Part shown: piece by piece, positions 1 to 64,000 of the stretch
How positions within the stretch are numbered: the stretch's first letter is position 1
Layout of the letters: every line of letters starts with the position of its first letter
Source: Halarchaeum rubridurum
GTDB taxonomy: Archaea > Halobacteriota > Halobacteria > Halobacteriales > Halobacteriaceae
DNA length: 64,000 nucleotides
Direction of reading: 5' to 3'
Assembly (NCBI RefSeq): GCF_014647115.1
Contig: NZ_BMOO01000001.1
Span: forward strand, 434,001-498,000
Program-made: the position numbers and the translations under genes
Notes under the pieces: generated by a model
The model's input: the letters and a program-made list of their open reading frames with translations, nothing else
Told to the model about the DNA's origin: nothing
Database searches by the model: none

Positions 1-69
1 CTAAAGGACACGACACGAGGCGAGCGCCGCACCGACACCGATGCGACGACGACACCCGCGAACCGCACG

Positions 70-79
70 CCCTTTAGTC
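70..79 (+). promoter_or_regulatory. TATA-like promoter of the SWIM/MoxR/VWA cassette
   Basis: The T-rich hexamer CTTTAG at 72-77 lies about 26 bases before the GTG at 101. This is the distance expected when transcription begins at the start codon, so it favours the GTG over the upstream ATG at 41. Confidence 0.45.
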
Positions 80-100
80 GGCCCGGGACTATCGGCGGTC

Positions 101-463
101 GTGACGGCCGACGCCCGCGACGACGGCGAGGACTGGCGCGACGCCCTCGGAGCCGCGGGCGAACTCACACCCGAAATCGTCGCGCGGGTCCTCGACGCGC
201 ACGGCGACCGCGGGCGGCGCGCCATCGACGCCGTCGGCGAGGGGCGCGTGAAGCAGTACGCGGACTTCACGGTCGTCGTCGGCCACGAGGACGAGTACGT
301 CGTCGAGGACGGCGGCTGCACCTGCCGGGACAGCCAGTACAACCTCGACCCCGACGACCCCGACCAGCGCTGCTGGCACGTCCTCGCCGTCGAGATCGCC
401 GAGCGCGTCGGCGCGGTCGACCACCACGACATGTACTACTCCGAGGTCCGGGACTTCCTCTAG
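101..463 (+). CDS. small SWIM zinc-finger protein
   Basis: This acidic 120-residue protein carries a SWIM-type zinc-binding motif: Cys73-Thr-Cys75, then Cys91-Trp-His93, which is the CxC...CxH ligand set of that family. SWIM domains bind DNA or proteins; no catalytic domain is visible and the target is unknown. The frame is also open from an ATG at 41, but the promoter-like sequence at 72-77 and the basic, low-complexity nature of that extra stretch make GTG 101 the better start. It is followed after 49 bases by a MoxR ATPase and then a von Willebrand A protein, all on the same strand, so a shared function is likely. The bacterial SWIM proteins found in MoxR/VWA clusters are usually much larger. 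Confidence 0.75.
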   Translation: MTADARDDGEDWRDALGAAGELTPEIVARVLDAHGDRGRRAIDAVGEGRVKQYADFTVVVGHEDEYVVEDGGCTCRDSQYNLDPDDPDQRCWHVLAVEIAERVGAVDHHDMYYSEVRDFL

Positions 464-512
464 AGACCTGCTTCGCGGGTGCTTTTTGCCGTCGGGCACG
501 TACCGGTCCGCG

Positions 513-1415
513 ATGACCGCTTTCGCGGACGCGACGGAGGCCGACGTGCGCGCGGCCTTCGACGAGCAGGACTACGTCGCCGGCGACGACGTCGTGACGA
601 CGGCGCTCTTGGCGCTCCGACTCGGCAAACCCCTGCTCGTCGAGGGCGCGCCGGGCGCGGGCAAGACCGAACTCGCCAAGACGCTCGCGCGCGGCTTCGA
701 CACCGACCTCGTCCGCCTCCAGTGTTACGAGGGATTGGCGGCCGAGAACGCCCTCTACGAGTGGAACTACACGAAACAGCTCCTCGCCGTCGAGGGCGAT
801 GACGCGAGCGTCGACGGCGAGCGCTCCGTCTTCGACGAGGAGTACCTCCTCGAACGCCCGCTGCTGCGCGCGCTCGCCGAGGCCGACGACGGCGAGAACC
901 CGCCCGTGTTGCTCGTCGACGAGGTCGACCGCGCGGACGAGGCCTTCGAGGCCCTCCTCCTCGAGGTGCTCTCGGACTTCCAGGTGAGCGTCCCCGAACT
1001 CGGCACGATATCGGCCGAGCGCCCACCGATAGTCGTCCTCACGTCGAACCGGACGCGCGGGCTCTCGGACGCGCTCAAGCGCCGCTGTCTCTACCTCCAC
1101 GTCGAACCGCCCACCTTCGAGCGCGAGCTCGAAATCGTCGAACGCAAATCCGCCCTCGACGCCGACGTCGCCGCGGAGGTCTGTGGCGTCGTGCAGGCGC
1201 TGCGCGAGCGCGCGCTCCGCAAACAGCCCGGCGTCGCGGAGACCCTCGACTGGGCGGACGCGCTCGCCGCGCTCGACGTCGAGGGCCTCGACGCGGCGAC
1301 GGTCGAGCGGACCATCGGCTGTCTCCTGAAGGACGCGACGGACGTCGCCGAAATCGACGCCGAGGCCATCGAGGCGGCGCTCGACGAGGCGCGCGCCGGC
1401 ACGCGGGCGGCGTGA
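513..1415 (+). CDS. MoxR-family AAA+ ATPase
   Basis: This 300-residue AAA+ ATPase has a Walker A motif GAPGAGKT (residues 45-52), a Walker B motif LLVDEVDRA, and SNRTRGLSDALKRRC in the sensor-1 to arginine-finger region, which is typical of MoxR ATPases. The family acts as a chaperone or metal-insertion motor paired with a VWA protein. ATG 513 was chosen because a T-rich promoter element (482-488) lies 27 bases upstream; an in-frame ATG at 486 would add nine residues. Its stop overlaps the start of the VWA gene by one base (TGATG), so the two are translationally coupled. The substrate of this haloarchaeal pair is not known. Confidence 0.9.
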   Translation: MTAFADATEADVRAAFDEQDYVAGDDVVTTALLALRLGKPLLVEGAPGAGKTELAKTLARGFDTDLVRLQCYEGLAAENALYEWNYTKQLLAVEGDDASVDGERSVFDEEYLLERPLLRALAEADDGENPPVLLVDEVDRADEAFEALLLEVLSDFQVSVPELGTISAERPPIVVLTSNRTRGLSDALKRRCLYLHVEPPTFERELEIVERKSALDADVAAEVCGVVQALRERALRKQPGVAETLDWADALAALDVEGLDAATVERTIGCLLKDATDVAEIDAEAIEAALDEARAGTRAA

Positions 1416-2614
1416 TGGACGACTACCTCCGGGCGGAGCTCGTCCGCTTCGCCGCCGCGCTCCGCGAGGGCGGCGTCGCGGTCCCGGGGGACGGCGCGCT
1501 CGCGGCCGCCGACGCCCTCGACGCGCTCGACGACCGGAGCCGGGAGTCGGTCCGCGCGGCGCTGCGCGCGACGCTCTGCACCCGCCCCGCCGACGAGGGC
1601 ACCTTCGCGTCGCGCTTCGAGACGTTCTGGACGCGCGTCCGGGGCGGCGAGGCGTCCTACGGCGGCGACGACGGCGTCGCCACGCTCGACACGAGCGCCG
1701 AGGGGGTGGCGGACGCCCCCGGCCAGATGGTCGTCGACGAGAGCGCCGCGATGCCGGGTGGCGCGGGCGGCGAACGCAGCGGCGGCGTCGGCCCGAGCCA
1801 GAGCGAGCGCGCCGGCAGCCAGTACAGCGCCGACGGCGCGAGCGAGCAGGTGTCGCTCGACGGCATCCACGGCAACGACGACATCGACGACGCCGTCGCG
1901 GCGTTCACCGAGGCGGTCGCGTCGCTCCCCGGCCGCCGGTGGGGCCGGGGCGAGGGGACGCCCGACGTCCGGCGCGCGCTCCGCCGCGGGGCCGCGACCG
2001 GCGGCGTCCCCCTCCCCCTCCCGGAGCGCGAACGCGAGCGAACCGCCGCGCGCGGCCTCGTCTTCGTCGACGTCAGCGGCTCCGTCCTCGACCACCTCGA
2101 CCGGGACGTCCTCGTCGGCTTCTGCCACGCGGTCCGCACGCGGTGGCGGCGGACGCCGATCTACTTCTTCGACACCGCGCTGCGCGACGTCAGCGGGGCG
2201 TTCGACGTCTCGACGCCCGCGGCCGCCGCCGACGTCCTCGAATCGACGCGCGTCGAGTGGGGCGGCGGCACTCGAATCGGTGACGCGCTCGCCGCGCTCC
2301 GCCGCGACCGCCCGGAGCGCGTCGGCCGCCGCGACACCGTCGTCGTCGTCAGCGACGGCATCGAGCGCGGCGGCACCGACGTCCTCCGCGAGCAGGCCGC
2401 GTGGCTCTCGCGGCGCGCCGGTCACGTCCTCTGGCTGAACCCGCTCGCCGCCGACGAGCGCTGGACGCCGAGCGCGCCCGGCATGCGCGCCGTCCTCCCC
2501 TACCTCGACGGCCTGTACGCCTTCGCCGACACCGACGACCTCGCCGCACTCGCCGACGACCTGCGGCGGAACGGCCCGACGCGCCGCGCCGCCGACGGGA
2601 AACGGAGCGTCTGA
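1415..2614 (+). CDS. VWA (CoxE-like) domain protein
   Basis: This 399-residue partner of the MoxR ATPase has a C-terminal von Willebrand A domain of the CoxE type. The metal-ion-dependent adhesion site begins at the DVSGS motif (DxSxS) and a second metal-site region follows around SDGIERGG. The middle segment is Gly/Ser/Gln-rich and probably disordered. GTG 1412 is also in frame, but ATG 1415 gives the common TGATG coupling. In the family, the VWA protein binds a client and the ATPase remodels it. The cassette ends here; the next gene is convergent. Confidence 0.88.
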   Translation: MDDYLRAELVRFAAALREGGVAVPGDGALAAADALDALDDRSRESVRAALRATLCTRPADEGTFASRFETFWTRVRGGEASYGGDDGVATLDTSAEGVADAPGQMVVDESAAMPGGAGGERSGGVGPSQSERAGSQYSADGASEQVSLDGIHGNDDIDDAVAAFTEAVASLPGRRWGRGEGTPDVRRALRRGAATGGVPLPLPERERERTAARGLVFVDVSGSVLDHLDRDVLVGFCHAVRTRWRRTPIYFFDTALRDVSGAFDVSTPAAAADVLESTRVEWGGGTRIGDALAALRRDRPERVGRRDTVVVVSDGIERGGTDVLREQAAWLSRRAGHVLWLNPLAADERWTPSAPGMRAVLPYLDGLYAFADTDDLAALADDLRRNGPTRRAADGKRSV

Positions 2615-2668
2615 AGAACAGGGAGCCGACGAGCGGACAGCGGGAGCGTCGCGGGGGGAGGGTCGCGG

Positions 2669-3331
2669 TTACGACTCCGCCGCGCAGAGGTCGACGTAGT
2701 TCCGCAGAATACGGAGGCCGGTCTCGCCGGATTTCTCCGGGTGGAACTGCGTGCCGAAGACGGTGCCGTCGTCGTTCGCCACGACGGACGCGAAGTCCGC
2801 GCCGTACTCCGTCGTCGTCACGACGTGGTTCGGGTCCTCGGGTTCCGCGTAGTAGGAGTGGACGAAGTAGGCGTACTCCCCATCGACGCCCGCGACGAGC
2901 GGGTGGTCGCGCTCGACGCGCAGTTCGTTCCACCCCATGTGCGGGACCTTCAGGTCGGGGTCCTCGAAGCGGACGTTCGTCCCCGGAATCAGCCCGAGGC
3001 CCTCGACGTCGCCCTGCCCCTCGCGGTCCGCCTCCTCGCTCGTGTCGAGGAGCATCTGCATCCCCAGACAGATACCGAACAGCGGCGTGTCCGAGTCCGC
3101 GACGTCGCGCAGGGCCTCGCGGAAGGGGCCCGCGTTCTCCATCCCGTCGCCGAACGCGCCGACGCCCGGGAGGACGACGCCGTCCGCCTCGTCGAGCGCG
3201 TCGGGGTCGTCCGAGACCTCGACGGCCGCGCCCGCGCGTTCGAGACCGCGCGTCACGCTCCGGAGGTTCCCCAGGCCGTAGTCCACGACGACGACGTCCG
3301 CCGTCGTCTCGCGGGTCGCGTGCGTGCTCAT
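2669..3331 (-). CDS. hisH: imidazole glycerol phosphate synthase, glutaminase subunit
   Basis: HisH (220 residues) releases ammonia from glutamine for HisF in the fifth step of histidine synthesis. It is a class I glutamine amidotransferase: the oxyanion-loop motif PGVGAFGDGM, the nucleophile elbow GICLGMQ with Cys88, and the His-Glu pair in FHPEKSG are all present. The frame is open nine residues further upstream, but that stretch is Pro-rich and ATG 3331 matches the family start. No other his gene is in the window, which is usual in haloarchaea, where his genes are scattered. Confidence 0.95.
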   Translation of the reverse strand: MSTHATRETTADVVVVDYGLGNLRSVTRGLERAGAAVEVSDDPDALDEADGVVLPGVGAFGDGMENAGPFREALRDVADSDTPLFGICLGMQMLLDTSEEADREGQGDVEGLGLIPGTNVRFEDPDLKVPHMGWNELRVERDHPLVAGVDGEYAYFVHSYYAEPEDPNHVVTTTEYGADFASVVANDDGTVFGTQFHPEKSGETGLRILRNYVDLCAAES

Positions 3332-3721
3332 ACTGGAAAGTGGGGGAGGCCGGGGCAAGACAGTTTCCCCTCCATCTGTTTCCAGCGAGGGGTCGCCGTA
3401 GGCGACCCCCGCGCTGCAAAAACACGGTCCACGCGAGTGAAACGAGTGTGGGACCAGCGAGGCCCGACGGGTCTCGCAGGGGTGAAAAAGGCCGACGGCT
3501 TCGCCGTCGGTGAAACTCGTGCCAGCGGCGCGAGTACGCTGGACCGCACCGCGACCGACGCGGACGTCAGAGACAGCCGTCTACCAAACGAACCACGAAG
3601 AGGATTCCGCGAGCCGAGTGGTTCGAAGAACCCGGTAGGTCCACGGTTCCCTCGCCGGAGGCTCGCAGACGTTTGGCCGAGCGTGTGCCGGGGCGCGAAG
3701 CGCCCGCGGCAAAAGGCCGTA
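3332..3721. other. 390-base gene-free region with two structured repeats
   Basis: No convincing gene lies here. Long open frames cross it but are composition artefacts. The region holds the first copy of a multi-hairpin repeat (3389-3540) and, next to the end of the uracil-DNA glycosylase gene, a second type of palindromic repeat (about 3670-3722). Between them (about 3541-3670) I see no clear structure. Confidence 0.7.
3389..3540. repeat. multi-hairpin dispersed repeat, family A copy 1
   Basis: The central 64 bases (3426-3489) match 32500-32563 at 60 positions. Around this core lie hairpins that keep their place but not their sequence in the other copy. They are a perfect 9-base-pair stem GGGGTCGCC/GGCGACCCC at 3389-3409, a stem with CCGACGGC/GCCGTCGG ending at 3510, and CTCGTGCC/GGCGCGAG at 3517-3535. 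The string GGTGAAACTCG (3509-3519) is identical in both copies. Conserved pairing with changed bases suggests selection on a folded RNA or DNA form. Confidence 0.8.
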
Positions 3722-3722
3722 T
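3670..3722. repeat. palindromic intergenic repeat, family B copy 1
   Basis: The segment contains TTTGGCCGAGC, then a hairpin GGGCGC-GAA-GCGCCC, then GCGGCAAAAGG. The same order occurs at about 22905-22970 with a different hairpin stem. It abuts the 3' end of the glycosylase gene (minus strand), where it could also act in transcript ending. Confidence 0.5.
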
Positions 3723-4318
3723 CAGAAGTCCCCGAGGCTCGACTGTCCGCCCTCGGCGCCGACGATGGTGGCGACCTTCTCGATGGCGGATGCGAAGGTG
3801 TCCTCCTGCGAGCGGTCGTAGAGCGTGGCGGCGGGGTGGACGCAGACGAGGACGTCGAGGCGCGCGTCGCCGACGGCGACGGTCTCGACGGTCCCGGCCT
3901 CCGTCGTGACAGCGACGGAGCGTTCGAGGAGGTGTTGGGCGGGGACCTTCCCGAGCGCGACGACGACCTCGGGGTCGACGAGTTCGAGTTCGCGTTCGAG
4001 GTAGGGCCGACAGTTGGCGAGTTCGGTCTCACTGGGATCGCGGTTCTCGGGTGGGCGACAGCGCACGCAGTTCGTGATGCGGACGTCGCGTCGGCGGAGC
4101 CCGTGGGTGTCGAGGGCGTCGTCGAGGACGTCGCCGCTGCGGCCGACGAAGGGTTCGCCCTGCTCGTCCTCGTTCGCGCCGGGGCCCTCGCCGACGAAGA
4201 CGACGTCGGCGTCGTCGGGGCCGACGCCGTTGACGATGCGGCTGCGGGAGTCGACGAGGTCCGCGCACCGCTCGCAGGCCGTGACGCGGAGGCCGTCCAT
4301 CCCCTCGGAATCGCTCAT
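3722..4318 (-). CDS. family 4 uracil-DNA glycosylase
   Basis: This 198-residue enzyme removes uracil from DNA in base-excision repair. The family-4 signature GEGPGANEDEQGEPFVGRSG holds the catalytic water-activating loop, and HPAA near the C-terminus is the second active-site motif. Cysteines in the N-terminal CERC, in NCVRC and in NCRPYL are the expected ligands of the 4Fe-4S cluster. The acidic composition fits a haloarchaeal cytoplasmic protein. It stands alone, followed downstream by a palindromic repeat. Confidence 0.93.
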   Translation of the reverse strand: MSDSEGMDGLRVTACERCADLVDSRSRIVNGVGPDDADVVFVGEGPGANEDEQGEPFVGRSGDVLDDALDTHGLRRRDVRITNCVRCRPPENRDPSETELANCRPYLERELELVDPEVVVALGKVPAQHLLERSVAVTTEAGTVETVAVGDARLDVLVCVHPAATLYDRSQEDTFASAIEKVATIVGAEGGQSSLGDF

Positions 4319-4373
4319 ACTCGCGGGTCGGCGCGGAGGGCGTTAAGCCCCGGGGTTCGGCGGTGGCGGGGCG

Positions 4374-4937
4374 TCAGCGGTCGGTGGGGCACCGGTAGCG
4401 GTCGGCGGCGCGCGCGGCCTCGCGGGCGACGCGGAGGGGTTCGGGCCGGCCGCCCTCGGGGGTGTGCGCGCGGACGACGCGCGCAGGGTCGTCGCAGCCG
4501 ACGCTCCGGACGTAGACGGTGTCGTCGTTCACGGCCACGGGGCGGCGCTCGGGGAGCGCGCGGTAGGCGGCGAGGCGTTCGTCGGCCGCGTCGCCGTCGA
4601 ACTCGCGGCGGATGGCCTCGTCGAGGCCCGCGCTCGCCTCGAAGGAGACGGCGAGGACGGGGCGGTCGGTCGCGTCGTGGAGCCGCTGGAGGTCGAGGAC
4701 GTTGTACCACGCGAGCGCGACGCCGGCGACGAGGACGTGGCGGACGTCGGGCCGGTCGAGGCCCCTCCAGAGCTCGACGATGGCGTCGGTGGCGTCGTTC
4801 CCACCGACGGTACAAGCGGAGAAACGGAAGTCGTCGACGACGCGGTCGGCGCGAACGACGGCACCCGCGAGCGTGCTCCGGCCGGCTTCGCCGACGTAGG
4901 ATTCGGCGAGCCCGAGCGCGCGGGTGCCGCCCTTCAC
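4374..4937 (-). CDS. DUF99 (UPF0215) family protein
   Basis: This 187-residue protein matches the archaeal DUF99 family, with the conserved stretches ALGLAES, VGGNDATDAIV and GVALAWYNVLDL. The family has been compared with endonuclease V-like folds, but no activity is established, so none is assigned. It starts directly next to the stop of the small DUF5786-type gene upstream (one base between them), so the two are probably co-transcribed from the promoter before that gene. Confidence 0.8.
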   Translation of the reverse strand: MKGGTRALGLAESYVGEAGRSTLAGAVVRADRVVDDFRFSACTVGGNDATDAIVELWRGLDRPDVRHVLVAGVALAWYNVLDLQRLHDATDRPVLAVSFEASAGLDEAIRREFDGDAADERLAAYRALPERRPVAVNDDTVYVRSVGCDDPARVVRAHTPEGGRPEPLRVAREAARAADRYRCPTDR

Positions 4938-5114
4938 TTACTCGCCCTTGATGTCCTGCAGTTTATCCAGAAGCTCGTCGTTGCTGGCGTCGATTTCGTA
5001 CTCGACTTGGCCCTCGTGGGCGTTCTGCTCGGTTTCGACTCCCTCGCCCTCGGCGTCGTCCGAATCGAGTTGCTGACGCTCTTGCTCTGACTCGTCGTAG
5101 CTTCCGAATCCCAT
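4938..5114 (-). CDS. small acidic DUF5786-type protein
   Basis: This very acidic 58-residue protein begins MGFGSYDESEQE and resembles the haloarchaeal DUF5786 family from memory; its function is unknown. ATG 5120 is two codons upstream, but the conserved start MGFGSY and the promoter spacing favour 5114. No membrane segment or metal motif is visible. It is the first gene of a probable two-gene unit with the DUF99 gene. Confidence 0.7.
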   Translation of the reverse strand: MGFGSYDESEQERQQLDSDDAEGEGVETEQNAHEGQVEYEIDASNDELLDKLQDIKGE

Positions 5115-5135
5115 ACCCATCTGTTCTGGATTCAG

Positions 5136-5162
5136 GCACTAAAAAGAACCGGATATTTAAAA
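5136..5162. promoter_or_regulatory. back-to-back TATA boxes
   Basis: On the minus strand CTTTTTAG (5139-5146) lies about 25 to 30 bases before ATG 5114. On the plus strand ATATTTAAAA (5153-5162) lies about 25 bases before GTG 5178. Both spacings fit leaderless or near-leaderless transcripts. Confidence 0.6.
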
Positions 5163-5177
5163 CTAGGGTGTTTAGGC

Positions 5178-5795
5178 GTGGACGTGCGCGTCGAACACGT
5201 CACCGCGGCGGCGGAATCGTTCACCTGTAACGCCTACCTCGCGCTCGGCGACCGTGACGTCCTCGTCGACGCGGGCGCGATGGACGGCGTCGCGGACGTC
5301 GTCGCCGACCACACCGACACCCTCGACGCGGTCGTGCTCACGCACCAGCACGGCGACCACGTCGAGGCGCTCGACGAGGTAGTGACAGCGTTCGACCCGG
5401 CGGTGTACGCCTACGCCGCACATCCCCACCGGACGGACGCGCTCGACGACGGCGAGGCGGTCGAAATCGGCGACGAGACCTTCGAGGCCGTCTACACGCC
5501 GGGCCACGCGGACGACCACCTCGCGTTCGTCTCGGACGCGACGCTCTTCTCGGGCGACGTCGTCGTCCACGACGACGGCGCGTTCGACTACGGGAGTTTC
5601 GGCCGGACGGACATGGCCGGACAGAGCAGGGAGACGCTCATCGAGAGCATCGAGCGCCTGCTCGACCGCATGCCGGCGGGCGTCGAGCACATGTACGCGG
5701 GCCACGGCGGCACCTACCACGGCGACGTCCGTGACGTCGTCGAGACGGCGCTCGAACGCGCGGAGAAGCGCGAGCCGAAGTACCCCGACGAGTAA
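5178..5795 (+). CDS. MBL-fold metallo-hydrolase (glyoxalase II-like)
   Basis: This 205-residue metallo-beta-lactamase-fold protein has the metal motif THQHGDH (HxHxDH), a GHADDH histidine, the aspartate in FSGDVV and a late histidine in YAGHGG. This is the full dinuclear zinc ligand set of hydrolytic members. The arrangement is closest to glyoxalase II-like hydrolases, but the thioester or other substrate cannot be read from sequence. GTG 5178 is supported by a TATA box at 5153-5162. The next gene, on the same strand, has its own promoter and operator. Confidence 0.85.
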   Translation: MDVRVEHVTAAAESFTCNAYLALGDRDVLVDAGAMDGVADVVADHTDTLDAVVLTHQHGDHVEALDEVVTAFDPAVYAYAAHPHRTDALDDGEAVEIGDETFEAVYTPGHADDHLAFVSDATLFSGDVVVHDDGAFDYGSFGRTDMAGQSRETLIESIERLLDRMPAGVEHMYAGHGGTYHGDVRDVVETALERAEKREPKYPDE

Positions 5796-5883
5796 CCAGA
5801 CCTACCGCTTCTCGCGATTCGTGGTCCATCGCGACGCCGACGCCCCCACCAACGACGGCACCACGGTATGCGCCAACACAAAG

Positions 5884-5907
5884 AAATAAGATTAGACGTA
5901 TCTAATC
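5884..5907 (+). promoter_or_regulatory. TATA box overlapped by a DtxR-type operator candidate
   Basis: The inverted repeat GATTAGA-CGTA-TCTAATC (5890-5907) directly follows a TATA-like AAATAAG (5884-5890) and ends 12 bases before the start of the Nramp transporter. The TTAG...CTAA form resembles binding sites of haloarchaeal DtxR-family metal regulators such as SirR and Idr. Placement over the transcription start suggests repression when metal is plentiful. Confidence 0.7.
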
Positions 5908-5919
5908 CTCGGCTACCTA

Positions 5920-7161
5920 ATGTCGAATCGCGCGTTCTCGGTCCGCGAACTGCTGCGGTACCTCGGGCCGGGCTTTCTCATCTCCGTCGCGTACATGGAC
6001 CCGGGGAACTGGGCGACGAACATCTCCGGGGGCGCGCGCTACGGCACCGCGCTCCTCTGGGTGATCGTCCTCGCCTCCCTCGTGGCGATGGGCATCCAGA
6101 TCGTCGCCGCGAAACTCGGCATCGCCACCGGGAAGGGAATCGCCACCCTCTGCCGGGAGCGACTCCCCCAGCCCGTCGTCTACGTGCTCTGGGCGGCCGC
6201 CGAACTCGCCATGATCGCCACCGACATGGCCGAGATCATCGGCGCGGCCATCGGGTTCAGCCTCGTCTTCGGCCTCCCCCTCTGGGCGGGCGCGGTCCTC
6301 GCCGGAATCTCCAGTTTCGCCCTCCTGGGCGTTCGCTCGGCGCACCGCCGGGGCTTTCGCGCCATCGAGTTCGCCATCATGGCGCTCGTCGGCGTCATCG
6401 CGCTCGCGTTCGTCTTCGAGGTCGTCCTGGCGAGACCCGACCCGGCGAACGTCGCGCTCGGCCTCGCGCCCTCGATCCCGAGCGCCGACGCGCTCTACGT
6501 CGCCATCGGCATCCTCGGCGCGACCGTGATGCCCCACTCCGTCTACCTCCACCCCTACATCGTCCAGGACCGCCGCGCGGACCTCGTCGCCACGGCCGGC
6601 GACACCGAGGACGTCCACCGGCGACACTTCCGCTACGAGTCCATCGACACCGTCCTCGCGCTCTTCGGGGCGATGTTCGTCAACGCCGCGATGCTCGTCG
6701 TCGCCGCCGCCGCGCTCACCGGCACCGGAATCGAGACGCTCAACGAGGCCTACGTCACGCTCGCGGGCGTCTTCGGTCCGAACGCCAGCCTCGCCTTCGG
6801 CGTCGCGCTCATCGCCGCCGGCCTCTCCTCCTCGCTCGTCGCCACAATGGCCGGCCAGACCGTCATGGACGGCTTCCTCGACTGGAACGTCAACGTCTGG
6901 ATACGGCGCTCCGTTACGCTCGTCCCGAGCCTCGCCGTCGTCGTCGCCGGCTTCGAGCCCACGAGCGTCCTCGTCGCCTCGCAGGTCGCCCTCTCCTTCG
7001 AGCTGCCGTTCGTCCTCATCCCTCTCGTCTACTTCACGCGCGAGGAGGGGCTCATGGGGTCGTTCGTCAACCGCACGAGCACCACGGGCGTCCTCGGCGT
7101 CGTGGTCGCCGTCATCGTCGCGCTCAACGGGTGGCTGCTCTACACGACGCTCCTCGGGTGA
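5920..7161 (+). CDS. mntH: Nramp-family divalent metal (Mn2+/Fe2+) importer
   Basis: This 413-residue membrane protein has about eleven transmembrane helices. It carries both family signatures: DPGN (residues 27-30) in helix 1 and MPHSVYLH in helix 6, whose Asp, Asn and Met coordinate the ion. It therefore probably imports Mn2+ or Fe2+ with protons. The upstream palindrome at 5890-5907 looks like a metal-dependent repressor site. The gene stands alone. The exact metal preference is inferred from the conserved methionine, which favours transition metals over Mg2+ or Ca2+. Confidence 0.92.
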   Translation: MSNRAFSVRELLRYLGPGFLISVAYMDPGNWATNISGGARYGTALLWVIVLASLVAMGIQIVAAKLGIATGKGIATLCRERLPQPVVYVLWAAAELAMIATDMAEIIGAAIGFSLVFGLPLWAGAVLAGISSFALLGVRSAHRRGFRAIEFAIMALVGVIALAFVFEVVLARPDPANVALGLAPSIPSADALYVAIGILGATVMPHSVYLHPYIVQDRRADLVATAGDTEDVHRRHFRYESIDTVLALFGAMFVNAAMLVVAAAALTGTGIETLNEAYVTLAGVFGPNASLAFGVALIAAGLSSSLVATMAGQTVMDGFLDWNVNVWIRRSVTLVPSLAVVVAGFEPTSVLVASQVALSFELPFVLIPLVYFTREEGLMGSFVNRTSTTGVLGVVVAVIVALNGWLLYTTLLG

Positions 7162-7223
7162 CGGCGCGCGAGCGAGGGCCGCGATTCTAAAACCTTAACC
7201 GCCTCCGCGCCGATTTCGTCCGT

Positions 7224-7370
7224 ATGGCCGAGCAAACCATCGAGGACCGCCTCCTCGGAAAGCAGATCTGCATGCGCTGTAACGCGCGCAACGCGAAGGA
7301 AGCGACGCAGTGCCGCAAGTGTGGCTACGGGAAGCTCCGCCCGAAGGCCCGCGAGCGCCGCGCGACGTAA
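7224..7370 (+). CDS. rpl40e: 50S ribosomal protein L40e
   Basis: This 48-residue basic protein has a four-cysteine zinc finger, CMRCNARN...CRKCGYG, followed by a Lys/Arg-rich tail, which is the full length of archaeal L40e. It is a component of the large ribosomal subunit. The gene is short and monocistronic-looking; ATTTC-rich sequence at 7212-7218 precedes it without a clear TATA box. Confidence 0.93.
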
Positions 7371-7432
7371 CGCCTTCTTCTTTCGTTCGCTGTTCTCGCA
7401 CCCGGGAGCGACGGCGAACGCCGGTAATTCCG

Positions 7433-7936
7433 CTACTCGTCCGCGCCCGCGTCGAGGTACTCCTGTTGCACCGCGACCACCTCGGCCGAGTCGTCGCACG
7501 CGGCGTACCGCCGCAGGGGCTCCTCGTTCAGTTCGAGGAAGGTGTGCCCCCACCGGAACTTCGAGAGCACGTCCTCGGCGTGCTCGCGCTCCCCGAGGAT
7601 GCAGAGCGCGCCCGCGAAGGCCTCCGCGGTGTTGAGCTGGAAGGGCTTGCCGTAGTTCACGGGGTTTGCGGCGACGAGGAACGGGAGCGCGCGGTGTTCG
7701 CCGGCCATCTCGAACATCGCGCGCTCGGCCGTCTCCCACGAGCAGTCGAGCGCGACGAGCGTCGAGTGGTCGGCGTCCGCGGGCGAGAGCGCGGTGTCCG
7801 CGTGGGGGTTGAGGACGAGCCCGTACGGCGTCGCCCGATTCGTCCGGTGGAGCTCGGCCATGTCGAAGCGCGCGAGCTTGCGCGCCGTGCACTTCTCGGG
7901 GTCGTCGTCGCCCTCGTAGCGGACGTGGAGGTCCAC
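7433..7936 (-). CDS. tsr3: 16S rRNA aminocarboxypropyltransferase Tsr3
   Basis: This 167-residue SPOUT-like enzyme matches Tsr3 (DUF367), which transfers the aminocarboxypropyl group of S-adenosylmethionine to a hypermodified pseudouridine of small-subunit rRNA. Recognisable blocks are [29 protein letters not shown] and [13 protein letters not shown] 7936 overlaps the stop of serS by one base (TAGTG), showing translational coupling. A longer open frame continues upstream but lies inside serS and is not real. Pairing with serS fits a translation-related operon. Confidence 0.92.
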
Positions 7937-9321
7937 TACGCCTCGTCGCCCTCGCCGGCACCGAGCGCGCTCTCCCCGACCTTCTCGTGGCCCTCGATGA
8001 CTTCCTGACCGCCCATGTAGGACTGGAGGGCTCCGGGGACGTCGACGGTGCCGTCCTCGTTCTGGTAGTATTCGAGGATGGCGACGACGACGCGCGGGAC
8101 GGCGAGGCCGCTGCCGTTCAGCGTGTGAAGGTACTCCGCGGACTCGTGGGGCTCGGGCCGATAGCGGATGCCCGCACGCCGCGCCTGGAAGTCCTCGAAG
8201 TTCGAGACGGAGGAGACCTCGAGCCACCGCCCGCCTTCTGCGGGGCCCTCGTCCATGTCGTCGCCGGGCGCCCACACCTCGATGTCGTACTTCTTCGCCT
8301 GCGTGAAGCCCAGGTCGCCCGTACACATCTCGAGGATACGGTAGGGGAGCCCGAGGCGGCGGAGGACCTCCTCCGCCTCGTCGACGAGGCCCGCGAAGCG
8401 CTCGTCGCTCTCCTCGGGGCGGACGAAGTTCACCATCTCGACCTTGTTGAACTGGTGAACGCGGACGATGCCCCGGGTCTCGGTCCCGTGCTCGCCGGCC
8501 TCGCGGCGGAAGTTCGGCGAGTATGCCTGGTGTTTCAGCGGGAGGTCGTCGCCGAGCAGTATCTCGTCGCGGTACATGTTCGTGACGGGGACCTCGGCGG
8601 TCGGGAGGAGCCAGAGGTCGTCGTCGTCGTAGTCGGCCTCGTTGACGTCGCCGACGCGGTAGGCGTCCTCGACGAACTTCGGGAACTGACCGGTGCCCTC
8701 CATCGACGCCGAGTTGACCGGAATCGGCGGGAAGACGTCCGTGTACCCCTGCTCGCGGTGGACGTCGAGCATGAACTGGACGAGGGCGTGTTCGAGGCGC
8801 GCGCCCGCGCCCTTGGCGAAGTAGAAGCCCCCGCCGGAGACCTTCGCGCCGCGCTCGAAGTCGAGGATGTCGAGCTCCTCGCCGAGGTCGTAGTGTGGCA
8901 CCACCTCGTCGGGCAGCTCGCGCAGGTCGTCGAAGCCCTCGCGGCGGCGCTCGACGTTCTCGGACTCGTCCGCGCCGACGGGCACGTCGTCCTGCGGGAC
9001 CTGCGGGAGCGTCAGCAGGAGGCGTTCGAGCTCGGTTTCGAGTTCGTCCGCGCGCTCCTCGACGTCCGCGAGTTCGTCCTTGAGCGACTGGGAGCGCTCG
9101 ATGGCCTCCTGGGCGGCCTCCTCCTTTCCCGCCTGTTTCAGCTGGCCGATCTCCGAGGAGACCTCGTTGCGCTCGTGTCTGAGGTCGTCGCCCCGTCGTT
9201 TGCGGTCGCGCCACTCCTCGTCGATCTCCAGTATCCGATCCAGGTCCGCGTCGACCCCCTTCTTCTCCAGGGCGTCGCGCACGACGTCCGGGTTCTCCCG
9301 AACGAACTGCCGGCTGAGCAT
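7936..9321 (-). CDS. serS: seryl-tRNA synthetase
   Basis: This 461-residue class IIa synthetase charges tRNA-Ser. The N-terminal 110 residues form the long coiled-coil tRNA-binding arm, rich in Glu/Lys/Leu heptads (for example around [20 protein letters not shown]). The catalytic core includes the motif 2 region [14 protein letters not shown] and the motif 3 region [14 protein letters not shown]. It is the common bacterial/eukaryotic type, not the rare methanogen type. ATG 9321 begins the family-typical [12 protein letters not shown]; the open frame upstream is a composition artefact. Confidence 0.96.
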
Positions 9322-9423
9322 ACGTACGTGTTCCCGTCGGCGGGCAAAACGGTGACGGGACGCGGCCACCCCGCGCGCCGATGCGGCGGCGCTTTTTTCG
9401 CGCTCCCGACCGCAGGTGGCGGT

Positions 9424-10350
9424 ATGCCACCGACCGACACGTCCCCCGGCGACGTCGCGCGCGTCGACGCCTGCACGGACGTCCACTACGTCGACACGGG
9501 GATGTACGACACGCCCGGCTACGGCGCGGTGTACGTCCTCGACGGCGAACGCCCCGCGGTGCTCGATACGGGTATCGGCACGCACCACGACCGCGTCCTC
9601 GACGCCCTCGACGCGGTCGGAATCGCCCGCGAGGACCTCGCCGCCATCGTCGTCTCGCACGTCCACCTCGACCACGCGGGCGGCGCGGGCTTCCTCGCCG
9701 CGGCCTGCCCGAACGCCGACGTCTACGTCCACGAGGTCGGCGCGCCCCACCTCGTCGATCCCGCGGACCTCGTCGCGGGCACGAAGCGCGCCGTCGGCGA
9801 CCAGTGGCGCTACTACGTGGAGCCCGAACCCGTCCCCGAGGACCGGGTCGTCGAACTCGTCGACGGCGACGCCATCGACCTCGGCGACCGGACGCTCACC
9901 GCACACCACGCGCCCGGCCACGCGCCCCACCAGGTCGTCCTCGAGGACGACCGCGACGGCTTCGTCCACACCGCGGACGCCGCGGGCATCTGGGTGCCCG
10001 CGCTCGGCGAGGTCCACGAGACGAGCCCGCCGCCGAACTTCGACCTGGAGACCTGCCTCGACGACGTCGAGACGATCCGCGGGTGCGACCCCGACGTCCT
10101 GCTCTACCCGCACTTCGGGCCGGTCGCGGAGGACGTCGACGGGGTTCTCGACGACTACGCGGACACCCTCACGGAGTGGGTGGCGCGCGTCCGCGAGAAG
10201 CGCGCGGAACTCGACGACGACGAGGCCGTCGAGCGCTATTTCGCGGAGCGGACGGCGCTCGACGGCGTCTGGCCGGCGCACAAGGCCGCGGAGGAGGTGG
10301 CGATGAACGTCCGCGGGGTTCTAGTCGCACTCGATAGAGGACTGGCATAA
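9424..10350 (+). CDS. MBL-fold metallo-hydrolase
   Basis: This 308-residue metallo-beta-lactamase-fold protein has [10 protein letters not shown] (HxHxDH), a later histidine in HHAPGHAPH, the bridging aspartate in HTADAAGI and YPHFGP as the final histidine. The N-terminal half resembles lactonase/glyoxalase-like hydrolases, while the C-terminal 90 residues form a helical extension including a [20 protein letters not shown] block. The substrate is unknown. It is divergent from serS, with about 100 bases between the two starts, and ends shortly before the antiporter gene. Confidence 0.85.
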
Positions 10351-10430
10351 ACACCGCCGGACGGTCGTGGAATTCCGCGCCGCGACCACCCCCATTTATT
10401 GCATATCCCCCAAAAGTACCAACTGGTACC

Positions 10431-12305
10431 GTGTCCGGATCGTCACTCATCTCACTCGTCGCGCTCATCCTCGTGCTGGGCGTCCTCGCTCAGCTCGTCG
10501 CCGCGCGACTCCGCGTTCCGAGCGTGTTGTTCCTCATCCTCGCGGGCGTCTTCGTCGGGCCGGTGTTCGGTCTCATCGGCCGCGATACGTTCGGGGGCGC
10601 GCTCTCCGGAATCGTCGGGGTGAGCGTCGCCATCATCGTCTTCGAGGGCGCGTTCCACCTCAAACTAGAGAAGTTACGCGAAGCGCCCCGTGAGACGCTG
10701 CGGCTCGTGACGCTCGGGGCGGCGGTGGCGTTGCTCGGGACGGCGATCCTCGTCCGAGTGCTCCTCGGCCAGCCGTGGGACGTCGCGTTCCTCATCGGGG
10801 CGCTCCTCGTCGCCACGGGGCCGACCGTCATCACGCCGATCCTCGAAGTCGTGCCGGTGCGCGACCGGGTCGGCGCGTCGCTCGAAACCGAGGGCGTCGT
10901 GAACGACGTCACGGCGGCCGTCATCGCCGTCGTCGCCTTCGAGGTCGTCACCGCCGAAGCCGCGACGACGAGCGAAGTCATCACCGCGTTCTCCGCGCGC
11001 ATCGGCGTCGGCGTCGTCGCCGGCCTCGTCGTCGCGACCATCGCGTGGGTTGTCCTCCGACAGATCGACCTCTCGCCCGGCAACGCCGTGCAGAATGCCC
11101 GGCTCGTCACGCTCGCCAGCGCGCTCGCCGCCTACGGGCTCGCGGAGCTCAGCGGCCTCGGCGAGGCCGGCCTCCCGGCGGTGGCGACCGCGGGCATCAT
11201 CCTCGGGAACGCCGACCTCCCCTACGAGGAGGAGATAGAGACGTTCAAGGGCGACATCACGCTCGTCGTCCTCTCCTTCGTCTTCATCGCCCTCGCCTCG
11301 CTGCTCTCGCTGAGCGACCTCCTGCGGTTCGGAATCGCGGGCGTCGCGGTCGCCGCCGGGGCGGCCCTCGTCGTCCGGCCGCTCGGCGTCTTCGTCTCCA
11401 CGTTCGGTGATCGCTTCACGATGGCCGAGCGGACGTTCATCAGTTTCGTCGGCCCGCGCGGGATCATCCCCGCGTCCGTGGCGACGCTCTTCGCGGTCCA
11501 GTTGCGCTCCGCCGGGATGGAGGGCGCAGCGAACGCGCTCGTCAGCGTCGTCTTCCTCACCATCCTCCTCACGGTCGTGTTCGAGGGCGGCCTCGCGAGG
11601 CACATCGCGGAATACCTCGACGTCATACCCATGCGTGTCATCATCGTCGGCGGCGGCACCGTCGGTCGCGCGCTCGCAGAGCGCCTCGAAGACCGCGGTG
11701 AGAACGTCGTCATCGTCGAAATGGACGAATCGACCATCGAACTCACGCGCGAACGCGGCTTCACGGTCCACGCCGGCGACGGCACGGACATGGACGTGTT
11801 GCGCGCCGCGGGCATCGAGAACGCGAAGATCGTCGTCACCGCGACCGGCGACGACGACGCGAACCTCCTCGTCAGCCAGCTCGTCGACTCGAAGTTCGAC
11901 CCCGAGACCATCATCGCGCGGGTCAACAACCCCGACAACGTCGACGCGTTCAGCGAGCTCGGCGTCCGCGCCGTCTCCTCCTCGCTCGCCACGGCGTGGA
12001 GCATCGACAACCTCATCGAGCGCCCCGCGCTCTCCAACTGGATGACCGAGATCGGCCGCTCGGGCGACGTCCAGGAGATCGAGGTCACGGCGGACGACCT
12101 CGTCGGGCGCACCATCGGCGAACTCGACGAGCACCTCCCGAACGGCTGCATCATCGCGCTCGTCGGCCGCGACGGCGAGAACTCCGTGCCGAGCGAGGAC
12201 TTCACCCTGCAGGCGGGCGACCACCTCACCTTCCTCGGGCGCAAGGAGGCGGTCCGGGAGGCCATCGAGCGCTGTCACCCCTCGTCGGCCGCCGGCAAGG
12301 AGTGA
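10431..12305 (+). CDS. CPA1-type cation/proton antiporter with RCK (TrkA-N and TrkA-C) domains
   Basis: This 624-residue protein has an N-terminal membrane region of about 390 residues with roughly 12 to 13 helices, typical of Na+ or K+/H+ antiporters. A cytoplasmic TrkA-N domain follows, with the Rossmann motif VIIVGGGTVGRALAERL and the nucleotide-binding acid in IVEMDE. A TrkA-C domain (ITADDL-like start, ending QAGDHLTFLG) closes the protein. The RCK part senses nucleotide or ligand and gates transport. The ion is not certain: K+ efflux is suggested by the RCK domain, Na+ export by the transporter family. GTG 10431 is the start. The gene is preceded by an A/T-rich promoter stretch (10393-10415). 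Confidence 0.9.
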   Translation: MSGSSLISLVALILVLGVLAQLVAARLRVPSVLFLILAGVFVGPVFGLIGRDTFGGALSGIVGVSVAIIVFEGAFHLKLEKLREAPRETLRLVTLGAAVALLGTAILVRVLLGQPWDVAFLIGALLVATGPTVITPILEVVPVRDRVGASLETEGVVNDVTAAVIAVVAFEVVTAEAATTSEVITAFSARIGVGVVAGLVVATIAWVVLRQIDLSPGNAVQNARLVTLASALAAYGLAELSGLGEAGLPAVATAGIILGNADLPYEEEIETFKGDITLVVLSFVFIALASLLSLSDLLRFGIAGVAVAAGAALVVRPLGVFVSTFGDRFTMAERTFISFVGPRGIIPASVATLFAVQLRSAGMEGAANALVSVVFLTILLTVVFEGGLARHIAEYLDVIPMRVIIVGGGTVGRALAERLEDRGENVVIVEMDESTIELTRERGFTVHAGDGTDMDVLRAAGIENAKIVVTATGDDDANLLVSQLVDSKFDPETIIARVNNPDNVDAFSELGVRAVSSSLATAWSIDNLIERPALSNWMTEIGRSGDVQEIEVTADDLVGRTIGELDEHLPNGCIIALVGRDGENSVPSEDFTLQAGDHLTFLGRKEAVREAIERCHPSSAAGKE

Positions 12306-12395
12306 GCGCGTGAGCCGCCCGAACCGGACACGCGGAGGCGTCGCGCTCGCGGCCACGGTCGCGGCCGCCGCCCGTCGTCGCCGTTCGCGGGTGGC

Positions 12396-12992
12396 GTGAG
12401 CGACGCGACGCTCCGCCTCGCTCGTCCCGACGACGCGGCCGCGGTCCGCCGTATCTACGCGCCGTACGTCGAGGGAACGTCGATAACCTTCGAGACGTCG
12501 CCGCCGAGCGTCGCGGCCTGCCGCGAGCGCATCGCGGACACCCTCCCCGACTACCCGTGGCTCGTCTGCGAGCGCGACGGCGAGGTCGTCGGCTACGCGA
12601 GCGCCGGCCCGGTCCGCGCGTACGACGCCTTCGAGTGGGCCGTCGAGAGCTCCGTCTACGTCGCCGAGTCCGCGCAGGGCGAGGGAATCGGGCGCGCGCT
12701 CTACGAGGCGTTGCTCGCGCTCCTCGACGAGCAGGGGTACGCCGTCGTCTACGGCGTCGTGACGCTCCCGAACGAGGCGAGCGTCGCGCTCCACGAGTCC
12801 CTCGGCTTCGAGCGCGAGGCGACGTTCGCGGGGATGGGGTACAAGCACGGCGCGTGGCACGACGTCGGGTGGTGGTCGCGCGCCCTCGGCGAACGCCCCG
12901 CGGACCCCGACCCGCCGCGGGCGCTCACGGCCGTCCGGAGCCGCGCGGCGTGGAACGATGCCCTCGGGTCGCTCGCCCCGGACGACGCGTGA
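12396..12992 (+). CDS. GNAT N-acetyltransferase (Pat/MnaT type)
   Basis: This 198-residue acetyltransferase belongs to the phosphinothricin/L-amino-acid acetyltransferase group. Seen are the N-terminal RIYAPYVEGTSITFET, the acetyl-CoA loop AQGEGIGRALYEALL (Q/RxxGxG/A type), GVVTLPNEASVALHESLGF and GYKHGAWHDVGWW. Related enzymes acetylate methionine derivatives or toxic amino-acid analogues. The last 40 residues are a poorly conserved tail. GTG 12396 is used. A short basic open frame (12310-12399) overlaps its start but has no family support. Confidence 0.88.
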   Translation: MSDATLRLARPDDAAAVRRIYAPYVEGTSITFETSPPSVAACRERIADTLPDYPWLVCERDGEVVGYASAGPVRAYDAFEWAVESSVYVAESAQGEGIGRALYEALLALLDEQGYAVVYGVVTLPNEASVALHESLGFEREATFAGMGYKHGAWHDVGWWSRALGERPADPDPPRALTAVRSRAAWNDALGSLAPDDA

Positions 12993-13018
12993 GACCGTGC
13001 CGGCGGCCCGGCGCGTCT

Positions 13019-13034
13019 CCTAAAGCGTTTTAGG
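13019..13034. promoter_or_regulatory. palindrome over the promoter of the Agl23-like gene
   Basis: CCTAAA-GCGT-TTTAGG is a perfect inverted repeat with six-base arms. Its right arm overlaps the TATA-like GTTTTAG, 22 to 28 bases before ATG 13056, so a bound regulator would block transcription. Confidence 0.5.
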
Positions 13035-13055
13035 AGCCACCACCCACGTATCGCT

Positions 13056-14768
13056 ATGGACCAGCGTCTCCGCCGGTTCAGCCGCCCGCTCCCCGTCCTC
13101 CTCGTCGTCAGCGCGCTCGCGCTCCTCGCCCGCGTCGTCGCGCTCGGCGCGCGCGTCGCCCACCAGGACGAGGGGCGCGTGGCCGACTGGGTCCTCCACT
13201 ACATGACGGTCGGGCAGTGGCAGTACCGCCCGATAATCCACGGCCCCTTCCTCCCGCACGTCAACGGCGTCGTCTTCTCGTTGTTCGGCGCGAGCGACGT
13301 CACGATGCGCCTCGTCGCCGCCGTCTTCGGCGGTCTCCTCCCGCTCTGCGCCTACCTCTACCGCGACCGGTTGCGCGACGACGAGGTCGTCGCCTTCGGG
13401 CTGTTGCTCGCCGCGAGCCCCGCGCTCCTCTACTACTCGCGGTTCATGCGCAACGACCTGCTCGTCGCCGCCTGCATGATGGCCGCGCTCGGCTTCTGGT
13501 CGCGGGCGCACGCGACCCGCCGAGTGCGCTACGTCCTCGCGGGGACGCTCCCGTTCGCCCTCGCGTTCACGATGAAGGAGAACGCCCTCCTCTACCCGGT
13601 CGCGTGGCTCGGCGCTGGCGTCCTCGTCCTCGACAGACACCTGCTCGCCGCCGCGCTGAGCGAACGCGGCCTCGTCGAATCCGTCGTCGGGACCGGCCGC
13701 GAGTGGGTGCGCGCGGCGCGCGGCGAAGGTCGCACCGTCGCCGCGTTCTGCCTCTCGGTGCCCGCGGCGCTCCTCGTCTTCTTCGCCGTCGTCGTCGCGT
13801 TCTACGCGCCGATACCCGACGTGTACGGGATGTTCGACGGTGTCGGGGCGTTCGTGCACGTCGTCGAGACCGCGACGCTCGACACGTGGCACGCGTTCGT
13901 CGACACGTGGGCGCACGAGGGGATGAGCAGTCACTCCACCGTCGACTTCCTCGGTCGCCTCCTGAAGATCGTCGGCCTCACCGCGACCGTCACCTGCGCG
14001 TTCGCGCTCGTCGGCTTCGCGCGCGAGCGCTACGGGCGCGGCCGGACGCGGAACCTCGTCGAGTTCTGCTTCTACTGGGGGGCGGCGAGCATCTTCGGCT
14101 ACGCGGTCGTGACGGACATCCTCGCGGGTTGGCTCGCCACGCACGTCGTCGCGCCGCTCGCGCTCCCCGCCGCGGTCGGCCTCGCGTGGGTGTACCGCGT
14201 CGCCAAGCGCGGCTACGCCGCCGGGGAGCCGATAACGTTCCGCCTCGCCGCCGCGGTCCTGCTCGTGAGCGCGGCGACCCTCGGCGGCACCGCGGCGTAC
14301 ACGAGCTACGCCGCACCCCAAGAGAGCGAGACGAACCCGCTCGTCCAGTACGCCCAGCCCGCGGGCGACATGAAACCGACGCTCGCCGAAATCGAGACGG
14401 TCGCCGCGACGCACGAGGGCATCGACGTGATGTTCTACGGCGAGGAGTTCTACAACCCGAACGACCTCGACGAACCGCCGTCGCTGGACATCGAGAGCGG
14501 CGGCTATCCGGGTTGGTTCGAGCGCCTCCCGCTCCCGTGGTACTTCGACCGGTACGACGCGCGCGTCGGGAGCACGACCGAGCGAAGCGTCCTCGGCGAG
14601 CGCCAGCCGCCGGTCGTAATCGCCCTCGAATCCCAGGCGGACGACGTCCGGAGCGCGCTCGACGCCGACGCCTACACCGAACGCACCCACCAGGGCTACC
14701 AGTCCGACCGGCCGCTCGTCTTCTTCGTGCGCGACGACGCGGCGGACGACGAGCGCGACGCGTCGTGA
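13056..14768 (+). CDS. Agl23-type membrane protein (TIGR03663 family)
   Basis: This 570-residue multi-pass protein has the layout of GT-C membrane glycosyltransferases: an early acidic motif HQDEGR (residues near 30) in the first outer loop, about 10 to 11 helices, and a C-terminal non-membrane domain. It matches the family called flippase activity-associated protein Agl23, known from protein-glycosylation gene sets. The acidic loop pair and the HGPFLPHVNG block support this. No other glycosylation gene is adjacent, so a role in N-glycan or lipid-linked sugar handling is inferred only from family. A palindrome covers its promoter. Confidence 0.82.
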   Translation: MDQRLRRFSRPLPVLLVVSALALLARVVALGARVAHQDEGRVADWVLHYMTVGQWQYRPIIHGPFLPHVNGVVFSLFGASDVTMRLVAAVFGGLLPLCAYLYRDRLRDDEVVAFGLLLAASPALLYYSRFMRNDLLVAACMMAALGFWSRAHATRRVRYVLAGTLPFALAFTMKENALLYPVAWLGAGVLVLDRHLLAAALSERGLVESVVGTGREWVRAARGEGRTVAAFCLSVPAALLVFFAVVVAFYAPIPDVYGMFDGVGAFVHVVETATLDTWHAFVDTWAHEGMSSHSTVDFLGRLLKIVGLTATVTCAFALVGFARERYGRGRTRNLVEFCFYWGAASIFGYAVVTDILAGWLATHVVAPLALPAAVGLAWVYRVAKRGYAAGEPITFRLAAAVLLVSAATLGGTAAYTSYAAPQESETNPLVQYAQPAGDMKPTLAEIETVAATHEGIDVMFYGEEFYNPNDLDEPPSLDIESGGYPGWFERLPLPWYFDRYDARVGSTTERSVLGERQPPVVIALESQADDVRSALDADAYTERTHQGYQSDRPLVFFVRDDAADDERDAS

Positions 14769-14879
14769 GCGGCACGGCATGAACGGTGAAGGCACGGCGA
14801 GAGGCGACCGGCACGGCGAGAGCCGCGGCGGTCGGTCGTCCGACGGTCTTATGCGGCGGGGGCGTCAATTCCGGGGGTA

Positions 14880-16223
14880 ATGACCGACCGGGCGCTCGAC
14901 GTCGTGGAATTCCTCCTGACCGCACGCGTCTACGAGCGCGACACCGACCTCGACGAGAACGACCTCCCGCCGGCCGTCCGGAGCGCGCTCTGGGACGGCG
15001 ACGGCGTCCCCCGACCCCCGCAAGCGACCGCCGAGGCCGTCGCGGAGGCGACCGACGTCGCCGACCCGTGGGACGAGGTGGCGAGCCTGATGTTCACGGA
15101 ACAGGACTCCTTCTCGGGGCGCATCCGCCTCGTGGACGACGACATGGCGAAGGAGTGGTACGCGAACCGCGCGGAGGCCCCGCGCATCCAGGCGAACCCC
15201 GCGCTCGCCGCGACCTACGAGGACGACTTCGACGACGTCGACTACGCGGCCGCCCGCGAGGCCAACCGGCCCGTGCAGGCCGACCCGCAGTGGATCGACG
15301 GCCTCCTCGAGGACATGTTCGACGAGGACGACGAGGAGATGCTCGACCTCGTGGAGGTCCAGGCCCCCGCGGAGATCGAGACGACGCTCGACGACCTCGT
15401 GTTGACGGACGAACAGCAGACCGAGACGCAGAAGGTCTCGAAGGCCATCGAACACCGCGACTACCTCGCGCAGGTGGGCCTCGTCGAGGTGGGCAAACTC
15501 CTCTTCGTCGGCCCGCCGGGCACCGGGAAGACCTCGACGGCGCGGGGGCTCGCCCACCGCCTCGACCTGCCGTTCGTCGAGGTGAAGCTGTCGATGATAA
15601 CGAGTCAGTACCTCGGGGAAACCGCGAAGAACGTCGAGAAGGTCTTCGAGGTCGCAAAGCGCCTCGCGCCCTGCGTGCTCTTCATCGACGAGTTCGATTT
15701 CGTGGCGAAGACCCGGACGAGTGACGAGCACGCGGCTATCAAGCGCGCCGTCAACACCCTGCTGAAGGCCATCGACGAGATGAGCCTCGTGAAGGACGAC
15801 GTGCTGCTCGTGGGGGCGACGAACCACCCGGACGAGCTCGACGCCGCGGTGTGGCGGCGCTTCGACGAAATCCTGAGCTTCCCGAAGCCCACGAAGCCGA
15901 TGCGCGCCGACATCCTGCGAATCGTCACGCGCGGCATCGAGGTGGAGGACTTCGACCCCGAGGCGCTCGCCGCGAACACCGAGGGGCTGACCGGGAGCGA
16001 CCTGCGGCTCGTCCTCCGCGAGGCCGTCCTGGACGCGCTCGTCGAGGACCGCACCACGCTCTCGCAGGCCGACCTCCTCGACGCCGTCGAGTCCTTCGAG
16101 GAGCGCGACCACCTCCGGAACCTCGACAGCCTGGAGGAGGCGGTGGAGACGGACGACGAGGGGGCGCACGACCACGGGCACGACCACGACCACGAGCACG
16201 CGCCCGCCGACGCGGACGACTAG
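14880..16223 (+). CDS. AAA ATPase with histidine-rich C-terminus
   Basis: This 447-residue protein has a classical AAA module in its second half: Walker A GPPGTGKT, Walker B VLFIDEFD, sensor-1 GATNHPDELD and the arginine finger in WRRFDEI, resembling 26S/FtsH-type ATPases. The N-terminal 190 residues are acidic with no known domain. The last 18 residues are a His/Asp run of the HDHGHDHDHEH kind, a likely metal-binding tail. The stop is two bases before the start of the PhnP-like hydrolase, so the two form an operon. The substrate is unknown; a link to metal loading or quality control is speculative. Confidence 0.87.
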   Translation: MTDRALDVVEFLLTARVYERDTDLDENDLPPAVRSALWDGDGVPRPPQATAEAVAEATDVADPWDEVASLMFTEQDSFSGRIRLVDDDMAKEWYANRAEAPRIQANPALAATYEDDFDDVDYAAAREANRPVQADPQWIDGLLEDMFDEDDEEMLDLVEVQAPAEIETTLDDLVLTDEQQTETQKVSKAIEHRDYLAQVGLVEVGKLLFVGPPGTGKTSTARGLAHRLDLPFVEVKLSMITSQYLGETAKNVEKVFEVAKRLAPCVLFIDEFDFVAKTRTSDEHAAIKRAVNTLLKAIDEMSLVKDDVLLVGATNHPDELDAAVWRRFDEILSFPKPTKPMRADILRIVTRGIEVEDFDPEALAANTEGLTGSDLRLVLREAVLDALVEDRTTLSQADLLDAVESFEERDHLRNLDSLEEAVETDDEGAHDHGHDHDHEHAPADADD

Positions 16224-16225
16224 GG

Positions 16226-17050
16226 ATGCGCGTGACGCTGCTCGGGACGGGCGACACCGCGGGGACGCCGCGACCCGGCTGCGACTGCGACACCTGCCTC
16301 GCGGCGCGCGAGCGCGGCGTCGAGCGCACCCGCTCGTCCGTCCACGTCGTCAACGAGTCGACGGGCGACGTCCTCCTCCTCGACGCGAGCCCGGACTTCC
16401 GCCAGCAGTTCCTCCGCGAGGGGGTGTCGCTTCCCGACGCCGCCGTCATCACGCACATCCACTTCGATCACTTGGACGGCTTGGGCAACGTCTATCGCCT
16501 CCTCGACCACCTCCCGGTGTACGCCGCGGACGAGACGGACCCGAAGACGGGCGAGAGCGTCGCCGAGACGGTGCGACGCAAGTACGACTACCTCGACACC
16601 GTGAGCGTCCAACCGCGGACGCCCCACGAGTCCTTCCGGGTCTGTGGCTTCGACGTCACGCTCGTCCCCGTCGACCATCCCCCGTTGCTCACGTACGGCC
16701 TCGTCGTCGAGGAACCCGAGACGGGCGCGACACTCGCGCTCTCCGGGGACACGAGCTACCGGGTACCCGAGAGCTCCCGGGACGCCCTGCGCGACGCCGA
16801 CCTCCTGCTCGCGGACGGCATCGTCCCCGCGAGCCTCTGCGACTACCACCCGCTCGGCGGCCGCGACGAGGACGCCGACGGCGTCCCGCGGACGTTCGGC
16901 ACGAAGCACATGACGAAGGAGGGCGCGGTGGCGCTCGCGGACGACCTGAACGCCGAGGAGTTGCGCGTCGTCCACGTCGCGCACCGCTACCCGCCCGAGG
17001 AGGCCTTCGCGGAGCCGCTGGCGGTGGACGGCGAGACGTTCTCACTCTGA
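16226..17050 (+). CDS. PhnP-like MBL-fold phosphodiesterase
   Basis: This 274-residue protein has the MBL metal motif THIHFDHLDG, with further histidines in VPVDHPP and AHRYPP. It also has an N-terminal GCDCDTCLA cluster, the extra zinc site that marks PhnP-type cyclic phosphodiesterases. The block GTKHMTKEGA is also typical. It probably hydrolyses a cyclic or simple phosphodiester; the real substrate in haloarchaea is not known. It begins two bases after the AAA ATPase gene. Its 3' end overlaps the convergent membrane-protein gene by nine bases. Confidence 0.87.
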   Translation: MRVTLLGTGDTAGTPRPGCDCDTCLAARERGVERTRSSVHVVNESTGDVLLLDASPDFRQQFLREGVSLPDAAVITHIHFDHLDGLGNVYRLLDHLPVYAADETDPKTGESVAETVRRKYDYLDTVSVQPRTPHESFRVCGFDVTLVPVDHPPLLTYGLVVEEPETGATLALSGDTSYRVPESSRDALRDADLLLADGIVPASLCDYHPLGGRDEDADGVPRTFGTKHMTKEGAVALADDLNAEELRVVHVAHRYPPEEAFAEPLAVDGETFSL

Positions 17051-17383
17051 GCGGGCGTGCGCGACGCCGGCCGCGAAGCCGAGCCACGCGAGCGCGAGGC
17101 CGAGGAGCGCCGGCGCGTACGCGAACCCGCCGTCGGAACCGACCGCGAGGGCGAACGCGCCGAGCGTCGAGACGGCCGTGAACGCCGCGGCGACGGCGCT
17201 CCCGCGCTCGCGGAGGACCGGTGCGGGGTTCGCGGCGACGAGCGTCGCCGCCGCGGTCGCCGTGACGAGGAGGCCGCCGAGGAGCAGCGGGTCGCGGGTG
17301 TCCGTCGCCCCGAGACCGGTCACGAGGAGGCCGACGACGACGCCGACGAGCGCGTGGCGAACGCGGCGGGCGGGAGAAGGCAT
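17042..17383 (-). CDS. small integral membrane protein
   Basis: I do not recognise a family. The 113-residue protein has four hydrophobic segments (about residues 10-30, 32-50, 62-80 and 86-106) separated by short loops, with the positive charge at the N-terminus, and ends in ARSE. No motif suggests transport or catalysis. The 3' end overlaps the PhnP-like gene by nine bases, and the DUF5787-type gene upstream on the same strand ends 41 bases before its start, so co-transcription is possible. Confidence 0.65.
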   Translation of the reverse strand: MPSPARRVRHALVGVVVGLLVTGLGATDTRDPLLLGGLLVTATAAATLVAANPAPVLRERGSAVAAAFTAVSTLGAFALAVGSDGGFAYAPALLGLALAWLGFAAGVAHARSE

Positions 17384-17424
17384 AGAGGAGCGTGGAGCCG
17401 CACGGTGTTAGTCGTTCGCCGCGC

Positions 17425-18399
17425 TCACTCTGACGTCCACCGACCGAGGCCGGCCTGCGTGCGCGCGCTCGCCGCGTCGGGGTCCCACGCCTGTCGGGCG
17501 GCGCGTTCGCCTTCCGGGTCGACGGCGGGCGGGTCGGCCGGGTCGTGGCCGGGACAGTCGGGGCCGCACTCGGCGGCGGGGTCGACGAGGCGGCCCTCGT
17601 AGGCGCAGAAGGGGAGCGTCGTCGCGCCGGCCTCGCGGCCGCGCTCGGCGTTCGCGCACGCCGGGAGGTCGTAGGTCCGCCACCCCTTCCCGTAGGCGCG
17701 CTCGGCGACGCGGCGGCGCTGCGTCGCCTTCGCCGCGGGCGAGACCGACGCTATCTCGCGCCGGCCGGGGTGGGCGTCGCCGGGTTCGAGCCCCCAGCCG
17801 TCGGCGTCGAGGCGCGTCGGTTCGCGCACCACCGTAATCGGCTCCGCGGCGTCGACGTCGACGCGCCAGACGCCGACCGCGGGCGGGAGGCGGTTGAGGT
17901 GCGCGCGCGTCACGTACGACTCGGTGGCGAGTATCGAGAAATCGAGGACGCCGAGCGAGACGTCGTGGCGGAGTTGCGCGGCGAGGTTCCCGGGTTCCCC
18001 GAGGTCGGGTTTGTTCTCGATGCCGACGAGGTCGCCGACCCAGTCGGGATAGCGCGCGGTCCGGCGGACGACCGCGTGGCCGTCGCGCCGGTCGAGTTCG
18101 AAGAAGCCCGCGTCGCGGCCGCGCTCCGCGATGTCGCGGGCCCGGGCGGGCGGCGCGTCGACGGCGTCGGTGACGCGTCGCCACCGGCCGACGCCGACGT
18201 CGGCCTTGATGGCGGCGGCGGGTATCGCGTCCGGGGTGAGCCGCGTTCGAGCGTCGAACTCGGGGCCGCGGGTGAGACAGACGACGTCGACGATGCGTCC
18301 GGCGGCGGCGCGGACGCTCGTCCCGAGTTGGCGCGCCACCACGGGGTACTCCCGTTCGAGGCGGGCGCAGAGCCGGAGTTCGAACGCGAACTCGCGCAT
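17425..18399 (-). CDS. DUF5787-type protein, possibly nuclease-like
   Basis: This 324-residue haloarchaeal protein resembles DUF5787 from memory. The first half includes WVGDLVGIENKPDLGEPG, in which an acidic residue followed by ENK resembles the D...ExK active-site strand of PD-(D/E)xK nucleases, plus LRHDVSLGVLDFSILATES. The second half has Cys-rich ends (CANAERG...CAYEGRLVDPAAECGPDCPGHD) that could bind zinc. Nuclease activity is my inference, not an established function. It begins just before a GC-rich promoter region and leads the small membrane gene downstream. Confidence 0.65.
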   Translation of the reverse strand: MREFAFELRLCARLEREYPVVARQLGTSVRAAAGRIVDVVCLTRGPEFDARTRLTPDAIPAAAIKADVGVGRWRRVTDAVDAPPARARDIAERGRDAGFFELDRRDGHAVVRRTARYPDWVGDLVGIENKPDLGEPGNLAAQLRHDVSLGVLDFSILATESYVTRAHLNRLPPAVGVWRVDVDAAEPITVVREPTRLDADGWGLEPGDAHPGRREIASVSPAAKATQRRRVAERAYGKGWRTYDLPACANAERGREAGATTLPFCAYEGRLVDPAAECGPDCPGHDPADPPAVDPEGERAARQAWDPDAASARTQAGLGRWTSE

Positions 18400-18513
18400 G
18401 AAGGGCGGGACGGGCGGCGCGCGGTTAAGCGCCGCGCCGACGCGGCGTGTCGTGGGGGTCGGTCCGACGCCGCGGCGCGGGTCGGCGGGGGTCGCGGTGA
18501 ATGGGTGTGGGCG

Positions 18514-18534
18514 CGTCTCGCGAGTCGAGACGCC
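18514..18534. terminator. hairpin after the ZIP transporter gene
   Basis: GCGTCTCG-CGAGT-CGAGACGC is a perfect eight-base-pair stem just beyond the stop of the minus-strand ZIP gene. No T-run follows, so a role in transcript ending or stability is tentative. Confidence 0.35.
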
Positions 18535-18541
18535 AGCGTCC

Positions 18542-19444
18542 TCAGGCGGCGAGCGCGACGTCGAGGGTGAGCATCACCATCAGGCCGGCCATCGTGCCGA
18601 GGGTGGCGGTGCGCTCGTAGCCCCGAGCGTGGCTCTCCGGGATTATCTCGTCGGAGATGACGTAGAGCATCGCGCCGGCGGCGAACCCCATCGCGTAGGG
18701 GAGAATCGGGGTGGCGACGAGGACGGCCCACGCGCCGAAGACGGCGACGGGCACCTCGACGAGGCCGGCGCGCAGGCCCGTCACCATCGCGTAGAAGCGC
18801 GTGCCGAGGCCGGCGTTCCGCGCGGCGATGGCGACCGCGAGCCCCTCCGGGATGTTCTGGATGCCGATGGCGAGCATCAGCGGGAGCGCCTCGCCGAGGT
18901 CGCCGGTGCCGAAGCCGACGCCGACCGCGAGGCCCTCGGGCATGTTGTGGAGCGTGATGGCGACGATGAAGAGGAGGACGGAGGCGAGGCGGCCGTCGAC
19001 GTCGGGGCCGCGGTCGTCGCCCGACGCCGCGGGAGCCGTCTGGTCGTCCGCGTCGGCGTCGCCGGCGTCGCCGTCGCTCGCGGCGTCCGTCCCGCGCTTC
19101 GCGGCGTCCGGTCGCTTGCGGCCCGTGACGAGCACGTGGACGTGGGGCACCCAGCGGTCCGCGCGGTCGAGGGCGAGGACGCCGAGCGCGAGGCCGACGA
19201 GGACGGGGAGGAGACCGCCGGCGTCGATTCCCGGGAGGATGAGGCTCGTGAAGCTCGCGGCGAGCATCACGCCCGCGGCGAAGCCGAGCGCGCCGTCGAG
19301 CGCGCGCTCCGAGGGATCGCGCCAGACGACGATACCGAGCGCTCCCACGAGGTTGAGCGCGGCGATGACGACGCCGCCGACGAACGCCTGCACGATGGGG
19401 TCGGTGCCGGTGAAACCGACGAACGCGTCCGCGAGCGCGCTCAT
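18542..19444 (-). CDS. ZIP-family metal transporter
   Basis: This 300-residue protein has eight hydrophobic helices with a Gly/Asp/Ala-rich cytoplasmic loop between helices 3 and 4 (about residues 108-150). The metal-binding helices carry the signatures HNMPEG and QNIPEG, and the ending TLDVALA is typical. ZIP proteins move Zn2+ or other divalent metals into the cytoplasm. The loop lacks the usual histidine run. No metal-regulator palindrome is evident in the upstream sequence that I can support. Confidence 0.92.
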
Positions 19445-19609
19445 CCGGCCCGTTCGGCGGCGGCGGTCGGTCGGCGCGCGGTCGTGGATGGGGGTCGCTG
19501 CATGGCGGCCGTAGGCGGAGAGAGGAGTTAGTTCCCCGTGCCGGCGAACGGCGCGGTCGTGTGAGGGAGCGACACGGCCTGAGAACCGCCGCGACGCCGC
19601 CGAATCGGG

Positions 19610-19620
19610 GGCTTTATCAT
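19610..19620 (+). promoter_or_regulatory. TATA box of the aIF2 gamma operon
   Basis: GCTTTATCAT lies 35 to 44 bases before ATG 19654, leaving a leader of roughly 10 to 15 bases. Confidence 0.5.
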
Positions 19621-19653
19621 TTCCGCAGGGCGAAGTGCCCGCAAGATTACTGC

Positions 19654-20892
19654 ATGGCAGGAACTCATCGCCAACCGGAGGTGAACATCGGTCTCGTCGG
19701 GCACGTCGACCACGGCAAGACGACGCTCGTCCGTGCGCTGTCCGGCGAATGGACCGATCAGCACTCCGAGGAGATGAAACGCGGCATCTCCATCCGGCTG
19801 GGCTACGCGGACGCGACGTTCCGGCGCTGCCCGGAGGAGGAGCCCCCCGAGTGTTACACGGTCGAGGAGCGCTGTTCCGAGCACGACGTCGACACCGACG
19901 TCCTACGGACGGTGTCGTTCGTCGACGCGCCCGGGCACGAGACGCTGATGGCGACGATGCTCTCCGGGGCGTCCCTCATGGACGGCGCGGTACTCGTCGT
20001 CGGCGCGAACGAGGAGGTGCCCCAGCCCCAGACCGAGGAGCACCTGATGGCGCTCGACATCATCGGCATCGAGAACGTCGTCATCGCGCAGAACAAGGTC
20101 GACCTCGTCGACGGCGAGCAGGCCCGCGAGAACTACGAGCAGATACAGGAGTTCGTCGAGGGCACCGTCGCCGAGGACGCCCCCGTCGTTCCCGTGTCCG
20201 CCGAACAGGAGATCAACCTCGACGTCCTCATCGAGACCATCGAGGAGGAGATTCCGACGCCCGAGCGCGACCCCGACGCCGACCCCCGGATGTACGTCGC
20301 GCGCTCCTTCGACATCAACCGCCCCGGCACCACGTGGGAGGGGCTCACCGGCGGCGTTCTCGGGGGGAGCCTCGTCGCGGGCGAACTCGACGTCGACGAC
20401 GACCTCGAACTCCGGCCGGGCCGCGAGGTCGAGGAGGGCGGCCAATCCGAGTGGCAGTCCATCACGACGACCGTCCGCTCGCTCCAGGCTGGCGGCGAGG
20501 ACGTCGACACCGTCACGCCCGGCGGCTTGCTGGGCGTGGGGACCGGCCTCGACCCGAGCATGACGAAGGGCGACGCGCTCGCCGGGCAGGTCGCCGGCCA
20601 CCCCGAGGCGCTCCCGCCGACGTGGGAGTCCTTCGAGATGGAGGTCGACCTCCTCGAACGGCTCGTCGGCGCGGAGGAGGGCGAGACCATCGACGACATC
20701 AACACCGGCGAACCGCTGATGCTCACCGTCGGCACCGCCACCACCGTCGGCGCGGTCACGTCCGCGCGCGAGGGCGAGTGCGAGGTGAACCTCAAGCGCC
20801 CGGTCTGCGCCGAGGAGGGCGACGTCATCGCCATCAACCGCCGCGTCGGCGCGCGCTGGCGCCTCATCGGCATCGGCCGCCTACAGGGGTAA
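19654..20892 (+). CDS. eif2g: translation initiation factor aIF2 subunit gamma
   Basis: This 412-residue GTPase is the core subunit that delivers initiator Met-tRNA to the ribosome. The P-loop GHVDHGKTT covers residues 16-24; DAPGHE is G3 and QNKVD is G4. The zinc knuckle cysteines (RRCPEE, PECYTV, ERCSEH) are present, followed by two beta-barrel domains ending [15 protein letters not shown] 19654 matches the family start [13 protein letters not shown]. It leads a run of five tightly packed genes through Rpo7 and Spt4 to dephospho-CoA kinase. Confidence 0.97.
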
Positions 20893-20895
20893 CAG

Positions 20896-21279
20896 ATGAC
20901 GGAACGGGTCGCACTCGACGCGAACGCGCTGATGATGCCGGTCGAGGTCGGCGTTCGCGTCTTCGAGGAACTGGATCGGGTCTGCGGCGACTACGACCCG
21001 GTCGTCCCGGACGTCGTCGCCGACGAACTCGCGTCGCTCGCCGACGGTAACGGCGAGGAGGCGACGGCGGCGGCGGTCGGCACGGACCTCGCGGCCCGCT
21101 GTAGCGACCAGGAGACGGACGGACAGTACGCGGACGACGAGATCGTCGCGCTCGCAGACGCGGGCGCGGTCGACGTCGTCTGCACGAACGACGGCCCCCT
21201 CCGCGAGCGCGTGCTCGCGGCCGGTACCCCGGTGGTCCACCTCCGGGGCCGGAACCGACTCACACGCACGCACCCATAG
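20896..21279 (+). CDS. PIN-domain protein (Fcf1/Nob1-like)
   Basis: This 127-residue PIN-fold protein has the conserved acids in ALDANALMMP, PDVVADELASL, ADDEIVALADA and CTNDGPL, which form the metal-dependent RNase site. Its fixed position between aIF2 gamma and Rpo7 points to a housekeeping role in RNA or ribosome processing, not a toxin role. It begins three bases after aIF2 gamma and is followed directly by rpo7. Confidence 0.85.
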   Translation: MTERVALDANALMMPVEVGVRVFEELDRVCGDYDPVVPDVVADELASLADGNGEEATAAAVGTDLAARCSDQETDGQYADDEIVALADAGAVDVVCTNDGPLRERVLAAGTPVVHLRGRNRLTRTHP

Positions 21280-21840
21280 ATGTACAAGCGCGCACGCCTG
21301 AAGGACACGGTAGAAGTACCCCCGGAGCACCTGGCGGACGTCTCGCCGGACCTGGTGAAACGCTTACTCCAGGACAAACTCGAGGGGCGCATGGACGAGG
21401 ACCTCGGTAGCGTCGTCACGGTGACGGAGGTCCACGAGATCGGCGACGGTGCGGTCCTCCCGAACCGCCCCGGCGTCTACTACGAGGCGGAGTTCGACGC
21501 CGTCACGTTCGACCCCGAGATGCAGGAGGTCATCGACGGCGAGGTCGTCGAGGTCGTGAACTTCGGGGCGTTCGTCGGCATCGGTCCCGTCGACGGCCTG
21601 CTCCACGTCAGTCAGATTTCCGACGAGTACCTCGCGTACGACGAGCAGAACCAGCAGCTCGCGAGCCGCGAGTCCGGCGACGTGCTCAGCGTCGACGACG
21701 CGGTCCGCGCGCGGATCGTCACGAAGAGCATCGACGAGCGCAACCCGCGCGAGTCGAAGATCGGCCTCACCGCCAAACAGCCCGGCCTCGGCAAACACGA
21801 GTGGCTCCGCAAGGCCGACGAGAACCCGGAGGCCGAGTAG
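21280..21840 (+). CDS. rpo7: DNA-directed RNA polymerase subunit Rpo7 (RpoE')
   Basis: This 186-residue subunit forms the polymerase stalk with Rpo4. The N-terminal half is the RNP-like domain (MYKRARLKDTVEVPPEHL), and residues about 82 to 165 form an S1 RNA-binding domain (VEVVNFGAFVGIGPVDGLLHVSQI). The acidic tail is usual in haloarchaea. ATG 21280 comes directly after the PIN gene stop, and spt4 follows after one base, so all are one transcript. Confidence 0.97.
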   Translation: MYKRARLKDTVEVPPEHLADVSPDLVKRLLQDKLEGRMDEDLGSVVTVTEVHEIGDGAVLPNRPGVYYEAEFDAVTFDPEMQEVIDGEVVEVVNFGAFVGIGPVDGLLHVSQISDEYLAYDEQNQQLASRESGDVLSVDDAVRARIVTKSIDERNPRESKIGLTAKQPGLGKHEWLRKADENPEAE

Positions 21841-21841
21841 G

Positions 21842-22039
21842 ATGGCGTCGAACCGCCTCGCCTGCCACGACTGCCACCGGATCGTCGAGCCCGACGAGGA
21901 CGTCTGTCCCTACTGCGGGTCGAACGACCTCACGGAGGACTGGGCGGGCTACGTCGTCATCACGCACCCCGGCTCCTCCGAGATCGCGGAGAAGATGGAG
22001 GTCACGGAAGCGGGCGAGTACGCGCTGAAAGTCAGGTAG
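21842..22039 (+). CDS. spt4: transcription elongation factor Spt4 (RpoE'')
   Basis: This 65-residue zinc-finger protein has Cys pairs ACHDC and CPYCG, followed by the WAGYVVITHPGSSEIAEKM block that contacts the Spt5 NGN domain. It helps keep RNA polymerase clamped during elongation. It is placed between rpo7 and the dephospho-CoA kinase with one and zero bases of spacing. Confidence 0.96.
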   Translation: MASNRLACHDCHRIVEPDEDVCPYCGSNDLTEDWAGYVVITHPGSSEIAEKMEVTEAGEYALKVR

Positions 22040-22576
22040 ATGGGGACCGTCGCGTCGCTGCCGAAGAGCGCGCGCGCGTCCTTCAAGGAGCCCCTCGGGC
22101 CCGTCTTCACGGACGCCCACGAGCTGCTCGCGGACGCGGGCGACCCCATCATCGCCGTCGGCGACGTCGTAAACTCCCACCTCGGACGCGCGGGCGTCAC
22201 GCCGCACGTCGCGGTCGTCGACGGGAAGACCGAGCGCGAGCGCGTCGCCGACGCGGTGCTCGACGACATCCCCGAGACGCCGCGAAGCGTCGCGGTCGCC
22301 TCGGAGCCGGGGACGCTCTCCGCGGAGCTCATCGAGGCGCTGCGCGACGCCATCGCCGCCGCGGAGCCGACGCGGATCGACGTGACGGGCGAGGAGGACC
22401 TCGCGACCGTACCGGCGGTCCTGCTCGCGCCCGCGGACGCCTCGATAGTGTATGGCCAACCCGGCGAGGGGATGGTGCGCGCGAACGTCACTACGGGCCT
22501 CCGCGAGCGCGTGCGGGAGCTCGCCGAGGAGTTGGAGACGGAAGCGGCGTTCTGGGACCTCGTCGAGCGTCAGTAG
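22040..22576 (+). CDS. GTP-dependent dephospho-CoA kinase (DUF359)
   Basis: This 178-residue protein matches the archaeal DUF359 family, shown to perform the last step of coenzyme A synthesis using GTP. The blocks FKEPLGPVF, IIAVGDVVNSHL, VVDGKTER and VYGQPGEGMV are characteristic. The start codon follows the spt4 stop without a gap. Its 3' end overlaps the end of a small convergent membrane gene by seven bases. Confidence 0.9.
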   Translation: MGTVASLPKSARASFKEPLGPVFTDAHELLADAGDPIIAVGDVVNSHLGRAGVTPHVAVVDGKTERERVADAVLDDIPETPRSVAVASEPGTLSAELIEALRDAIAAAEPTRIDVTGEEDLATVPAVLLAPADASIVYGQPGEGMVRANVTTGLRERVRELAEELETEAAFWDLVERQ

Positions 22577-22725
22577 TCGGCGAGCCACGCGCCGACGACG
22601 AACGCGGCCGCGAGAAACCCGAGGAGGAGCCCCAGCGCCGCGAAGACGCCCGTCGACGCCGAGTTGAGGAACCACCCGAACAGCAACAGCGCGAGCCCGG
22701 CGCGCTGCGCCGACGCCGTGCTCAT
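22570..22725 (-). CDS. 51-residue membrane protein
   Basis: I do not recognise a family. The peptide has two hydrophobic segments (residues about 10-20 and 27-49) linked by NSASTG, with only one charged residue near each end. It ends in WLADY. Both stop and start fit a real gene: ATG 22725, haloarchaeal codon usage, and convergence with dephospho-CoA kinase with a seven-base overlap. Confidence 0.6.
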   Translation of the reverse strand: MSTASAQRAGLALLLFGWFLNSASTGVFAALGLLLGFLAAAFVVGAWLADY

Positions 22726-22897
22726 CGGACCACCGGGGTGGGCATACGCGCCGGGAGGGGCGTGACGAGCAAAAACGTTCGGCCGACCCGACGGACCACG
22801 GTCGCCCGTGTTCGCGCGACGAGCGGTCCGTCAGGACCCGAACGGTCGCCGGTTCGCTCGCCGTCAGGCGAGGCGCAAACGACCCCGTAGGGGTCGT

Positions 22898-22973
22898 GCA
22901 GCGCTTTTGGCCGAGCTTTTGCCAGCGCAGAGCGCGCCTCCGGCGCGCTCAAGCGCGGCAAAAGGTCGTTCGT
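22898..22973. repeat. palindromic intergenic repeat, family B copy 2
   Basis: The order GCGCTTTTGGCCGAGC, CTTTTGCC, perfect stem GAGCGCGCC-TCC-GGCGCGCTC, then GCGGCAAAAGG repeats that at 3670-3722, with a different inner stem. CTTTTGCC and GGCAAAAG also pair, giving a long nested hairpin. A further stem ACGACCCC-GTA-GGGGTCGT lies at 22879-22897. It sits just before the promoter of rps24e. Confidence 0.5.
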
Positions 22974-22975
22974 AA

Positions 22976-22986
22976 TGCTTTTACTC
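22976..22986 (+). promoter_or_regulatory. TATA box of the S24e operon
   Basis: TGCTTTTACTC lies about 33 bases before ATG 23018 and directly after the palindromic repeat. Confidence 0.45.
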
Positions 22987-23017
22987 GGTTCGGCGCCTTA
23001 GTGAATGACAACTGACC

Positions 23018-23326
23018 ATGGAAATCGAAATCCTGAGCGAGGAGGGCAATCCGCTCCTCCACAGAGACGAGGTCCAGTTCGAGATTACGCACGACGAGGC
23101 GACGCCGTCGCGGCTCTCCGTCCGCGACTCGCTGGCGGCGACGCTGGACAAGGACAGCGACGAGGTCGTCGTCCGCAGCCTCGACACGAAGTTCGGGATG
23201 CGCAAGACCGTGGGCTACGCGAAGGTCTACGAGTCCCCCGACGCCGCCATCGACGTCGAGCAGGGCCACATGCTCGAGCGCAACAAGATCGAGGCCGAGG
23301 CCGAGGAAGCGGAGGCTGAGGAGTAA
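23018..23326 (+). CDS. rps24e: 30S ribosomal protein S24e
   Basis: This 102-residue small-subunit protein matches archaeal S24e along its length, with [16 protein letters not shown] and [20 protein letters not shown]. The last dozen residues are a Glu/Ala tail. The stop TAA overlaps ATG of rps27ae by one base (TAATG), so translation of the two is coupled, as in other archaea. Confidence 0.96.
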
Positions 23327-23460
23327 TGCCCCGCTCCGACTACTACAACGACGACGGCACGACGTCGAAGGAGCAGTGTCCGCGCTGCGGCGACACCTTC
23401 CTCGCGGAGCACTCGGACCGCGAGCACTGCGGGAAGTGCGGCTACACCGAGTGGAAGTAA
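23326..23460 (+). CDS. rps27ae: 30S ribosomal protein S27ae
   Basis: This 44-residue zinc-ribbon protein has CPRCG and CGKCG pairs and starts [12 protein letters not shown], the usual haloarchaeal form. It overlaps rps24e by one base. A run of six T residues (23471-23476) lies between its stop and the Kae1-Bud32 start and may end part of the transcripts. Confidence 0.95.
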
Positions 23461-23477
23461 CGCGCTAACGTTTTTTC

Positions 23478-25139
23478 ATGCGCGTCGTCGGGATCGAAGG
23501 GACGGCGTGGTGTGCGAGCGCCGCGGTGTTCGACACGGAGCGTGATCGCGTCCGAATCGAGTCCGACGCGTACGAACCGGAGAGCGGCGGCATTCACCCG
23601 CGCGAGGCCGCAGAGCACATGCGGGAGGCGATTCCGTCGGTCATCGAGGCGACGCTGGCGAACGCCGACGGTCCCATCGACGCGGTGGCGTTCGCGCGCG
23701 GACCGGGCATCGGGCCGTGTCTCCGCATCGTCGGGTCGGCGGCGCGCGCGCTCGCCCAGGGCCTCGACGTCCCGCTCGTCGGCGTGAACCACATGGTGGC
23801 GCACCTGGAGATCGGTCGTCATCGCTCGGGGTTCGACTCGCCGGTGTGTCTGAACGCCTCGGGGGCGAACGCGCACGTCCTCGGCTACCACAACGGCCGC
23901 TATCGCGTGCTCGGCGAGACGATGGACACGGGCGTCGGGAACGCCCTCGATAAGTTCACGCGCCACGTCGGCTGGTCGCATCCGGGCGGCCCGAAGGTCG
24001 AGGAGCACGCGAAGCGCGGCGAGTACGTCCCGCTCCCGTACGTCGTGAAGGGGATGGACTTCTCGTTCTCGGGAATCATGAGCGCCGCGAAGGACGCCTA
24101 CGACGACGGGACGCCGGTCGAGGACGTCTGTCGGGGGTTGGAGGAGACGGTGTTCGGGATGCTGACGGAGGTCGCCGAACGCGCCCTCTCGTTGACGGGG
24201 CGCGACGAGCTCGTCCTGGGCGGCGGCGTCGGGCAGAACGCCCGCCTCCGCGGGATGCTGGAGGCGATGTGCGAGCAGCGCGGCGCGGAGTTCTACGCGC
24301 CCGAGGGTCGATTCCTCCGGGACAACGCGGGGATGGTCGCGGTGCTCGGCGCGAAGATGTACGCGGCGGGCGACACGCTCGCCGTCGCGGACTCCGCGGT
24401 GGACCCGGACTACCGGCCGGACGAGGTGCCGGTGACGTGGCGCGGCGACGCGGAGGACGTGTTGCTCGGCGGCACTGGTACCGACGCGGGCGGCGACCTC
24501 CGCGGCGCGGAGGCCATCGTCGACGTGCGCGGGGACGAAGTGTCGAAGACCCGCCGGCCGAAGGGGTATCGCCACGACGCGCTGGACGCGCGCCTCCGAC
24601 GGGAGCGGACGACGAGCGAGGCGCGCCTGCTCTCGGAGGCGCGCCGGGTCGGCGTCCCGACGCCCGTGCTCTCGGACGTCGACGTCCCGGAGAGCACGCT
24701 GACGATGGCGCGCGTCGGCGACACCGACCTGCGCGACGCGCTGAGCGAGGAGCGCGTCGCGGCGGTCGCCGAGCACCTCGCGGCGATACACGAGGCGGGG
24801 TTCGTCCACGGCGACCCGACGACGCGGAACGCACGCGTCGCGCACGACGTGGCGCGGGACGAGCGGGCGGGAGCGGACGCGACACGCGCTTCGGCGTACG
24901 ACTCGCCAGGGGGCGAGTGGGGCAAGCGCGTCCACCTCATCGACTTCGGACTCGGCTACTACACGGACGACGTCGAGGATTACGCGATGGACCTCCGGGT
25001 CTTCGAGGGGTCTATCAGGGGGACGGCGGACGACCCCGACCCGCTGGTCGCGGCGGCGGAGGCGGCGTACCGCGAGGCGGGCGATTCCGACGTCGTCGCG
25101 CGCCTGCGCGAGGTCGAGGAGCGCGGGCGCTACCGATAG
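23478..25139 (+). CDS. kae1-bud32: bifunctional tRNA t6A synthase / kinase (Kae1-Bud32 fusion)
   Basis: This 553-residue fusion carries two KEOPS subunits that make N6-threonylcarbamoyladenosine at position 37 of ANN-decoding tRNAs. Residues about 1 to 325 are Kae1 (ASKHA fold), with the metal histidines in NHMVAHLEIGRH and the Asp-containing LRDNAGMVAVLGA. A short linker leads to Bud32 (about residues 340-553), a small kinase with HGDPTTRNARV as catalytic loop and LIDFGLGYYTDD as metal loop. The fusion is known in other euryarchaea. It follows rps24e-rps27ae, a conserved neighbourhood. Confidence 0.96.
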   Translation: MRVVGIEGTAWCASAAVFDTERDRVRIESDAYEPESGGIHPREAAEHMREAIPSVIEATLANADGPIDAVAFARGPGIGPCLRIVGSAARALAQGLDVPLVGVNHMVAHLEIGRHRSGFDSPVCLNASGANAHVLGYHNGRYRVLGETMDTGVGNALDKFTRHVGWSHPGGPKVEEHAKRGEYVPLPYVVKGMDFSFSGIMSAAKDAYDDGTPVEDVCRGLEETVFGMLTEVAERALSLTGRDELVLGGGVGQNARLRGMLEAMCEQRGAEFYAPEGRFLRDNAGMVAVLGAKMYAAGDTLAVADSAVDPDYRPDEVPVTWRGDAEDVLLGGTGTDAGGDLRGAEAIVDVRGDEVSKTRRPKGYRHDALDARLRRERTTSEARLLSEARRVGVPTPVLSDVDVPESTLTMARVGDTDLRDALSEERVAAVAEHLAAIHEAGFVHGDPTTRNARVAHDVARDERAGADATRASAYDSPGGEWGKRVHLIDFGLGYYTDDVEDYAMDLRVFEGSIRGTADDPDPLVAAAEAAYREAGDSDVVARLREVEERGRYR

Positions 25140-25177
25140 CGAAAAGCTTCTTGCCGCGGCCGGTCGTAGCCCGAGAC

Positions 25178-25447
25178 ATGCCCGAGAAGCCCACGTCCGG
25201 CGAGCTGTTCGGCGTCCCGTACAACTTCGAGCGCCCGTCGCTCTCGAACATGCTGAAGGCCTACTGGCAGCCCGGCGAGGGGATGCTCGTCGAGAAGCCG
25301 TTCGGCGTCGGCTACACGCTGAACCTCGCGAACTGGCGGTCGTGGATCGTCCTCGCCGTCGCGGGCGTCCTCCTCTGGCAGCAACAGCAGGGCGAGGGCG
25401 AGGACGGCGCGGTCGACGAGGCCGTCGAAGTCGTCGTCGACGAGTAA
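25178..25447 (+). CDS. DUF5808-type small membrane protein
   Basis: This 89-residue protein begins with a soluble part containing LFGVPYNFERPS and LVEKPFGVGYTLNLAN, which resembles the DUF5808 motif from memory. One membrane helix follows (about residues 52-68) and then a Gln/Glu/Asp tail. The function is unknown. It lies between Kae1-Bud32 and the ITPase gene on the same strand. Confidence 0.7.
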   Translation: MPEKPTSGELFGVPYNFERPSLSNMLKAYWQPGEGMLVEKPFGVGYTLNLANWRSWIVLAVAGVLLWQQQQGEGEDGAVDEAVEVVVDE

Positions 25448-25508
25448 CGGTACCGGCCACCGCGTCGAATCCCCGATTCCTTTTGGCGGTGCGGTGCTCG
25501 CTACGCGT

Positions 25509-26048
25509 ATGAGTCTCCTGTTCGTGACGACGAACGCGGGGAAGGTGCGCGAGGCGCGTGACTACCTCGACGCCGACGTGACACAGTTCGACTACGACTA
25601 CGCGGAGGTCCAGAGCGACGACCTCGGGGAAATCGCGGCGCGCGGCGCGCGCGAGGCCTACGAGGCCGCGGGCGGTGACGACCCGGTTATCGTCGACGAC
25701 TCGGGGCTGTTCGTCGGCGGCCTCGATGGGTTCCCGGGGCCGTACTCCTCGTACGTGGAGGACACGCTCGGCATCGAGCGCGTCTGGGAGCTCGCCGCGG
25801 ACCTCGACGACCGGGCGGCGGCGTTCCGCTCCGTCGTCGCGTACGCGGACGGCGAGACGGTCGAGACCTTCACGGGAGAGGTGCCGGGGCGAATCGTCGC
25901 GCCGCGCGGGACCGGCGGCTTCGGCTTCGACCCGATCTTCGAACACGACGGCGAGACGTTCGCGGAGATGGACACCGAGGCGAAGAACGTCGTCTCGCAC
26001 CGCGGGCGCGCGCTTGCGTCGCTCGCGGAGTGGCTCGCGGAGCGCTGA
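25509..26048 (+). CDS. non-canonical purine NTP pyrophosphatase (RdgB/HAM1)
   Basis: This 179-residue enzyme removes inosine and xanthosine triphosphates from the nucleotide pool. The substrate loop TTNAGKVREA, the acidic VDDSGLFV pair, the block GFPGPYSSYV, GTGGFGFDPIF and the final SHRGRA are all family motifs. ATG 25509 is preferred to ATG 25494 because MSLLFVTTNAGK is the family start. Confidence 0.94.
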   Translation: MSLLFVTTNAGKVREARDYLDADVTQFDYDYAEVQSDDLGEIAARGAREAYEAAGGDDPVIVDDSGLFVGGLDGFPGPYSSYVEDTLGIERVWELAADLDDRAAAFRSVVAYADGETVETFTGEVPGRIVAPRGTGGFGFDPIFEHDGETFAEMDTEAKNVVSHRGRALASLAEWLAER

Positions 26049-26056
26049 GAGGGCGC

Positions 26057-26542
26057 TCAGGCGCGCGGGTCGCGGTCCGGGCCGGGGTAGTCGCCGCCGA
26101 CGACCACGGGGTAGAGCCGCTCGGGGTCGAAGAGACGCGCGAAACCGTCCGGCGGCGAGAAGCTCACGGTGACGTACTTCTTCACGGTCGCGTTCGTCTG
26201 TGCGCTCCGCAGCGACTCGTCGAAGGTGAGGACGCGCGCGGCGTCGCCGTGCGCGGCCGAGGCGAGCGCGGGATGGTCGCCATCGGGGTGCTCGACGAGC
26301 GTCGCCCGCGCTGCGACCTTCTCGCGCCAGTCGGCGGCGAGGGCGTCGTCGGCGAGGTCGGCGAGCACTGCTTCCGCGTCGTCGAGCAGCGCCTCGCTCG
26401 CCACGAGCGTCATCCACGAGTGCGCGCGCACGACGTCGAGGGCGTCGCGGGCGGCCCCGCCGACGAGGAGGTCCGCGGCGAGGACGTCGGCGTCGGCGAC
26501 GACCCGCGAGACGTCCGGTTCGTCCGGGTCGTGACTACGCAT
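26057..26542 (-). CDS. PIN-like domain protein
   Basis: This 161-residue haloarchaeal protein has the spacing of acidic residues seen in PIN domains: DADVLAADLL, SEALLDDAEAVL, GDHPALASAAHGDA and LTFDESL. It may therefore be a metal-dependent RNase. Its start overlaps the end of a 33-residue gene by eight bases, a layout like that of small toxin-antitoxin pairs, though many PIN proteins are housekeeping enzymes. The C-terminal part (LYPVVVGGDYPGP) is not typical of VapC. Confidence 0.7.
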   Translation of the reverse strand: MRSHDPDEPDVSRVVADADVLAADLLVGGAARDALDVVRAHSWMTLVASEALLDDAEAVLADLADDALAADWREKVAARATLVEHPDGDHPALASAAHGDAARVLTFDESLRSAQTNATVKKYVTVSFSPPDGFARLFDPERLYPVVVGGDYPGPDRDPRA

Positions 26543-26636
26543 CGTCCCCCCGACGCTCGGTGAGGGCCTCGCGGACGTCGTCGAGGGCGACGTCGTACTC
26601 CGCACCACGCTCGAAGAGGGCGTCCCAGCGTTCCAT
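26535..26636 (-). CDS. 33-residue partner of the PIN-like protein
   Basis: This tiny acidic protein, beginning MERWDALFERGAEY and ending LTERRGDDA, overlaps the PIN-like gene start by eight bases. Similar short peptides of the form M-D/E-R-W-D-A-L-F-E-R occur in other haloarchaea by memory. The sequence predicts one or two amphipathic helices. It could mask or bind the PIN-like protein, but this is inference. Confidence 0.6.
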   Translation of the reverse strand: MERWDALFERGAEYDVALDDVREALTERRGDDA

Positions 26637-26668
26637 ACGCGACGGCGAGGGCCGGCGCGCGGATAAAG

Positions 26669-27643
26669 TCACGCGTCGGCGTCGCGTCCCCCGTCCGGGA
26701 TGGCGTGCCAGCGCTCGGACGGGACGGCGACGGTCGTCTCTTCCGGGGGGTCGTTCGGCGCGTACGCGACGAGTTCGGCGTCGCCGACGGCGAGCGTGAC
26801 GCGGTGGGCGGCGTCCTCGCGGACGGCGCGAGTGACACGCGCGGGGACCCCGTCGGGCGCGTCGACGCCGATGCGGACGTGTTCGGGGCGGACGGCGAGC
26901 GTGCCGGCGGGCGCGTCGAGTCCCGCGGGGAGGGCGGCGCTCTCGACGACGGTCGCGCCGGTGAAGGCGGCGACGAAGCGGGTCGCGGGGCGCTCGAAGA
27001 CGTCCGCAACGGGGCCGACCTGTGCGACGCGGCCGTCGCGGAGGACGGCGACGCGGTCGGCGACGGCGCGCGCGGTCGTCCGGTCGTGGGTGACGTACAC
27101 CGCCGTCTCGTCGGCGAGGACGTCGACGAGGTCGTCGCGGAGGCGCTCGCGCGTGGGCGCGTCGAGCGCGGAGAGCGGTTCGTCGAGGAGAAAGACGTCG
27201 GGGCGGACGCAGAGCGCGCGCGCGAGCGCGACGCGCTGTTTCTCGCCGCCGGAGAGCGTCCCGGGGAAGCGTTCGGCGAGGTCGGCGACGCCGAGGCGGG
27301 CGAGGAGGGCGTCGGGGTCGCGGGCGTCCTCGTGGTACTTCGCGCCGAAGGCGACGTTCTCGCGGACGCTGCGGTGCTCGAAGAGCGCGTACTGCTGGAA
27401 GACGAAACCGAAGCCGCGTTCCTCGGGCGGGACGCCGTCGAGCGAGCGGCCGTCGAGTTCGAGACGGCCCGCGTGGTCGTGGAAGCCCGCGAGGAGTTCG
27501 AGGAGGAGCGTCTTGCCGCTCCCCGAGGGGCCGAGGAGACAAAGCGTCTCGCCGTCGCGGACGGCGAGGTCGGCGGCGACGTCGAAGGTCGTGGCGTCGT
27601 CGCGGAAGGCGGCGCGGACGTCGAAGCGAAGCACTAGCGCCAC
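26669..27643 (-). CDS. tungstate/molybdate ABC transporter ATP-binding protein
   Basis: This 324-residue ATPase has Walker A GPSGSGKT, the signature LSGGEKQR, Walker B VFLLDEP and the switch histidine in THDRTTA. The C-terminal third is a TOBE-like regulatory domain (VRPEHVRIG) seen in oxyanion importers. ATG 27643 gives a ten-base overlap with the permease; GTG 27634 (TAGTG, one-base overlap) is an equally plausible start. It completes a three-gene importer. Confidence 0.88.
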   Translation of the reverse strand: MALVLRFDVRAAFRDDATTFDVAADLAVRDGETLCLLGPSGSGKTLLLELLAGFHDHAGRLELDGRSLDGVPPEERGFGFVFQQYALFEHRSVRENVAFGAKYHEDARDPDALLARLGVADLAERFPGTLSGGEKQRVALARALCVRPDVFLLDEPLSALDAPTRERLRDDLVDVLADETAVYVTHDRTTARAVADRVAVLRDGRVAQVGPVADVFERPATRFVAAFTGATVVESAALPAGLDAPAGTLAVRPEHVRIGVDAPDGVPARVTRAVREDAAHRVTLAVGDAELVAYAPNDPPEETTVAVPSERWHAIPDGGRDADA

Positions 27644-28593
27644 CCCCCTGTCTCGCGGGTGAGCGCGCGGACGACGAGGAAGACGACGACGCAGACGGCG
27701 AGGAGGCAGACGGCGACGGCGACGGCGGCATCGAAGTTCACGTCGAGTTCACGGACGACGAAGACGGAGCCGAACATCGCCTGCACGCGCTCGCCGGCGG
27801 GCGGGTAGAAGACGGTGACGTTGTAGGCGACGACGGCGACGGCACCGTACTCGGAGACGGCGCGCGCCCACGAGAGGACGGCCCCGGAGAGGACGCCGCG
27901 AACGGCGAGCGGCGCGGTGACGCGGCGGAAGGTCTCGAAGCGCGACGCGCCGAGCGAGCGCGCGGCACGTTCGGCGTCGCGGTCGACCGTCTCGAACCCC
28001 TCGCGCGCGCCGTTGACGGCGTAGGGCGCGCTGACGAACGTGAGCGCGAGTACGAGGCCGGGGACGGCACCGAGGACGGGGAGCGACGGGAGCGCACCGC
28101 CCTCACCGAACGCGAGGAGGACGGCGAGGCCGGCGACGCTGTGCGGGACGACGAGCGGGAGGTCGACGAGCGCCTCGACGACCGGGCGGCCCGCGAAGTC
28201 GCGGCGCAACAGGAGCGCGAGCGGGACGCCGAGGAGACAGGCGAGCAGCGTGGCGAGCAGCGGGCCGTAGACGGAGAGGTAGAGCGTCCGCCGGACGTCG
28301 GGGCGCGCGAGCGCGGCGAGCACGCTCTCGGGCGACGCGACAGTGACGAGCGTAACGAGCGGGTAGACGAGTGCGACGAGGAGCGCGCCGCCGAGGCAGG
28401 CGGCGACGACGCCGAACGCGCCGCGGTCGGCGAGCGCGCCGAGACAGGCGGCGCTGACGACGGCGAAGACGACGTACAGGGTGGGACGACCGAGGGCGTC
28501 GGCGACGAGGAACGCCGCGACCTGTACGGCGGCGACGGCGAGCACGAGCACGCGGCGACCGACGGACGACGCGGCCGGACGGACGGCGACCAC
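27634..28593 (-). CDS. tungstate/molybdate ABC transporter permease
   Basis: This 319-residue permease has two parts: about four N-terminal helices in the first 100 residues, then a ModB/WtpB-like core with the EAA-type loop YAVNGAREGFETVDRDAERAARSLGASRFETF. The extra N-terminal helices are not in the shortest ModB proteins. It lies three bases after the binding-protein gene and overlaps the ATPase gene. Confidence 0.85.
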   Translation of the reverse strand: MVAVRPAASSVGRRVLVLAVAAVQVAAFLVADALGRPTLYVVFAVVSAACLGALADRGAFGVVAACLGGALLVALVYPLVTLVTVASPESVLAALARPDVRRTLYLSVYGPLLATLLACLLGVPLALLLRRDFAGRPVVEALVDLPLVVPHSVAGLAVLLAFGEGGALPSLPVLGAVPGLVLALTFVSAPYAVNGAREGFETVDRDAERAARSLGASRFETFRRVTAPLAVRGVLSGAVLSWARAVSEYGAVAVVAYNVTVFYPPAGERVQAMFGSVFVVRELDVNFDAAVAVAVCLLAVCVVVFLVVRALTRETGGWR

Positions 28594-28596
28594 GGG

Positions 28597-29673
28597 TCAG
28601 AGCGAGAGCGGGCCGAGCGAGTCGCGCGCCTCGGCCGCGGCCATCACGGCGTCGGGGACGGCGTCGGCGTGGCGCGCCGGGACGACCGCGGGGTCAAGCG
28701 TCTCGAAGCCATCCACGGCGAGCGTCGCCGCGCCCTCACCGAGGGTGTAGGCGACCCACGACGCGCCCGCGTCGGGGTGCTCGGCGGTGGTCGGCACCGT
28801 GACGCCGTAGGCGATGGGCGCGCCGACGTAGGTCGTCCCGCCGGCCTCGACCGTGGCCTGTGCGTAGTGGTCGGCGTCCGCCTCGGTGGCCCCGGAGAGG
28901 TCGACGGCGGTCTGGAGGTCCACCGTCTCGACGTCGTGGGTCGCCCCGAAGGAGCGATACGACCACGCGTAGTCGAGTTTCCCCGTCCGGAGCTGGCCGA
29001 TCAGGTCGACTTCGTCGCTCGCGGGGACCGTCGCGTTCGCCCGGAGCGCCGCCGCCGTGGCGTCGTCGTAGAGCCGTTCGCCCTCGTAGGGAATCGCGCC
29101 GAGCTGCATCGACATCAGCGCGCGATAGCCGTTCGGGTCGACCGCGGGGTCGGAGTGACCGACCGCCACATCGTCGCGCGCGAGGACGTCCCACCACGTC
29201 TCGGGGCCGAACTCGTCGCTGTACGTCGAGTCCTCGGTGTACGCGACCGTCATCGCGTTCGTGGCGAACACCGCGTACCAGTCGCCGTAGTCGGGGAGGA
29301 GGTCGTCGCGGAGCAGCCGGAAGTCCGCGACCGCGAGGACGTCCGCGGCGCGGTGGGGCGGCTGCGTCACCTTCTTCGTCGAGCGCACGGAGCCCGCGGA
29401 CTCCTGGGCGACCGTGACGTCGCGCTCCGCGGTGTACCCCGCCTCGACGTCGGCGTACGCCGCGGTGAGGCTCCCGGCGTGGAAGACCGTGAGTGCGTCG
29501 GCACTCGTCGTCGACGCGCCTGACGCACCCGATTCGTCCGACGCGGACGTGCCGGTGGCCCCCGCGCCCTCCACCCCCCTGTCGTCGGTCCCGCCGACGC
29601 ACCCGGCGAGACCGCCGAGGCCCGCCGCGCCGAGCGCGCCGAGGACGTCGCGACGCGACCGTTGTTTCGTCAT
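28597..29673 (-). CDS. tungstate/molybdate-binding lipoprotein
   Basis: This 358-residue extracellular binding protein starts with a twin-arginine signal and lipobox: SRRDVLGALGAAGLGGLAGC, so the mature protein is anchored through Cys25. After a Ser/Thr/Gly/Ala linker (about residues 28-57), LTVFHAGSLTA begins the ModA/WtpA-type domain, with FATNAMTVAYTEDS and VGHSDPAVDPNGYRALM matching oxyanion-site regions. The frame extends upstream, but ATG 29673 gives the signal peptide. The exact oxyanion is not certain. Confidence 0.88.
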   Translation of the reverse strand: MTKQRSRRDVLGALGAAGLGGLAGCVGGTDDRGVEGAGATGTSASDESGASGASTTSADALTVFHAGSLTAAYADVEAGYTAERDVTVAQESAGSVRSTKKVTQPPHRAADVLAVADFRLLRDDLLPDYGDWYAVFATNAMTVAYTEDSTYSDEFGPETWWDVLARDDVAVGHSDPAVDPNGYRALMSMQLGAIPYEGERLYDDATAAALRANATVPASDEVDLIGQLRTGKLDYAWSYRSFGATHDVETVDLQTAVDLSGATEADADHYAQATVEAGGTTYVGAPIAYGVTVPTTAEHPDAGASWVAYTLGEGAATLAVDGFETLDPAVVPARHADAVPDAVMAAAEARDSLGPLSL

Positions 29674-29733
29674 AGATACAACGCCCGCGGCCGGCGACAT
29701 AACGGTTTTGCTCGGGGCTCGGGTAGAGTGGGT

Positions 29734-30426
29734 ATGGACGCCGACGCCGGCTTCGACGCCAGCCTCCGCGCCGACGATGTCCCGTTCGACGCGCGCGACG
29801 CCGCCCTCCTCCGCGCCATCGACGACGCCGGCTCGCTGAACGCCGCGAGCGACCGCCTCGGGCGCTCCTACTCCCGCGCCCACGAACGACTCGACGCGCT
29901 GGAGGACGCCTTCGGGCCGCTCGTCGAGCGCACGCGCGGCGGCCCCAGCGGCGGCGGCACGACGCTCACCGACGGCGGCCACGCGCTCGTCGCCCGCTTC
30001 GAGCGCCTGCGCGACGGCTACGCTGCCATCGCCGAGACGAGCGCCGCCGTCCTCGTCGGCACCGTGGCGGAGCGGACGGGCGAGCTCGGCGTCGTCGACA
30101 CCGACGCGGGCGCGATACGCGCGCTCGTCCCCCCGGACGCCGAGCGCGTCGACGTGAGCGTCCGCGCCGACGCCGTCACCCTCCACGACCCCGCCGAGAC
30201 GCCGGCCGCCGACGCCACGAGCGCGCGCAACCGCTTCGCGGGCGTCGTCACCGCCGTCGAACGCGGTGACGCCGTCGCCCGCATCGCCGTCGACGTCGGC
30301 GCGGAGACGCCGCTCGACGCGTTGCTCACGACGGACAGCGTCGAGCGACTCGGCGTCGCGGAGGGAAAGCGAGTCGTCGCGTCGTTCAAGGCCACCGCGA
30401 CGCGCGCGACGCCGCGGGAGACGTGA
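29734..30426 (+). CDS. ModE-like regulator with TOBE domain
   Basis: This 230-residue protein has an N-terminal LysR/ModE-type winged helix: ARDAALLRAIDDAGSLNAASDRLGRSYSRAHERLDALE and the wing GGTTLTDGGHAL. The C-terminal TOBE-like portion (about residues 150-225, FAGVVTAVERGDAVARIAVDVG) binds oxyanions in related proteins. It is divergent from the importer, only 60 bases away, so it very likely controls it. ATG 29734 fits; the frame is also open upstream. Confidence 0.85.
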   Translation: MDADAGFDASLRADDVPFDARDAALLRAIDDAGSLNAASDRLGRSYSRAHERLDALEDAFGPLVERTRGGPSGGGTTLTDGGHALVARFERLRDGYAAIAETSAAVLVGTVAERTGELGVVDTDAGAIRALVPPDAERVDVSVRADAVTLHDPAETPAADATSARNRFAGVVTAVERGDAVARIAVDVGAETPLDALLTTDSVERLGVAEGKRVVASFKATATRATPRET

Positions 30427-30446
30427 GTCAGGCGAGAGAAACTGAA

Positions 30447-30527
30447 GAAGCCTAGGCCGGGATTTGAACAGCGTCAGACGGTCGCTCCCTTCGGTCGCGC
30501 TGCGACTGACTGGCTCAACTCCCGGCT
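30447..30527. repeat. tRNA-Thr 3'-end copy with large inverted repeat
   Basis: Bases 30447-30469 are identical to 30560-30582, which are the T-arm and acceptor end of tRNA-Thr (23 bases). The rest forms an imperfect inverted repeat: the arm starting GCCGGGATTTGAAC pairs with one reading GCCGGGAGTTGAGC on the other strand. The loop (30475-30507) matches 29 of 33 bases of the segment after tRNA-His on the opposite strand. Confidence 0.75.
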
Positions 30528-30561
30528 ACGGCTACTGCTCGTCACGTGGTTCCTCGAAGGA

Positions 30562-30633
30562 AGCCTAGGCCGGGATTTGAACCCGGGGTCTCGTCCTTAC
30601 CAAGGACGCGCTTTACCGCTAAGCTACCCAGGC
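30562..30633 (-). tRNA. tRNA-Thr (anticodon GGT)
   Basis: A complete 72-base cloverleaf reads on the minus strand: acceptor GCCTGGG/CCTAGGC, D stem GCTT/AAGC, anticodon stem CGTCC/GGACG with loop TTGGTAA, T stem CCGGG/CCCGG with TTCAAAT, discriminator T. No intron is present and CCA is not encoded. Its 3' end is repeated 113 bases downstream. Confidence 0.95.
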
Positions 30634-30696
30634 AGGCACTCTTCCGTAGCCCGGTTTCGACTTTAGGGGTTTCGATTCGCGGTGGCGACGAGGGCC

Positions 30697-31368
30697 CTAG
30701 TGGTCGGTCGCGGAGGGGCGGACGGCGTCGTCGCCGTCGGGGGCGGACGGGCCGGCGACGCGCGCCATCACGTCCGCGGGGCGTTCCGGGAGGACCTCCG
30801 CGGGGGAGCCGAGCGGGCGTTCGCCCCACGAGTCCGCGAGGCCGACGGCGTACTGGCGGAGGCCGCGGGGGACGTCCGTGCCGACCGCGCTCGCGCCCGC
30901 GACGGCAGCGAGGTCGAAGACGGAGGCCTCGAGGGAGCGCGTCGTCGACTCGCGGCCGGCTTGGGCGTCCGTGCGCTCACGGCCGAACTCCCGGACGGTC
31001 CGGACGGCGGCGTCGGCGGCCTCGGTGCGCGCGAGCAGGCGAAAGCCCTTGGCGACGAGCACGTCGGCGGCGAGCACGTCGAGGTCGGCGGGCGTGTCCG
31101 CGTCGGCGTCGGCGCTCGTCCACGGCACCGTCTCCACGAGGTCGCGGGTGAGCACGAGACCCTCGTAGACGAGCTGGACGCCGGCGGCGCGCTCCGCGAG
31201 CCCGTCGTCGGCGCGGCCGGGCGTCGCGTCCGCCGCGAGAAAGACGAGCGCGCCCGGGACGACCGAACACTGAGCGAGGCGGTCGTCCATCGCGCGCCGG
31301 AGGTCGGACGGTTCGACGTCCCGAACCGCGTCGCGTGCGGCGGCCCGGGCCTGCTCGGCCTCTTCCAT
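30697..31368 (-). CDS. DUF7114-type protein (helical, prenyl-synthase-like)
   Basis: This 223-residue Ala-rich helical protein is of a haloarchaeal type I recall as DUF7114; the block LAADVLVAKGFRLLARTEAADAAVRTVREFGR suggests a polyprenyl-synthetase-like fold without the DDxxD metal motif, so enzymatic activity is doubtful. ATG 31368 was chosen because the 20 residues upstream are basic and unlike the protein. The gene lies between nadE and tRNA-Thr on the same strand. Confidence 0.7.
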   Translation of the reverse strand: MEEAEQARAAARDAVRDVEPSDLRRAMDDRLAQCSVVPGALVFLAADATPGRADDGLAERAAGVQLVYEGLVLTRDLVETVPWTSADADADTPADLDVLAADVLVAKGFRLLARTEAADAAVRTVREFGRERTDAQAGRESTTRSLEASVFDLAAVAGASAVGTDVPRGLRQYAVGLADSWGERPLGSPAEVLPERPADVMARVAGPSAPDGDDAVRPSATDH

Positions 31369-31444
31369 CGGTTCGACGTAGCCCGGCGAACGGCAAAGGC
31401 CTTTGGAAAGCACGGACACCCGTCGCACGTCGCGTTTCGGCCGC

Positions 31445-32254
31445 TCAGAAGAGCGCGTCGGGCGCGGGCGGAACGTGGCGCTTGTGTTCGCTCGCCGCGT
31501 GGAGCTCCCGGACGTGCTCGACGTTCTCCGTCGTCGTTTCGGCTATCTCCGCCGTGGCCGCGGGCGGAACGCCGCCGTCTATCGTCAACGCGATGACGGC
31601 GTCGAGCGTGTCGTAGTCCATCCCGATCTCCGCCTCGTCAGTCTGACCCGCCCAGAGGCCCGCCGTCGGCGTCTTCTCCACGAGGTCCGTCGCCGCGCCG
31701 AGGTCCGCGGCGAGCTGTCGGACCTGCTGTTTGTACAGCGTGCCGAGCGGGTGGCAGTCGACCGCACCGTCGCCGTACTTCGTGAAGTAGCCGATTGCGG
31801 CCTCCGTGCGGTTCCCCGTCCCGAGGACGAGCGCGCCCTCGTGGTTGGCGACGAGGTAGAGCAACACCGCCCGCGAGCGCGCGCGGGCGTTCCCGACCGC
31901 GACCTTGTCGCCCTCCGCCTCCGGGACGGCGTCGAGGAACTCGTTCACGATGGGGTTTATCTCGAGGACGTCGTACTCGATGCCGAGTTCCTCGGCGACG
32001 CGCTCGGCGTCGCTCATGTTGTCCGCGTCGCTCACCTCGCCCGGCATCACGAGGCCGTGGACGTTCGCCGCACCGAGGGCCTCCACCGCGAGGTAGGCCG
32101 TCGTCGTCGAGTCGACGCCACCCGAGAGCCCGACGACGGCGCGCTCCGCGCCCGCGTCCGCCAGTCGCCCCTCGATGAACGTCTCGATGTGCGCGCGCTG
32201 TGCGTCGAGTTCCTTCTCCGAGAACCGCAGGTCGAGCGGCTCGATGTCGGCCAT
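31445..32254 (-). CDS. nadE: NAD+ synthase (ammonia-dependent)
   Basis: This 269-residue enzyme makes NAD+ from deamido-NAD+ with ATP. The pyrophosphatase P-loop SGGVDS is at residues 44-49, and GTGNRTEAAIGYFTKYGDGAVD is the substrate-binding block. There is no glutaminase domain, so free ammonia is the nitrogen source. The gene is directly upstream of the DUF7114-type gene with a 76-base gap and is convergent to nothing nearby. Confidence 0.95.
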   Translation of the reverse strand: MADIEPLDLRFSEKELDAQRAHIETFIEGRLADAGAERAVVGLSGGVDSTTTAYLAVEALGAANVHGLVMPGEVSDADNMSDAERVAEELGIEYDVLEINPIVNEFLDAVPEAEGDKVAVGNARARSRAVLLYLVANHEGALVLGTGNRTEAAIGYFTKYGDGAVDCHPLGTLYKQQVRQLAADLGAATDLVEKTPTAGLWAGQTDEAEIGMDYDTLDAVIALTIDGGVPPAATAEIAETTTENVEHVRELHAASEHKRHVPPAPDALF

Positions 32255-32372
32255 ACGCGGGGCTACACCCGGCGACGACTAAAACCCACTCGCCGGCGCG
32301 AAACGCTGGACGCACGTCCAGTGGCGAAACGCTACGTTCAAGTGGGAGAGCGGACTACGACGTGACGCACGA

Positions 32373-32443
32373 GCACCGGTGGTCTAGTGGTAGGACATGA
32401 GCTTCCCAAGCTCATAGCCCGGGTTCAATTCCCGGCCGGTGCA
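32373..32443 (+). tRNA. tRNA-Gly (anticodon CCC)
   Basis: A complete 71-base cloverleaf: acceptor GCACCGG/CCGGTGC, D stem GTCT/GGAC, anticodon stem TGAGC/GCTCA with loop TTCCCAA, T stem CCGGG/CCCGG, discriminator A. No intron. The multi-hairpin repeat (family A) begins 21 bases downstream. Confidence 0.95.
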
Positions 32444-32761
32444 TTTCCATCTTTTTCCGAGTCGGGTGCGCGGGGGCGCACCCGTCCCCGCAAAAGCATG
32501 GTCCACGCGAGCGAAGCGAGTGTGGGGCCAGCGAGGCCCCACGGGTCTCGCAGGGGTGAAAAACCCCCGAGCGACGAAGTCGCTCGGTGAAACTCGCGCT
32601 TCGCGCGAGTACAGTATAGCGACCGCGCGCCTCATAGTCGCGTGACACGCGTCGTCAACGGCGAACACCGGCCACCGTACGGTTCGTGTTCGCAGTTACG
32701 GTCAGTTCCTCCGGGCGGAGCGAGCAGCGAACTCGACGAGCGGAGAAACAGACAGTCCGCC
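32444..32761. other. 318-base gene-free region after tRNA-Gly
   Basis: The region starts with a T-rich stretch after tRNA-Gly (CTTTTT at 32451-32456, a probable terminator) and holds family A copy 2 (32464-32612). The rest, up to the end of the convergent purine permease gene, has no feature I can support; open frames crossing it are artefacts of the repeat and base composition. Confidence 0.6.
32464..32612. repeat. multi-hairpin dispersed repeat, family A copy 2
   Basis: The core 32500-32563 matches 3426-3489 at 60 of 64 bases. Flanking stems are GGGTGCGC/GCGCACCC (32464-32483), CCGAGCGAC/GTCGCTCGG before the invariant GGTGAAACTCG (32586-32596), and CTCGCGC/GCGCGAG (32593-32609). Each stem differs in sequence from copy 1 but occupies the same place. 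Confidence 0.8.
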
Positions 32762-34210
32762 TCAGACGGCGGTCTGGAGGATGCCGCTGGTGCGGACGAA
32801 GAAGTAGACGAGGAAGGCGAGGGCGAGGAGCCACTGACCGATGCGGACCTCGTCGTAGTCGCCGACGGCTGTCTTGACGACGGGGTAGGCGATGATGCCG
32901 GCGGCGATGCCGTAAGCGATGGAGTACGTGAAGGGCATCACGAGAATCGTGAGGCCGGCGGGTATCGCGTGCGTGAGGTCGTCCCAGTCGATGGCGGTGA
33001 CGTTCGAGAGCATCAGGATGGCGACGACGACGAGCGCGATGTGGCTCGCGTACTGGGGAATCGCGGCGGCGAGCGGGACGACGGCGAGCGAGAGGAGGAA
33101 GAGGACGGCGACGACGAGCGCGACCATGCCCGTCCGCCCGCCCTCCTCGACGCCGGTCGCGGACTCGACGTAGGTGGTGACGGTGGAGGTGCCGAGCATC
33201 CCGCCGACGGTGGTGCCGACCGCGTCCGCCATCAGCGGCCGGTCGGCGTCCGGGAGGTCGCCGTCGTCGTCGAGGAAGCCGCCGGCCTGCCCGACGCCGA
33301 CGAGCGTCCCCGCGGTGTCGAAGAAGTCGACGAAGAAGAACGTAAAGACGATGAGCGCGAAGCTGAAGGCCTCGACGTCCGCGAAGCCGCGGAGGAACGC
33401 GCCGACGAGCGGGCCGATGTCGTACTGGGCCTGCGGGAGTTCGCTCGCGGCGATGCCGCCGCGCTGGACGAACTCGCCGATGAGGACGCCGGGGCTGACG
33501 ACGCCGGCGAGCGTGAGGACGGCCCCCGCGGCGGAGGTGGCGAGGATGCCGACGATGATGCTGCCCGTGACGCCGCGGGCGTAGAGCGCGAGCGTGAAGA
33601 AGAGCCCGACGAGCGCGAGGACGGCGACGGGATTCTGCGCGAGGTTCCCGAGCGTGAGGAGCGTCGCGGGGTCGTCGGCGACGACGCCCATCGCCTGCAA
33701 GCCGATGATGGCGAGGAAGAGCCCGATACCGGTGCCGACGGCGAACTTCACGGGCTCGGGGAAGAGGTTGATGACGTACTCGCGCGCGCCGACGGCGGTG
33801 AGGAGGATGAAGACGACGCCCTCGACGACGACGGCGGCGAGCGCCGTCTCCCACGGCACGCCGAGCGTGCCGACGACGGTGAACGCGAAGAAGGCGTTGA
33901 GCCCGAGGCCGGGCGCGAGGCCGAACGGCCGGTTCGCGTAGAACGCCATGACGAGCATCGCTATCGCCGACGCGAGGAGCGTGACGACGGCGAGCATCTG
34001 GACGGTCTGGTCGTGGCTGTAGCCGGCGAGCGCGACGCCGGGTTTGACGACCTCGCCGTCGGCCGTGACCTGCGTCATAATGGACGGGTTGACGACGACG
34101 ATGTACGACATCGCCAGGAAGGTCGTGATGCCGGCGACCACCTCCGTGCGCAGGTCGGTGTTGTGCTCCTCGAAACCGAAGTACGCCGCGAGTGTATCGG
34201 TGAACCCCAT
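32762..34210 (-). CDS. AzgA-type purine (adenine/guanine/hypoxanthine) permease
   Basis: This 482-residue protein with about 12 to 14 helices matches the AzgA branch of the nucleobase transporter family, with GITTFLAMSYIVVVNP, FGLAPGLGLNAFFAF and TFFFVDFFDTAGT as signatures. It takes up purine bases with protons. The TATA-like CAGTTAAGTC (minus strand, 34241-34250) is 31 to 40 bases before ATG 34210. The phosphoribosyltransferase-type gene directly upstream on the same strand suggests joint purine salvage control. A palindrome lies at 34301-34315. Confidence 0.92.
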   Translation of the reverse strand: MGFTDTLAAYFGFEEHNTDLRTEVVAGITTFLAMSYIVVVNPSIMTQVTADGEVVKPGVALAGYSHDQTVQMLAVVTLLASAIAMLVMAFYANRPFGLAPGLGLNAFFAFTVVGTLGVPWETALAAVVVEGVVFILLTAVGAREYVINLFPEPVKFAVGTGIGLFLAIIGLQAMGVVADDPATLLTLGNLAQNPVAVLALVGLFFTLALYARGVTGSIIVGILATSAAGAVLTLAGVVSPGVLIGEFVQRGGIAASELPQAQYDIGPLVGAFLRGFADVEAFSFALIVFTFFFVDFFDTAGTLVGVGQAGGFLDDDGDLPDADRPLMADAVGTTVGGMLGTSTVTTYVESATGVEEGGRTGMVALVVAVLFLLSLAVVPLAAAIPQYASHIALVVVAILMLSNVTAIDWDDLTHAIPAGLTILVMPFTYSIAYGIAAGIIAYPVVKTAVGDYDEVRIGQWLLALAFLVYFFVRTSGILQTAV

Positions 34211-34300
34211 GCGGTACGTCCGTGGATACCCCGTCGTGCGGACTTAACTGTTACCACCTGGGTTGCACGACACTGTGGGTATCGGGAACTTCGGTCGTCG

Positions 34301-34315
34301 CGTTCGACACGAACG
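34301..34315. promoter_or_regulatory. palindrome upstream of the purine permease
   Basis: CGTTCG-ACA-CGAACG is a perfect 6-3-6 inverted repeat, 91 to 105 bases before the permease start and downstream of the regulator gene's T-run. It is a candidate operator. Confidence 0.4.
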
Positions 34316-34320
34316 TGCCG

Positions 34321-34327
34321 AAAAATA
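34321..34327 (-). terminator. T-rich terminator of the phosphoribosyltransferase gene
   Basis: On the minus strand the sequence TTATTTTT follows the stop codon of the phosphoribosyltransferase gene by about 30 bases. Oligo-T runs end archaeal transcripts. Confidence 0.45.
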
Positions 34328-34357
34328 AGGCAGGCAGCGGGCGGGCGAGCGGAGCGT

Positions 34358-35071
34358 TCAGTCGAGCTCGGCGAGCGCGCCCGTCGGCGCGTCGGTGCGG
34401 GTCCGAGCGCGTTCGATGCCCTCGTCGCCGGCCGCGATGAGCGCGAAGACGCCCGCGACGTCGGCCTCGGCGGCCGCGACGATGTCGAGGAGGAGTTCTT
34501 GGGTCTCACCCGAGCGGATGAGGTCGTCGACGACGAGCACCGACTCGCCGGCGTCGACGGCGGACGCCGGGAGGTAGTAGGTGAGTTCGATGCCGGACTG
34601 GAGACGCTGGCGGGCCTCGATGAACTCATCGACCGCGGTCTCCTTCGACTTCTTCGCGTACGCACAGCGCGCGTCGTAGTAGGACGCGAGCGCGGCGGCG
34701 AGCGTGATGCCGTCCGTCGCGGCGGTGAGGACGACGTCCGGGCGCTCGAAGTCGAACGACTCGGCGGCGACGGGCGCAACGAGGTCGAGGAACGCCTGAT
34801 CGAAGACGACGTCGGAGTTGTCGACGTACCCCTCGTCGTCGAGGCGGACGCGCTCCGCGAGTTCGTCGCGGAGGACGCGCTCGCCGACCTCGGAGACGAC
34901 GGCGCGCGCGCGGTCGGCGCTCGGGAGGACGTGCCCGTTCACGTAGCGGTTCAGGTCGCCCGCCGGGAGGCCGGTCTCCTCGGCGAGTTCGTCGTACGTG
35001 CGCGTCTCCTTCAGCGTGCGCAGGACGGAGACGGCCTGCAACTGGAGGGCGGCCTTCTCTGCGCGGTTCAT
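34358..35071 (-). CDS. HTH plus phosphoribosyltransferase-domain regulator (purine-linked)
   Basis: This 237-residue protein has an N-terminal helix-turn-helix (TYDELAEETGLPAGDLNRYVNGHVLPS, about residues 25-50) and a type I phosphoribosyltransferase domain with the PRPP motif VLVVDDLIRSGET. Such fusions usually sense PRPP or nucleotides and control purine genes; catalytic activity is also possible, since the PRPP loop is intact. It precedes the purine permease by 147 bases on the same strand. ATG 35071 (MNRAEKAALQLQ) is the probable start; the frame is open 24 codons upstream. Confidence 0.82.
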   Translation of the reverse strand: MNRAEKAALQLQAVSVLRTLKETRTYDELAEETGLPAGDLNRYVNGHVLPSADRARAVVSEVGERVLRDELAERVRLDDEGYVDNSDVVFDQAFLDLVAPVAAESFDFERPDVVLTAATDGITLAAALASYYDARCAYAKKSKETAVDEFIEARQRLQSGIELTYYLPASAVDAGESVLVVDDLIRSGETQELLLDIVAAAEADVAGVFALIAAGDEGIERARTRTDAPTGALAELD

Positions 35072-35209
35072 ACGTCTATTCACGATTGCGGAGGTATGAA
35101 TATCTCGAATCACACGCGGCACAAAAGTGCCAGTGTTGCGCAAACGTGTATGGAACGCACGCGGACGTCGGCGAGGTGGAAGGTGGCGACGCGGTCCCGT
35201 TCCTGCGTC

Positions 35210-35737
35210 TTATCGCTCGTCGGCGAGCAGGTCGCTCGCGGTGACGAGCGCCTCCATCTCGACGCCGTGGTCGGCGAGCAGTTCCTCGCCGCCCTCCTCG
35301 CGGTCCACGACGAGGAGCGCGCGGTTCACTTCCGCGCCGGCGTCGCGCAGCGCCTCGACGGCGTCGACGGCCGACTGGCCGGTGGTGGCGATGTCCTCGA
35401 CGACGACGACCTCCTCGCCCTCCGCGAGGCGACCCTCGATTCGGTTCGCGGTGCCGTACTCCTTGGCCTTCTTGCGCGCGATGACGTAGGGGACGTCCGC
35501 GGTGACGGCCGTCGCGGCGGCCAGCGGGACGCCGCCGAGGGCGACGCCACCGAGTTTCGCGTCCGCGTCCACGCGCTCCGCGAACGCCTCCGCGATGAGG
35601 CGCAGACAGCGCGGGTCGGTCTCGAAGAGGTACTTATCGACGTAGTACTCGGAGGTACCGCCGTGCGACAGTTCGAACTCGCCGTACTGGACCGCGTCGG
35701 CGTCCTGTAGGGCCGCGATGAGCGCGTCGTCCGTCAT
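35210..35737 (-). CDS. pyrE: orotate phosphoribosyltransferase
   Basis: This 175-residue enzyme makes OMP from orotate and PRPP in pyrimidine synthesis. The PRPP-binding motif [14 protein letters not shown] and the early [12 protein letters not shown] block are typical. ATG 35737 follows the family ([26 protein letters not shown]); the frame upstream is Arg-rich noise. It lies between the purine regulator gene and carS on the same strand. Confidence 0.95.
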
Positions 35738-35837
35738 TAGTCGAAGAGGGGGTGGCGAGGCCGATAAACGACGCGATTGTTCACGGGTGCGCCGACGCCC
35801 GCACGCGACGCCCGCAGGCGGCGTCACGGGTCGGCCC

Positions 35838-36386
35838 TCACCAGGGTTCGTCCTTCAGGCCGAGGAGGTACGCGACGCCGTTCGTGAGCACGTGGAGGAC
35901 GGGCGTGAGCACGAGCACGACGACGACGACGGTGAGCGTGAAGGTGTCGCGGAACCACCCGGGGGCGGCGACGGCCGTGAGCGCGAGGGCGACGACGACG
36001 AAGTCGAGTTGGTCGAGGAGGGGGAAGGCCGCGCCGCGCTCGCGCCCCGAGCGGCGCTTGAGGAAGGACGCGAGGATGTCGCCGAGCATCGCGCCGAGGG
36101 AGAGGGAGAGGGCGACGACCGGCGGGAATCCCGGGAGGGTGACGCCGACGACGTCGGCGACGGCCGGCGCGACGGCGTCGAGGGCGAGCGCGAGCGCCGC
36201 GCCCGCGAACGTCCCGAAGAGGGTGCCGCGCCAGGTCTTCCCGTCGCCGAGGAGTCGATTTCCGTCGCGCCACGTCCGCCCGCCGTCGATGGGACGGCCG
36301 CCGCCGGCGAGGACGGCCGCGTTGTTCGGGACGTACGCGGGCAGCATCGTCCAGAACGCGACGACGACGGCCTCGACTGCGTGCAT
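35838..36386 (-). CDS. carS: CDP-archaeol synthase
   Basis: This 182-residue membrane enzyme activates digeranylgeranylglyceryl phosphate with CTP for archaeal phospholipid synthesis. It has about five helices and the conserved motifs [29 protein letters not shown] and [17 protein letters not shown]. It is on the same strand as pyrE, 100 bases upstream. Confidence 0.93.
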
Positions 36387-36520
36387 GGCTCCTCGGTGCG
36401 TCGCCGGATGCTTAACGGCTTAGGTCTCGGGGTCGCGGGCGGGGTGTGGCGTGGCGAGCGCGGACGCCGGCCGTCGCCGACGCTAGACGTTTATCCCGGT
36501 CCTCGCGTATTCGTTCGACA

Positions 36521-37201
36521 ATGAGTTCGTGGAAGCGGGACGCGGCGAGTGGGCTCGTCGTCATCATCCCCGTCCTCGTCACGCTCTACATCATCTACTG
36601 GGTGTTCGGGTCGCTGGCGAGCGTCGCGCTCGTGGCGACGCAGATTCGGAACCCGTACCTCGCGGTGCTGTTGACGCTCGTCGTCTTCGTCCTCGTGGTG
36701 TTCGCCGTCGGCTACCTGATGCGGACGGCGCTCGGGCGGTTCCTCGAGGACCGCCTCGACGACGTGATGAACCGCCTCCCGGGGTTGCGCATCGTCTACA
36801 ACGCCTCGAAGATGGCCGTCGAGACGGCGTTGAACGGCACCGAGGAGTTCCAGAAGCCCGTGAAGGTCGAGCCCTGGGACGGGATGCGGATGACCGCCTT
36901 CCGCACCGGCCAGCGCGCCCCCGACGGCCGCGAGATCGTCTTCATCCCGACGTCGCCGAACATCACCTCGGGCTACGTCGTCGAGGTCGCACCCGAGGAC
37001 ATCATCGAGACCGGCGAGACGGCGGAGGACGCGCTCACGCGCGTCCTCTCCGCGGGGTTCGGCAACAGCACTACCGGGGCGAGCGACGTCGGGAAGTACC
37101 TCGACGAGACGGAGGCGAGCGAGGAGTCCGAGAACGGCGAGGAGCGCCGAGACGGGACGGCGGACGACACGTCCAGCGGACGCGACGGCGGCGCGAGCTG
37201 A
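36521..37201 (+). CDS. DUF502 membrane protein
   Basis: This 226-residue protein has two N-terminal membrane helices (about residues 11-32 and 46-68) and a soluble domain with VYNASKMAVETALNGTEEF and PTSPNITSGYVVEVAPED, matching DUF502. The acidic tail of about 35 residues is haloarchaeal. The function is unknown. ATG 36521 lies about 27 bases after a GTTTATC promoter element (36489-36495); upstream in-frame codons are Arg-rich noise. Confidence 0.85.
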   Translation: MSSWKRDAASGLVVIIPVLVTLYIIYWVFGSLASVALVATQIRNPYLAVLLTLVVFVLVVFAVGYLMRTALGRFLEDRLDDVMNRLPGLRIVYNASKMAVETALNGTEEFQKPVKVEPWDGMRMTAFRTGQRAPDGREIVFIPTSPNITSGYVVEVAPEDIIETGETAEDALTRVLSAGFGNSTTGASDVGKYLDETEASEESENGEERRDGTADDTSSGRDGGAS

Positions 37202-37227
37202 CGGACCAAGCGGACGGTTGGGACTGG

Positions 37228-37332
37228 CGATGCGGGCGCGGAGCTGTGCGAGACGGGAGCGGGGCTGTGCGAGACGGGCGCGGAGCTGTACGATGCGGGC
37301 GCAGAGCTGTACGATGCGGGCGCAGAGCCGTG
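37228..37332. repeat. five tandem copies of a 21-base unit
   Basis: Five adjacent units of 21 bases, consensus CGATGCGGGCGCGGAGCTGTG, run at 37228, 37249, 37270, 37291 and 37312. Units 3 to 5 are the most alike. The repeat lies in the gap between the DUF502 and site-2 protease genes. The frame is open through it (seven-residue repeats such as MRARSCT) into the protease gene, but a start there is unlikely. Confidence 0.9.
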
Positions 37333-37386
37333 CGGGGCCCGGTGCCCCTGCCGCGAGCGGGTCGCGCTGCGCGAACCCGAGCGGGC

Positions 37387-37411
37387 CGAAAGACGGCAAA
37401 GCCGTCTTTCG
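37387..37411. repeat. perfect hairpin before the site-2 protease gene
   Basis: CGAAAGACGGC-AAA-GCCGTCTTTCG is a perfect stem of 11 base pairs with a three-base loop. It lies 86 bases before ATG 37497 and 186 bases after the DUF502 stop. It may end the DUF502 transcript. Confidence 0.5.
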
Positions 37412-37496
37412 TCGTGCCGAGAGGCCACCGGCCGCTCGTAGCACGGGAAAAGGTCGTTGGGTAGGCTTATCGGTGCGGCACGGGAAGGATGGGTCG

Positions 37497-39284
37497 ATGG
37501 ACGCCTGGCTGTGGGTCCTCGCCGCCGTATTGGTCGTGTGGATGGGAGTGGCGACGCTGGATCGGAACGGCCGTCTCCCGGGGTACGTCGGGACGATGGG
37601 CCCGATGGTGACCGTGCACACGAAACGGGGGCGGGCGCTCATCGACCGGATCGCGGCCCCGAAGCGCGCGTGGCGCGCGTGGGGCAACCTCGGGCTCGGC
37701 GCGGCGCTGACCGTCGGCGTGGCGATGTTCGCGTTCCTCGTCGTGAGCGCGCTGAACATCGTGCAGAACCCGCCGGCGGCGACGTCGCCGGTCGCCCAAC
37801 CCCGGAACGTCCTCGTCATCCCGGGCGTGAACGACTTCCTGCCGCTCGACGTCGCCCCGGAAATCGTCCTCGGGCTCCTGATCGGGATGGTCGTCCACGA
37901 AGGCGGCCACGGCATCCTCTGTCGAGTCGAGGACATCGACATCGCCTCGATGGGCGTCGTGCTCCTCGCGGTCGTGCCGATGGGTGCGTTCGTCGAGCCG
38001 GACGAGGAGAGCCAGAGCGAGGCCGGCCGCGGCTCGAAGGCGCGGATGTTCGCGGCGGGCGTGACGAACAACTTCTTCCTGACGGCGCTCGTCTTCCTCC
38101 TCCTGTTCGGGCCGGTCGCGGGCAGTATCTCCGTGGCGTCCGGTGCGGCGGTCGGGAGCGCGTTCGTTGCGTCGCCGGCCGCGCAGGCCGGAATCGGACA
38201 GGGCGACCGAATCGTCGCCGTGGGGAACGAATCGGTCGCCAACAACTCCGAGTTCGACGCGGTGCTGGACGGCTCCACGACGCGTCGGGTGTCGGTCGGG
38301 CTCGCCTCGGGCGAGACGACGACGGTGGAGCGCTCGCTACTCGTGCGGGCGGCACCGACGGCCGGGCCGTTCGCGTCGGTCGGACGGAACACGACCGTGA
38401 CCGCGGTGAACGGCACGCCGGTCTACACGCGCGCGGGATTCGCGGATGCAGTCGCGGACCGACAGGTCGCGACGCTGACGGTACGGAACGGGACGTCGGG
38501 CGAGACGACGGCGGTGACGGGTCCGATGGGCGCGCTCGCCGTCGTGCAGGCTGACGGCCCGACCGCGGCGTCGACCGACCTCCCGACCGGCGAGCCCGTG
38601 GTGATCACGCACCTCGACGGGCAGCGCATCACGGCCTACGAGGACGTGAGCGCGGCGCTCTCCGGGACGGAGGCCGGCGACACCGTGGCGCTGACGGCGT
38701 ACGTGAACGGCTCGGCGGTGGAGCGGACGGTGACGCTCGGGACGAACCCGAACGCCGACGTCGGTTACCTCGGTGTCCTCGGGACGTACGGGACGACGGG
38801 ACTGTCCTTCACCGACTTCGGCGTCCACCTCTACGACGCCGCGTCCTACCTCGACTACGTGAGCGGCGACGTCGGCGGCGACGGACTCGCCGGGTTCGTC
38901 CGCGCCGTCGCGGCGACGCTCGTCCTCCCGTTCATCAGCCTCGTCGACCCGTCGCTCACCTTCAACTTCGCGGGCTTCTACGGCTGGAACCTCAACTTCT
39001 TCGCCGTCGAGGGCGCGCTCGCCGGGCTCGGTGGGGCGACCTTCCTGCTGGCGAACGTCCTCTTCTGGACCGGGTGGATAAACCTCAACCTCGCCTTCTT
39101 CAACTGCATCCCCGCGTTCCCGCTCGACGGCGGCCACCTGCTGCGCACGAGCGCGGAGGCCGTAATCGCGCGTCTGCCAATCGAGGAGAAGCGCCGCGCG
39201 GTGCGGACGGTGACGACGGGCGTCGGGCTCACCATGGGTGCCAGCCTCCTGTTGCTCGTCTTCGGCCCGCGACTCCTCGGCTGA
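37497..39284 (+). CDS. site-2 protease (M50) with PDZ domains
   Basis: This 595-residue membrane metalloprotease has VVHEGGHGIL as the zinc HExxH motif and PLDGGHLLRT as the third ligand region near the C-terminus. Between them lie two PDZ-like domains (about residues 210-260 and 350-420, for example GIGQGDRIVAVGNESV and VVITHLDGQRI) and a large extracellular part. The family cuts membrane-bound substrates such as anti-sigma factors; in archaea targets are poorly known. ATG 37497 has a TATA-like GGCTTATCGG about 25 to 33 bases upstream. The longer open frame to 37218 is probably not translated. Confidence 0.9.
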   Translation: MDAWLWVLAAVLVVWMGVATLDRNGRLPGYVGTMGPMVTVHTKRGRALIDRIAAPKRAWRAWGNLGLGAALTVGVAMFAFLVVSALNIVQNPPAATSPVAQPRNVLVIPGVNDFLPLDVAPEIVLGLLIGMVVHEGGHGILCRVEDIDIASMGVVLLAVVPMGAFVEPDEESQSEAGRGSKARMFAAGVTNNFFLTALVFLLLFGPVAGSISVASGAAVGSAFVASPAAQAGIGQGDRIVAVGNESVANNSEFDAVLDGSTTRRVSVGLASGETTTVERSLLVRAAPTAGPFASVGRNTTVTAVNGTPVYTRAGFADAVADRQVATLTVRNGTSGETTAVTGPMGALAVVQADGPTAASTDLPTGEPVVITHLDGQRITAYEDVSAALSGTEAGDTVALTAYVNGSAVERTVTLGTNPNADVGYLGVLGTYGTTGLSFTDFGVHLYDAASYLDYVSGDVGGDGLAGFVRAVAATLVLPFISLVDPSLTFNFAGFYGWNLNFFAVEGALAGLGGATFLLANVLFWTGWINLNLAFFNCIPAFPLDGGHLLRTSAEAVIARLPIEEKRRAVRTVTTGVGLTMGASLLLLVFGPRLLG

Positions 39285-39306
39285 GCGCGCCGGACTGGAA
39301 AGACCC

Positions 39307-39324
39307 TTGGGCCCGCTGGCCCAA
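39307..39324. promoter_or_regulatory. operator-like palindrome before pitA
   Basis: TTGGGCC-CGCT-GGCCCAA is a perfect 7-4-7 inverted repeat ending ten bases before ATG 39334, over the expected transcription start. Confidence 0.5.
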
Positions 39325-39333
39325 CGGACGCGT

Positions 39334-40818
39334 ATGGTAGACGCGCCCGAGACGGCGGAGGGATGGTTCTCCCTCCACGACTTCCGGACGATAGATTGGG
39401 ACGCGTGGCGGGACGCCCCCGAGCGCGAACGCGAGCGCGCCCTCGACGAGGCGGCGGCGTTCCTCGCGGACCGCGAGGCGCTCGTCGACGCCGAGGAGGG
39501 CGACTCGGCGGTCTTCAGCATGCTCGGCCACGAGGCCGACCTGCTGTTCGTCCACTTCCGGCCCGAGCTCGACGACCTCGACGCCATCGAGCGCTCCTTC
39601 GAATCGACGGCGTTCGCCGAGTACACGGAGCGCACGTACTCCTACGTCTCCGTCACGGAGGTCTCGGGGTACGTCAGCGACGAGTACTTCGAGGACCCGG
39701 AGAGCGTCGATCCGGGCATCCGGCGCTACATCGAAGGGAAACTCACCCCGGACATGCCCGACGACGCCTACGTCTGCTTCTACCCGATGAGCAAGCGCCG
39801 CGGGCCCGAGCACAACTGGTACGACCTCTCCTACGAGGAGCGCGCCGACCTCATGGAGGGCCACGGCGACATCGGCCGCGAGTACGCGGGGAAGGTCCGG
39901 CAGGTCATCGCCTCCTCGGTCGGCCTCGACGACTGGGAGTGGGGCGTGACGCTGTTCAGCAACGACCCCGTGGAGCTGAAGGACATCGTCTACGAGATGC
40001 GCTTCGACGAGTCCACGTCGAAGTACGGCGAGTTCGGCTCCTTCTACATCGGCCGGCGCTTCCCGCCAAGCGACCTCGACGCAGTGCTCGCCGGCGACCC
40101 CGTCCCGACGAGCGAGCACGGCGGGGGCGACGGCCACCACGGTGACCACGCTCACGGCGACGGACACGCGCACGACCACGGCGGGGCAAGCGACGACGGC
40201 GATGAGGGCCACCACGGCGACGACGCGGACGAGGACGAGGCGGACATCCGCGACGCGCTCGCCGACCTCGACGTCTACGCCGGCCAACCCCACGGCGAGG
40301 ACGTCTACGCGGTCGTCGTCTACTCCGAGGCGGACGTCGAGACCCTCACCGAGGAGGTCGACGGGCTCGCCGAGAGCTTCGACCACTACGACACGCACGT
40401 CCGCACGAGCGTCTACGAGGGCGACGGCGAGCACGCCGTCGTGAGCCTCTGGGACACTCAGTCCGCCGCCGACACCGCCGCGGGCTTCCTCACCGACCTC
40501 CCCGAGGTCACCCGGAAGGCCGGCGAGCGCGAGGAGGGCTGGGGGACGATGGGGATGTTCTACACCGTCAAACCCGAGTACCGCGACGACTTCGTCGAGA
40601 CCTTCGCCGAGGTCGGCGACCTCCTCGCGGAGATGGACGGGCACGTCGAGACCGACCTCCTCGCCAACGTCGACGACGAGAACGACATGTTCATCGCCAG
40701 CCAGTGGGAGTCCAAGGAGGACGCCATGGCGTTCTTCCGCAGCGACGCCTTCGGCGACACCGTCAGCTGGGGCCGCGACGTCCTCGCGGACAAGCCGCGC
40801 CACGTCTTCCTCGCCTGA
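39334..40818 (+). CDS. pitA: PitA: chlorite dismutase-like haem protein fused to ABM domain
   Basis: This 494-residue fusion has an N-terminal chlorite dismutase/HemQ-like domain (about residues 1-250, with FSMLGHEADLLFVHFRP, YVCFYPMSKRRG and NWYDLSYEERADLMEGHG). A His/Gly/Asp-rich linker follows (about 257-300, repeats such as GDHAHGDGHAHDHGG), then an antibiotic-biosynthesis-monooxygenase (ABM) type domain ending HVFLA. The fusion is known from Haloferax volcanii as PitA. Coproheme decarboxylation is the likely role, by analogy with HemQ. The linker should bind metals. A palindrome at 39307-39324 may control it. Confidence 0.93.
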   Translation: MVDAPETAEGWFSLHDFRTIDWDAWRDAPERERERALDEAAAFLADREALVDAEEGDSAVFSMLGHEADLLFVHFRPELDDLDAIERSFESTAFAEYTERTYSYVSVTEVSGYVSDEYFEDPESVDPGIRRYIEGKLTPDMPDDAYVCFYPMSKRRGPEHNWYDLSYEERADLMEGHGDIGREYAGKVRQVIASSVGLDDWEWGVTLFSNDPVELKDIVYEMRFDESTSKYGEFGSFYIGRRFPPSDLDAVLAGDPVPTSEHGGGDGHHGDHAHGDGHAHDHGGASDDGDEGHHGDDADEDEADIRDALADLDVYAGQPHGEDVYAVVVYSEADVETLTEEVDGLAESFDHYDTHVRTSVYEGDGEHAVVSLWDTQSAADTAAGFLTDLPEVTRKAGEREEGWGTMGMFYTVKPEYRDDFVETFAEVGDLLAEMDGHVETDLLANVDDENDMFIASQWESKEDAMAFFRSDAFGDTVSWGRDVLADKPRHVFLA

Positions 40819-40993
40819 GGGGCGCGTCACACCGGCGAGCGTCCCCGGACCCCCTCCCTTCGCGTGGAAACCGCCCGACTGCACCGCCTTCTCCCGACCA
40901 GGATTCACTTTCACTCCGCACCCCCTGCACGGAGGGCGACGCGCTCGCCGCGACGCCACCGCTTTTGAAGCTCCTCGTCCTCGATACGGGTGT

Positions 40994-41254
40994 ATGCTCG
41001 AACTCTACCAGTCCGAAGGCTGCCCGCACTGTGCGAAGGTCCGCCAGAAGCTCAGCGACCTCGGCATCTCCTACGTCATCCACAACCCCCGCCTCCCCGG
41101 CGGCGAGGGCGGCGACGTCACGAACGAAGTCACGCACGACGAGCTCGTCGCCGGCGGCGAGGACCAGGTGCCGTACCTCGTCGACACCGACCGCGAGGTC
41201 ACGATGTACGAGAGCGACGACATCGTGGAGTACCTCGACGAACACTACGCCTAA
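40994..41254 (+). CDS. glutaredoxin-like / GST N-terminal protein
   Basis: This 86-residue thioredoxin-fold protein has the redox motif CPHC near the N-terminus and QVPYLVDTD with the cis-proline. MYESDDIVEYLDEHYA closes the GST N-domain-like end. It probably reduces disulfides or acts as a small-thiol oxidoreductase. A TATA-like GCTTTTGAAG lies at 40961-40970. The last 37 coding bases plus 8 more bases are duplicated 96 bases downstream (41314-41358). Confidence 0.9.
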   Translation: MLELYQSEGCPHCAKVRQKLSDLGISYVIHNPRLPGGEGGDVTNEVTHDELVAGGEDQVPYLVDTDREVTMYESDDIVEYLDEHYA

Positions 41255-41358
41255 CGCGGTTTTTCCCTCCAGGTTTTCGCGGGCGGCGGTTGCCCGCGAA
41301 AAGGTTGGCGACCCGACATCGTGGAGTACCTCGACGAACACTACGCCTAACGCGGTTT
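41218..41358. repeat. 45-base perfect direct repeat around a hairpin
   Basis: Bases 41218-41262 and 41314-41358 are identical. The first copy holds the end and stop of the glutaredoxin gene; the second is non-coding. Between them (41263-41313) lies TTTTCGCGGGC-GGCGGTT-GCCCGCGAAAA (41274-41302), a perfect 11-base-pair stem. Confidence 0.92.
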
Positions 41359-41393
41359 CTTCCATCTCTCGCGGCCACGCTCGCTAGCGACGC

Positions 41394-41786
41394 TCAGATA
41401 AGTTGTTCGAGCTGTCGCGTACGCCGGTCGATGTCGAGGTGGGGCTCCACGCTCTCGTCCGCGTCGAGACGTTCGAGCGCGCGGAGCACGTCCGCCCCGC
41501 GCGTCTCCGCGTACTCGGCGACCGCGTCGAGTTCCGCCCGATAGAGCACGAGGGAGTCGAGTAACGCGAGCAGGCAGGCGAACGCGACGGCCGCCTCGTC
41601 GTTCGCCGGGAACGCGTCGCTGACCGGCTCGAAATCCGGCGTCTCGGTCGGCGGGTCGTCCACGGGCGTCACGGCGAGACAACGCGTGCAGAGCGCCGCG
41701 CCCGGCCGGTCGTCCGGTAAGTGAGCGCGGAGGTCGTCCGGAATCGAGAACGCGACCGTCGCGGCGTCACAGCGCGGGCAGTGCAT
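41394..41786 (-). CDS. DUF6276-type zinc-ribbon protein
   Basis: This 130-residue protein starts with a zinc ribbon (CPRCDA and CTRCLA) and continues with a helical, Leu-rich domain. It resembles the haloarchaeal DUF6276 family from memory; the function is not known. It is the nearest gene downstream of the ATP synthase operon on the same strand, but has its own gap and shows no link. Confidence 0.7.
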   Translation of the reverse strand: MHCPRCDAATVAFSIPDDLRAHLPDDRPGAALCTRCLAVTPVDDPPTETPDFEPVSDAFPANDEAAVAFACLLALLDSLVLYRAELDAVAEYAETRGADVLRALERLDADESVEPHLDIDRRTRQLEQLI

Positions 41787-41828
41787 ACCGACAGTCGCCG
41801 CGCGGCGGTGAAAAGGAATTCGGGGAGG

Positions 41829-42521
41829 TCAGTCGGCGGTGCCGGCGTCCGCGGCGGCCTCGGACTCGGACTCGGACTCGGCCTTGGCGCGCTCTTCTTC
41901 CTCCTTCTTGTCCTTGACCTTCTTCATCCGGAAGATTTCCTCGCGTTCCTGCTCTTCGAGCTTCTGCTCGATGTAGTCCTGGGACTCGTAGAGGTCCGGG
42001 AGGACGGTGAACTCGAGGGCGTTGACGCGGCGTTTCGTGCTCTCGATCTCGTCGAGGAGCTTCTTCATCGCCGTCTCGACCTCCGCGGCGAGGACGATGG
42101 TCTCGAGGAGGTCCTCGTAGGCCTCCGCGGCCTCGTCGATTCGGGAGCTGGTGCCGATGACGCCGTAGCCGCGCTGATCGAGGCTCTTCGAGACGCGCGA
42201 GGCCTCGATCTGCGGGACGACGACGCCCATGATGTTGTTGGAGCGCACCGTGATTTCGGGGTGCTCCTTCAGCGCCGCCGCCGCACCGCGGACCGCGACG
42301 TCGCCCTCCATGGCGCGCGCCATGTTGATCGTCTGCTGGGCGTCCTCGTAGTTCTGCTCAACGTCCTCGCGGACGTCCTGAGCCTGATCGAGGATGTCCA
42401 TGAACTCCATGATGAGGCCGTCACGCTTCTGTTCGAGCGTGTCGTGGCCCCGCTCGGAGAGGTCGATGCGGTCCTCGATCTCCATCAGGTTCTTGCGCGT
42501 CGGTTTGACGTCCTCGGCCAT
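41829..42521 (-). CDS. atpD: A-type ATP synthase subunit D
   Basis: This 230-residue subunit is the central rotor stalk (D) that turns inside the A3B3 head. It is a long antiparallel coiled coil with the N-terminal [27 protein letters not shown] block. The acidic/Ser tail is haloarchaeal. It is the last gene of the operon, six bases after atpB. Confidence 0.96.
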
Positions 42522-42527
42522 GGGGTG

Positions 42528-43952
42528 TTAGGCCTCCGCTTCCTCGGCGTCGTCCGCCGTCTCGGACTCCCCGCCCGCGTAGTGCTCCTCGATGAACTCC
42601 TCGTCGATACGCGAGAGTTCGTTCTTCGGGAGGATGGAGAGGATGTCCCACGCGATGTCGAGGGTGTCCTCGATGTCGCGGTTCGTGTGGAAGCCCTGGT
42701 CGACGAACTGCTCCTCGAAGGCCTCGGCGAAGTCGAGGACCTTGTTGTCGCGCTCGTCGAGCGCCTCGCGGCCGACGATGTTCACGAGGTCGCGCAGGTC
42801 CTTCCCCTCCGCGTAGGAGGCGAAGAGCTGGTCGGAGACCCCGCTGTGGTCGGCGCGCGTGACGCCCTCGCCGATACCGTCGTCCATCAGACGCGAGAGC
42901 GACGGGAGCACGTCGATGGGCGGTTCGACGCCCTGGCTGTTCAGTTCGCGGCCGAGCATGATCTGTCCCTCCGTGATGTATCCCGTGAGGTCGGGAATCG
43001 GGTGGGTGTCGTCGTCGCCCGGCATCGTGAGGATCGGAATCTGCGTGACGGAGCCGTCCTCGCCTTGCAGGCGCCCGGCGCGCTCGTAGAGCTGGGCGAG
43101 GTCCGTGTACATGTAACCCGGGTAGCCGCGGCGACCCGGCACCTCCTCGCGGGCGGCACCGATCTCGCGCAGCGCCTCACAGTAGTTCGTCATGTCCGTG
43201 AGGACGGTGAGGACGTGGTACCCCTCCTCGAAGGCGAGGTACTCGGCCGTCGTCAGCGCCATCCGCGGCGTGACCGTCCGCTCGACGGCGGGGTCGTCCG
43301 CGAGGTTGAGGAAGACGACGGAGCGCTCGAGCGCGCCGGTGCGCTCGAAGTCGTCCATAAACTCGTTGGCCTCCTCCTGCGTGATACCCATGCCGGCGAA
43401 GACGACGGCGAACTCCGTCTCTTCGCCCTCGTCTGCGACGTCCTCGGGGACGCTCGCCTGGCGGGCGATCTGGAGTGCGAGCTCGCTGTGCGGGAGCCCG
43501 GACGCGCTGAAGATCGGGAGTTTCTGGCCGCGAACGAGCGTGTTCATCCCGTCGATGGCGGAGATGCCGGTCTGGATGAACTCCTCGGGGTACTCGCGGG
43601 CGGTCGGGTTGATCGCGGCACCGACGATGCTCCGACGCTCGTCGGGGACGATGTCCGGACCGCCGTCGATGGGGTTCCCGGAGCCGTCGAGGACGCGACC
43701 GAGCAGGTCCTCCGTGACCGGGAGCTTGAGCGTCTCGCCCAGGAAGCGAACCGACGCGTCCTGACCGACACCCTCCGTTCCCTCGAAGACCTGGATGGCG
43801 ACGTAGTCCTCGGCGGTTTCGAGGACCTGGCCGCGCTTGACTTCGCCGCTCGGCGTCTCGATCTCGACGATCTCGTCGTAGCCGATGGGTTCGTCGGTCT
43901 CGACGTACACCAGCGGGCCACTTACCTCGGTGATTGTCTGGTACTCTTTCAT
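42528..43952 (-). CDS. atpB: A-type ATP synthase subunit B
   Basis: This 474-residue non-catalytic head subunit has the B-specific degenerate nucleotide loop [11 protein letters not shown] instead of a Walker A motif, and the block [21 protein letters not shown]. The start overlaps the stop of atpA by one base, showing tight coupling. The Glu/Ala tail is a haloarchaeal addition. Confidence 0.97.
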
Positions 43953-45703
43953 TAGTAGAGGGCCTGCAGCTGTTCCGTGATCTCTTCTTCGAGCTCCTCG
44001 ACGTACTCCTCGTACTCCTCCTGCGTCGCGATCCGGTTGAGCCGGGGCGCGGCGTCGATGGAGGTGATCTCCTCAATGGGCGCGCCAGCCTCGAGGGCGG
44101 CGAACGCCTCGTCGTTGTACGTGTGGATCGCGGTGAGAATCTCGTAGGTCTTCTCCGGCGGGGAGAAGGTGTCGACGTCGTGGAAGGCGTCCTGCTGGAG
44201 GAAGGCCTCGCGGAGGTAGCGCGCGACGTCGAGCGTCAGGCGCTGGTCGTCGGGGAGCGCGTCGCGCCCGACGAGCTGGACGATCTCCTGGAGTTCGTCC
44301 TCCTCGTCGAGGACGTCGACGGCCCACTGACGCTCCTCCGGCCAGTCGGCCGCGACGTTGTCTTCGAACCACGGGTCGAGCTGGTCCTTGTAGAGCGAGT
44401 ACGACTCCGTCCAGTTGATGGAGGGGAAGTGTCGGGACTCGGCGAGGTCCGCGTCGAGCGCCCAGAACGTCTTCACGATACGGAGCGTGTTCTGCGTGAC
44501 CGGCTCGGAGAAGTCACCACCGGGCGGGCTGACCGCGCCCACGACGGAGACGGACCCCTCGTCGCCACGGAGCGTTTCGAAGCGCCCGGCGCGCTCGTAG
44601 AACTGCGCGAGGCGCGCGGCGAGATAGGCGGGGTAGCCGCCCTCGCCGGGCATCTCCTCCAGCCGGGAGGAAATCTCGCGCATCGCCTCCGCCCACCGCG
44701 AGGTGGAGTCGGCCATCAGCGCGACGTCGTACCCCATGTCGCGGTAGAACTCCGCGATGGTGATGCCCGTGTAGATACAGGACTCGCGGGCCGCGACCGG
44801 CATGTTCGAGGTGTTCGCGATGAGCGTCGTCCGCGCCATCAGCGGATTGCCGGACTTCGGGTCCGTGAGGTCGGGGAAGTCCTCGATGACCTCCGTCATC
44901 TCGTTCCCGCGCTCGCCACAGCCGATGTAGACGACGATGTCCGCGTCACTCCACTTCGCGAGCTGCTGCTGGGTGACGGTCTTCCCGGAGCCGAAGGGAC
45001 CCGGGATGGCGGCCGTCCCGCCCTTCGCGATGGGGAAGAGGCCGTCCTGCACGCGCTGGCCCGTGATGAGGGGCTCGGTCGGCGTGAACTTCTCCTCGGA
45101 GGGTCGGGCCTGCCGGACCGGCCACTCCTGGTGCATCGTCACTTCCTCGCCGTTGTCGAGGACGACGATGGGTTCGGTGACGGTGTGCTCGCCCTCGTTG
45201 ACCTCAACGACCTCGCCGCCCTCGAAGTCCGGGGGCACGAGGACCTTGTGCTCGATGCTGACCGTCTCGGGGACGGTCCCGACGACGTCGCCGGGTTCGA
45301 CGGTGTCGCCGACGGAGACCGTCGGGGAGAAGTCCCAGGACGCCTCCAGATCGATCCCCGGGGAGTCGACCCCGCGGTCGAGGAACGCGCCCATCTCGTC
45401 CTCGAGGACGTCGAGCGGGCGCTGCACGCCGTCGTAGATGGTGTCGAGGACCCCGGGGCCGAGGTCGACCGTCAGGGGTTCGCCCGTGTTCTCGACCGGT
45501 TGGCCCGGCGATATCCCGGAGGTCTCCTCGTACACCTGAATCGTCGTCGTCTCGCCCTCTATCTCGATGACCTCGCCCATCAGCCCTTCGTCGCCGACGT
45601 AGACGACGTCGTTCATCTGGGCGTCGAGGCCCGTGGCGGTCACGACCGGACCGCTCACGCTCGCGATTTCGCCGGTGTCTGTTACGGTGTCTGTCTGGCT
45701 CAT
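43952..45703 (-). CDS. atpA: A-type ATP synthase subunit A (catalytic)
   Basis: This 583-residue catalytic subunit has Walker A GPFGSGKT (about residue 235), the arginine region and the A-specific non-homologous insert (about residues 110-200). It contains no intein, although some archaeal atpA genes do. It lies between atpF (four-base overlap) and atpB (one-base overlap). Acidic surface residues fit a high-salt cytoplasm. Confidence 0.98.
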
Positions 45704-46041
45704 TCGTTCGCACCTTCGTCTTGGTCCATCAGGTCGATCCCGATGGCCCGCTTTATCTGTTCGCGCATTCCACTGCTCCCACCGCCGCCACCGCCGATGG
45801 TGACGACCGTTGGTTCGACGCTCGTCTCGACCGTCTCGCGGACCTGCCGCGAGAGGTAATCGAGGTCGTCCGCGTGCATCACGACGATCCCGACATCGTC
45901 CATCGAGAGGACGTCGCTGACCGCGGCGTCGAGTTCCGCGTCTTTCTCCTCCTCGGGAACGTTCCGGAACTCGCGGACGCCCGCGAGGCGAAAGCCCGTC
46001 GTGAACTCGGCGGTGCCGACGACGGCGATCTCCTGGCTCAT
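45700..46041 (-). CDS. atpF: A-type ATP synthase subunit F
   Basis: This 113-residue subunit joins D in the rotor stalk. [18 protein letters not shown] is the Rossmann-like start, followed by [13 protein letters not shown]; the C-terminal helix follows a Gly/Ser hinge (GGGGGSS), which is unusually Gly-rich. It overlaps atpA and atpC by four bases each. Confidence 0.95.
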
Positions 46042-47096
46042 AGCATCACCAGTTCCTGTTCGATCTCCTCGCCGCTCAGGCCGACCTCACGACCGCGCGC
46101 GATGGCGCGGATGTTGTCGACCTCGCGCTCCTTCGCGAGGATGTACGCGAGGACGGGGCAGACCGAGAGCGGGAAGACGTGTGAGAGGTGGTCGGCGTAC
46201 CCCAAGAGCGCGGCGTCGAGCGCGTGCTCGAAGCCGATGAGGGAGTCCGCCGACTCCAGTCGTTCGAGCGCCGGACCGAGCTGGTCGCCGTAGCGGCTCT
46301 CGCGGAGCCGGGCGACGAGTTCGTCGCGGTTCTCCACGAGCGACGCGAGTTCGGACGCCTCGAAGAGTCGCCCCCCCTCGATGTAGTACTCCGAGGGGTC
46401 GATGGTCCCGCCGCTACGCGCGAGGCGGAACGCGTTGCGGATGTTGCGGAAGTCGACTTCCGCTTGCAGGAACTTCACGAACTCCCGCGTCCCGCTCTCC
46501 GTCGCCGCGTTCAGCCCGCGGAGGAGCGTGTCGTAGAACGTCCGGTCGACGGCGTTCTCCAAGGGGACGAGCGCGCCCGTCTCCTCGTAGTCGTCGAGCG
46601 CGTCGGCGAGCGGGTCGCCGAAGACGGTCTCGGCGAGCGCGTCCACGACGGACTCGACGCTCTCGCACTCCTCCAGCGTCCCGAGGAGCGCGTCGTCGAA
46701 CTCCCCGGCGCGGATGAAGTCGTCGTCGATGACGCCGGCGTCCGTCTCGGAGTAGACGCCGCGGAGCGCCGTCTTCACGTTCCACGCGTCGAACTTCCGG
46801 AGGTAGCGCGAGATGAGGTCGTACAGCGTCCCCTGTGACCACTCCAGGAGGTCGTCGAAGTGTCGCGCGAGGTTCCGGTTGAGCGCGTGCTCGACGAGGT
46901 CGACCCCGGAGTGTCTGGAGCCGAGCGCGTCGATCTCCGGGCTGTACTCGGACTCACCGAGGAACCGGGCGATCTCGCTCGGCCCCATCCGGGTGAGCGT
47001 GTCGTACTCGTCGGCGTCGAGCAGGAGCGCCCACCGCGAACGCACGCGTGCGTTCACGTACGAGTAGTTCGACGCGTCGCGGCTGATGACGTTCAT
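46038..47096 (-). CDS. atpC: A-type ATP synthase subunit C
   Basis: This 352-residue subunit links the rotor stalk to the membrane ring (the d subunit of V-ATPases). It is mostly helical, with three similar bundles and the conserved [14 protein letters not shown] start and [25 protein letters not shown] end. It overlaps atpE and atpF by four bases each. Confidence 0.95.
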
Positions 47097-47677
47097 CGGT
47101 CGTCGAACAACCGATCCGATATCTGCTTCAGTTCGTTCTCCCAGACGTCCTCAAGGACGCTGTCGAACGTGTTCTTCACGCGTACGCGTGACGTCTCGCT
47201 CTCGACGACGACGCCACCGAGGCAGTCGTACTCGCCCGCCGTCGTGACGTTCGGGCGCTCGGCGACGAGGTCGTCGACGAGCGCTTCGTCGCCGGGCGCG
47301 TAGTGGACGGCGAGCTGCTCGTCCTCGTCGAACTCCGCGAGGGAGTCGGCGAGGAGCGAGTCGGTCAGCGAGCGGCGCTTCTCTGCGTCGAGGTCGGTGA
47401 GACGCGACTCGACACGGTCACGGACGTCGTCGAGCGCCTCTCGACGGGCGCTCATCCGTTCGTGCTTGGCTTCGAGCTTCGCGCTGGAGAGTTCCTGCTC
47501 GCGCAGTTGGTCGATCTCCTGCTCGACCTCGGCTTCGGCGTCGGCGACGATCTCGTCGGCCTCCGCTTCGGCGTCGGCGACGATCTCTTCGGCTCGCTCC
47601 TCCGCCTGCTGACGGATGGCCTCGGCCCGTTCCTCGGCCTCCGTTCGGATTTCCTCCGCGACCGTTTCGAGGCTCAT
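47093..47677 (-). CDS. atpE: A-type ATP synthase subunit E
   Basis: This 194-residue peripheral stalk subunit starts with a long Glu/Ala coiled coil with near-repeats (EERAEEIVADAEAEADEIVADAEAEVE) and ends in a globular domain with GGVVVESETSRVRVKNTFDS. It pairs with subunit H. It follows atpK after six bases. Confidence 0.96.
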   Translation of the reverse strand: MSLETVAEEIRTEAEERAEAIRQQAEERAEEIVADAEAEADEIVADAEAEVEQEIDQLREQELSSAKLEAKHERMSARREALDDVRDRVESRLTDLDAEKRRSLTDSLLADSLAEFDEDEQLAVHYAPGDEALVDDLVAERPNVTTAGEYDCLGGVVVESETSRVRVKNTFDSVLEDVWENELKQISDRLFDDR

Positions 47678-47683
47678 CGTGGC

Positions 47684-47959
47684 TTAGACGATGAAGATGA
47701 CGACGATTGCGAGGATGACGAGCGTCTCCGGCAGGACCGTGAACAGCAGGCCGATACCGAAGAAGTCGCTGTCTTCCGCGATTGCGCCGACGGCGGCGGC
47801 ACCGATGCCGCCCTCCGCGATCCCCGCACCGAGTGCGGCGATACCGACGCCGAGTGCGGCACCTGCGGCGGGCGGGAAGGCGACGGTGGAGCCGGCTTCC
47901 GCGCTCTGCTGTGCGATCAGTCCGAGCATGTTGATGGCTGCGACGAGGGTTTCGTACAT
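47684..47959 (-). CDS. atpK: A-type ATP synthase subunit K (membrane rotor ring)
   Basis: This 91-residue proteolipid has two membrane helices (about residues 30-55 and 68-90). The ion-binding glutamate lies in LPETLVILAI. The N-terminal part before the first helix is longer than in bacterial c subunits. The single-hairpin form implies protons as coupling ion in haloarchaea; this is inferred from known relatives. Confidence 0.95.
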   Translation of the reverse strand: MYETLVAAINMLGLIAQQSAEAGSTVAFPPAAGAALGVGIAALGAGIAEGGIGAAAVGAIAEDSDFFGIGLLFTVLPETLVILAIVVIFIV

Positions 47960-47965
47960 TATTGG

Positions 47966-50077
47966 TTAATCCTGCGTGGTGTAGGTTCGCTGGTGGCCGA
48001 ACGGTTCGTATTTCTCCCCACCGCCTTCATAAAACTTCCCAAAGAACTCGACGTATTCCAGACGAACGGCCTGTAGACCGGCGCTGGTGACACCGAGGGC
48101 AAGCACTAAGGCGTGACCGAGGACGAAGATGACGACGCCGCCGACGACCGCCGCGATGGGGCCGTGGACGAGACCGCCGAACATCAGCGTCGCTTCGGGG
48201 TGGGTGGACTGGACGTGGCTCCAACCGTGGTTGAGCATGAAGTGGAACTCGCCGTGGGTCTGGTACGCGCCGAAGAAGAGCAGGTTGACGACGAACGCCA
48301 TTCCGCCCTTGGCGAGCATGACCGCGGCGAGACGCGTGTAGGACAGCACGTGCGTGAGGGAGTTCAGCGCGCCCTCGACGGCCCCGATGGCGCCCTCCGC
48401 GTAGATGAGGAGGGCGTAGCCGACGAGGCCGACGGCGAGGGCCGCCCAACCGACCATCGGCGAGAAGCCGGTGAAGCCGAGGGGCTGCCCGGAGAGCGAG
48501 GTGAACAGCAGTTCGGGCTTCGCGCTCTCCATGGCGCGGCTGAATATCCACACCCACAGCCCGACCATGAGGATGGCCCACGACGCGCCCTCGGTGAGCG
48601 CCTCCCACGCGCCGTGGCGGAGGCGCTTGTACGTGTCGATGGCGTACCCGAGGGTGAGGTGGAGCAGCGCGGCGAGCACGGAGACGACGAGCCAGAGGCG
48701 GGCCCACTCGCCCTCGGCGGGCATCAGGCCCTTGTGGAGCGGCGGGTGACCGGCCCAGACGTACTCGCTGATGAGGTGGAAGCCGAACACTTCCCCGTAG
48801 AGTATCCCGAAGACGACCGTCGCCAGCCCCGAGATGACGGCGACGCCGCCGAGGGCGGCGAGCGCGTCACTGTCGAGGCGCGTGTACATCAGCCAACCGA
48901 CGGCCGTGTAGAGAATCCCGTAGCCGACGTCGCCGATCATGAAGCCGTAGAAGACCGGGAACGTCAGGAACAGGATGAGGGTCGGGTCGAGGTCGAAGTA
49001 GTTCGGGCGGTTGATGACCCGGACGAGCATCTCGAAGGGTTCCGCGACCTTCGGGTTGTCCTGAACGACCGGCGGGCGGTCCGTCCGGCCGCCGTCGGCG
49101 ACGGCCTCCTGCTCGCCGTGGCCGACCTCGTGTTCCGGGGGTTCGTACGCGGCGCGTTCGAGTTCCTCGACCTCGATGCGCTCGCCGAGCGCGTCCTTCA
49201 GTGCGGAGGCGTAGGACTCGTAGTCCCGGGTGGGTATCCACCCCTCCGCGAAGAAGGCGTGTTCGGTCGTGGCGAAGCTGAGCGGCGCTTCGGCCTTCTG
49301 GACCTCGATGCTGAGCTTCTCCTCGGCCGCGAGGAGGAAGCCGGCGTGTTCGAGGCGAAGGCTCCGCAGGTCGCTCTCGACGCTCTCCAAGTCGGATTTG
49401 AGTTGCTGCTTGCGGTGTTCGAGTCGTTCGAGGTAGTCGGCGGGCGACCCCTCTTCCTCGGGGACCTCGTAGCGTTCGACGTCGAGGCCGACGAGGGCCT
49501 CCGAGAGGGCGTCCTCGGGTGCGTTCGACTCGGGGTAGGCGACGGCCGCGAAGACGTCGCCCTCGGTGTAGAGCTCGTAGGACCGGATGGAGCCGGCGTC
49601 GGCGAGCGCGTGACCGACCGCGTCGGTGTCACCCTCCCCGACGACGACGTCGAGGGTGTCGTACCCCCAGAGGAGGTCGAGGTCGATACCGAGCGACACG
49701 AACGGCTCGGCGGCGGCGATCCGCTCGTCGATGGCCTCCAGGTCGTTCTCGACGGCTGCACGCTCGTCGTCGAGTTCGTTGACCCGCTGGCGGACGCTCT
49801 CGAACTCCCCTTCGAGCGCCTCGTCGGTGACGATGCGCGCGGGGCCGGCGTCCTCCTCGGTGACGTCGAGGATGTTGATAAGCGACCGGACGGTGACGAG
49901 TTTCTCCGAGGCGGCGTCGGCACCCTCGAGGGGCGAACCGGCGTCGAACCCCTCGATGGAGCCGTCGTAGTCGGAGAGGTGGAGGACCCGCTGGTCGTGC
50001 GTCACGTCGATGACGTCCTCGACGACGTTCTTGGTGCCCGTGACGGACACCTTGCTCATCCGTTCAGGTCTGAGCAT
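47966..50077 (-). CDS. atpI: A-type ATP synthase subunit I
   Basis: This 703-residue subunit combines the proton half-channels and stator. The first 350 residues are cytoplasmic, with a coiled coil (VENDLEAIDERIAAAE). The C-terminal half has about eight helices, with the essential Arg near LSYTRLAAVMLAKGG. The start MLRPERMSKVSVTG overlaps the end of atpH by 14 bases; Met at MSKVSVT is an alternative start. Confidence 0.96.
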   Translation of the reverse strand: MLRPERMSKVSVTGTKNVVEDVIDVTHDQRVLHLSDYDGSIEGFDAGSPLEGADAASEKLVTVRSLINILDVTEEDAGPARIVTDEALEGEFESVRQRVNELDDERAAVENDLEAIDERIAAAEPFVSLGIDLDLLWGYDTLDVVVGEGDTDAVGHALADAGSIRSYELYTEGDVFAAVAYPESNAPEDALSEALVGLDVERYEVPEEEGSPADYLERLEHRKQQLKSDLESVESDLRSLRLEHAGFLLAAEEKLSIEVQKAEAPLSFATTEHAFFAEGWIPTRDYESYASALKDALGERIEVEELERAAYEPPEHEVGHGEQEAVADGGRTDRPPVVQDNPKVAEPFEMLVRVINRPNYFDLDPTLILFLTFPVFYGFMIGDVGYGILYTAVGWLMYTRLDSDALAALGGVAVISGLATVVFGILYGEVFGFHLISEYVWAGHPPLHKGLMPAEGEWARLWLVVSVLAALLHLTLGYAIDTYKRLRHGAWEALTEGASWAILMVGLWVWIFSRAMESAKPELLFTSLSGQPLGFTGFSPMVGWAALAVGLVGYALLIYAEGAIGAVEGALNSLTHVLSYTRLAAVMLAKGGMAFVVNLLFFGAYQTHGEFHFMLNHGWSHVQSTHPEATLMFGGLVHGPIAAVVGGVVIFVLGHALVLALGVTSAGLQAVRLEYVEFFGKFYEGGGEKYEPFGHQRTYTTQD

Positions 50078-50396
50078 CTACCGCCTCCTCGAACTGGCCG
50101 AGGGCGTAGTCGACGGCGTCGGATTCGTTCTCCGCCGCCGCCTCGCGGAGCCGGTCGCGCTCCGCGTGGCCCTCCTCGATGATTCGCTCGCGCTCGGCCT
50201 CGATCTGCTCGCGGGCCTCGGCGAGGCGCTCCTCCTTCAGCTCTGTTGCGTGTTCTTCGGCCTCTTGACGTATCTCGTCGGCCCGTTGCCGGGCCTCGGC
50301 GAGGCGCTCCTCGCGGGCTTGCTCGGCGTCGGCGACGATGTCGTCGGCGTCTTGCTCGGCCGTCTGAATGCGTTCTAAAACCTCTGGCCTCGGCAT
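50064..50396 (-). CDS. atpH: A-type ATP synthase subunit H
   Basis: This 110-residue subunit is a single long coiled coil rich in Glu, Ala and Arg (for example IQTAEQDADDIVADAEQAREERLAEARQRADEIRQEAEEHA). It pairs with subunit E in the peripheral stalk. It is the first gene of the H-I-K-E-C-F-A-B-D operon. Its TATA box is at 50425-50433. Confidence 0.93.
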   Translation of the reverse strand: MPRPEVLERIQTAEQDADDIVADAEQAREERLAEARQRADEIRQEAEEHATELKEERLAEAREQIEAERERIIEEGHAERDRLREAAAENESDAVDYALGQFEEAVDAQT

Positions 50397-50424
50397 GGGC
50401 TAACGGGTGGGAATTGAACGAACG

Positions 50425-50433
50425 CGTATAAGG
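50425..50433 (-). promoter_or_regulatory. atpH: TATA box of the ATP synthase operon
   Basis: On the minus strand CCTTATACG lies about 29 to 37 bases before ATG 50396. The divergent methyltransferase gene starts at 50501. Confidence 0.6.
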
Positions 50434-50500
50434 TAGTTGCGAAAGGAACGGGCGTCCGAAAGACGGGAACTTATGTTCCGCGCGGCACTACGAGTCGGGG

Positions 50501-51127
50501 ATGGGAGTCCTCGAAGACAAAGGGCGGGCCCGGCTCTTCTACCGGTACCTCTCGACGGTGTACGACCGCATCAACCCGTTCATCTGGAACGAGGAGATGC
50601 GTACGGAGGCCCTCGAGATGCTCGCGCTCGACGCCGACGACCGCGTGCTCGACGTCGGCTGTGGCACCGGCTTCGGAACCGAGGGGCTCCTCCAGCACAC
50701 GGAGCACGTCTACGGACTCGACCAGAGCGAGGGGCAACTGGAGAAGGCGTGGGCGAAGTTCGGCAAGACCGACCGCGTCGACTTCACGTTCGGCGACGCC
50801 GAGCGCCTCCCGTTCGCCGACGACAGCTTCGATGCGGTCTGGTCGTCGGGCTCCATCGAGTACTGGCCGAACCCCGTGGCGGCGCTCCGGGAGTTCCGCC
50901 GCGTCGTGAAACCCGGCGGGAAGGTGCTCGTCGTCGGCCCGAACTACCCGCGCTCGACCGTCTTCCAGAAGCTCGCGGACGCGATCATGCTCTTCTACGA
51001 CGAGGCCGAAGCCGACCGGATGTTCCGCGACGCCGGCTTCGAGGCCATCGAGCATCGGACGATGGGGCCGTCCTACAAGCCCGACGTCGCGATTACGACG
51101 CTCGCTCGCGTCCCGGACGACGGCTGA
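50501..51127 (+). CDS. SAM-dependent methyltransferase (quinone methyltransferase-like)
   Basis: This 208-residue class I methyltransferase has the SAM-binding motif VLDVGCGTGFGTEGLL, the acidic residue in YGLDQSE, FGDAERLPFADDSFDAVWS and the post-motif FRRVVKPGGKVLVVGP. The YRYLSTVYDRINPFIWNEEMR start resembles MPBQ/MSBQ-type quinone methyltransferases, so menaquinone modification is the best guess. It is divergent from the ATP synthase operon, which fits a respiratory role. Its 3' end overlaps the pilin-like gene. Confidence 0.83.
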   Translation: MGVLEDKGRARLFYRYLSTVYDRINPFIWNEEMRTEALEMLALDADDRVLDVGCGTGFGTEGLLQHTEHVYGLDQSEGQLEKAWAKFGKTDRVDFTFGDAERLPFADDSFDAVWSSGSIEYWPNPVAALREFRRVVKPGGKVLVVGPNYPRSTVFQKLADAIMLFYDEAEADRMFRDAGFEAIEHRTMGPSYKPDVAITTLARVPDDG

Positions 51128-51600
51128 GCCGGCGCGACGCGCGTCCGGACGGTGGCGAGCGGTCGGCCCGCGCGGGCGAGGCGTACCGTGAGTCGGTCGC
51201 CCGCGCGCACCCGTGGTACGTTCGTTCGGGCGACGCGGAACGTCGCGCGTTCGCCGGCGCGCCACGTCGGGTCGCTCGCGGCGTTGAACGGACCGGCCGG
51301 TGCGCCGTCGAACCCGCGTCGACCGACGAACGGTGGGGCCGGTTGGTGACGGAGCGGCCGGCCGTCGACGGTCACGGTGACGGCGAGGTCCGTCACGTCG
51401 AGCGGCGGACCGCTCCGGTACGTGAGCGCGACCGTCCCGTCCGCGGACGCGGCGAGGTCGAAGACGGCGGGCGTCGGTGCCGCGAGACCGCCGCCGGTGT
51501 CGGCGAGCGACGCCGCGACGACGCCCCCGGTGGCGACGCAGCACGCGAGGAGGAGGAGCGTTCCGACGACGGGCGCGAGCCCGCGGGCCTGAGCTGACAC
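51073..51600 (-). CDS. archaeal type IV pilin-like protein
   Basis: This 175-residue protein begins with a pilin N-domain: ARGLAPVVGTLLLLACCVATGGVVAASL, a short positive segment before a hydrophobic helix that also serves for assembly. The remainder is beta-rich, with VALTYRSGPPLDVTDLAVTV. GTG 51600 was chosen so that the helix follows nine residues from the start. It overlaps the convergent methyltransferase by 55 bases. No pilus assembly gene is nearby. Confidence 0.72.
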   Translation of the reverse strand: MSAQARGLAPVVGTLLLLACCVATGGVVAASLADTGGGLAAPTPAVFDLAASADGTVALTYRSGPPLDVTDLAVTVTVDGRPLRHQPAPPFVGRRGFDGAPAGPFNAASDPTWRAGERATFRVARTNVPRVRAGDRLTVRLARAGRPLATVRTRVAPAQPSSGTRASVVIATSGL

Positions 51601-51736
51601 GGCGTACGGTCGCGGCGCGCTCCGACAAGAACCCGCGTGAGGACGCCGGGGAGGCGCGCGCCGGTGCGGGCGCGTGTACGGCGACCTGAGGGTATGGAAA
51701 GCGTTTTGCCACCGCGGACTCCACCCGAAACTGACC

Positions 51737-52831
51737 ATGCGGCACGCCGCCCTCCTCGTGCTCGCCGTCGCCCTCCTCGCCACCGTCGTCCCCGCGGGGA
51801 CCGCCGTCGCGCAGAGCGACAGCGCCCCGAGCGACGGGGCCGTCGTCCTCGGCGCACACGTCCAATCGGACGGTGACGCCCGCTGGCAGGTCTCGGTCCG
51901 CTACGTCCTCAACGACTCCGCGGAACGGGACGGCTTCGAACGGGTCGCGAGCGACTTCGCGGCAGGCGACGTCGGCCCGTCGGTCACGCCGTTCCGCGCG
52001 GCGGCCGACGACGCGTCCGCCCGGACGAACCGAACGATGGAGATCGTCGACGTGACGCGAGACCACGGCGTCACCGAGCGCGACGACGGAACGACGGTCG
52101 GGACGCTGACGCTCGCGTTCACGTGGACGAACTTTGCGAACGTCACCGAGGACCACGTCGAGGTCGACGACGTCTTCGCCTCGGGGTGGCTCGGTGACCT
52201 CGACGCCGGCCAGACGCTCCGCGTCTACCCGCCGGACGACTACCGGGCGGAGAGCTGGCAGCCGTCCGCACAGCGCGCCGACGGGGCGCTCACCTGGCGC
52301 GGGCCCCAGACGTTCGGGGACGGCGGCCCGCAGATGGTGTTCGTCCGGGACGCCGGGCTCCCGTGGTACGTCGTCGGGGGGCTCGTCGCGCTCGCGCTCG
52401 CCGCCGGCGTCGCCGGTGCGTACGTCTGGCGGGGCTTCGGCGGCCGCGGGAGTCTCGACGTCCGGAACGGGAGAGCGACGACGGCGGACGAGTCGGCGAA
52501 GACCGAGTCACCGTCCAAACCGGGGGCCACTGGCGACGCCGGAGCCGACACGACAGCGGAGACAGGTGCGACCGACGACACCGCATCCACCCCATCCGAA
52601 GCAGCAGATGCAGAGGAGCCCGAGGAGCTGTTGAGCGACGAGGAGCGCGTCGAGCGACTCCTGCGGGAGAACGGCGGCCGGATGAAGCAGGGGGACATCG
52701 TCAGCGAGACGAAGTGGTCTGACGCGAAGGTCTCACAGCTGCTCTCCGCGATGGCCGAGGAGGGCCGCGTGGAGAAACTCCGCATCGGCCGCGAGAACCT
52801 GATTTCGCTCCCGGACACGGAGGAGCCGTGA
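51737..52831 (+). CDS. membrane-anchored winged-helix regulator
   Basis: This 364-residue protein has a signal peptide (about residues 1-26, ending AVAQ), an extracellular beta-rich domain of about 190 residues, one membrane helix (near LPWYVVGGLVALALAAGVAGAYVW), an acidic Thr/Ala/Asp linker and a C-terminal winged helix (ERVERLLRENGGRMKQGDIVSETKWSDAKVSQLLSAMAEEGRVEKLRIG). This is a one-component membrane sensor and regulator of the kind common in haloarchaea (DUF7345/DUF7343-like from memory). The signal and target genes are unknown. ATG 51737 places the signal peptide at the N-terminus. Confidence 0.82.
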   Translation: MRHAALLVLAVALLATVVPAGTAVAQSDSAPSDGAVVLGAHVQSDGDARWQVSVRYVLNDSAERDGFERVASDFAAGDVGPSVTPFRAAADDASARTNRTMEIVDVTRDHGVTERDDGTTVGTLTLAFTWTNFANVTEDHVEVDDVFASGWLGDLDAGQTLRVYPPDDYRAESWQPSAQRADGALTWRGPQTFGDGGPQMVFVRDAGLPWYVVGGLVALALAAGVAGAYVWRGFGGRGSLDVRNGRATTADESAKTESPSKPGATGDAGADTTAETGATDDTASTPSEAADAEEPEELLSDEERVERLLRENGGRMKQGDIVSETKWSDAKVSQLLSAMAEEGRVEKLRIGRENLISLPDTEEP

Positions 52832-52897
52832 CGTCACCGGGGCTCGGGCGTCCGATCCTCCGATAGCGTTTTGCGTTCGCCGGGGCTAGCCTTCCGC

Positions 52898-53368
52898 ATG
52901 GCAGAGTGTCCACTCGCGGACGAATGTCCGAACTTCCAAGAGCGCATCTCGGGCATGGGATGCCAGCACCTCGGCGACCGCGGCGGCATGGATTGGTGTC
53001 AACACTACAATCAGCCCATCGAGGACCTGAAGACCGCGCCCGTCGTCCCGGGCGAGGAGGTCGTCCTCGAGGTCGACGACATGCACGAGTCCGGTGCGGG
53101 CGTCGGCCGCCACGAGGGAACCGGCTTCATCGTGATGGTCGACGGCGTCCTACCGCCGGCGCGCGTGAAAGCCGAAATCACGACCGTGAAGTCGAACTAC
53201 GCGCGCGCCGACCTCGTCGAGCGGCTCCCGGACGACGACGCCGACGACACAGACGACGCCGACGACGGGGCAACCGAGGTGGACGAGGCGACCGACGAAG
53301 CGGAAGAAGAGGACACCAGCCCCGCCCGCGAACGGCTGGGAAGCCGCGAGAACTTCTGGGGTCAGTAA
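52898..53368 (+). CDS. TRAM-domain protein with Cys-rich N-terminus
   Basis: This 156-residue protein begins with a Cys cluster (MAECPLADECPNF, GMGCQHLGD, WCQHY) that may bind zinc, followed by a TRAM domain (about residues 50-108, VVPGEEVVLEVDDMHESGAGVGRHEGTGFIVMVDGVLPPARV), a nucleic-acid-binding fold. The C-terminal 50 residues are a Glu/Asp/Thr run. Archaeal TRAM proteins are thought to bind RNA, some as cold-shock chaperones. Confidence 0.85.
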   Translation: MAECPLADECPNFQERISGMGCQHLGDRGGMDWCQHYNQPIEDLKTAPVVPGEEVVLEVDDMHESGAGVGRHEGTGFIVMVDGVLPPARVKAEITTVKSNYARADLVERLPDDDADDTDDADDGATEVDEATDEAEEEDTSPARERLGSRENFWGQ

Positions 53369-53468
53369 CGCCGACGCGAGTGGGCACGCGCCCGACGGTT
53401 TTTCTGCGTCCGTCGACCGAGTAGCCGCCGCGCCGTCGACCGTCGAGTATCCCTAGAAAATTGCCTTG

Positions 53469-53497
53469 ATTTTATTCCATAACCTATGAGATAAATT
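53469..53497 (+). promoter_or_regulatory. A/T-rich promoter of the small DUF7503-type gene
   Basis: The stretch 53455-53505 is far richer in A+T than its surroundings. GATAAATT (53490-53497) is 29 to 36 bases before ATG 53526, and a second T-rich box lies at 53469-53478. Confidence 0.5.
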
Positions 53498-53525
53498 CTC
53501 CGTTGGGGCGACCCTCGAATCGTGT

Positions 53526-53660
53526 ATGTCTGAGAAGGACATCACGACGTACCTGGCGGACAACCCGCGAAAGATCGGCGCGCTGTTCACCCTCGTGCTC
53601 CTGCTCTCGCAGGCCGGCAACTCGGCGGCGATGTGGGGGACGGACGTCTTCGGCCCGTAG
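53526..53660 (+). CDS. 44-residue DUF7503-type membrane protein
   Basis: This 44-residue protein begins MSEKDITTYLADNPRKIG, followed by one hydrophobic helix (FTLVLLLSQAGNSAAMWG) and the end TDVFGP. Similar peptides with NPR, then a helix and SQAGN occur in haloarchaea (DUF7503 by memory). The function is unknown. It is convergent with the CHAT-protease gene, 100 bases apart, and has a strong A/T-rich promoter. Confidence 0.7.
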   Translation: MSEKDITTYLADNPRKIGALFTLVLLLSQAGNSAAMWGTDVFGP

Positions 53661-53760
53661 AGAGCGAGGCGGTATTCGAGATCATCGACATCAACGGGAG
53701 TAGCGACCGACGACCACACGACCCGAGTCCATTTTCACCGATCACGACGCGGGTCGGGCG

Positions 53761-55860
53761 TTAGCGAAGCTCCGAGACGCTCAGTTCGTCACTCCATCGG
53801 AGAGTGTCGTCTACGAGGATCGGCGAGCGACCGGAGGAGAGGACGTCGTCGAACCGGTCGTGCGAGACCTCGAAGAAGTGATCGGAAGGGCTCGACAGGT
53901 AGCGCTCGGAGGAGTCGGAGAGAAACGACGTGGTGAAGATGCCCGGTCCGACGTTGCGCGTGATGTAGTTGCGAATCGAGACGGTGATCGTGTCCGAGTC
54001 GACGTCGTCGGTATCGACGACAGCCACCTTCGGGGACCCGAACGGGTACTGACAGAGCGTGACGCCGCCGCCACCGACGATGGTGTAGTGCGAGTCGGCA
54101 GCGACGCCCTGCGTCGCGACGTTGAGCGCGCCGTGGAGGTCGAAACCGGCGTCGAGGAGGCGGGCGACGGAACGGCCGACGGTCGTCGCCACGTGGTTGT
54201 AGACGTCCGCGAGGGTGACGACGCCGCCGAGGGCGCCGGCCTCGACGAGCGCCATCCCCTGCGCGTACGAGCGACAGCCGTTGAGGATGAACGCGTCCGC
54301 GCCGACGGTGTCGAGCCCGCGGGCGTCGAGGACGCCGTCGCGGCAGCGGATGCCGTCCTCCGTGATGTGCCCGATGAAGTGGAGGAAATCGGTATCCGAC
54401 TCGAGGACGGCGCGCGTCTCGTCGACCGAGAGGTCGAAGCGCGTCCCGATGTCGAAGTCGATCATGTCCCGGAAACCGTAGAGGTCGGCGGCCTCCTCGC
54501 GCATCTCCGGGTCGTTACAGACGACGGTGACGTCGATGACGGCGTCCTCCTCGACGCGCCGGTCGAGTTGACGACGGTACGACTCGACGGTGGGCTTCGA
54601 GGCCCCGCGCGGGTAGTCGTCGCCGACCCACGCGTGGCCGACGGTCTCGACGTCGACCGGCGAGACGACGCGTGCACCCGCGTCGTCGGTATCGGTGTCG
54701 GTCGCGTGAGCGTCGTCGGCCCGCGTGGAGCGGACGAACGCGTCGACGTCCGCCGCGCGGAAGAACTCGGAGACCGCCGCCGGGTCGGGTTCCGCGGCCG
54801 TGGCGTCGGCGTCCGGGGTCGGCGAGCGGACGAACGGGAGGTCGTTGACGAGGTAGGGGAGGAGTTCGGCGCGCGCTATCGACGGCTCGACGTCGACCGT
54901 GAGGTGCCAAGCGAAGACGTCCTCGGTGACGTCGAGGGGAACGTCGAGGTACGCGGCGGTACGGCCCGCGAGCGGGCGCTCGTAGAGCGCGGCGAGGTCG
55001 AGCTCGACCCGGTCGAGGACGGTGTCGCGTTCCGCGAGGTCGATGGGGTAGATACCCTCGGTTCGGACGACGCAGTCGAGCACGAAGCAGTGGCGCAGGA
55101 GGGCGTTCGCGGAGCGCGCGACGTCGGCGTACGGGAAGTCGAACGCCCGATCACCCGCGACGAGCCGCGGCGTCGGACCCGGAGCGACCGTCGCGCCGAG
55201 GTAGTAGGCGAGCGACGAGACGGCGTAGACGGCGTCGTAGCGCGGCGGGACCTCGATTCGGACGCCGGTGTCGGGCGGTTCGAGGTCGTCGGGGGCCGCG
55301 AAGCGCTCGCCGCGCTCGATGGTGGGCGGATGTCCCCGCATCGTCGGGAACGAGCGTTCGGGGCTCGTCGTCTTCAGCGCGGAACCGAAGGTGGAGACGG
55401 CGCGCATCAGGGAGCGGGGCGTGTCCTCTATCGTCACCGTACCGGCGGGGTGCTCGTGGAGCGACCGGACGCCGATGCGGACGCGCGTGGGCGCGCCGAA
55501 GTCGACGACCGTCTCGTCACCGCGGGCGTCGACGGTGACCGGGGCGTCGACGACGCGGACGTAGAGCTTGAGGCGAACGGCGGAGACGTCGAGCTCGTAC
55601 GTCCCGGCGTCCGCCTCGGCGCGCCCACCGGGCGTCACGTCGAAGGCGACCTCGTCGCCGCGGTACGCGAAAATCTCGGGGAGGGTCGGGAAGACGAGTT
55701 CGCTCGTGGTGACGTCGACGGCGCGGGTCAGCGGGACGCGGAACGGTTCGGTCGAGGCGGGTTCGACGTCGGCGGCGTCGAGACCGACCTCGTAGGTCAC
55801 GGACTCGATCCGGTCGTCGATGCGGAGTCCGCCCTCGACCGCCTCGAAGCCGACGTTCAC
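53761..55860 (-). CDS. CHAT-domain (caspase-like) protease
   Basis: This 699-residue protein has a C-terminal CHAT peptidase domain. The catalytic His is probably His498 (FLHFIGH) and the catalytic Cys is Cys529 (AFILNGCRSYAQG), followed by LVEAGALGGVVTLADVYN and AGFDLHGALNVATQ. These are the two conserved strands and loops of caspase-HetF (clan CD) enzymes. The N-terminal about 400 residues show no recognised TPR or sensor domain: they are beta-rich (EVPPRYDAVYAV) with several Cys and Arg residues. It stands alone; activation and substrates are unknown. Confidence 0.82.
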   Translation of the reverse strand: MNVGFEAVEGGLRIDDRIESVTYEVGLDAADVEPASTEPFRVPLTRAVDVTTSELVFPTLPEIFAYRGDEVAFDVTPGGRAEADAGTYELDVSAVRLKLYVRVVDAPVTVDARGDETVVDFGAPTRVRIGVRSLHEHPAGTVTIEDTPRSLMRAVSTFGSALKTTSPERSFPTMRGHPPTIERGERFAAPDDLEPPDTGVRIEVPPRYDAVYAVSSLAYYLGATVAPGPTPRLVAGDRAFDFPYADVARSANALLRHCFVLDCVVRTEGIYPIDLAERDTVLDRVELDLAALYERPLAGRTAAYLDVPLDVTEDVFAWHLTVDVEPSIARAELLPYLVNDLPFVRSPTPDADATAAEPDPAAVSEFFRAADVDAFVRSTRADDAHATDTDTDDAGARVVSPVDVETVGHAWVGDDYPRGASKPTVESYRRQLDRRVEEDAVIDVTVVCNDPEMREEAADLYGFRDMIDFDIGTRFDLSVDETRAVLESDTDFLHFIGHITEDGIRCRDGVLDARGLDTVGADAFILNGCRSYAQGMALVEAGALGGVVTLADVYNHVATTVGRSVARLLDAGFDLHGALNVATQGVAADSHYTIVGGGGVTLCQYPFGSPKVAVVDTDDVDSDTITVSIRNYITRNVGPGIFTTSFLSDSSERYLSSPSDHFFEVSHDRFDDVLSSGRSPILVDDTLRWSDELSVSELR

Positions 55861-56045
55861 GCTCCCCCCCGCGTCCGTCGACCGGGGCGAATCGGCGCGG
55901 TCGTCGTCGGGCGCGCGGGCGACCGGGCCCCTGACGTAACGCTCACGGGACGCGTAACGCCCCCCACGGGGTCAAGCGTTTCGGAGGAAACGACCGGCGA
56001 TGCCCGTGAGAACCGCTTTTGTGTCGGGACGTCAATCGGACGGGC

Positions 56046-56831
56046 ATGGCACTCGATCACGACGGCGAGACGGCGCTCGTGACCGCGAGCACGAGCGGCC
56101 TCGGGAAGGCCTCGGCGACCGCGCTGGCGGCGGACGGCGCGAACGTCGTCCTCTGCGGGCGCGACGAGGAGCGACTCGACGCGGCGCTCGCGGACGTCCG
56201 CGAGGAGGCGGCCGCGGGCGTCGAGGGCGTCAACGCCGACATCACGGACCCCGGCGACGTCGAGGCGCTCGTCGACGCGACCGTCGAGGCCTTCGGCGGC
56301 CTCGACCACCTCGTCTGTTCGGCCGGCGGGCCCCCCTCCGGTCCGTTCCTCGACACCGACGACGCCGACTGGTACGACGCCTACGACCTGCTCGTGATGA
56401 GCGTCGTCCGCGCGGTGAACGCCGCCCACCCACACCTCGCCGCGAGCGACGCCGGCACCGTGACGGCGATCACCTCCACGACGGTCGAGCGACCCATCGA
56501 GGGGCTCGTCCTCTCGAACGCCGTGCGCCGCGGGGTCGTCGGGCTGGTCGAGACGCTCGCGGTCGAGCTCGCGCCGGACGTGCGCGCGAACGCCGTCCTC
56601 CCGGGGACGTTCGAGACGCCGCGTATCGGGTCGCTCGTCGAGCAGGGCGTCGAGCGCGGCGACTACGCGGACTACGAGGCGGGAATCGAGGAGTGGGGGT
56701 CGGGAATTCCCGAGGGACGCGTCGGCGACCCGCGCGAGCTCGGCGAGGTCATCGCGTTCCTCACGAGCGAGCGCGCGAGCTACGTCAACGGCGTCTCGCT
56801 ACCCGTGGACGGCGGCGTGCTGCTGGAGTGA
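56046..56831 (+). CDS. short-chain dehydrogenase/reductase (divergent active site)
   Basis: This 261-residue Rossmann enzyme has TASTSGLGKASATAL (a variant TGxxxGxG), CGRDEE, NADITDP and VCSAGG. The catalytic region reads TSTTVERPIEGLVLSNAVRRGVVG: the Ser is present but the usual YxxxK is replaced by SNAVR. This is known for a subgroup of 3-oxoacyl reductase-like proteins whose reaction is uncertain. ATG 56046 was chosen by family start (MALDHDGETALVTAS). Confidence 0.88.
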   Translation: MALDHDGETALVTASTSGLGKASATALAADGANVVLCGRDEERLDAALADVREEAAAGVEGVNADITDPGDVEALVDATVEAFGGLDHLVCSAGGPPSGPFLDTDDADWYDAYDLLVMSVVRAVNAAHPHLAASDAGTVTAITSTTVERPIEGLVLSNAVRRGVVGLVETLAVELAPDVRANAVLPGTFETPRIGSLVEQGVERGDYADYEAGIEEWGSGIPEGRVGDPRELGEVIAFLTSERASYVNGVSLPVDGGVLLE

Positions 56832-56832
56832 G

Positions 56833-57099
56833 CTACCACGTCTCTACCTGCCCGTCGCGGAGGTCTTCGAGACAGCCCTCGCAGGCGGGGTGGTCGGCGT
56901 CGAAGCACGCGGGGCGGCCCTCGTCGTCGAGCGCGACGGCGCGCTTCTCGGCGTGGCGCCGACAGACGATACGGACGCGTCCGTCGTCGTCGCGGGGCGG
57001 GTCGCGTCGCCCGTCGCGGTAGGCGGCGACGGTCTCCGCGTACCGTCGGCCGGCGCTCCGCGCGAGTCGGTCGACGAATCCCCCGTCGTCCTCGCTCAT
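56833..57099 (-). CDS. DUF7091-type zinc-binding protein
   Basis: This 88-residue basic protein ends in a zinc-like module: IVCRRHAEKRAVALDDEGRPACFDADHPACEGCLEDLRDGQVETW, with Cys/His pairs. It resembles haloarchaeal DUF7091 by memory; the function is unknown. ATG 57099 is favoured over the track of Arg-rich sequence upstream. It converges with the dehydrogenase gene (one base between stops). Confidence 0.7.
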   Translation of the reverse strand: MSEDDGGFVDRLARSAGRRYAETVAAYRDGRRDPPRDDDGRVRIVCRRHAEKRAVALDDEGRPACFDADHPACEGCLEDLRDGQVETW

Positions 57100-57267
57100 G
57101 GACCGTCGTAGCGCGCGGAGGAGTATAGACCTGTGGCCGGCGTGCGCATGCCGGTGTGTGCGGGACGGCGAGCGCGTCGCGGCGGCGTGCGAGCGCCGGC
57201 GAACGACCGACCGCCCGAACGGGTGAACCTCCGACCGGACGTCCACTTTCACCGCGGTACGCGAGGG

Positions 57268-57275
57268 TTTATACG
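57268..57275 (+). promoter_or_regulatory. TATA box of the RPA operon
   Basis: TTTATACG lies about 62 to 69 bases before ATG 57337, so the transcript probably has a leader of about 35 to 40 bases. Confidence 0.55.
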
Positions 57276-57336
57276 GCGGTAGGGCGTATCTCGGGGCGTC
57301 TCCCACCGAAACACACGCGGAGACGGAAACCCGACC

Positions 57337-58266
57337 ATGAGCGACATACAGCAGACCGCACAGCAGCTACACGACCAGTTCTCGGAGCACCTCGACGTCG
57401 ACGTCGAGGAGATCGAGGAGCGCCTCGAACGCTACGTTGACGAGTACAAAATCCCGCTCGACGAGGCGCGCCGCTCCGTCGAGAGCCACTACCTCGACGA
57501 GGCCGGTATCGAGCGCGACGAGCTCGGCCGCGGGGGCAACCCCACCGTGCAGGCCGCGGACGTCGACACCGCCGACGAGTGGGTCGACATCACGGCCAAA
57601 GTCGTCGACCTCTGGGAGCCCCGGAGCGACAGCGTCGCACAGGTCGGCCTGCTCGGCGACGAGTCCGGGACCATCAAGTTCACGAAGTGGGCCGCCTCCG
57701 ACCTCGACGAACTCGACGAGGGGCAGGTCTACCACCTCGGAAACGTCGTCACGGACGAGTACCAGGGCCGCTACTCGGTGAAGCTCAACCGCACGACCAC
57801 CATCACCGAGGTCGACGAGGACATCGAGGTCGGCGACGACGAGACGACCGTCGAGGGCGCGCTCGTGGACATCCAGTCCGGGAGCGGCCTCATCAAGCGC
57901 TGCCCCCACGAGGACTGCACGCGCGTCCTCCAGAACGGCCGCTGTTCGGAGCACGGCGAGGTCGAGGGCGAGTTCGACCTCCGCATCAAGGGCGTCCTCG
58001 ACGACGGGACGGACGTCCACGAGATAATCCTGAACGAGGAGGCGACCACGGACCTCACGGGCGTCACCCTCGCGGAGGCGAAACAGCAGGCGATGGACGC
58101 CCTCGACACGACCGTCGTCGCCGACGAGATGCGCGAGACGCTGCTCGGGAAGTACTACCGCGTGAGCGGGCCGACGCTCGGGCGCTACGTCCTCGCCAAC
58201 GACATCGAGGAGCTGAACGACCCGGTCGACGGTGAATCGGTGCTGATCAAAGCGAGGTCGATGTAA
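57337..58266 (+). CDS. replication protein A subunit with zinc finger (Rpa3-like)
   Basis: This 309-residue single-strand DNA-binding protein has two OB folds (the first with WVDITAKVVDLWEPRS and SVAQVGLLGDESGTIKFTKWA; the second after it) and a zinc finger with CPHEDCTRVLQNGRCSEHGEVEG. N-terminal heptads form a short coiled coil. The following gene is a COG3390-type RPA-associated protein. In Haloferax volcanii such pairs are rpa1-rpap1 and rpa3-rpap3; this one lacks the phosphoesterase of the rpa1 operon, so it is closer to rpa3. Confidence 0.9.
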   Translation: MSDIQQTAQQLHDQFSEHLDVDVEEIEERLERYVDEYKIPLDEARRSVESHYLDEAGIERDELGRGGNPTVQAADVDTADEWVDITAKVVDLWEPRSDSVAQVGLLGDESGTIKFTKWAASDLDELDEGQVYHLGNVVTDEYQGRYSVKLNRTTTITEVDEDIEVGDDETTVEGALVDIQSGSGLIKRCPHEDCTRVLQNGRCSEHGEVEGEFDLRIKGVLDDGTDVHEIILNEEATTDLTGVTLAEAKQQAMDALDTTVVADEMRETLLGKYYRVSGPTLGRYVLANDIEELNDPVDGESVLIKARSM

Positions 58267-58267
58267 G

Positions 58268-58897
58268 ATGTCCGAATCCGCACCCACGCGCGAGGTCGCC
58301 CGCCGCGTCTTCGCCGACGAGTTCAACGACGCCACGTTCACGTTCAAGGAATCCGACGACGAGCGCGCGCCGCTCTACAGCCTCCTCCCCACGGGGGCGA
58401 AGGCGAACCGCGTCTTCCTCGTCGGCACCCTCACCGAGACGGAGGACGTCGGCGAGGACTCCGAGTACTGGCGCGGCCGCGTCGTCGACCCCACCGGGAC
58501 GTTCTTCGTCTACGCCGGCCAGTACCAGCCGGACGCCGCGAACGCCCTGCGCGAGCTCGACACGCCCGCGTACGTCGCCATCGTCGGGAAACCCCGCACC
58601 TACGAGACGGAGGACGGCACCGTCAACGTCTCCGTGCGCCCCGAGTCGATCACCGAGGTCGACACCGCGACCCGCGACCGCTGGGTCGTCGAGACGGCCG
58701 AGCGCACCTTGGAGCGCATCGAGGCCTTCGACGAGGAGGGAAACGAGTACGCCCGGCGCGCCGAGGAGGAGTACGACCTCCCGCTCCGGCGCTACAAGCG
58801 GGCCGCCATCGACGCCCTCGAATCGCTCGACGAGACCGAGGACGGCGACGGCGAGGACGAGGACACGCGCGACGCCGAGACCGCCGAATCCGTCTGA
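58268..58897 (+). CDS. RPA-associated protein (COG3390, Rpap3-like)
   Basis: This 209-residue protein begins ATREVARRVFADEFNDATFTFKESDDERAPLYSLLPTGAKANRVFLVGTLTETEDVG, the archaeal RPA-associated family. It has an OB-fold domain (WRGRVVDPTGTFFVYAGQYQPDAANALREL) and an acidic tail. It works with the preceding RPA subunit in single-strand DNA binding. The start follows the rpa stop after one base, so the pair is coupled. Confidence 0.9.
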   Translation: MSESAPTREVARRVFADEFNDATFTFKESDDERAPLYSLLPTGAKANRVFLVGTLTETEDVGEDSEYWRGRVVDPTGTFFVYAGQYQPDAANALRELDTPAYVAIVGKPRTYETEDGTVNVSVRPESITEVDTATRDRWVVETAERTLERIEAFDEEGNEYARRAEEEYDLPLRRYKRAAIDALESLDETEDGDGEDEDTRDAETAESV

Positions 58898-58944
58898 GCG
58901 GTCGTCTGACGAAGAACTAAGGCCCTCTACGGGCTTTCGTCTGT

Positions 58945-59349
58945 ATGGGCAACAAGAACAAGACCGTCTCGTTCCGCGTGAACGAGGACACCTTCGACGC
59001 GCTCCGCGACATCGCCGAGGAGCGCGACCTCTCGTTGTCCGCGGTCTTCCGCGACTACGTCGACGCGCTCGTCGCAAACGACGGCCGCGTCGACGTCGTC
59101 CCCACCGACGACGTCGGCACGGAGGTCGACGAGGAGTTCCCGCCGAAAGTCGAGGTGCCGAAGAGCTTCGTCCGCGAACACGAGCGCCTCGAACTCGAAG
59201 CCGAACACCTCCGCGAGCAACTCGACGAGCACAAGGCGTACATCAACGCCCTGCGCGACGAGCTGGAGGAGGCCGAGGACGTCGACGACGTCGTCCACCT
59301 CGACGACCTGGAGAGCGGGAGCGAAGAGGAGTCGTTCCACCTCGGGTAG
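58945..59349 (+). CDS. ribbon-helix-helix protein with coiled-coil tail
   Basis: This 134-residue protein has an N-terminal ribbon-helix-helix (NKTVSFRVNEDTFDALRDIAEERDLSLSAVFRDYVDAL), a DNA-binding fold of small repressors. A linker and a coiled coil (REHERLELEAEHLREQLDEHKAYINALRDELEEAE) follow. The acidic end is haloarchaeal. It may act as a dimeric transcription factor. It lies 47 bases after the RPA pair on the same strand and may be co-transcribed with it. Confidence 0.82.
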   Translation: MGNKNKTVSFRVNEDTFDALRDIAEERDLSLSAVFRDYVDALVANDGRVDVVPTDDVGTEVDEEFPPKVEVPKSFVREHERLELEAEHLREQLDEHKAYINALRDELEEAEDVDDVVHLDDLESGSEEESFHLG

Positions 59350-59469
59350 CGCCGCTCACGTCGTCGAGTCCGCGGAACGAGCAACAGAGAGGCGACGGGA
59401 GAACGACCGTCCCACGTACCGACCGGCCCCGTCACGTTCCACGAGGGTGTTTCCGGCGTCTCACACGAT

Positions 59470-59575
59470 GAATTCGGGGACGTTCGCACGGCGAACGCCC
59501 GACTGCGTCTGCCGACGGCAGTGGTGGGAATCTGCAAGGGGCACGCCGTCGCAGAGCGACGGCGTGGGGCTTCTA
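59470..59575 (+). pseudogene. possible decayed TnpB (IS200/IS605 type) 3' end
   Basis: In one frame the translated segment reads GDVRTANARLRLPTAVVGICKG, which resembles the C-terminal tail of haloarchaeal TnpB (OrfB) proteins by memory (G-N/D-V-K/R...LRLPT). It ends at a perfect hairpin CACGCCGTCGC-AGA-GCGACGGCGTG (59542-59566), like the right end of such elements. No 5' part or TnpA is present. The evidence is weak because short and from memory. Confidence 0.35.
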
Positions 59576-60568
59576 GGCCAGCGGCGTCCGCTCGACGACT
59601 TGGCCGTCGTACGTCGGGTACTGCTCGACGATTTCGCCCCCGTCGAGGTCGCCGTCCTCGATCATCTCCTCTAAGAGCCACCACGCGACCTCGACGTGCT
59701 CGCTCTTTGCGGTGTAGAACTCCTCGGGGACGCCGAGGGCCGCGAAGCGCTCGGGGGGCTCGTAGGTCTTCCCGTAGACGAGCGTCCCGTCGTCGGTCAC
59801 CTCGTCGAAGTCGCGCCGGACGTTCTCGGCCATCCGCTTGAGGCGACTGCGGTGCTGGGCGGCGTCCTTGAAGACGCTCGTGCAGAAGTAGACCTTCTCG
59901 TGGCTCGCCATCTCCTCGAGGATGGCGTCCTTCGAGCCCTCGACGGCGCTCATGTGGCCGTCCTGCAGTTCGTAGCCGGCCTCCTGCATCCGCTCGTAGT
60001 TGCCGTCGCTCATCTCGAACTCGTTGACGTTGCAGAAGTCCGCGGCCCCCTCATCGAGGAAGTCGAGGAACTCCTGCTCGGCGCGGATACCCGGAATCTC
60101 GAAGGCGGGCGTCAGCCCCTCCTCGCGGGCGACGTAGAGGATGTCCTCCCACTCGGTGCCGTGGAGGTCGCCCCACTGCTCGTAGGGCGGGTGGAAGCGA
60201 ATCTCGTCGAGGCCGGCCTCGCTGAGGCGGCGCATGTTCTCGCGACCGCCCGTGATACCCGTGTAGAGGTGCGTGTGGTGGTCCTCGCCGAACTCGTCTT
60301 TGAGGAGGCGGAGGTAGCGACAGGTGCGTTCGAGGGCCTCCTGGGGTTCGCCGCCGGTGATGGAGGTCCCGAGGGCGTCCATCTTCTTCGCCTCGGCGAC
60401 GACGTCCTCGTCGCTTTCGACGGGCCGCTCGTTCGCGTAGACCTGCGTGACGTTCTTCCGATTCTCGCCCAGCGGGCAGTAGAAACAGTCGCGCTGGTCG
60501 CAATACCCGTAGACGAAGAGGACCATCTTGCCCCCCTGCGCGCACTGCTCACAGCCCTTCGAAATCAT
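59573..60568 (-). CDS. radical SAM protein (COG2108-like)
   Basis: This 331-residue protein has the iron-sulfur motif CDQRDCFYC: the spacing is CX4CX2C instead of the usual CX3CX2C. Further Cys residues lie in GCEQCAQGG at the N-terminus. The SAM-binding GGEPQE motif and NVNEFEMSDGN follow. It resembles archaeal proteins related to the pyruvate formate-lyase activating enzyme. The substrate is unknown. ATG 60568 was chosen; the upstream frame is Arg-rich noise. Confidence 0.85.
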   Translation of the reverse strand: MISKGCEQCAQGGKMVLFVYGYCDQRDCFYCPLGENRKNVTQVYANERPVESDEDVVAEAKKMDALGTSITGGEPQEALERTCRYLRLLKDEFGEDHHTHLYTGITGGRENMRRLSEAGLDEIRFHPPYEQWGDLHGTEWEDILYVAREEGLTPAFEIPGIRAEQEFLDFLDEGAADFCNVNEFEMSDGNYERMQEAGYELQDGHMSAVEGSKDAILEEMASHEKVYFCTSVFKDAAQHRSRLKRMAENVRRDFDEVTDDGTLVYGKTYEPPERFAALGVPEEFYTAKSEHVEVAWWLLEEMIEDGDLDGGEIVEQYPTYDGQVVERTPLA

Positions 60569-60692
60569 TGCGTACCACCCGTATACCGCGTGCGGACTCA
60601 AAAACCGCACGGGTCGTCTCGCGGGGTGTGCGTCCGTCGCACGGCGGCGTCTCCCGAACCTCCTTAACCGTCGACGGCGTACGGCCGCGTGA

Positions 60693-61772
60693 ATGCTGTT
60701 GGTCCTCTGCGTCGACCTGGACGACGACCTCGGTCGGAAGACGGAGACGTCGACGCCGGTCGTCGGCCGCGACGCCGTCGAGGACGCCGCGGTCGCGCTC
60801 GCCACCGTCGACCCCGAGGACAGCGACGTGAACGTCCTCTTCGAGGGCGTCCACCTCTACGACGACCTCGTGGGCGAGGAGCGCGTCGAGGTCGCGGCCG
60901 TCACGGGCGTCGAGGGGAGCGACGTGCAGGCGAACCGCGCGGTCGGGACGGAGGTCGACGAGGTGCTCGCCGGCCTCCAGACCGGCGAGGAGGTCCGCAC
61001 CGTCATCGTCACCGACGGCGCACAGGACGAGTCCGTCCTCCCCGTCATCCGCTCGCGGGCGAAGATCGACGGCGTCCGCCGCGTCGTCGTCCGGCAGGCA
61101 CAGGACCTCGAATCGATGTACTACACCATCAAGCAGGTCCTCAACGACCCGGAGACCCGCGGGACGATTCTCGTGCCGCTCGGCGTCCTCCTCCTCATCT
61201 ACCCGCTCGCCGTCCTCGCCTCGTTCCTCGGCCTTCCGGGGGCCGTGCTCGGCCTCTCCTCGGGCGCACTCGGACTCTACGCGCTCTTCCGGGGGCTCGG
61301 CCTCGCGGACACCGTGGACGACCTCGTCGAGCGCGCCCGCGACAGCCTCTACACGGGCCGCGTCACACTCATCACGTACGTCGTCGCCGCCGCGCTCCTC
61401 GTCATCGGCGGCGTCGAGGGCGTCGACCGGCTCACCGACTACCGAGCCGCGACCGACGGCGCACTCCCCGTGACGACCGTCGTCGCCGCGCTCGTCAACG
61501 GCGCGGCGACGTGGTTCGCGGCCGCCGGTCTCACGTCGAGCGTCGGCCAGATTACGGACGAGTACCTCCACGACGGCTTCAAGTGGCAGTACCTGAACGC
61601 GCCGTTCTACGTGCTCGCCATCGCCGCGGTCCTCTACGCCCTCAGCGGCTTCTTCCTCCGGACGGTGTCGCTCCCGACGCTCGCCGCCGTCCTCACCGTC
61701 GGGACGCTCATGAGCGTCCTCAGCACGCTCGCGTTCGCCGTCATCGAGGACCGCGGAACGTGGGCGAAGTGA
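60693..61772 (+). CDS. DUF373 membrane protein
   Basis: This 359-residue protein has a soluble N-terminal half (LVLCVDLDDDLGRKTETSTPVVGRDAVEDAAVALA and IVTDGAQDESVLPVIRSR) and a C-terminal half with about six hydrophobic helices. It matches archaeal DUF373; its role is unknown. TATA-like CCTTAACCG lies at 60661-60669. It is divergent from the radical SAM gene, with a shared promoter region of 124 bases. Confidence 0.88.
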   Translation: MLLVLCVDLDDDLGRKTETSTPVVGRDAVEDAAVALATVDPEDSDVNVLFEGVHLYDDLVGEERVEVAAVTGVEGSDVQANRAVGTEVDEVLAGLQTGEEVRTVIVTDGAQDESVLPVIRSRAKIDGVRRVVVRQAQDLESMYYTIKQVLNDPETRGTILVPLGVLLLIYPLAVLASFLGLPGAVLGLSSGALGLYALFRGLGLADTVDDLVERARDSLYTGRVTLITYVVAAALLVIGGVEGVDRLTDYRAATDGALPVTTVVAALVNGAATWFAAAGLTSSVGQITDEYLHDGFKWQYLNAPFYVLAIAAVLYALSGFFLRTVSLPTLAAVLTVGTLMSVLSTLAFAVIEDRGTWAK

Positions 61773-61790
61773 CGGCTACGGTCGGGGCCG

Positions 61791-62633
61791 TCAGCGCTCG
61801 CGCTCGACGACGAACCCCGCGATCTCCTCCAGGTAGTCGCGGGCGCTCCCGTCCTCGATTGCCGCGTCGTCGAGCGCCGCGAGCGCCGCCTCGGACTCCG
61901 CGTCCGCGAGCGCGTTCACCTCCGCGACGGTGCGTTCGGTCACGCGCAACACCGACGGGCGGTCCATCTCCTCGTCCGTGCCGGCGGGCTTGCCCAGGTC
62001 ACCGGTCTCCGCCGTCACGTCGAGGACGTCGTCGCGGAGTTGGAACGCGACGCCGACGCGCTCTGCGTACTCGCCGAGCGCGTCGATGGTGTCGTCGTCG
62101 GCTCCCGCCGCAATCGCGCCGAGCTCCGCGGCGGCGCGGAACAGCGCCCCCGTCTTCCGGCGCGCGAGCTCCATGTACTCGGCCTCCGTCTCGGGGCGGT
62201 CGACGAGCTCCGTCGCCTCGCCCTGTCCGAGTTCGACGAGCGAGTCCGCCGCGGTCTCCAGCGCGCCGGGGTCATCGCTGAAGAGCGCGAACGCCTCGCC
62301 GAGCAGGCCGTCGGAGGCGACGATTGCCGGCCCGTGACCGTACGCCGCCCACGCCGAGGGCTCGCCGCGGCGGAGCTCCGAGCGGTCGATGATGTCGTCC
62401 ACGACGAGCGAGGCGTTGTGGACGAGTTCGACGCCGACGGCGTAGTCGAGCGCGTCCGCGGCCTCGCCGCCCGCCGCCTCGCAGCACAGCATCGCGAGCG
62501 CCGGCCGGACGCGTTTCCCGCCGGCGAGCGCCACCGCTTCGGCCTCCTCGCGGAGCTCCGGTGGCTCGACTACCTCCAGCACCTCGCGCAGGCGGTCCTC
62601 GACCGCGCGACGGTGCGCCTCGACGTCCTCCAT
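61791..62633 (-). CDS. idsA: geranylgeranyl (prenyl) diphosphate synthase
   Basis: This 280-residue trans-prenyl synthase makes the C20 or C25 chain of archaeal lipids. The first aspartate-rich motif is DDIID, within ELVHNASLVVDDIIDRSELRRG; the second is QLRDDVLD. GGKRVRPAL is the substrate loop. GTG 62639 is two codons upstream, but ATG 62633 is preferred. The chain length cannot be fixed from sequence. Confidence 0.93.
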   Translation of the reverse strand: MEDVEAHRRAVEDRLREVLEVVEPPELREEAEAVALAGGKRVRPALAMLCCEAAGGEAADALDYAVGVELVHNASLVVDDIIDRSELRRGEPSAWAAYGHGPAIVASDGLLGEAFALFSDDPGALETAADSLVELGQGEATELVDRPETEAEYMELARRKTGALFRAAAELGAIAAGADDDTIDALGEYAERVGVAFQLRDDVLDVTAETGDLGKPAGTDEEMDRPSVLRVTERTVAEVNALADAESEAALAALDDAAIEDGSARDYLEEIAGFVVERER

Positions 62634-62738
62634 TGACACGCCTTCGGGGCCGCAGCGCCAAAAGGGTCCGTCTTTCGCCCCGGTCGCGTGCGCGTCGCGC
62701 GCGGTCGTCGGCGACCCGCCCGTCGCACCGTACCGCGC

Positions 62739-63197
62739 TCAGCGACCCTCGATTTCGGCGCGCGCGTTCGCCGCGCGGCGCGCCTCCTCCGGGCGGCCGT
62801 CGACGTTGGCGAGGTCCTCCGTCGCCTCCAGCGTCCGGACGGCGTCGTCGAGGAACCCGTAGATGTCGCCCGGGTAGGCGTACACCATGTAGTCGTCCGT
62901 CATCACGTCGACCATCGCCTCCGGGTCGAGGCCCTGCGCGCGCAGGTCGAGGAGGTACGCGATGAACTTCCGCTCGGGGTGCCCGCAGTAGGGGTTGGCC
63001 TGACAGTCGCAGTCGAGGAAGTCCTTCGAGAACTCGATGACGCGGTCGGCCGTCGCCTCGTTCAGTCCGTCGAGGTTGCCGCCGCCGAAGAGCACGTCGA
63101 GGGTCGCGCCGCTGAACGCGCCCTTCGGGAAGTTCGCGTCCAGTTGGCTGACGAGCTGGCGGTGGTTCTTGACGTAGATTTTGTCCGTGACGGCCAC
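62739..63197 (-). CDS. DUF5814-type protein
   Basis: This 152-residue protein has a Cys cluster CDCQANPYCGHPERKFIAYLL and the block MVDVMTDDYMVYAYPGDIYGFLDDAVRTLEA, as in the haloarchaeal DUF5814 family by memory. The Cys cluster suggests metal binding. The start is GTG 63197 (no ATG available). The role is unknown. Confidence 0.72.
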   Translation of the reverse strand: MAVTDKIYVKNHRQLVSQLDANFPKGAFSGATLDVLFGGGNLDGLNEATADRVIEFSKDFLDCDCQANPYCGHPERKFIAYLLDLRAQGLDPEAMVDVMTDDYMVYAYPGDIYGFLDDAVRTLEATEDLANVDGRPEEARRAANARAEIEGR

Positions 63198-63260
63198 TGG
63201 ATGTGTGTAGCGACGCGGCGACGAAAAGCGTGTCGCGTCCCGTCCGCGGTTTCGTAACGC

Positions 63261-63268
63261 CTATTAAC
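63261..63268 (+). promoter_or_regulatory. TATA box of tRNA-His
   Basis: CTATTAAC lies 27 to 34 bases before the 5' end of the tRNA, the distance expected for an archaeal promoter. Confidence 0.55.
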
Positions 63269-63294
63269 GGCAGGGCGCTACGGACGGATGCAGT

Positions 63295-63368
63295 GTCCGG
63301 GTTGGGGTAGTGGACTATCCTTCAGCCTTGTGGAGGCTGAGACGCGGGTTCAATTCTCGCACCTGGAC
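63295..63368 (+). tRNA. tRNA-His (anticodon GTG)
   Basis: A 74-base cloverleaf: the extra G at position -1 (63295) pairs with C73 (63368), which is the mark of tRNA-His. The acceptor stem is TCCGGGT/ACCTGGA, the anticodon loop TTGTGGA, and the T stem GCGGG/CTCGC. No intron is present. A degenerate copy of the 3' end lies 119 bases downstream. Confidence 0.93.
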
Positions 63369-63401
63369 CTTTCTGTTGTGACCGACGGTGAGTAGCTGAA
63401 A

Positions 63402-63489
63402 GTCCACGTCGAGAAGTGGACCACGGGAGTCGCAGCGCGAACGGCGTGAGCGACCGTCTGCCGGCGGTTCACTTCTCGCATCTGGGCCT
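63402..63489. repeat. tRNA-His 3'-end copy with large inverted repeat
   Basis: Bases 63466-63489 match 63347-63370 (T-arm and acceptor end of tRNA-His) at 21 of 24 positions. The arm at 63402-63423 is nearly complementary to them (TCGAGAAGTGGACC pairs with GGTTCACTTCTCGC). The loop segment 63428-63460 matches the one beside tRNA-Thr (30475-30507, other strand) at 29 of 33 bases. Confidence 0.75.
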
Positions 63490-63571
63490 CACTTCTTCGA
63501 GCGGCACACCCGTCGAGGGTCGCGTACGCTCAGCCACCGGCCGCGACCGTTCGTCGTCGAGGACCGGCCAG

Positions 63572-64000
63572 TCAGGGCGCGCGGCGGTCGTCGGCGTCGA
63601 CCTTCGGGGCCGGGGTCTGCGTCCCGCGGCCGGCGCTCTGGATGATGTTGAACGCGGTCATGAGGTCGGTGCGGCTGACGAGGCCGAGCAGGCGACCGTC
63701 GTCGTCGACGACGATGAGCCGACCGATACCCTCGTCCTGGATGCGCTCCAAGGCGTCCATCGCTTCGGCGTCGGGGGTGGTCGTCCGGACGTCGCGGGTC
63801 ATCACGTCGCCGACTGTGTAGGCGTCGCGTTCGACGGGCTCGACCTCGCGGGCGTCGCCGAGGGTGACGACGCCGACGACGCGGCCGTCCTGCACGACGG
63901 GGTAGCCGGTGTGGCGCTCCTCGAACATCCGCTCGGTGAGGTCGGTGACGGTGTCATCGGGGTGGACGGTCTTGACGTCCGCGGCGTCGGTCATCACGTC
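63572..64000 (-). CDS. CBS-domain protein, partial (probable site-2 protease C-terminus)
   Basis: The window ends inside this gene; 142 codons of its 3' end are visible. They form two CBS domains: DVMTDAADVKTVHPDDTVTDLTERMFEERHTGYPVV and YTVGDVMTRDVRTTTPDAEAMDALERIQDEGIGRLIVVDDDGRLLGLVSRTDL. CBS pairs bind adenosine nucleotides and regulate the attached domain. Sequences with this CBS pair in haloarchaea are often the tail of an M50 membrane protease, which would begin beyond the window; this is recalled, not shown. The Met near the right edge is probably internal. Confidence 0.8.
   Translation of the reverse strand, partial: DVMTDAADVKTVHPDDTVTDLTERMFEERHTGYPVVQDGRVVGVVTLGDAREVEPVERDAYTVGDVMTRDVRTTTPDAEAMDALERIQDEGIGRLIVVDDDGRLLGLVSRTDLMTAFNIIQSAGRGTQTPAPKVDADDRRAP

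Follow-up and report, generated by a model that had tools for sequence, protein, structure and literature searches.

Haloarchaeal gene ends duplicated around a conserved terminator-like hairpin, as seen at a glutaredoxin locus of Halarchaeum

Introduction

Several known kinds of DNA resemble the arrangement described here, a hairpin between two copies of a gene end. REP and REPIN elements, too, are short palindromes outside genes; they have mismatches close to the foot and often lie 3' of genes. They are marked by a conserved GTAG or CGTC foot tag, a high copy number and a RAYT transposase. Elements that integrate into the 3' ends of tRNA and other genes likewise give a downstream copy of the gene's 3' end, the att duplication. 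The PATEs and SMRs of Haloquadratum are, like our hairpin, short, non-coding, palindromic and haloarchaeal, and they have been described as causing no target duplication (PMC3119063). In H. volcanii, termination takes place at a T stretch followed by C; such haloarchaeal terminators likewise show T5CC soon after the stop codon, and hairpins near some 3' ends (PMC7237163).

Results

The window, which is the whole 64-kb stretch of DNA that was analysed, contains a glutaredoxin-like gene whose end is found a second time downstream. The features of the locus are as follows.

40994-41254, + strand: glutaredoxin-like open reading frame of 86 aa, the host gene (orthologs 90-99% in three congeners)
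41218-41262, + strand: copy A, the functional gene end (37 nt including TAA) plus 8 nt of 3' UTR (exact 45-bp repeat)
41260-41308, + strand: hairpin element E, TTTTTCCCTCCAGG-TTTT-stem-AAAAGGTTGG (the family has members in other genomes)
41260-41267, + strand: TTTTTCCC run, archaeal terminator-like, a T stretch then C (from sequence and the H. volcanii terminator motif, PMC7237163)
41274-41302, + strand: 11-bp stem TTTTCGCGGGC / GCCCGCGAAAA with a 7-nt loop (RNA folding; arm complementarity across the family)
41314-41358, + strand: copy A', second gene end, outside the open reading frame (exact repeat; missing from two congeners in which the gene neighbours are the same)

The two copies form a direct repeat of 45 bp without mismatch, 96 nt from start to start and 51 nt apart, of which 37 nt are coding, including the stop codon TAA at 41252-41254. 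The initial annotation had read the repeat as the last 37 coding bases with the stop region, and an 11-bp stem between the copies; both are exact, with the arms at 41274-41284 and 41292-41302 in a spacer that reads TTCCCTCCAGG-TTTTCGCGGGC-GGCGGTT-GCCCGCGAAAA-GGTTGGCGACC. The 45-mer is clearly the longest exact close repeat of the window, and an estimated 1e-16 or so would be expected in 64 kb of the same composition, which excludes chance. The locus is thus A-E-A', with no second full E, and downstream of the perfect A' the sequence is unrelated or strongly eroded. The source genome is a draft, and genome-wide counts rest on sampled stretches. An assembly artefact is unlikely, since nearly complete assemblies from other genera show the layout as well. 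DGR-like template and variable repeats were rejected because there are no adenine-specific changes, and CRISPR-like repeats because the CRISPRs of the genome differ. Its CRISPR arrays, with differing repeats, were seen at L337 (C2 ~13.5-15.0 kb) and L346 (C3 ~337.8-340.0 kb).

The glutaredoxin gene is present in all three Halarchaeum congeners. Directly behind it, H. nitratireducens and H. acidiphilum have the same convergent neighbour, with neither spacer nor second copy, and these are the unduplicated form that had been anticipated in related genomes. The arrangement has thus been derived within the genus or lost there. In the congener G002 the downstream region differs and a tRNA-Gly follows, beyond which several partial copies of the 5' end of this tRNA and palindromes are seen (L011). 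Among 37 haloarchaeal glutaredoxin loci that were read, only that of Halospeciosus (L024) had the arrangement. From the family set, one Halobacterium genome (G014) has A-E-A-E-A at glutaredoxin and A-E-A at a glutaredoxin paralog. This genome and the window have in common the odd junction GGCGACC(C/T)GACATC and a GTG codon; the codon is GTC in three further Halobacterium and in all three congeners of the window. The shared junction and codon point to a homologous event that may have passed between the lineages, or else been lost many times.

A search with the spacer gave matches in other genera, so it is not unique. A unique spacer and an identical arrangement in distant species had been named beforehand as the signs of an old local duplication; the spacer turned out to belong to a family, and the arrangement does occur at the same gene in Halobacterium and Halospeciosus. 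Compared side by side, the copies of E have the consensus T4-5CC(T/A)CCAGG-TTTT, variable stem, AAAA(G/A)GTGG, and in our reading a foot helix CCA.TGG is split from a T.A helix by G.G or G.A mismatches. The exact 17-mer TTTTCCCTCCAGGTTTT was found in 16 of 293 genomes of the order and the two-foot E pattern in 19 of 392 genomes, with zero control matches for both; reversed patterns gave zero matches in three E pattern searches and one in the search for AGG-type E. The feet are conserved and the stems hypervariable between copies, each stem being self-complementary. Over 86 family stems, pairing with the own arm gave -23.4 kcal/mol, as compared to -12.9 with the arms of other members and -11.1 after shuffling. 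Own-arm pairing across the family is thus exceptional, unlike the fold energy of the window hairpin alone, where RNA folding recovered the stem at an energy ordinary for its composition (z -1.46).

AGG-type E has three copies in the source genome, one at glutaredoxin and two at malic enzyme, each between gene-end copies, and a pattern search found none in the three Halarchaeum congeners. In Halorubrum-type genomes E is dispersed to several loci per genome. Some loci of this type (L159, L161, L194 and related ones, family f5) show a larger composite with two hairpins and a tandemly repeated right end (..GACGAGAAAAAGGTGG), sometimes with CTGTAnTGAnC on both sides. Another gene-end array of the source genome (L347, C4 ~69.6-70.0 kb) has the complementary foot variant CCCAT / ATGGG, and its E+A' unit (99 bp, 100%) occurs twice with other hairpins between. 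With the covariance models of Rfam 15, 11 hairpin loci including that of the window gave no RNA family apart from a tRNA, which a single sub-threshold match overlapped. The single exact pattern match in viral contigs was dismissed as chance, being AT-rich viral sequence with neither hairpin nor gene-end copy.

Gene-end copies directly behind E were found at the genes of asparaginase, GGPP synthase, NusG/Spt5 and FUN14 in one genome (G023), of malic enzyme, NusG and FUN14 in another (G024), and of the large subunit of DNA polymerase D (polD) in genus g52, all host genes being named by eye from their protein sequences. The idea that a hairpin element recurs elsewhere with copies of its target was therefore borne out, with E and A' at unrelated gene ends in several genera. 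The A' copies vary in length, repeating the final 20-90 nt of the gene region, and start right after the right foot of E. At malic enzyme the source genome has an A-E-A-E-A array (L246/L328, C1 ~269.6-269.9 kb), whose last copy carries a one-base nonsynonymous change. Tandem (A-E)n units are clear in L103, L310, L311, L312 and L328. The last gene-end copy is without a full E in nearly all arrays, the exception being L309, which ends in a full E. At polD the array often closes with a copy that runs on through the left foot and the left arm and does not have the same right arm; right and left arms are nearly reverse-complementary. Empty sites were found in G025, of the same genus as G024, at three of these genes, and at polD in 5 of the 15 g52 genomes; the empty polD site of G392 already has T5CCTCC.

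The copy A' is not obligatory, as E stands without it at asparaginase in G024 and L104, in convergent-gene copies in G024 and G025, and in Halorubrum-type composites. One array (L307) is not at a gene end. A motif-independent scan of 864 kb (the source genome and G023) found at least six gene-end duplications with hairpin spacers, and among the matches listed none at gene starts. The phenomenon is wider than E, since two of these duplications, L360 and L367, have spacers that do not resemble it. In the NusG 3' flanks of Halobacterium-genus genomes (L256, L274, L275), degraded copies of the gene end lie about 100 nt downstream, which suggests older duplications at the same gene.

The perfect identity at glutaredoxin had first been taken as a sign of a recent event, and this did not hold. 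In the polD arrays of ten g52 species, the copies are 0.96 identical within species and 0.80 between species (0.94 and 0.70 for the UTR part), and a derived junction base is common to most species. Judged from the sequences, this likeness within species indicates that the A copies have probably been homogenised by recombination. Copies that are alike within species and unlike between them mean that perfect identity does not date the event, which is a warning that identical short repeats are no proof of recency. Between A and A', 26 pairs gave 19 synonymous and 5 nonsynonymous differences; a freely drifting A' predicts 36% synonymous (P about 2e-5, with pairs partly non-independent and transition bias ignored). 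The excess supports, without proving, that A' may be something other than a dead copy left to drift. It fits exchange between coding alleles, or frequent recombination that would make A' the functional end again. It is also larger than plain conversion from A to A' would give, so allele exchange must be at work too, or else selection acting on A'.

At two tRNA genes of the window the layout had been described as the same. Gene end, spacer and copy do follow each other there, but the spacer is unrelated to E and also holds an inverted copy of the tRNA end. At tRNA-Thr (30447-30582, - strand) a 23-bp exact copy of the 3' end lies 113 bp downstream, and at tRNA-His (63296-63488, + strand) the downstream copy is imperfect. 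Their hairpin spacers are alike (84% over 43 bp); each includes part of the tRNA end in inverted form, and the direct copy comes after it. Both cases share the layout of glutaredoxin, with a different spacer. A downstream copy at tRNA-His can be recognised in G001 and G002 and in degenerate form in G003, with traces in all four Halarchaeum genomes. A 23-bp dispersed repeat, ACGGGTCTCGCAGGGGTGAAAAA, lies at 3467-3489 and 32541-32563 of the window, one copy in hairpin-rich sequence after tRNA-Gly. The tRNA-Arg called by ARAGORN at 4111-4192 is probably a false positive, given its poor tRNA features.

Discussion

Duplication of gene 3' ends around a conserved hairpin has happened repeatedly in haloarchaea, and different genera show it at the same genes. 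The layout, a family with conserved feet and variable stem, its presence at many genes and genera, the empty sites, the arrays and the homogenisation are all observed. We cautiously favour, as somewhat probable, a terminator-like hairpin coupled to a duplication of the gene end; recombination between the repeats would then amplify the unit, keep its copies alike and remove it again. E would be a dispersed hairpin shortly after stop codons, followed by the direct copy A'. From the T5CC run and the hairpin, and from T-stretch termination in H. volcanii, we infer that E may provide a 3'-end or termination signal, while the host gene would stay functional as copy A preserves its 3' end. The A+E unit could expand to A-E-A-E-A and then be homogenised; recombination between the direct copies could remove it scarlessly, and via homologous gene ends it could move from one strain to another. 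Recombination of A with A' would be the engine of both gain and loss. In the weakest step, the first A' would arise as E is inserted or copied in with a duplication of the target.

It is unlikely, but the best of the alternatives, that E is a non-autonomous mobile element of REP or PATE kind, mobilised in trans by an enzyme of the host or of a transposon, with the long flanking copies as its target duplication. This agrees with feet that are conserved at unrelated sites, with several loci per Halorubrum-type genome, with empty sites in relatives and with an A' that always starts immediately behind the right foot. Target duplications of 20-90 nt and variable length match no transposase that we know of; the stems are hypervariable, and no enzyme was linked to E as a mover in this analysis. 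Haloarchaeal palindromic elements of the IS200/IS605 type also lack target duplication (PMC3119063). An equally doubtful form is an active hairpin that would insert after stop codons and copy up to 90 nt of the gene end by a mechanism unlike known transposases, leaving the gene intact and spreading between strains via homologous gene ends. Insertion with copying of the target would explain the constant right junction.

Somewhat less likely again is template switching during replication or repair at a pre-existing terminator, in which the gene end and left arm are copied, a fold-back makes the right arm, and a jump back recopies the gene end before synthesis resumes. Such switching would account for last polD copies that break off, as they often do, inside the left arm, and for a right arm that is the mirror of the left; T5CCTCC pre-exists at the empty site of G392. 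Blind fold-back would not, however, keep the right foot AAAA(G/A)GTGG across genera with its G-G or G-A mismatches, and similar feet stand at unrelated genes. The single 96-bp tandem duplication that had been proposed, even with the second hairpin lost afterwards, is very improbable in spite of the clear tandem units of (A-E)n-A arrays elsewhere, as nearly all arrays lack a full E after the last copy and at glutaredoxin the sequence behind a perfect A' is unrelated or heavily eroded.

The copies, kept alike by recombination, offer a ready-made test system for gene conversion over short distances in polyploid archaea, and the arrangement may reveal a hitherto unknown way to move very small DNA elements without damage to genes.

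We found no description of gene end, hairpin and gene-end copy as a class in the open-access literature. The work on T-stretch terminators reports no repeats with duplicated gene ends (PMC7237163). Unlike att duplications, the copies here are about 51 nt apart with no integrase or cargo, and A' matches each host gene's own sequence. E lacks the GTAG/CGTC tag of REP and REPIN, its feet being CC(T/A)CCAGG and (G/A)GTGG in the copies read; those elements are high-copy with a RAYT transposase. Three copies of AGG-type E were counted in the source genome, and E is flanked by gene-end copies. Like a PATE, E has a near-terminal palindrome and is too short to code. PATEs make no target duplication (PMC3119063) and E has flanking copies of 20-90 nt, which sets it apart from PATEs and SMRs by description. 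We rate these haloarchaeal elements as its nearest known relatives in kind, and the E arrangement as a variant of short palindromic extragenic elements.

What the first reader, a model, noticed from the sequence alone, without database searches (positions are those of the whole stretch)
53761..55860. Stand-alone CHAT caspase-like protease in a haloarchaeon
A 699-residue protein has the CHAT His498 and Cys529 pair in good context, but the N-terminal 400 residues match no sensor or TPR domain that I know. CHAT proteases elsewhere act in cell-death and defence pathways, including type III CRISPR-linked and gasdermin-linked systems. Here it stands with only a 44-residue membrane peptide convergent to it. 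Caspase-like activity has been reported in haloarchaea; this could be a source.
Basis: partly seen in the sequence, partly recalled or inferred. Interest (0 to 1): 0.75.

Follow-up and report, generated by a model that had tools for sequence, protein, structure and literature searches.

The report
Haloarchaeal caspase-like protease with peptide partner
Most salt-loving archaea carry a caspase-like protease gene that protein databases overlook, usually sitting tail-to-tail with a gene for a 44-residue membrane or secreted peptide, which gives a concrete candidate for the unidentified caspase-like activity of these microbes.

Summary
The 53761-55860 minus-strand ORF (699 aa) has a caspase/separase-type fold (AlphaFold pLDDT 86, pTM 0.87) whose nearest solved structures include SAVED-CHAT, separase, gingipain and Csx29; His498 and Cys529 align with the CHAT dyad and are kept in 86 of 95 homologues. 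"Stand-alone" is wrong. The 44-aa gene is DUF7503 (PF24335), a near-obligate partner: in 59 relatives, 60 of 65 DUF7503 genes lie convergent, 2-278 nt past the end of a gene of this protease family; in 194 Halobacteria genomes all 164 with DUF7503 also have the family, and none of the 15 without the family has DUF7503. A second partner, DUF7504, sits directly upstream in 30 of 78 named loci, not here. The N-terminal half is a confidently predicted beta domain plus alpha/beta domain with a near-invariant ERSFPTLRGHPP motif. A paralogue clade keeps this module but lost the dyad. The protein is missed by Pfam, NCBIfam and PADLOC. The locus is core chromosomal, not a defence island. Mechanism is inferred: DUF7503 is most likely the protease's membrane substrate or effector; it also reads as a signal peptide plus nonapeptide ending Gly-Pro.

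The parts
53761..55860 (-). 699-aa CHAT/separase-like cysteine protease gene
55444..55860 (-). residues 1-139: beta domain, weak supersandwich (galactose mutarotase-like) resemblance, Z 9.0, rmsd 3.3, 129 aligned
54826..55443 (-). residues 140-345: alpha/beta domain; 316-345 already aligns with gingipain/separase catalytic regions
55324..55383 (-). residues 160-179, SALKTTSPERSFPTMRGHPP, the most conserved stretch of the whole family; R169 and R175 in 95 of 95
54661..54825 (-). residues 346-400, low-confidence linker (pLDDT under 50 at 351-395)
54049..54660 (-). residues 401-604: CHAT/caspase-fold catalytic domain
54367..54369 (-). codon of catalytic His498
54274..54276 (-). codon of catalytic Cys529
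53761..54048 (-). residues 605-699 and stop: C-terminal beta-rich extension
53526..53660 (+). 44-aa DUF7503 peptide gene, convergent partner (100 nt between the two genes)
53471..53476 (+). TTTATT, possible archaeal TATA element about 50 nt before the DUF7503 start codon (read by eye, untested)

Best explanation
The gene encodes a His/Cys protease of the CHAT/separase type, presumably cytosolic, with an N-terminal beta-domain plus alpha/beta regulatory module specific to this family. It works as one half of a conserved module with the convergent gene DUF7503. I think the 44-aa DUF7503 product is the protease's membrane-inserted substrate or effector: the N-terminal module senses an unknown signal, frees the protease, and the protease cuts DUF7503 (the invariant, presumably cytosolic NP[RK] or HP[RK] just before the hydrophobic segment is the obvious site), changing what the peptide does in the membrane. 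SHOWN: gene, predicted fold, dyad, family, partner linkage. INFERRED: activity, sensing, cleavage of DUF7503, consequence for the cell.
For: Fold and dyad. Linkage: 60 of 65 DUF7503 hits in 59 relatives convergent within 278 nt; further genomes 66 of 70 testable hits, 65 of them within 90 nt; 67 of 78 named loci; presence: 164 of 164 DUF7503 genomes have the family, 0 of 15 family-free genomes have DUF7503. 58 of 59 DUF7503-linked copies keep the dyad, while 25 of 26 dyad-less copies have no linked DUF7503. In DUF7503 the P and [RK] before the hydrophobic segment are invariant in 87 of 87 distinct peptides.
Against: No experiment, and no residue-level evidence that the protease touches DUF7503. 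The dyad/DUF7503 association rests on about 3 changes of the dyad on the tree and only 2-3 independent comparisons, so it is weak once relatedness is allowed for. 63 dyad-bearing copies have no DUF7503 beside them, so the protease must have other targets in those lineages. The R/K may only reflect the positive-inside rule. Known CHAT substrates (gasdermin, Csx30) are larger proteins. The 9-residue tail ending GP is not explained by cleavage at NP[RK].
Confidence: 0.42

Rival explanations
1. DUF7503 is a secreted peptide precursor: a Sec signal peptide followed by a nonapeptide ending in Gly-Pro, a haloarchaeal pheromone-like signal; the CHAT protein is its intracellular processing or response partner.
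For: A/V-x-A-type signal peptidase context in 86 of 87 distinct peptides; tail of exactly 9 residues in 73 of 87 and 8 in 11; last two residues GP in 84 of 87, tail interior variable. Resembles haloarchaeal signal peptides such as that of the S-layer protein (recalled).
Against: The presumed signal part is far more conserved than the tail (invariant P, [RK], F; near-invariant G), unusual for a disposable leader. No importer or receptor stood out among the recurrent neighbours.
Confidence: 0.2
2. DUF7503 is a membrane anchor or inhibitor (securin-like or adaptor) that holds the protease at the membrane; it is not cut.
For: Single hydrophobic segment, strong linkage to this protease family.
Against: The convergent layout, not co-transcribed, gives no stoichiometric control; nothing shows binding.
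Confidence: 0.2
3. Linkage is regulatory at RNA level: the two genes overlap at their 3' ends so that transcripts silence one another; the peptide itself has a separate job.
For: Stop codons nearly abut in many loci (gaps of about -1 to 10 nt).
Against: In the window the genes are 100 nt apart, and linkage is kept with gaps up to 278 nt.
Confidence: 0.08
4. The protein is the enzyme behind the Asp-directed caspase-like activity of Haloferax and other haloarchaea, a housekeeping stress protease; DUF7503 is accessory.
For: Class-wide family, 179 of 194 genomes; two Haloferax loci carry it with DUF7504 and DUF7503 (L109, L115), and H. volcanii has DUF7503 and DUF7504 (controls). The activity is specific, abundant and of unknown identity (PMC3615174: abstract, section 7 and passages).
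Against: The activity is reported as widespread among diverse Archaea (same abstract), whereas in the phylum sample the family was found outside the window's class in only one further family of genomes; Arg or Leu specificity is known for relatives.
Confidence: 0.15

Closest known systems
SAVED-CHAT protease (PDB 8tl0)
   Same: Best Foldseek match, E 5.2e-7; VIA Z 15.7, rmsd 2.7, 166 aligned over residues 435-603
   Different: No SAVED domain matched; no CRISPR gene among the Pfam/PADLOC-scanned window neighbours
Separase (PDB 5fc2, 5fby, 5fc3)
   Same: Z 16.6 (rmsd 4.7, 242 aligned) and 16.3 (3.6, 224); His/Cys dyad enzyme
   Different: About 700 aa with a different N-terminal half; no cohesin pathway in this setting; the residue for Arg recognition was not tested
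Csx29 / TPR-CHAT (Craspase)
   Same: Z 14.2 (8d9f_A, rmsd 3.0, 205 aligned), same dyad type
   Different: No TPR found; no Cas7-11, Csx30 or RpoE partner seen among the window neighbours; partner is a 44-aa membrane-type peptide
Gingipain R (PDB 4ief, 1cvr)
   Same: Highest VIA Z, 19.0, rmsd 3.3, 240 aligned, model 317-642
   Different: Gingipains are secreted enzymes (recalled); here no signal peptide was evident by eye and the gene context differs
CHAT-gasdermin pairs
   Same: Protease plus membrane-acting partner encoded side by side (layout from PMC12881547 passages)
   Different: Partner is 44 aa and convergent, not gasdermin-sized
DUF7503 (PF24335) and DUF7504 (PF24336)
   Same: The 44-aa gene is a DUF7503 member; DUF7504 is the upstream gene in 30 of 78 named loci
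   Different: I found no paper naming either (searches, open-licence PMC full text only)

Membership tests
CHAT / separase-type cysteine proteases (clan CD) | Caspase-haemoglobinase fold | tested here: met
   AlphaFold model, pLDDT 86.1, pTM 0.87; Foldseek 8tl0 E 5.2e-7; VIA Z 14-19 to separase, SAVED-CHAT, Craspase, gingipain
CHAT / separase-type cysteine proteases (clan CD) | His and Cys of the dyad in CHAT context | tested here: met
   hhalign of the family with seven clear CHAT proteins, probability 95.2, E 2.6e-8; H498 and C529 align with their H and C; both in 86 of 95 members
CHAT / separase-type cysteine proteases (clan CD) | Recognised by Pfam CHAT model PF12770 | tested here: inconclusive
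   The window protein: no match at E up to 1. 2 of 32 family members match at E up to 0.01, best 4.6e-5; two relatives' copies pass the cut-off with 34.1 and 28.1 bits. A detection limit, not a structural feature
CHAT / separase-type cysteine proteases (clan CD) | Proteolytic activity dependent on Cys529 | not testable with these tools
   needs purified protein
TPR-CHAT (Craspase, HetF) | TPR repeats beside the CHAT domain | tested here: not met
   Residues 1-139 are beta and 140-345 alpha/beta in a model with pLDDT 95.6; no Pfam TPR match
CHAT-gasdermin pair | Gasdermin gene next to the protease | tested here: not met
   Nearest window neighbours scanned with Pfam and PADLOC: none; 10 recurrent-neighbour proteins of other loci scanned with Pfam: none. 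No gasdermin profile of my own was built
Anti-phage defence system | Match to a known defence model or defence-island setting | tested here: not met
   No PADLOC match; among 10 neighbours one generic methyltransferase hit to mad2
DUF7503 (44-aa gene) | Pfam PF24335 above cut-off | tested here: met
   68.7 bits, cut-off 27

The most novel reading that the evidence does not exclude
A class-wide archaeal two-gene module, a caspase-like protease plus a 44-aa membrane or secreted peptide, acts as a minimal cell-fate or signalling switch: on sensing stress the protease converts DUF7503 into a membrane-active or exported peptide. This would be an archaeal counterpart of protease-gated gasdermin systems with the smallest effector known to me, or the first haloarchaeal peptide pheromone known to me.
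Probability: 0.27. Interest if true: 0.92.

Novelty: new variant of a known kind. Interest (0 to 1): 0.72.

Why it matters
Caspase-like activity in haloarchaea has been reported without a gene for it (PMC3615174). This is a class-wide family of caspase-fold proteases in those organisms that current domain models miss, with a tightly linked peptide partner. Relatives occur in the genetically tractable genus Haloferax, so the role of caspase-like enzymes in archaea becomes directly testable by knock-out, dyad mutation and peptide tracking.

Tried and rejected
Rejected: 'stand-alone'. Rejected: mobile or viral gene; no relative in the viral contig scan (23 pattern matches, none confirmed) and none in phage records; 25 of 72,556 plasmid records, all haloarchaeal and all predicted non-mobilizable. 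Rejected: defence island. Rejected: metazoan-type caspase; no Pfam match.

Led nowhere: sequence search of solved structures with the protein and with the 32-row profile gave nothing at E up to 1. The sigma-70 promoter scan found nothing, as expected for an archaeon. Terms 'CHAT domain' with 'haloarchaea' or 'Haloferax', and CHAT, Halobacteria, caspase, protease together, found 0 papers in the open-licence PMC library.

Counts to read with care. L005, L008 and L021-L023 were left out as duplicates, and rows ending before profile position 540 or with under 350 nt downstream were not counted; one gene (L014 at 588 = L163 at 0) was counted twice among the 63 dyad-bearing copies without DUF7503. 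One search left out family proteins under 600 or over 900 aa and those of L044, L045, L046, L056 and L103. One search used the first 150 listed family matches (the list was cut). could test 70 of 129 listed DUF7503 hits because the list was cut; 59 had no family match listed on their contig. Of its 66 linked hits one lies 1013 nt away. Of its 4 unlinked hits, those in G080 and G106 may belong to family copies that are not listed. In one search the gene caller missed the family gene in L036, L072 and L075. The 5 unlinked DUF7503 hits are all in one genome.

Full report
What was checked. The minus-strand ORF 53761-55860 codes for 699 residues from a GTG. Its close relatives are in other genomes of the same genus (86, 78 and 64% identity), and the matching named records are Halarchaeum (L044, L045). 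No model of Pfam or PADLOC matches it at E up to 1, and NCBIfam gives only one sub-cut-off match at E 0.064. No solved structure matches by sequence.

What the protein is. AlphaFold with a 32-row alignment of dyad-bearing family members gave pLDDT 86.1 and pTM 0.87. Foldseek's best solved structures are the SAVED-CHAT filament (E 5.2e-7), separase and gingipains. The second aligner gives gingipain Z 19.0 (rmsd 3.3, 240 aligned), separase 16.6 (rmsd 4.7, 242 aligned) and 16.3 (3.6, 224), SAVED-CHAT 15.7 (2.7, 166), Craspase 14.2 (3.0, 205) and caspase-7 10.8 (3.5, 164), mostly over residues 316-604. Profile comparison with seven clear CHAT proteins from the phylum gives probability 95.2, E 2.6e-8, with H498 and C529 on the CHAT His and Cys. 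Two of 32 members reach the Pfam CHAT model on their own, best E 4.6e-5.

The N-terminal half. Predicted alone with 74 sequences it reaches pLDDT 95.6, pTM 0.91. Residues 1-139 are a beta domain whose best match is a galactose mutarotase-related protein (Z 9.0, rmsd 3.3, 129 aligned; next 7.9; no Foldseek match at E up to 1e-3), which may be only a common arrangement. Residues 140-345 are alpha/beta and carry the most conserved stretch of the family, SALKTTSPERSFPTLRGHPP in consensus; R169 and R175 are present in 95 of 95 members, more constant than the catalytic pair (86 of 95). The conserved arginines suggest a charged ligand; that is inference.

How common it is. 48 of 59 relatives and 179 of 194 genomes drawn across the class have the family, with one to ten matches each. 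In a draw across the phylum, 32 of 196 genomes match; four of them lie outside the window's order, in one other family, one match each. I read those four: three keep the dyad by eye and one has lost it. None of the four is among the 27 of 196 genomes with DUF7503.

Partner 1, DUF7503. The 44-aa ORF at 53526-53660 is DUF7503. In the 59 relatives there are 65 DUF7503 hits; 60 lie on the opposite strand, 2-278 nt past the 3' end of a family gene, and all 46 genomes with DUF7503 have such a pair. The other five are in one genome, on a dispersed repeat of some 290-370 nt whose matching parts are mostly 88-97% alike. In further class genomes 66 of 70 testable hits are convergent neighbours, 65 of them within 90 nt, and in 78 named loci 67 have it within 400 nt. 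Presence agrees: 164 of 194 class genomes have DUF7503 and each of them has the family; none of the 15 family-free genomes does (Fisher p 1.7e-14 without correction for relatedness). In the phylum sample all 27 genomes with DUF7503 are of the window's own order.

What DUF7503 looks like. Among 87 distinct peptides, alignment columns P12, [RK]13 and F19 are invariant and G16 is in 84; a hydrophobic segment follows; an A/V-x-A-type signal peptidase context is met in 86; then comes a tail of 9 residues in 73 and 8 in 11; the last two residues are GP in 84. It could therefore be a single-pass membrane peptide or a secreted nonapeptide precursor. No paper in the library names it.

Partner 2, DUF7504. 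A DUF7504 gene (PF24336) is directly upstream on the same strand in 30 of 78 named loci, overlapping by 4 nt in 7 of these, and 24 loci have both partners. In the relatives' set it is next to 14 of 58 DUF7503-linked copies, 3 of 59 other dyad-bearing copies and 0 of 23 dyad-less copies. The window genome has five DUF7504 matches, of which the two that the cut list shows are on another contig; none was found beside this gene.

Paralogues. Of 147 family ORFs scored, 58 have dyad and DUF7503, 63 dyad without DUF7503, 25 neither, and 1 DUF7503 without dyad. The tree of the N-terminal part (140 rows, quick method) shows a clade of 35 dyad-bearing copies without DUF7503, a clade of 19 dyad-less copies, a clade of 19 often tandem copies (18 with dyad) without DUF7503, and the DUF7503-linked copies spread over the remaining lineages. 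The dyad changes 3 times and linkage 7 times at the least, and only 2-3 independent comparisons are available, so the association of dyad and DUF7503 is suggestive, not statistically tested.

Setting. The gene lies among V-ATPase genes, a methyltransferase, DUF7345/DUF7343, TRAM, SDR and RPA-like genes (V-ATPase and RPA are named by my reading; the others). The same SDR and TRAM neighbours flank it in L044, L045 and L046, so it looks like an old, vertically kept core locus. PADLOC gives nothing but a generic methyltransferase hit.

Mechanism. I favour a sensing protease whose target is the linked membrane peptide (confidence 0.42); the rivals are listed with their tests. What is shown is predicted fold, dyad, distribution and linkage. 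Activity, specificity, sensing and cleavage of DUF7503 are inference. As to the archaeal caspase-like activity: PMC3615174 (abstract, section 7 and passages seen) describes an abundant LEVD-cleaving activity in H. [quoted passage not shown] H. volcanii has DUF7503 and DUF7504 (controls), and two other Haloferax species show the full DUF7504-CHAT-DUF7503 row (L109, L115), so H. volcanii very probably has the protease; I did not see its gene. Specificity of relatives varies: separase cuts after Arg, the Csx30 site is after Leu (PMC9729208 passages).

Verdict. A real, class-wide branch of CHAT/separase-type proteases that the domain libraries searched here do not name, with a family-specific N-terminal module and a near-obligate micro-protein partner: a new variant of a known kind.

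Noticed in passing
   Followed up: partly
L025, L026, L027, L028, L036, L039, L040 and others: A paralogue clade keeps the N-terminal ERSWPTLRGHPP module but has lost His and Cys: pseudoproteases; in the window's genome and a second of its genus (L025, L026) it lies by genes that read as nucleoside diphosphate kinase and GTP cyclohydrolase III (my reading of the sequences).
   Followed up: partly
L024 (window genome C1:48787-50685) and relatives: A separate dyad-bearing clade (FVHYIGHC...FFLNACGSYYEG) without DUF7503 is found next to the regulator TbsP (cluster of 5 loci; NCBIfam NF047393, 376 bits).
   Followed up: partly
L034, L043, L103: Double or triple tandem copies of dyad-bearing family genes without DUF7503, at the TRAM locus, in Halobacterium (L103 is named so); one copy in L043/L103 is split into two frames.
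   Followed up: no
L058, L061, L074, L076, L080, L087, L090, L093, L112, L114: A roughly 225-aa protein without any Pfam match (VGWIAHPDE...) recurs near the protease, directly upstream in 9 of 10 cases, often with a 136-aa protein downstream that also lacks a Pfam match.
   Followed up: no
window 50501-51127: UbiE-like methyltransferase with a PADLOC mad2 hit; most likely a generic methyltransferase match.
   Followed up: no
L237-L240: Single homologues outside the window's order, in one other family of the phylum, near genes that read as DnaG primase and an acetyltransferase; one has lost the dyad.
   Followed up: partly

Follow-up and report, generated by a model that had tools for sequence, protein, structure and literature searches.

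We found a family of hairpin units linked to tRNA genes that extends throughout the class Halobacteria. The units are gene-less cassettes of about 100 to 140 bp, their hairpin structure is under selection, as shown by strong compensatory change, and whole units are present or absent between sister species exactly at the tRNA 3' boundary. It is likely that they are tiny mobile or recombining elements; the mechanism is inferred, and gain of a unit has not been demonstrated. The stretch of DNA analyzed (here, the window) comprises 64,000 nucleotides of the Halarchaeum rubridurum genome and contains two of these units.

The units and their link to tRNA genes

The first unit of the window (63370-63489, forward strand) lies 3' of tRNA-His(GTG), which both ARAGORN and Rfam place at 63296-63369 on the same strand. 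It begins with a short hairpin adjoining the tRNA, HP1 (TTTCTGTTGTGACCGACGGTGAGTAGCTGAAA, 63370-63399; recognized by its fold, its position, and a GA-motif as in other units), followed by a left arm that imitates the tRNA-His 3' end in inverted form (AAGTCCACGTCGAGAAGTGGACCACGGG, 63400-63427; supported by the inverted repeat, the fold, and arm covariation), a conserved core hairpin (AGTCGCAGCGCGAACGGCGTGAGCGACCGTCTG, 63428-63460; supported by core matches in the window and across species and by covariation), and a right arm that is a direct copy of the tRNA from the T-loop to the 3' end (63466-63489), all on the forward strand. The right arm, GGTTCACTTCTCGCATCTGGGCCT, is identical to the end of tRNA-His, GGTTCAATTCTCGCACCTGGACCT, at 21 of 24 bases and is offset 119 bases downstream, and the arms of the inverted repeat (63410-63427 and 63461-63478) are 83% complementary and separated by 33 nt.

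The second unit (30561-30449, reverse strand) lies 3' of tRNA-Thr(GGT) (30562-30633, reverse strand, ARAGORN and Rfam) and comprises, also on the reverse strand, a spacer that is equivalent to HP1 when aligned with other units (30534-30561), a left arm that imitates the tRNA-Thr 3' end in inverted form (AGCCGTAGCCGGGAGTTGAG, 30514-30533, supported by the fold), the conserved core (30475-30507), and a right arm that directly copies the T-loop to the 3' end of tRNA-Thr (30449-30469). The two cores agree at 29 of 33 bases, with a compensatory change of the apical pair (A-T to C-G), and the runner-up site on either strand of the 64-kb window matches only 22 of 33. Both units fold better than dinucleotide shuffles (z of -2.6 to -5.0), and they contain the only strong core copies of the 2.8-Mb genome. 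These measurements uphold what a first-pass annotation, made from sequence alone, had claimed for this region, namely, a degenerate copy of the tRNA-His 3' end at this distance and identity, placed in an inverted repeat whose core recurs beside tRNA-Thr on the other strand.

The tRNA-Gly of the window (32373-32443, forward strand, ARAGORN and Rfam) has no downstream copy of its own 3' end and no unit. Several strong hairpins, GC-rich and with GCGA/GAGC-like parts (CGAGCGAAGCGAG), lie 3' of this gene (32444-32640) without a tRNA copy, and a flank similar in style (TCCGTCTTTTT...CAAAAACACGGGAG) was observed 3' of tRNA-Arg(tct) in genomes G000 and G002. A tRNA-Arg called by ARAGORN at 4111-4192 of the window has no support from Rfam, falls in a GC-rich coding stretch, and so is probably spurious.

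In the whole H. rubridurum genome, a copy of the gene's own 3' end lies downstream of 11 of the 41 tRNA genes and upstream of none. Upstream copies were also absent from 194 tRNA contexts, in which all units are on the tRNA strand; most of these contexts were chosen for their downstream cores, and the 39 from H. rubridurum itself were not. The first-pass annotation had further claimed that the arms imitate their own tRNA. This held for the right arm, which in 95 tRNA-linked units fits its own tRNA at 20.1/22 versus 13.8/22 for other tRNAs; the left arm tracks the tRNA strongly in its T-loop/T-stem part and only weakly in its acceptor part (z of 5.4 with gapped matching), a specificity that ungapped matching missed and that is weak but real. 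A search of haloarchaea with the core, which that annotation had proposed, placed most copies 49 to 385 bp (median, 73) past a tRNA on the same strand, and the outcome that would have refuted it, cores located mostly away from tRNA genes, failed to appear, only a minority being so placed. Its suggestion of a family of tRNA-linked elements is supported, the family being larger than suspected, and its single core has to be refined, since several core types exist.

An exact scan for the core in 84,980 species gave 92 stretches, and the 80 that were fetched all came from Halobacteria (80/80). A covariance model built from 41 units matched 236 of 242 Halobacteria genomes (70 of 74 genera), 18 of 19 genomes inside the order, and none of 101 genomes sampled from the same phylum outside the order. 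Among 50 sampled hits of the model, 45 lie directly 3' of a called tRNA and copy its 3' end; T-loop arms are also present in the remaining five. At L330, L336, and L342, an upstream tRNA 3' end is visible where ARAGORN called no gene, and at L315 and L325 the T-loop arms mismatch the nearest tRNA. The isotypes hosting units include Leu, Gly, Thr, Lys, Pro, Tyr, Glu, Ser, Trp, and Ala, together with His, Met, Arg, Asp, Ile, Gln, Val, and Phe; most isotypes serve as hosts, and the tRNAs equipped differ between species. At tRNA-Lys-ctt of H. rubridurum (L007), we observed HP1 and then an apparently decayed unit without a right arm, at a place where the unit of G002 is intact.

The minority of core copies located off tRNAs (13 in Halocatena, Actinarchaeum, and YIM A00010, in addition to four loci of genus g4) sit in multi-hairpin intergenic elements. 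Those of the first three groups are repeated, consist of three hairpins, and often end in a T-run plus an A-run; off-tRNA elements of this kind were seen at L075, L078, L099, L102, L106, L111, L112, L117, L118, and L129, and Halocatena pleomorpha has at least nine copies. The version of genus g4 (L043, L049, L050, and L051, around position 1501) has the arms GTTCGACCCCG/GTTCGACGAAGC and appears in four species with related surroundings. Three core copies (L060, L108, and L133) carry T-loop arms, with no called tRNA and no tRNA copy assigned.

Anatomy and selected structure

Aligned units follow a single order: tRNA 3' end, HP1, left arm, short stem, core, and right arm. HP1 starts no more than a few bases past the tRNA, and GCGA...GAGC commonly flanks its loop. 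The left arm corresponds to the inverted T-loop/T-stem plus a weaker inverted acceptor part, the core has the consensus GNCGCAGC-GCGANCGNNGNGAGC-GACCGTC with an apical N-N' pair that varies among A-T, G-C, and C-G, and the right arm extends from the T-loop of the tRNA through its 3' end. The bodies range from 32 to 297 bp (median, 102), too short for genes, and none was found inside the units. The same layout is maintained with alternative core types, GGTCGCGCGCA...GAGCACGTCCGACC at the Arg-tct and Val-gac genes of H. rubridurum and a plain GGAGG/CCTCC hairpin at Leu-caa.

In 41 diverse units, standard pairs occupy 94.7% of the pair cells versus 85.3% in shuffled data, and pairing drops to 24 to 48% in controls with slid partners. 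Both sides of a pair have changed in 83 cells versus 25 in shuffles, and not one of 500 shuffles equaled either the observed pairing or the observed double changes. The two stem pairs located outside the arms are the most variable and are still paired (G-C 19 and C-G 17 in one; A-T 16, G-C 14, and C-G 9 in the other), and the T-stem positions of the arms that differ among tRNAs covary. The criterion that characterizes attC-type sites, a hairpin that folds from one strand and is kept more by structure than by sequence, is met.

On the tRNA-sense strand, stem mismatches are more often G.T (76) than A.C (34) when scoring is restricted and symmetric, which is no more than suggestive. A first, looser strand scoring had given 46 G.T to 87 A.C due to misaligned acceptor columns, and the bias in HP1 (13 to 7) is not significant. 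Transcription-associated mutation of the sense strand can also yield a G.T bias. The internal loops were inspected by eye as possible kink-turns or bulge-helix-bulge motifs, and neither reading fitted.

Shared cores, arrays, and precise presence or absence

The unit of a tRNA-Gly(ccc) (L119) and that of a tRNA-Ser(gga) (L149) are identical at 42 of 44 inner bases and different in both arms, those of the former (GGGAATTGAA...TTCAATTCCC) fitting tRNA-Gly and those of the latter (ACTGGGATTTGAA...TTCAAATCCCAGT) fitting tRNA-Ser. For about a third of the units, the closest relative is at the same tRNA in another genome; therefore, locus-bound inheritance is also common. Spread within a genome cannot be derived from these nearest neighbors, given that few units were sampled per genome.

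Some tRNA genes are followed by several units. One tRNA-Gly (L038) has seven core copies in tandem, with a spacing of mostly 111 bp, and arrays with unrelated bodies follow tRNA-His in G005, G007, G011, and G023. The first of the two units in G023 is 86% like the lone unit of G019, and the second is 76% like the units of G018 and G022, while the arrays of G005 and G011 have first units that are 97% alike and second units with a common hairpin and differing HP1. By analogy, this modular pattern recalls cassettes.

Comparison with a species of the same genus (G002) covered 37 tRNA loci, at 12 of which at least one species has a unit, and several of them differ. At Arg-tct, the 60 bp past the right arm in G000 are the same as the 60 bp past the tRNA in G002 (60/60). 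Boundary scores at the other differing loci were 52 for Arg-cct (where the extra unit is the tRNA-proximal one), 38 for Tyr, 31 for Thr, and 19 for His, with nulls of 9 to 13, and the score of the Phe locus was inseparable from its null. Arg-tct has units in G000 and G001 and none in G002 and G003, and Tyr has them in G000, G001, and G010 and none in G002 and G003. Since related units occur at Arg-tct and Tyr in further species, loss is likely at both loci. In haloarchaea, deletion of DNA flanked by short direct repeats is known (PMC3119063).

Proposed recombining cassette or possible tRNA-linked RNA

We propose that the unit is a gene-less hairpin cassette that recombines at tRNA T-loop/3' ends, following the logic of integron attC sites without being an integron, a reading to which we give a probability of roughly 0.42, the best of the readings considered. 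Several parts of this reading are inferred, namely, that there is a single-strand intermediate, that a recombinase acts in trans, that units are gained by insertion, that the element is selfish, and that the arms are re-copied. A single strand would fold so that the left and right arms rebuild the duplex of the host tRNA T-loop/3' end, and this folded site would recombine with the tRNA gene, as the single-strand attC hairpin does with attI in integrons. The tRNA would remain intact, and its displaced 3' end would become the right arm. Repeated insertion would produce arrays, the same recombination or repeat-mediated deletion would produce precise loss, and the core would spread among tRNA genes with arms re-copied from each new tRNA. 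The T-stem-loop is a recognized integrase target region (PMC8371274), and the T-loop/3' end is one of the regions that tyrosine recombinases use as attB. Recombination of a folded strand would account for the presence of an inverted arm and a direct copy, for the intact tRNA and the fixed orientation, and for the arrays and the precise sites.

The cassette reading is favored by the compensatory change, the cores common to Gly and Ser with arms of their own tRNA, the precise presence or absence, the tandem arrays, and the constant location on the tRNA strand. Against it, no recombinase is linked to the units, there is no evidence of a circular or single-strand form, precise loss alone can be explained by repeat-mediated deletion (PMC3119063), much inheritance occurs at one locus, the sense-strand G.T lean would equally suit an RNA, and no cargo-bearing unit was found, in contrast with integron cassettes. 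Candidate cargo cassettes at L067, L090, L091, L104, and L142 were rejected, as partial, truncated, or contig-edge tRNA copies adjoin them. A bolder version, which remains possible, is a host-templated hairpin element whose mobile core would have both arms rewritten from the tRNA gene it enters and would form arrays by means of a single-strand site that folds, the tRNA gene acting as the attI of an integron.

The main rival, also possible, is a functional RNA within the primary transcript of the tRNA, involved in 3' processing or termination or giving rise to a tRNA-derived small RNA. Selection on RNA folding would keep arms and stems paired, and the location of the units always downstream on the tRNA sense strand, the strong compensatory change, the excess of G.T over A.C among arm mismatches, and the conservation across the class are all in its favor. 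However, the distribution is patchy, as seen in the 11 equipped tRNA genes of H. rubridurum, species of the same genus differ at Arg-tct, Tyr, Thr, His, and Arg-cct, the tRNAs equipped vary by species, arrays with unlike bodies would be odd for a needed trailer, and the G.T lean lacks significance in HP1. Furthermore, Rfam 15 matches above the gathering score were to tRNAs only, with no family fitting the unit. If the RNA reading were true instead, the units would be a large unknown family of tRNA-linked RNAs.

We consider it unlikely that the units are mutational by-products of template switching plus repeat-mediated rearrangement and gene conversion, with neither mobility nor function. The arms do copy adjacent sequence, repeat-mediated deletion is known in haloarchaea (PMC3119063), and decayed copies occur (Lys-ctt). 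However, this leaves unexplained the near-letter-for-letter conservation of the core in 70 genera, the compensatory change in stems not copied from a tRNA, and the occurrence in Halobacteria only, and it is hard to hold because one and the same core at different tRNAs would not result from independent origins. Also unlikely is that they are remnants of tRNA-integrated viruses or plasmids, in which a deleted element would have left its attR as the right arm. Such integration is expected to leave the tRNA 3' end directly repeated, haloarchaeal elements use tRNA genes (PMC8371274, PMC3119063), and L104 does have a genuine integrated element, longer than 7 kb, that ends in a partial tRNA-Thr. However, the unit of L104 is outside that element, past its attR, the body of the units is a constant, small, structured family, unlike random leftovers, no viral contig in IMG/VR (one unrelated hit only) and no plasmid in PLSDB carries a unit, and no gene-bearing elements of intermediate size appeared among about 80 loci of 8 kb. 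Finally, a host decoy, in which spare tRNA 3' ends would divert the integrases of viruses and plasmids from the tRNA gene, is very unlikely. Although the right arm is the segment that many integrases use as attB and haloarchaeal tRNA genes are integration targets, insertion of an element into the right arm was not observed in any unit, and the inverted arm and core would be without a role.

Returning to the cassette reading, the units resemble integron attC sites (PMC9668308) in their imperfect hairpin with unpaired loops and a variable apical stem, and integron cassettes in their tandem addition behind a fixed site and the direct repeats at each cassette boundary. They differ in that cassettes carry genes and the units have no cargo, in that no intI is linked to them (no genome-wide intI search was made), and in that their arms copy the tRNA instead of R/L boxes; the attC motifs RYYYAAC/GTTRRRY are not met, the arms GTTCRAATCC being the tRNA T-loop, with a C (non-purine) after GTT. 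The study of archaeal integrons makes no mention of haloarchaea (PMC9668308). The SMRs and PATEs of Haloquadratum are also transposase-free mobile repeats of about 50 to 110 bp with inverted repeats or palindromes, and the mobilization of SMRs has been termed enigmatic (PMC3119063). However, SMRs have fixed terminal repeats and target IS605/PATE palindromes without target duplication, and the ends of PATEs resemble IS605 (PMC3119063), whereas our units are linked to tRNAs, duplicate the tRNA end, and have arms that change with the tRNA. Thus, the features defining MITEs, SMRs, or PATEs (fixed terminal repeats or IS605-like ends and a fixed target rule) are not met. Viruses and plasmids that integrate in tRNA genes by tyrosine integrases likewise duplicate the tRNA 3' end, keep the tRNA whole, and commonly target the T-stem-loop (PMC8371274), but they carry an integrase and kilobases of genes and lack both an inverted tRNA arm and a hairpin core common to all isotypes. 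Of the criteria for such elements, the units satisfy those of a tRNA 3' end repeated directly at the far boundary and of precise empty sites in relatives and fail that of an internal integrase or genes. REP/MITE-type palindromes are small hairpins moved in trans, and the attP of CTX-type phages is a folded single-strand recombination site; neither is known to re-copy its arms from each host tRNA gene.

The family is apparently undescribed, which we consider likely within the limits of the open-access full-text literature, where no description was found (a subscription paper could be missed) and the core sequence retrieved unrelated primers only. If the cassette reading is true, a small unannotated element exists beside tRNA genes throughout a class of archaea, a non-coding element that can adapt to every tRNA through copying. 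Many of the fragmentary tRNA copies in haloarchaeal genomes would then be explained, and archaeal genetics would gain a single-strand recombination site of natural origin. As a separate observation, the large integrated element of Halolamina salifodinae (L104, positions 1-7700) ends in a tRNA-Thr copy without the 5' part, with a hairpin unit just outside, and this copy resembles the truncated tRNA-Thr described for the haloviruses HF1/HF2.
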